Positions 1 to 9,553 of a stretch of 9,553 bases of DNA are shown one piece after another. Each line of letters opens with the position of its first letter. The stretch's first letter is position 1. The notes under the pieces were generated by a model. That model was not told where the DNA came from, did not search any database, and saw only the letters and a list, made by a program, of their open reading frames with translations. Made by a program: the position numbers and the translations under genes. Origin of the DNA: Nitrospinota bacterium (lineage in GTDB: Bacteria > Nitrospinota > Nitrospinia > JACRGO01); the NCBI GenBank assembly GCA_016212295.1, contig JACRGO010000037.1:1-9553 (forward strand), given 5' to 3'.

Positions 1-2
1 CC

Positions 3-113
3 AAAGGTGTCTCCAATGTCGCGCAAAAGATGAGGCAACTACACCGTAGCGCCAGGTTGGTCTTCGATTACCTGCGCATGACAAAAAACTCCTGCACCCT
101 TAATGGCGTGTGA
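3..113 (+). CDS. 3' end of an unidentified protein gene (partial, left edge)
   Basis: A frame open from the left edge runs 36 codons to a TGA at 111-113. The readable peptide begins KGVSNVAQKMRQLHRSAR and ends LRMTKNSCTLNGV; it is basic and I do not recognise it. It lies on the side of a junction near 138 where the neighbouring histidine kinase stops matching its family, so it is probably part of whatever was inserted or joined there. The C-terminus of a transposase is a reasonable guess from position and basic character, but no DDE residue or known motif is visible in so short a piece. Its last codons overlap the kinase stop codon (100-102) on the other strand. It could also be a chance open frame. 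Confidence 0.3.
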   Translation, partial: KGVSNVAQKMRQLHRSARLVFDYLRMTKNSCTLNGV

Positions 114-2421
114 GATATGGTAGAACAAATTTACCGTGCGGCTCCACCACCCTGTTGAGGGTTTCCTGGTCCATTCCCATGCCTTCATCCCGCACTATAA
201 CATAAACCATGCCCTTGTCCATGCCGCTGAACGCCTTGATCTCCACCGCCTGGCCCGGACCGGTGAGTGAATGGCAGGCATTGGTGATTAGATTCACCAT
301 GACCTGCTCCAGCCTTTGAAAATTCCCGCGGACCGCCGGCAGGTCCCCTATGTCAAGAGAGAAACGCCTGGTGCTTTTTTGAATCAGATTGCGGGTCAGG
401 GACTCGGAAGACTGTATTATGTCCCTTAGGTTAACGGTCTCGTGCAGCGGAGGCTGGCCCGTTACCGCGAAGTCCCTTAAATTGGATACGATCTCCTTGA
501 TGCGCACCGACCCCTGCCGCATGTCCTCTATTAATTGAGGAAATGTTTTCAGGGCCTTGTCAAAGGGCAGGCCGCCCAGTTTTATTTCCCCCGGAATTTT
601 TTCCCTGTAAGATGAAAGAATATCTTTCGCGTCGTCCCATATTTCCCTTACAAGGGTGGTGTTCATGAGGATGAAGTTATTGGGATTATTGATCTCGTGG
701 CCTATGCCGGAGGCCAGGGTCCCAAGGGATTTCAGCCTGTCGAGGTGGGCCATTTTTTCCCTGTTCTGCCTTTCCGATTCCTCCGCCTTCTTGCGCCAGG
801 TGATATCCTCGAACACCGCCACGAAGTATTCCTTTTGGGAACTGTACACGGAAACGGCAAGCCATATTTTCAGGGGTTTAAAATAAATGTCGAATTTGCC
901 GCCTATTCCAGTGAGGGCCGTTTTCCCATAGATATCGAATAATTCCGGATGGGCTTCCTCTATGCCCGGTATTGCTTCAGTGACTCTTTTTCCCATGATA
1001 TCTTCTTTTTTTAATCCAGTTATCCTCTCGAAGGAATTGTTGGCCTCCAGATACACAAAATCCACCGGGCGGTTATTTTCATCCAATAAAATTTTGCAAT
1101 AAGCAAAACCGTTGAGCATATTATCAAACAAGGAACGGTATTTGGCTTCACTTTTCCGCAATATGTCCTCAGCCAGCTTGCGTTCCGCCACCTCTTTTTC
1201 CAACTCCTCCCGCGAGGCGGTTATGGTTTTAAGGTTCACGGCCATTTTATTAAAGGCCCCGGCCAGTTCCCCTATTTCGTCCTTTATCTTCACCAGCACA
1301 TGGTGGGACAGGTCACCATCCCCAAGAATTTTCGCGCCTCTGATAAGCTCGCGTATAGGACTAGTTATCCTGCTGGAAAAGAAAAGGGCCGGCAAAACCA
1401 CAATGGCTATTGCCAGCATGACCGCTATCCGGATAGTCTGTTTCAGTTCGGCTATGGGAGCGAACGCCTCTTCCTGGTCCATTTCAATGAACAAGGTCCA
1501 CTTGCCCGGCTCCCATTTTTCCCCGGGTGTTCCCTTGACCGGGGTGGACTGTCTCACCCTCGTCAATATAGGCGTCTCCACATGGGCGTATGCCATGATG
1601 GTCTTTTTTCCGTTGTGCAGGTCTTCAGTGATCCCGGACTTTTTTTCCTTGAGCAGCCCCTTTTCAAGGTCCGTAAGTTCATAGTCTCTTTGCTTGGACA
1701 TGGCAGCGATGGTCCCGGAGGACCGGCCCAGAAAGACCAGATCAGAACCGCCGATACTGGTCCTTTCCACTATTTCCAGGACTCCCCCGATCTTGTGATT
1801 TATCTTTAGGATGCCAATAACTTCTTCCTTGTCGCGGACCGGGACCACTGTTCCTATAACCGGCCCCCCCACGCTTTGATCGTAGCCCCGGTCGTCAAAC
1901 AGAGACATGCCCTTTCCCTCGCCATACCCGCTGATCCACCATGCTTCATCGGCCTGGTAAAAATCGGACAGGACCCTTGTCATTGCCACGGTGGCGCCCT
2001 TGGCGTCAGTCACGAAAATTTCTCCATAACTCTCCGGGTTTGAATTTTGATATTCCGCTAAAAAACCGGAAAGGGGAGCGGCCATGATCCGGTCCGCTTC
2101 CGGGCAATGGCCTTGGGTAGAGACCCATTCCCTGTCCAGCCGCAGGATATTTTCAAGGCCGGAATATGAAAGGTTCGCCTGCCGGACGGCCTCTTTCACT
2201 TCAGGACGGGAGGCCAGGGCTTGCGCCTCGAATTGATGGTCCTCCAAGTGGTGGCGGATGGCCTGGGCCTTTTCCTCGGCCAGGTTCGCGAACGAATTCA
2301 TGATTGATTTTTTCAGCGCGTCCTGCGCCTTTTGCAAGGATATGTAGGAGAGGATGGAAATAGGGGCGATTGAGATCAGCAGAAAGAGGAGTACGGTTTT
2401 TACCGCTATTTTCCGGAACAT
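100..2421 (-). CDS. Membrane sensor histidine kinase (dCache-HAMP-PAS-HisKA), ATPase domain truncated at the 3' end
   Basis: Reads as a 773-residue transmembrane sensor kinase. Residues about 9-29 are the first membrane helix; 33-322 form a periplasmic double-Cache sensor with the typical YQADEAWW segment (155-161); 329-350 is the second membrane helix; HAMP about 350-403 (DEIGELAGAFNKM); PAS about 424-545; HisKA with the H box SGIGHEINNPNNF and phospho-acceptor His575. The ATPase domain has its N box (NLITNACHSL, Asn710-Asn714) and G1 box (DEGMGM, 745-750) but ends after VVEP at 761. The usual FFTTK and GTGLGL lid segments are replaced by 12 unrelated residues and a stop. Without the lid and G2 box, ATP binding should fail, so the kinase is probably inactive. 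Start: ATG at 2421 with AAGGA about 9 nt upstream. The response regulator gene lies upstream on the same strand, 560 nt away, and is a possible former partner. Confidence 0.88.
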   Translation of the reverse strand: MFRKIAVKTVLLFLLISIAPISILSYISLQKAQDALKKSIMNSFANLAEEKAQAIRHHLEDHQFEAQALASRPEVKEAVRQANLSYSGLENILRLDREWVSTQGHCPEADRIMAAPLSGFLAEYQNSNPESYGEIFVTDAKGATVAMTRVLSDFYQADEAWWISGYGEGKGMSLFDDRGYDQSVGGPVIGTVVPVRDKEEVIGILKINHKIGGVLEIVERTSIGGSDLVFLGRSSGTIAAMSKQRDYELTDLEKGLLKEKKSGITEDLHNGKKTIMAYAHVETPILTRVRQSTPVKGTPGEKWEPGKWTLFIEMDQEEAFAPIAELKQTIRIAVMLAIAIVVLPALFFSSRITSPIRELIRGAKILGDGDLSHHVLVKIKDEIGELAGAFNKMAVNLKTITASREELEKEVAERKLAEDILRKSEAKYRSLFDNMLNGFAYCKILLDENNRPVDFVYLEANNSFERITGLKKEDIMGKRVTEAIPGIEEAHPELFDIYGKTALTGIGGKFDIYFKPLKIWLAVSVYSSQKEYFVAVFEDITWRKKAEESERQNREKMAHLDRLKSLGTLASGIGHEINNPNNFILMNTTLVREIWDDAKDILSSYREKIPGEIKLGGLPFDKALKTFPQLIEDMRQGSVRIKEIVSNLRDFAVTGQPPLHETVNLRDIIQSSESLTRNLIQKSTRRFSLDIGDLPAVRGNFQRLEQVMVNLITNACHSLTGPGQAVEIKAFSGMDKGMVYVIVRDEGMGMDQETLNRVVEPHGKFVLPYLTRH

Positions 2422-2458
2422 GGGAGGGTTCCTTTTGGTAATAGCTGTCAGGGTGTGC

Positions 2459-2557
2459 CAGGGATCAGGGGTCAGGAAAAGAGGCGGGGAGTTTCTCGGC
2501 TATTTACCCATATTATGGTTATCTTGAAACCTGCCCCCTGAAACCTGATCCCTGTGA
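2459..2557. repeat. Facing heptamer repeats, CAGGNNN / CCTGNNN
   Basis: Three words of 7 nt at 2459-2479 (CAGGGAT, CAGGGGT, CAGGAAA) face five words at 2523-2557 (CTTGAAA, CCTGCCC, CCTGAAA, CCTGATC, CCTGTGA). The 11 nt at 2459-2469 are perfectly complementary to 2544-2554, so the unit can fold with the intervening 74 nt as a loop. It lies 38 nt upstream of the kinase start, so it would be in that gene's leader or promoter region. Confidence 0.7.
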
Positions 2558-2626
2558 GCCATTCTACTTTTGTTTTTAAATATACTATAGAAGGGGGGTT
2601 TTGCCAATAGAAAGAGTAATAGTTTG

Positions 2627-2654
2627 CGGGGACCAGGGGGCAGGGGACAGTAAA
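2627..2654. repeat. Four heptamers of the CAGG type
   Basis: Words CGGGGAC, CAGGGGG, CAGGGGA and CAGTAAA follow one another in exact 7-nt register. They resemble the left arm of the unit at 2459-2479 and are probably the same repeat family. A degenerate stretch at about 2658-2700, with GCACCAAG and CTTCGTGC in opposite arms, follows and may be a decayed 8-nt-period unit like those at 3538 and 7237. Confidence 0.5.
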
Positions 2655-2746
2655 GCGCACCAAGGAGGCACAAAGTTCTTTCTACGTGTGCTTCGTGCTA
2701 CAAACTTATAACACTTTGTTTTTTTAGCAAAATTTTTAAAAGCATT

Positions 2747-2826
2747 TTTAACCACAGATTTCACCGATTGCGCAGATTTTATAAAAAATAATTTAATCTG
2801 TGCCATCTGCGGAATCTGTGGTTAAA
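2747..2826. repeat. Inverted repeat built of 9-nt words
   Basis: The left arm has three consecutive 9-nt words ending in GAT (ACCACAGAT, TTCACCGAT, TGCGCAGAT; 2751-2777). The right arm has three words starting ATCTG (ATCTGTGCC, ATCTGCGGA, ATCTGTGGT; 2796-2822). The arms are imperfectly complementary over about 32 nt and separated by an A/T-rich loop of about 15 nt. The A- and T-rich flanks (TTTTTAACC and GGTTAAAAA) also pair. No reading frame here looks real. The structure could fold as a hairpin in RNA or extrude as a cruciform in DNA. Confidence 0.75.
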
Positions 2827-2837
2827 AAATTTTGGTT

Positions 2838-2852
2838 GCGGCCAAAGGCCGC
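2838..2852. repeat. Short GC hairpin
   Basis: GCGGCC and GGCCGC, separated by AAA, form a perfect 6-bp stem directly beside the 9-nt-period inverted repeat. No T-run follows on either strand, so it is not a convincing terminator. Between it and 2981 I see only an 8-bp inverted pair (GAAATGAA at 2876-2883 and TTCATTTC at 2915-2922) and no gene. Confidence 0.4.
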
Positions 2853-2981
2853 GCCGTGTTGAGGTCAAATGCAAGGAAATGAAGGACAAGTCCATCGCCC
2901 GGCCATTGAGGAGTTTCATTTCAAGGTATAATTCCAAATATCGAAATAGGTTTTATTCCTATACTTGCCGATAAAATTTCT

Positions 2982-3410
2982 TCATGCCGCCATGGATCCC
3001 CGCGCCCTTCTTTCCTTTTCGCGCTTAGATTTGTCGATATCAATAATTTCAGCGGCCTTTTCCCGCAGCGCTTCAACGTTCATGGGCTTGTCCAGATAGC
3101 CGCTGATCCCTTTGTGAACCAACTCCTCAAGTAGATTTCTGTCTCCGTATCCGGTGACAACGATAATTGGAATTTGCCTCGGGAGTTTCTTCAGCTCATC
3201 GATAAAACGCAAGCCGTTCATCCCCGGCATATTGATATCGGTGATTATCAGTGAAACGGGGCTGTCCCCATTCTCGTTTTCATGGATTTTTTCAAGGCCC
3301 TCCTTGCCGTCCATGGCGGTTGATATTTTATATCCCCCGGTCATCAAGGCCGTTTTCATGGAAAAGCGAAGACTTCTTTCGTCATCAACGATAAGGACAT
3401 GAGGTTTCAT
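2982..3410 (-). CDS. CheY-like single-domain response regulator
   Basis: A 142-residue receiver-domain protein with the full phosphorylation site: acidic pair Asp9-Asp10 (VDDE), phospho-acceptor Asp58 in IITDINMPGMNG, switch residue Thr86 (VVTGYGD), and Lys108 in LDKPMN. After the receiver there is only a charged tail of about 20 residues (KSKREKERRARG), with no DNA-binding or enzymatic domain, so it should act by protein contact, as CheY or Spo0F-type relays do. I start at the ATG at 3408-3410 (MKPHVLIVDDE); a GTG three codons earlier is possible but falls inside a heptamer repeat. Neither start has an obvious ribosome site. A sigma-54 promoter candidate lies about 70 nt upstream. The next gene on the strand is the truncated sensor kinase, a possible partner. 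Target unknown. Confidence 0.92.
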   Translation of the reverse strand: MKPHVLIVDDERSLRFSMKTALMTGGYKISTAMDGKEGLEKIHENENGDSPVSLIITDINMPGMNGLRFIDELKKLPRQIPIIVVTGYGDRNLLEELVHKGISGYLDKPMNVEALREKAAEIIDIDKSKREKERRARGSMAA

Positions 3411-3414
3411 GATT

Positions 3415-3456
3415 GTCACTGGTCACCGGTCAATAGTCATTGGTCATTAGTCAATT
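3415..3456. repeat. Six tandem heptamers GTCANNN in the response-regulator leader
   Basis: GTCACTG, GTCACCG, GTCAATA, GTCATTG, GTCATTA and GTCAATT follow one another without a break. Read on the gene strand they are NNNTGAC words ending 4 nt before the ATG at 3410, which occupies the place where a ribosome site would be. If the sigma-54 promoter at 3482-3498 is used, the array makes up most of the leader of about 60 nt. Confidence 0.75.
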
Positions 3457-3481
3457 GCTCCCTCCCCTCGTAATAATACTT

Positions 3482-3498
3482 GGCAAATAGCATGCCAG
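3482..3498 (-). promoter_or_regulatory. Candidate sigma-54 (-24/-12) promoter of the response regulator
   Basis: On the minus strand the sequence reads CTGGCATGCTATTTGCC. It matches the consensus TGGCACG-N4-TTGCW at the invariant GG and GC, which are exactly 10 nt apart, with a mismatch only at C6 (T here) and the last base. It points towards the CheY-like gene and would start transcription near 3471, giving a leader of about 60 nt. No sigma-54 activator gene is in the window. This is a sequence match only. Confidence 0.5.
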
Positions 3499-3537
3499 CC
3501 TCTGGATTTATTAATTTATCCAAGAATAAAAAATTTT

Positions 3538-3644
3538 AACCGCGGAGGCGCAAAGACGCGGAGAAAGGTAAGGGCACGATGCATCGTGCCCCAACAACTA
3601 AAACAGGTTATAAAAATCTCCGCGCCTCCGCGTCTTTGCGGTTC
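3538..3644. repeat. Inverted repeat of 8-nt words with a perfect 20-bp palindrome inside
   Basis: The arms 3538-3563 and 3619-3644 are both built from CGC-GGAGG, CGC-AAAGA and CGC-GGAG words. Compared on one strand, the left arm has the GGAGG word before the AAAGA word and the right arm has them in the other order, so the outer ends pair but the inside pairs only out of register. The loop contains GGGCACGATG at 3572-3581 followed by its exact reverse complement at 3582-3591, a perfect 20-bp palindrome. No gene is present. Confidence 0.75.
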
Positions 3645-3684
3645 CTAATTGTCAAATGGCAAAATGGCGATTTAAAGCCATGAA

Positions 3685-3735
3685 CATTGCAAAAACGCAT
3701 ATTGCAAAAATGCAATGTCCTGCGTTTTTGCAATG
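3685..3735. repeat. Perfect 15-bp inverted repeat with a 15-nt tandem unit
   Basis: CATTGCAAAAACGCA at 3685-3699 is repeated exactly in reverse complement at 3721-3735. The left arm is itself the first of two tandem 15-nt words (3686-3700 and 3701-3715, 13 of 15 identical), and the second contains the smaller pair ATTGCA / TGCAAT. The frame that runs through this region is an open stretch through repeats and not a credible gene. The remaining 3736-3856 shows nothing I can name. Confidence 0.65.
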
Positions 3736-3856
3736 CTAAAAACCAACCCAAAAGTCTTTTCAATCATACAGTTAAAGCGCTTTCCCTTGATCCGCCGGCG
3801 GCATGCCTTATGCACTTCACTAAGCGGGAGTGATATATCCTGGAATAAACAAAAGT

Positions 3857-4018
3857 CGTAACACTTTAGCCTTTTGAAAAAATCTGTTTTAGAAAAGGAG
3901 GAACCACGAATGGACACTAATGAACACTAATTATTTTTAGTAGTTTTATAAAATTCGTGTCAATTCGTGTTAATTCGTGGTTCAGGTTGCCTTTTTTTCA
4001 AACAGCTAAAATGTTACG
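3857..4018. repeat. 162-bp imperfect inverted repeat with 10-nt words, MITE-like
   Basis: The outer ends CGTAACACTTTAGC (3857-3870) and GCTAAAATGTTACG (4005-4018) are complementary with one mismatch, followed inward by pairing A- and T-runs. The inner arms start GAACCACGAA and end TTCGTGGTTC. They consist of 10-nt words: AATGGACACT and AATGAACACT on the left (3909-3928), and AATTCGTGTC, AATTCGTGTT and AATTCGTGGT on the right (3952-3981). The whole could be a small non-autonomous element, but I see no convincing target-site duplication. It ends 37 nt before the degenerate receiver gene and so sits in that gene's promoter region. Confidence 0.65.
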
Positions 4019-4055
4019 AATATTTGAATTTTATTATCCCCTGACGGAGCAAGGC

Positions 4056-4457
4056 ATGAAAAAACATATCCTTTTAGTAAGCGAGGACGTTGCTTTCAGG
4101 TTTACCTCGACCCTTACCCTGGCCTGGGACGGACACAGGGTAAGCGAGGCAAGGGACTACATGGAAGCCGTCGAGTTAATAGGGCTTCATGAAAAAAACC
4201 TTTACCCTATAGGCTTGCTTCTGGCAAAGCTTAAAAACCCTAATTCTTTCCTCCTGATGGTCGCGGCCATGGAGATCCGCAACATTTCCATACCGGTCTT
4301 GTCCGTTTCAAATCTCTCCAAACATTCGAGTTATCCTCTTTTAAGCGGGAGTTGCTCCGGCGTTGCCGCCAAGCCTATGAAGTCCGGCGACCTCCTGCAA
4401 TGCGTCAACCAATTTCTGGAGCTGAAGGAGGTGAACGGTTATGGCGGACACGTTTAG
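4056..4457 (+). CDS. Degenerate (pseudo-)receiver domain protein upstream of cheW
   Basis: A 133-residue protein with the length and layout of a CheY receiver but without its phosphorylation site. The N-terminal acidic pair of a normal receiver (VDDE) reads VSED (Ser9-Glu10). The strand that should carry the phospho-acceptor Asp reads LLLAKLKNP, placing Lys58 where the intact response regulator nearby has Asp58. The switch Ser85 (LSVSN) and Lys106 (AAKPM) are retained. It is thus likely a phosphorylation-independent receiver that works as a protein-binding module. Start: ATG at 4056 with GGAG 6 nt upstream; a longer frame back to 3957 would run through an inverted repeat and is rejected. Its stop overlaps cheW by 17 nt, so the two are translationally coupled and probably act together, much like a split CheV. 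Confidence 0.75.
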   Translation: MKKHILLVSEDVAFRFTSTLTLAWDGHRVSEARDYMEAVELIGLHEKNLYPIGLLLAKLKNPNSFLLMVAAMEIRNISIPVLSVSNLSKHSSYPLLSGSCSGVAAKPMKSGDLLQCVNQFLELKEVNGYGGHV

Positions 4458-4986
4458 CGGCGCGCATGAAGACGCCGGGGTAGCGACCCTGGAAAACCTG
4501 GCGGGAAAGTACCTGACCTTCAGGCTGGCAAGCGAGGAATACGGCCTGGAGATTCTGAAGGTCCAGGAAATCATCAGTCTGCTGGAGGTGACCCACATTC
4601 CGCAGGTCCCGAAATTCGTGCGAGGGGTGATCAATCTTCGCGGAAAGATAATACCAATCGTTGACCTGCGGCTGAAATTCGGGATGCCAGGCAAGGAAGA
4701 CAGCGACAGGACCAGCATCATCGTGGTGGGGCTGTCCAGGTTGTTCAACAACCTGATCATGGGGATCGTGGTGGATGAGGTCTCCGAGGTGCTGGACATA
4801 GCGGAAGGACAGATCGAGCCGGCCCCTTCCTTCGGGGCAAAGGTAAAGACGGATTTCATCCTCGGCATGGGCAAGGTGGACAAGAGGGTGCTGACCCTGC
4901 TGGATATCGACCGCGTACTGAGTGAAACGGAAATCGAGACCGTTGCGTCCGCGGCGGACGCGGAACCAGTAACCATTGACAATTGA
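4441..4986 (+). CDS. cheW: CheW chemotaxis coupling protein
   Basis: A 181-residue CheW: cytoplasmic adaptor that links MCP receptor tips to the CheA kinase. The conserved core is clear: [17 protein letters not shown] (23-39), the [16 protein letters not shown] segment with Arg61, KIIPIVDLR (69-77), a glycine-rich MGIVVDEV (107-114), and KTDFILGMG near 136-144. A 20-residue N-terminal extension and an acidic, alanine-rich C-terminal tail are longer than the minimal family length. Ribosome site AAGGAGGTG at 4425-4433, 7 nt before ATG. It overlaps the degenerate receiver gene by 17 nt and is followed 91 nt later by an MCP. The last four codons and the stop lie inside the left arm of a repeat, so the final residues VTIDN are probably repeat-derived. 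No CheA is in the window. Confidence 0.96.
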
Positions 4987-5055
4987 AAAATCGTGGATCG
5001 TGAATCGTGGTTCGTGGTTCGTGAATCGTAAATCGTCAATTGAACAATTGTCAAT
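4975..5055. repeat. Seven tandem heptamers NTCGTNN closed by an 11-bp inverted repeat, between cheW and the MCP gene
   Basis: ATTGACAATTG at 4975-4985 and CAATTGTCAAT at 5045-5055 are perfect reverse complements. Between them, 4990-5038 is seven 7-nt words in register: ATCGTGG, ATCGTGA, ATCGTGG, TTCGTGG, TTCGTGA, ATCGTAA, ATCGTCA. The left arm includes the cheW stop codon (4984-4986). The right arm ends 7 nt before the MCP ribosome site AAGGAGGTG (5063-5071), so folding in the mRNA could affect MCP translation or the ratio of CheW to MCP. Confidence 0.8.
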
Positions 5056-5077
5056 TACTCAAAAGGAGGTGTTCATC

Positions 5078-7120
5078 ATGTTTAAAGACATGAAGTTAGG
5101 AGCGAAGATCGGGTCCGGCTTCGGGGCGTTGATCGCCATTGCCGTGGTACTTGGAAGCGTGGCGGTCTGGAAAATGAGCGGCGTTGAAGGGCAGTCCGCC
5201 CGGCTGGCCCATGAGTACGTCCCTGAAGTGGCGGCCGCTAAGGGGATTGAAAGGAGCTTCCTTGAAACCGCTTACGCCATGCGGGGTTTTACTTTCACCG
5301 GAAACGACAAGGACCTTGCCCTGGCAAGGGAGGAACTTGCGGCCACGAAAAAATTCCTGGACGAAGCCGAGGCCCTTTCCCAAAAGTATCCTGGGCTTGT
5401 CAAACTCAAAGCCGAGATAGCGGAAGCGCAAAAGGTTTACCAGGAGTATAACGCCCTTGTGCAGGAGACAGTGGCCCTGGAAGAAAAAATCAGCGGAAAC
5501 AGGCATTCCCTTGATTCCGCGGCCGAGGTTTTCACCAAGAATGTTTATTCCTTCCTGGAAGACCAGAACAAGGCAATGGAAGGCGAGATCAACTCCGGCG
5601 CCGCGCATGAAAAGTTGATGCAGAGGCACACTAAAGTAACGTGGATCAATGACGTTATTGAATTCGGCAACGCGGTCCGCATCGGCAACTTTAAGGCGGC
5701 GGCAAGGCGCAATCAGCAATTCGCCATTGACGCCCTTCCCAATTTCGACAAGATCGATGAAACGCTGGACAAGGTAAAGACCATCACCTTCCTGAAGGAA
5801 AATCTGGACGAACTAGAAGCTATCCGGAAGGCGGCTGATCAGTACCACGAGTCACTGAAGGCCCTTCTGGAGAACCAGAAGAAGCTGGCGGAAGTGGCGG
5901 AAAAACGCCGCGTGGCCACGGAGACCCTCGTTAAAATAGCAGAGGACACGGCGGACGCGGGCATGGAGCAGACTCAGAATATCGCTAATGAAGCGATTGA
6001 TTCCCTGTCCATGGCCTCCACCACCATGATCATCGGCCTGACAATGGCCATCATTATAGGGGTCCTTCTGGCCTTTTTCATTACCCGCGGGATCACGAAA
6101 CCAATCAATCACATCATTGAGGGATTGACGGCGGGGTCCGAGCAGGTCACCTCAGCCTCCCAGCAGGTGTCGGAGTCCAGCCAGCAGATGGCGGAGGGGG
6201 CCAGCGAACAGGTGTCTTCCCTTGAGGAGACCTCTTCCTCCCTTGAGGAGCTTACCTCCATGACCAGGCGGAACGCGGAGAACGCCAGGGAGGCTAACCA
6301 CAAGGCCGGCTCGGTGCGCGAGGCGGTTGAAAGGAGCAGGGAGGCAATGGAACGGATGTCCGGGGCGATATCCAAGATCAAGACCTCTTCCGACCAGACA
6401 GCCAAGATCGTGAAGACCATTGACGAGATCGCCTTCCAGACCAATCTCCTGGCCCTGAACGCGGCGGTTGAGGCGGCAAGGGCGGGCGAGGCGGGCAAGG
6501 GCTTCGCGGTGGTGGCTGAAGAGGTAAGGAACCTTGCCCAACGCAGCGCGGGGGCGGCGAAGAACACCTCCGAGCTGATCGAGGATTCACAAAAGAACGC
6601 TGACAACGGAGTATCAGTTTCCAGCGAAGTGGCCGGGATACTCAAACAGATCGTCGAGGGAGTCCAGACCGTGACTCAACTCGTGGCCGACGTATCCGGC
6701 GCCAGCGAGGAGCAGGCCAAGGGGATCGACCAGATCAACACCGCCGTGGCCCAAATGGACAAGGTCACGCAGTCCAACGCGGCCAGCGCGGAGGAGTCGG
6801 CTTCGGCAAGCGAGGAACTCTCGGCCCAGGCCATTGAGTTGGGCGAGATGGTGAACGTCCTTATAGGCATAGTGGGAAGCGCCGATGGAAAGGGCAACGG
6901 ACACAAGCCACTCAAGGCCATTAAGGGCGCCCAACCAATGCGGCTGAAAAGCGGCGCGGAAGTGGGCCACGGACTAAGAGACCAGGTTCATGGGCTGCTT
7001 GTTCACCGCAAGGGAGGCGCGCCAAAGGGGCTCAAGGCGGCCATGAGGCCCGCGCACAGGGAGATCAGGCCGGACGACGTGATTCCAATGGGCGACGACG
7101 CGGACTTCAAGGACTTCTGA
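5078..7120 (+). CDS. Methyl-accepting chemotaxis protein with helical bimodular (HBM-like) sensor
   Basis: A 680-residue transmembrane chemoreceptor. Membrane helix 1 is about residues 8-31; a mostly helical periplasmic sensor of about 280 residues follows, whose [22 protein letters not shown] segment resembles HBM-type receptors; membrane helix 2 is about 317-338. Only a short HAMP remnant ([15 protein letters not shown]) precedes the methylation helices with their paired Glu/Gln ([18 protein letters not shown]). The receptor tip that binds CheW and CheA is textbook: [20 protein letters not shown] onward, 449-486. A basic linker of about 60 residues leads to the end [13 protein letters not shown], a tail type common in delta-proteobacterial receptors. 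I start at ATG 5078 with AAGGAGGTG 6 nt upstream; the upstream open frame reads through repeats. It follows cheW by 91 nt, so the two likely form one unit. Ligand unknown. Confidence 0.95.
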
Positions 7121-7179
7121 GATCAATTTGAGATCTCAGATTTGAAATTTCAGATTTGAAATTTCAGATTTCAGATTTG
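7118..7179. repeat. YYYNRRR heptamer array directly after the MCP stop codon
   Basis: TGAGATC at 7118-7124, which includes the stop codon, pairs with GATCTCA at 7132-7138. From 7127 to 7175 there are seven consecutive words: TTTGAGA, TCTCAGA, TTTGAAA, TTTCAGA, TTTGAAA, TTTCAGA, TTTCAGA, then a partial TTTG. All fit YYYNRRR. Thirteen nt at 7122-7134 recur exactly at 7316-7328, at the start of the second array. Confidence 0.8.
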
Positions 7180-7184
7180 TCTCT

Positions 7185-7238
7185 CGCTCCCAGAGTCCTC
7201 CCTGGGAGCGGGAGGGAGTGTTTAAAATAATTTTTTTT
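7185..7238 (+). terminator. GC-rich hairpin with a distant T-run; weak terminator candidate for the MCP transcript
   Basis: CGCTCCCAG at 7185-7193 and CTGGGAGCG at 7202-7210 form a perfect 9-bp stem with an 8-nt loop. A run of eight T lies at 7231-7238, about 20 nt after the stem, which is farther than in a standard intrinsic terminator. It may simply be another of the fold-back repeats that fill this spacer. Confidence 0.3.
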
Positions 7239-7309
7239 CTTCGCGGCTTCGCGCCTTTGTGTGGGAATAAAAAGAAGTGGATCACACGAAGGCGCAAAGG
7301 CACGAAGAA
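7237..7309. repeat. Inverted repeat of 8-nt words
   Basis: The left arm 7237-7263 reads as TTCTTCGC, GGCTTCGC, GCCTTTGT, GTG. The right arm 7283-7309, on the other strand, reads TTCTTCGT, GCCTTTGC, GCCTTCGT, GTG. Ends and register match, while the CTTTG and CTTCG words are in swapped order, as in the unit at 3538-3644. The loop is 19 nt. The two units are clearly one repeat family with different word content. Confidence 0.75.
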
Positions 7310-7320
7310 ATATACATCAA

Positions 7321-7425
7321 TTTGAGATTTCAGATTTCAGATTTCAGATCTGAAATTTGAAATCTCAGGTCTTAAATCTCAGGTCTCGGATTTTAAATCT
7401 GAAATCTCAAATCTCAAATCTGAAA
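7321..7425. repeat. Fifteen uninterrupted YYYNRRR heptamers upstream of the second kinase
   Basis: In exact 7-nt register the words are TTTGAGA, TTTCAGA (three times), TCTGAAA, TTTGAAA, TCTCAGG, TCTTAAA, TCTCAGG, TCTCGGA, TTTTAAA, TCTGAAA, TCTCAAA (twice), TCTGAAA. Every one fits YYYNRRR. The first part uses TTTCAGA and TTTGAGA and the later part their reverse complements TCTGAAA and TCTCAAA, so the array can fold on itself and on the array at 7127-7179. It ends 6 nt before the GGTGGGGG that probably serves as ribosome site of the kinase gene. Confidence 0.9.
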
Positions 7426-7444
7426 TTTATAGGTGGGGGCCAAA

Positions 7445-9355
7445 ATGCCTAAGCCCGGCGTATGGACAAAGCTTTTTATCCTTCTCTTCCTGTCAGGCCT
7501 GTTTTCAGCCTCCATCGCTTTCTATTGGTCATTCAACCACGCCAGGGAAGCCCTGGCAAGGGAAACCTTCAACCACCTGACGTCCATCAGGGACATAAAG
7601 CAGCGACAGATAGAAAATTATTTCGCGAAGCGGCTGGCCGATACCAGAATCCTGGCCAATATGCCCGTATTCATGGAGCATCTAAAGGCTTTTCACCCGT
7701 CTCCAGCCCTGGACGAAAACTCCCCGGGAACAAAGGAAGATAACGAGGACCTCCTTCAACATTTTTTTAAAGCCTCGCGTGGGGCCGAAGGGGAAATAAA
7801 GTTTAACGACTTTTTCCTTATCGACAAAAGAGGGAATGTCCTTCATACCTTCGCGAAGGAGGAGGACCTGGGAACAAACCTGATTAATGGAAAATTCAAT
7901 AATACGTCCCTGGCCAGGGCCTTTGCCCTCGGCCTTCAGGGAGAGGGAATTTCAGACGTGGAATTTTACGCGGTGTCCGATGAAAATGTAAGCGCCTTTT
8001 TCGCGGTTTCCATAAAGGATGAAAAAGGCGAGGCGGCGGGGGTCCTGGCAAGCCAGATTTTCATGCGGGAGATAGATGAAATCATGCAGGAGAGGAGCGG
8101 CATGGGGGAAACCGGGGAGACCATTCTCATAGGCCAGGATTTTTTTCTTCGTTCCGACTCAAGATTTTCCAGGGAAAAGACCGTGTTAAAACTCAAGGAC
8201 GACCGTGAGGCGCCGCGAAGGGCCCTGAGGGGAGAAACCGGCGCGGCGTGGCTTAGGGACTACAGAGGCAAACTTGTGCTTAACGCCTACGCGCCGATTA
8301 ATATTCCAGGCTTGAACTGGGCGCTCATAGCCAAACAAGACGCGGAAGAGGTCCTTGCGCCTCTTGAGCGCCTGAAAAGGCAATTGTGGGCCGGCGTCGG
8401 CCTGTTCGCGGTTTTAATGATGCTGGTAAGTTATTTTATCGCCAGGAGGAGCGTCGCGCCGCTGCTTTCCCTGAGCGGTAAACTCCTGGAAATGGCCGGT
8501 TCCGGGAATTACGGAGCGACCCTTCCAGTTCAATCCGGCGACGAAATAGGGTCCCTGGTGGGATCATTCAACAAGATGAGCGAGACGATAAAATCAAAAA
8601 CCCAGGATTTGGAAAATGAGCTTTCGGAGCGGATAGCGGCCCAGGGGAAATTGGAAAGGACCAACAAGGAAATGGAGTCCTTCATCTATTCAGTGTCGCA
8701 TGATCTGAGGACCCCCATTATCACCGTGCAAGGGATGATGGACCTTGTGGTAAGGGAGTTGGGCGAAGGCATTTCGCAAGACGTCAAAACCTATGTCTCG
8801 CATATAAAGCAGTCCATTTTGAGGATGGACCAACTGCTCAAGGATCTTTTGGAGGTTTCCCGCGTGGGCAGGGTGGATATGGAGCCGGAAACGGTAAGCA
8901 TTAATGGCCAGGCGGAGCAAATAGCGGAGGAAATTAAGGCAATGGCAAATGGCCGGGATATTGAGTTCCTCGTTCAACCGGATATCCCCCTGTGCCGCGT
9001 CAACAAAAAACGGCTTTATCAGATCTTGTTGAACCTGGCCGGGAACGCGGTCAAGTTCATCCCGGAATCCGTTAAAAACCCGGTAATTGAGATAGGCGGC
9101 CGTATAGCGGGTCCAGGGTATGTGGAGTGTTTTGTAAAGGACAACGGGGAAGGGATCGACCCTAATAACCATGACAAAATTTTCAAACTTTTCGAGCGGC
9201 TGCACGGGCGCGAAATTCCAGGCACGGGCATGGGGCTGGCCTTCGTGAAGAAAATAGTGGAAAGCCTTGGCGGAAGCGTCCGCGTGGAGTCAGAGCCTGG
9301 AAAGGGGGCGGCTTTTTATTTCACGGTCCCGGCGGCGAAGGAGGAAATCATTTGA
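7445..9355 (+). CDS. Membrane sensor histidine kinase (Cache-HAMP-HisKA-HATPase)
   Basis: A complete 636-residue sensor kinase. Membrane helix 1 is about residues 7-30; a periplasmic Cache-type domain spans about 33-300 (FLIDKRGNVLHTF, then a second lobe with SGMGETGETILIGQD); membrane helix 2 is about 314-334; HAMP about 335-388 (GDEIGSLVGSFNKM) is followed by a short coiled coil. HisKA carries the H box SVSHDLRTPI with His419. The ATPase domain is intact: N box NLAGNAVKF (Asn530, Asn534), G1 DNGEGI (566-571), F box FKLFERL, G2 GTGMGL (593-598). The catalytic part resembles phytochrome-like kinases. No receiver domain is attached, so its partner is a separate protein; the CheY-like regulator in this window is one candidate. 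I start at ATG 7445 with GGTGGGGG upstream; a GTG at 7433 is also possible. Repeat arrays flank the gene on both sides, 324 nt after the MCP. Confidence 0.94.
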   Translation: MPKPGVWTKLFILLFLSGLFSASIAFYWSFNHAREALARETFNHLTSIRDIKQRQIENYFAKRLADTRILANMPVFMEHLKAFHPSPALDENSPGTKEDNEDLLQHFFKASRGAEGEIKFNDFFLIDKRGNVLHTFAKEEDLGTNLINGKFNNTSLARAFALGLQGEGISDVEFYAVSDENVSAFFAVSIKDEKGEAAGVLASQIFMREIDEIMQERSGMGETGETILIGQDFFLRSDSRFSREKTVLKLKDDREAPRRALRGETGAAWLRDYRGKLVLNAYAPINIPGLNWALIAKQDAEEVLAPLERLKRQLWAGVGLFAVLMMLVSYFIARRSVAPLLSLSGKLLEMAGSGNYGATLPVQSGDEIGSLVGSFNKMSETIKSKTQDLENELSERIAAQGKLERTNKEMESFIYSVSHDLRTPIITVQGMMDLVVRELGEGISQDVKTYVSHIKQSILRMDQLLKDLLEVSRVGRVDMEPETVSINGQAEQIAEEIKAMANGRDIEFLVQPDIPLCRVNKKRLYQILLNLAGNAVKFIPESVKNPVIEIGGRIAGPGYVECFVKDNGEGIDPNNHDKIFKLFERLHGREIPGTGMGLAFVKKIVESLGGSVRVESEPGKGAAFYFTVPAAKEEII

Positions 9356-9434
9356 GATTTGAAATTTGAGATTTCAGATTTGGGATTTGGGATTTGGGAG
9401 ATAAGATTTGAGATCGCAGATTTGAAATTCGATT
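9351..9434. repeat. Heptamer array overlapping the second kinase's stop codon
   Basis: Twelve 7-nt words in register, starting inside the stop codon (9353-9355): TTTGAGA, TTTGAAA, TTTGAGA, TTTCAGA, TTTGGGA (three times), GATAAGA, TTTGAGA, TCGCAGA, TTTGAAA, TTCGATT. Nine of twelve fit YYYNRRR; the misfits suggest an older or decaying array. It is the same family as the arrays at 7118-7179 and 7321-7425, so this word type brackets the kinase gene. Bases 9435-9549 after it hold no gene or repeat I can name. Confidence 0.8.
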
Positions 9435-9549
9435 TTTATGCTTTTTTTGATTCCCGCGCGCTACCGGCTATTGCAACACTTGTAGATAGAAAAAGCCACG
9501 CGAGGTAAGCTACGTTCTTCGTATTGTGCCACAACACAAGGAGAACGAC

Positions 9550-9553
9550 ATGG
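9550..9553 (+). CDS. Start of a gene continuing past the right edge
   Basis: ATG at 9550 is preceded by AAGGAGA at 9538-9544, 5 nt away, which is a strong ribosome site. Only four bases of the gene are visible, so nothing can be said of its product. Confidence 0.5.

Follow-up and report, generated by a model that had tools for sequence, protein, structure and literature searches.

For decades, reports have described short tandem heptamers and dispersed repeats of a similar kind (STRRs, GGGAATC, TAACTGA). We know of no agreed origin for these repeats, and of no role assigned to the GxxExxY and S23 proteins that are common in genomes. The window considered here, a stretch of 9,553 nt from a Nitrospinota bacterium (contig JACRGO010000037.1), carries spacers built from tandem words of 7, 8, 9 and 10 nt and raises the question of what generates such units. 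Seventy facing pairs of intergenic heptamer arrays have been reported in X. campestris (PMC4692102), and the scattered phylogeny of heptamer repeats has been interpreted as horizontal transfer by a mechanism that was not evident (PMC4679880). It is probable that the units of the window are miniature, gene-less (MITE-like) members of two classes of small mobile element that share an architecture, a judgement that extends to the mechanism proposed below.

Repeat units in the window

The original prediction, made from the letters of the window, listed six arrays, the coordinates and periods of which were all confirmed; its statement that the arms face each other and can fold in most units holds for four of the six, the other two being single arms. 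Five additional units were found in the window. All of the units are intergenic, the heptamer units contain no gene, and an Rfam scan of the window matched no family. Strand is given for the single arms, all of which are on the forward strand, and is left unassigned for the remaining units.

Among the heptamer units, all of the S23 type as defined by the arms that they resemble, the gene-less unit at 2456-2558 has facing arms CAGGGATCAGGGGTCAGG ... CCTGCCCCCTGAAACCTGATCCCTG and an RNA fold z-score of -3.3; its right arm is most like an arm of an S23 gene in the same genome (L302, score 19), and its left arm by itself barely exceeds shuffled sequence. The single arms at 2625-2654 (GGGGACCAGGGGGCAGGGGACAG, a half unit; z -0.5) and 3413-3458 (GTCATTG words; z -1.1) have no fold, and the latter best matches an arm of another S23 gene of the same genome (L303; score 23.5 versus a shuffled maximum of 11). 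A further single arm, not listed in the original prediction, lies at 4988-5046 (AATCGTGGATCGTG) and finds its best match in an arm of the S23 gene L065, again of the same genome (34 versus 13-14 in shuffled sequence). Three more heptamer units are likewise additions: ATTTGAAATTTCAG at 7124-7180 (z -3.3), a unit with facing arms of ATTTCAG words at 7320-7428 (z -6.5; best match an S23 arm), and a unit of GATTTGA words at 9350-9432 (11.4 copies of period 7 in TRF), for which an S23 arm is best by a small margin (17.5 versus 13-15 shuffled) and the matches include L305 of the same genome.

The units with longer words resemble arms of GxxExxY genes and are all facing. At 2748-2825 lies a 74-nt unit of 9-nt words with a conserved loop (z -9.6), for which GxxExxY arms are the top matches, clearly for the right arm and weakly for the left. 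The 8-nt-word unit at 3537-3645 (ACCGCGGAGGCGCAAAGACGCGGAG; z -8.0) falls in the RAG class, its best matches being GxxExxY arms at scores of 21.5-24 versus 10.5-13.5 for shuffled sequence. The loop of this unit contains a further palindrome, and its class of word is the one counted 72 times in the genome. The 10-nt-word unit at 3899-3984 (ACCACGAATGGACACTAATGAACACTAAT ... ATTCGTGTCAATTCGTGTTAATTCGTGGT; z -5.8) is of the RAT class; both of its arms, at 3905 and 3953 (G000:C222), are among the 60 genome-wide matches to the 10-nt word, and GxxExxY arms match it best. The same is true of each of the two arms of an additional 8-nt-word unit at 7237-7308 (CTTCGCGGCTTCGCGCCTTTGTGTG ... CACACGAAGGCGCAAAGGCACGAAG; z -7.1). 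Taken by segment, the top matches were S23 arms for nine of nine heptamer segments and GxxExxY arms for eight of eight segments with 8-10-nt words, with two of the 17 segments only marginally above shuffled sequence.

Genome-wide abundance

The source genome (G000; 3.74 Mb in 237 contigs) was searched for each word pattern, with the same pattern read backwards as the control. The 9-nt word occurs 52 times (26+26, versus 0+1 reversed), the 10-nt triple word 60 times (28+32, versus 0+0) and the 8/9-nt triple word 72 times (27+45, versus 0+0), so that the genome-wide search proposed in the original prediction returned counts far above chance. In a sample of 20 contigs chosen by arbitrary number (212 kb in all), 27 arrays were counted, or 12.7 per 100 kb, 22 of them with a period of 7 or 14; shuffled sequence yielded none, and two relatives lacking both the S23 and the GxxExxY gene yielded 1.1 per 100 kb.

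The 9-nt unit is conserved over 74 nt, loop included, with a mean column identity of 90% among 12 aligned copies and ends that read AACCAC...GTGGTT. Dozens of such units with conserved loops are present, some of them interrupted by another inserted element. In these 12 copies both sides have changed in only one of 24 pairs, and the fold of this miniature unit therefore has little compensatory support, covariation in the family being uninformative because the copies are too alike. Gene-less copies number dozens to hundreds in unit-rich genomes and outnumber gene-bearing ones many times over.

Genes between the arms

A survey that started from the two gene families, S23 and GxxExxY, found S23 genes (PF05635) between facing arms in 93.8% of cases (n=81; 3.3% of 182 shifted controls) and GxxExxY genes (PF13366) in 86.7% (n=143; 5.1% of 374 shifted controls). 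The association spans many phyla, at 87% versus 5% in a set of 80 named loci that was gathered with one protein as query in genome contigs and is biased to one clade. Full-length elements measure about 450-500 bp, with a single gene as the interior. Those with 7-nt words match PF05635 and, by profile, PDB entries 2gsc and 2rld, and encode the four-helix-bundle protein known from 23S rRNA intervening sequences (IVS); the annotated S23 loci sit between protein genes, including nrdA/nrdB, an integrase gene and genes of plasmid operons. The GxxExxY proteins score 124-152 bits against a cut-off of 35 (TIGR04256 / PDDEXK_3), with E23, D63, E73, K75 and Q87 invariant and the PD-(D/E)XK residues present. 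A sequence search for relatives of solved structure returned none, and a structure model (pLDDT 94) found general PD-(D/E)XK relatives, the best being Cas4 SSO0001 (4ic1; Z 10.1), from which GxxExxY is predicted to be a Cas4-like nuclease of the PD-(D/E)XK type. Neither protein had a match in the phages searched, no transposase or reverse transcriptase was linked to the elements, the parents of which carry only S23 or GxxExxY, and a largely open-access literature search returned no paper in which such repeats are linked to GxxExxY or to S23 proteins outside rRNA.

There are exceptions to this arrangement. Some gene-bearing copies have direct instead of facing arms (L084, L244), and arms are absent from two divergent S23 genes (L370, L371), the neighbours of which are an rpsU-like gene and a tRNA gene. 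In a set of 60 genomes the word counts correlate with the numbers of GxxExxY genes (Spearman 0.68); eight of these genomes have at least five word arrays and no GxxExxY gene (G024, 97% complete, has 21 arrays); in these, either the units outlast the gene or something else can move them.

A published orphan heptamer served as a blind test, which succeeded. Among 369 Gammaproteobacteria, (GGGAATC)3 is present in one only (G456), which has a single S23 gene, with GGGAATC arms facing each other on its two sides, together with a gene-less unit that shares the inner border GGGAATCGTTCAAGC with the S23 element. The heptamer arrays described here resemble the cyanobacterial STRRs, the GGGAATC repeats of Xanthomonas and the TAACTGA repeats of Beggiatoaceae in being intergenic, but whereas no gene partner was seen in those reports, S23 genes were here found between heptamer arms in Nostoc-group plasmids and between GGGAATC arms in G456. 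TAACTGA was not met in the S23 set examined.

Word length and the matching of arms

The period of the words sorts by the gene that is carried. S23 arms have periods of 7 (50 cases) and 8 (16), and GxxExxY arms periods of 8 (40), 9 (30), 10 (14) and 7 (3, with at least one apparent case, L148, due to a neighbouring array); period 7 against 8-10 divides 50:17 for S23 and 3:84 for GxxExxY (Fisher p about 5e-22). The suggestion that families differing mainly in word length come from a single generating process, for instance an enzyme working by slippage or template switching, is not supported, and neither a slippage enzyme nor a template-switching reverse transcriptase was found in association. 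What follows instead is at least two element classes with one design. Word class is co-inherited with the nuclease clade, requiring seven changes on the nuclease tree versus a shuffled mean of 30.4 (none of 200 shuffles as low), and five word classes can occur side by side in one genome (G001). In S23 arms the word sequence is almost free, 74 elements having about 60 different words between them, and the 7-nt period is kept. Co-variation of the arms within a unit, a test put forward in the original prediction, was positive: an element's left arm matches its own right arm better than the arms of others (0 of 5000 permutations in each of three sets).

Filled and empty sites

Comparisons of filled and empty sites cover the gene-bearing forms, and include gene boundaries in Nostoc-group plasmids. 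In one plasmid operon the boundary between genes A and B is filled in pNsp_a, pC052_D and pNPM1 and empty, with a 3-nt junction, in pC052_B, p057_H, pNsp_b and pNsp_c; the boundary between B and C is filled in pNsp_c only. Elements that differ in their words have therefore entered one operon at two places. Presence and absence are precise, with junctions of 0-3 nt, and the plasmid operons compared are mostly 90% or more identical. No target-site duplication can be defined for these plasmid insertions, as the arm words run into the junction. Filled and empty sites were likewise seen in Calothrix versus Tolypothrix, Aulosira and N. carneum, and at the nrdA/nrdB boundary. In Nitrospinia a nuclease element is present or absent between a dinB-like gene and lexA, which could be loss instead of gain. 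A search of G001 for orthologous intergenic junctions of the window's own units found none, the matching genes being 64-83% identical. Aligned filled and empty sites show the gene-bearing forms to be mobile. The REP/MITE-like element class that had been suggested as another origin fits the units well: they are dispersed, conserved and mostly hairpin-forming, and the relatives that carry a gene are polymorphic for presence and absence.

Comparison with known elements

There is overlap between the S23 class and the 23S rRNA IVS, which have in common a four-helix-bundle ORF of about 430 nt and terminal inverted repeats that form a stem. The Coxiella IVS carries S23p and has a stem of inverted repeats, with tandem heptamers next to the ORF (PMC4990558). 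Unlike the IVS, which is located in an rRNA helix and excised from pre-rRNA, the copies described here reside in protein-coding operons and intergenic spaces; their arms are runs of 7-nt words, the sequence of which is nearly free, and many derivatives are gene-less. An S23 gene is altogether absent from the GxxExxY class. With REPIN/RAYT systems the units have in common that they are short, palindromic, high in copy number and dispersed outside genes, with a single-gene partner that is co-inherited with them; however, the partners are S23 or a predicted Cas4-like nuclease instead of a Y1 transposase, the gene stands between full-size unit arms, and these arms consist of tandem words of fixed length. 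The MITEs of insertion sequences are likewise short, gene-less inverted-repeat derivatives of a gene-bearing parent, but the parent here is without a transposase. At the plasmid junctions the arm words continue into the target, and no clear duplication can be made out.

Alternative explanations

One alternative makes the arms the mobile or self-expanding part, as simple-sequence repeats or REP-like palindromes served by an unrelated enzyme such as a RAYT/Y1 transposase, with the S23 and GxxExxY genes as passengers, akin to the cargo of a composite transposon. Such a role would agree with the excess of gene-less over gene-bearing units, with the eight genomes that have units and no GxxExxY, and with the correlation of Y1_Tnp and word counts, which is nevertheless the lower one (Spearman 0.48 versus 0.68). 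Yet the period and word class of the arms go with gene family and nuclease clade in phylum after phylum, a match not to be had from random capture, nine of the 60 genomes have at least five word arrays and no Y1_Tnp (PF01797), and cargo genes would hardly be expected to be intact and arm-matched in so many phyla; on this evidence, from a survey that took the two gene families as its starting point, the explanation is unlikely. RAYT was itself rejected as the partner on this lower correlation and its absence from the nine unit-bearing genomes.

A reading without any mobility, under which the arms evolved around resident genes in a regulatory or protective role (as terminators, attenuators or RNA processing sites) and the stand-alone units are ordinary intergenic regulatory hairpins, is very improbable. 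The location of arms at stop/start boundaries in operons, the strong RNA fold and the cutting of the Coxiella IVS hairpin by RNase III (PMC4990558) would suit it, but the filled and empty sites, precise to 0-3 nt and including the operon invaded twice with different words, largely refute it, and dozens of 74-nt units with conserved loops, some with an inserted element, also argue against it. It is hardly credible, moreover, that each array arose by independent local slippage, a form of the slippage branch of the original prediction, with facing arms produced by template switching at small palindromes. Word number does vary within arms, to some 16 heptamers in L064, and in Coxiella the number of heptamers differs between strains (PMC4990558). 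The units of a family nevertheless have the same loop and words from site to site, with words found 52-72 times versus 0-1 in controls, and slippage alone accounts neither for a gene between the arms nor for the word-length rule; copy identity, loops and controls rule it out as the sole cause. Slippage within arms is compatible with two classes of mobile element, the words of which may grow and shrink in number in this way.

Proposed mechanism and significance

In both classes an element begins with a left arm in which some 2-10 words stand in tandem, continues with an interior and ends with a right arm in which the same words are inverted, so that it can fold back; the full-length interior is an S23 protein gene with 7-nt (sometimes 8-nt) words or a GxxExxY (PDDEXK_3) nuclease gene with 8-, 9- or 10-nt words. 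In the mechanism proposed for these two classes, each protein may recognise the arms of its class in their folded, periodic form, and copying would proceed via a folded single strand, RNA or ssDNA, to stop/start boundaries and other tolerated sites. Candidates for the enzyme that writes this strand back are a host reverse transcriptase, the replication fork or, for its own class, the GxxExxY nuclease. Loss of the interior would give gene-less units, mobilised in trans in the way that RAYTs move REPINs, and slippage and conversion inside the arms would keep words alike within a unit and let them drift between units. It is conceivable, if rather doubtful, that the partner protein, the S23 oligomer or the Cas4-like GxxExxY nuclease, recognises the folded arms by the period of their words, a spacing rule that would constitute a categorically new class of self-propagating element and would explain both the 7-nt period of S23 arms with almost free words and an architecture common to two unrelated proteins.

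Through this explanation the repeats gain a likely parent and the S23 and GxxExxY proteins a likely job, and an open question is turned into one that simple tests can address. It also suggests that there is a much wider class of elements, of which the intervening sequences of 23S rRNA form one special case.

Genes between facing arms

Words of similar style to those in the window occur at the flanks of GxxExxY genes (PF13366, PDDEXK_3 nuclease), a lead that was put to the test in 60 genomes, comprising the window's own and its class relatives. PF13366 genes are found in 21 of these, and nearly all of the full-length ones have facing arms on either side, built of 8-, 9- or 10-nt words. S23 genes (PF05635, 23S_rRNA_IVP four-helix-bundle protein), of which the window's genome has 18, are flanked by facing heptamer arms, with octamers in some cases. 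The survey started from these two chosen families and their surroundings, and the combined set of 143 GxxExxY and 81 S23 genes, all distinct and including loci of 30 genomes from other phyla, was scored for facing arms within 150 bp of the gene, with shifted positions in the same loci as control. Facing arms accompany 86.7% of the GxxExxY genes versus 5.1% of shifted positions, and 93.8% of the S23 genes versus 3.3%. Where the period is clear, GxxExxY arms have words of 8 (40 cases), 9 (30), 10 (14) or 7 nt (3), and S23 arms words of 7 (50), 8 (16) or 9 nt (1). Matching values (87% versus 5%) come from 80 named loci that span Chloroflexota, Planctomycetota, Acidobacteriota, Verrucomicrobiota, Cyanobacteriota, Desulfobacterota, Pseudomonadota and others, although these stem from a single query and are skewed toward one clade. 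Exceptions to facing pairs occur, certain arms being single and others direct. At locus L084 a tandem pair of S23 genes has heptamer arrays in the same direction. Two Gammaproteobacteria have divergent members of the S23 family, perhaps domesticated, that lack word arms and adjoin a tRNA gene and the end of an rpsU-like gene (L370 and L371, near 1501-1800).

GxxExxY arms sort into word classes, each with its own period, including CRCNRAG with period 8(-9), CRCNRAT with period 9-10, and ACAGGAT, CACGAAA and others; five such classes co-occur in G001, a genome of the same genus as that of the window. On a tree of the 143 GxxExxY proteins word class changes 7 times against a shuffled mean of 30.4, with 0 of 200 shuffles as low; near-copies cluster labels on any tree, but the rows here span many phyla. 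Among 74 S23 elements, by contrast, there are about 60 different words, so that word length is kept and sequence is not. In the test originally proposed, arms co-vary within a unit, each matching its own partner better than it matches arms from elsewhere (none of 5000 permutations did as well, in any of three sets).

Published heptamers can be set beside these elements. GGGAATC arrays in Xanthomonas, with 70 facing pairs in Xcc, are generally without mobile-element association (Rehm et al., PMC4692102). This heptamer served as a blind test. Among 369 Gammaproteobacteria, (GGGAATC)3 is present in one, G456, presumably a Xanthomonas relative; its only S23 gene is flanked by facing GGGAATC arms, and a gene-less pair elsewhere in G456 has the inner border GGGAATCGTTCAAGC in common with the gene-bearing element. 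For TAACTGA heptamers horizontal spread was inferred with no evident mechanism, and a repeat-binding protein was proposed as the possible mobile part (MacGregor, PMC4679880). The Coxiella 23S IVS has an S23p gene and a terminal stem, and the heptamer GACAGAT stands in it two to three times in tandem (PMC4990558).

Units of the window

The window derives from a 3.74-Mb draft genome of the same class as Nitrospina MAGs and carries genes for a histidine kinase, a response regulator, CheW and an MCP. The six arrays of the original prediction, with 7-nt words at 2459-2557, 2627-2654 and 3415-3456, 9-nt words at 2751-2822, 8-nt words at 3538-3644 and 10-nt words at 3909-3981, were reproduced in both position and period, and additional units lie at 4988-5046, 7124-7180, 7237-7308, 7320-7428 and 9350-9432. 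The facing, foldable arms ascribed to most of the six are present in four, where folding is much stronger than in shuffled controls (z -3.3 to -9.6); the other two, both heptamer arrays, consist of one non-folding arm each. The core words are dispersed across the genome, with counts of 52:1 (9-nt), 60:0 (10-nt) and 72:0 (8/9-nt) relative to the same patterns read backwards in the same genome. An arbitrary 212-kb sample of this genome holds 12.7 arrays per 100 kb and its shuffled version 0; the density is 1.1 per 100 kb in two relatives that lack both S23 and GxxExxY genes. Conservation of the 9-nt unit extends over 74 nt, loop included, and marks it as a copied unit rather than a product of local slippage.

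Comparison of the window's arm segments with all 224 gene flanks and with shuffled sequence gave an S23 arm as the best match of heptamer segments in 9 of 9 cases and a GxxExxY arm as that of 8-, 9- or 10-nt segments in 8 of 8, the left arms of U1 (heptamer) and U3 (9-nt words) barely exceeding shuffled scores. Three heptamer units match S23 elements from the window's own genome (L302 for U1, L303 for U4 and L065 for U8, the last scoring 34 against 14 for shuffled sequence). The window units are the gene-less form of the gene-bearing elements.

Other features lie in or near such units. A strong non-periodic palindrome, TTGCAAAAACGCA ... TGCGTTTTTGCAA at 3686-3735 (fold z -6.8), adjoins the 8-nt unit and is not of the word-arm type. 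The loop of that unit, U5, contains the perfect palindrome GGGCACGATGCATCGTGCCC at 3572-3591, possibly a nested insertion. Next to U3, the stretch 2695-2741 with CACTTTGTTTTTTTAGCAAAATTTT has 80-87% identity to several sites in G001 and a further genome, G002, and appears to be another dispersed repeat. At locus L002 (1187-1535) a 9-nt unit is split by an insert of about 210 nt with inverted ends GTAACTATTCAGC ... GCTGAATAGTTAC and with AATTATTT repeated on both sides, resembling a MITE with an 8-bp duplication. Where the loop of a unit holds another inserted element, the unit is thereby marked as older and complete.

Filled and empty sites

It is clear that the gene-bearing forms are polymorphic for insertion, and the empty sites come from these forms only. 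In an operon A-B-C of Nostoc-group plasmids, whose genes are conserved and mostly 90% or more identical, the A|B site holds S23 with heptamer arms in pNsp_a, pC052_D and pNPM1 and the B|C site holds S23 with different words in pNsp_c, while pC052_B, p057_H and pNsp_b have 0-3-nt junctions instead. Filled and empty sites likewise distinguish Calothrix from Tolypothrix, Aulosira and N. carneum, and, at nrdA|nrdB, N. edaphicum from Calothrix NIES-4105. Three Nitrospinia genomes contain a GxxExxY element with 10-nt arms, placed between lexA and a dinB-like gene (names read from sequence rather than annotation); this junction is empty in at least five genomes and holds an arm remnant in one. Insertions fall at stop/start boundaries, where no target duplication is clearly legible because the arm words extend into the junction.

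Candidate movers of the units

Across genomes word counts correlate with GxxExxY (Spearman 0.68), S23 (0.60) and Y1 transposase (0.48), and the cross-genome correlation alone therefore cannot identify the mover; eight genomes carry units without GxxExxY. The genome G024 (97% complete) has 21 arrays of 10-nt words; GxxExxY and S23 genes were not found in it, and its arrays may be relics or the work of another mover.

The most likely scheme is that each of the two proteins works on folded arms belonging to its class. GxxExxY proteins have the residues D...ExK...QxxxY, as in RecB/Cas4-type nucleases, and a confident structure model is closest to Cas4 SSO0001 (Z 10.1), features that would suit an enzyme that nicks or trims a folded single strand. 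S23 proteins are pentamers related to Avd, the accessory protein of diversity-generating retroelements, and the solved relatives 2gsc and 2rld have five chains each; this would suit a chaperone of folded nucleic acid. Copying through folded RNA or single-stranded DNA, with the host supplying the write-back enzyme, would fit both classes. The single slippage process that was one of the original suggestions for all word lengths gives way to two gene-bearing element classes, of which the window units are miniature members, with the facing-word design in common and word length different.
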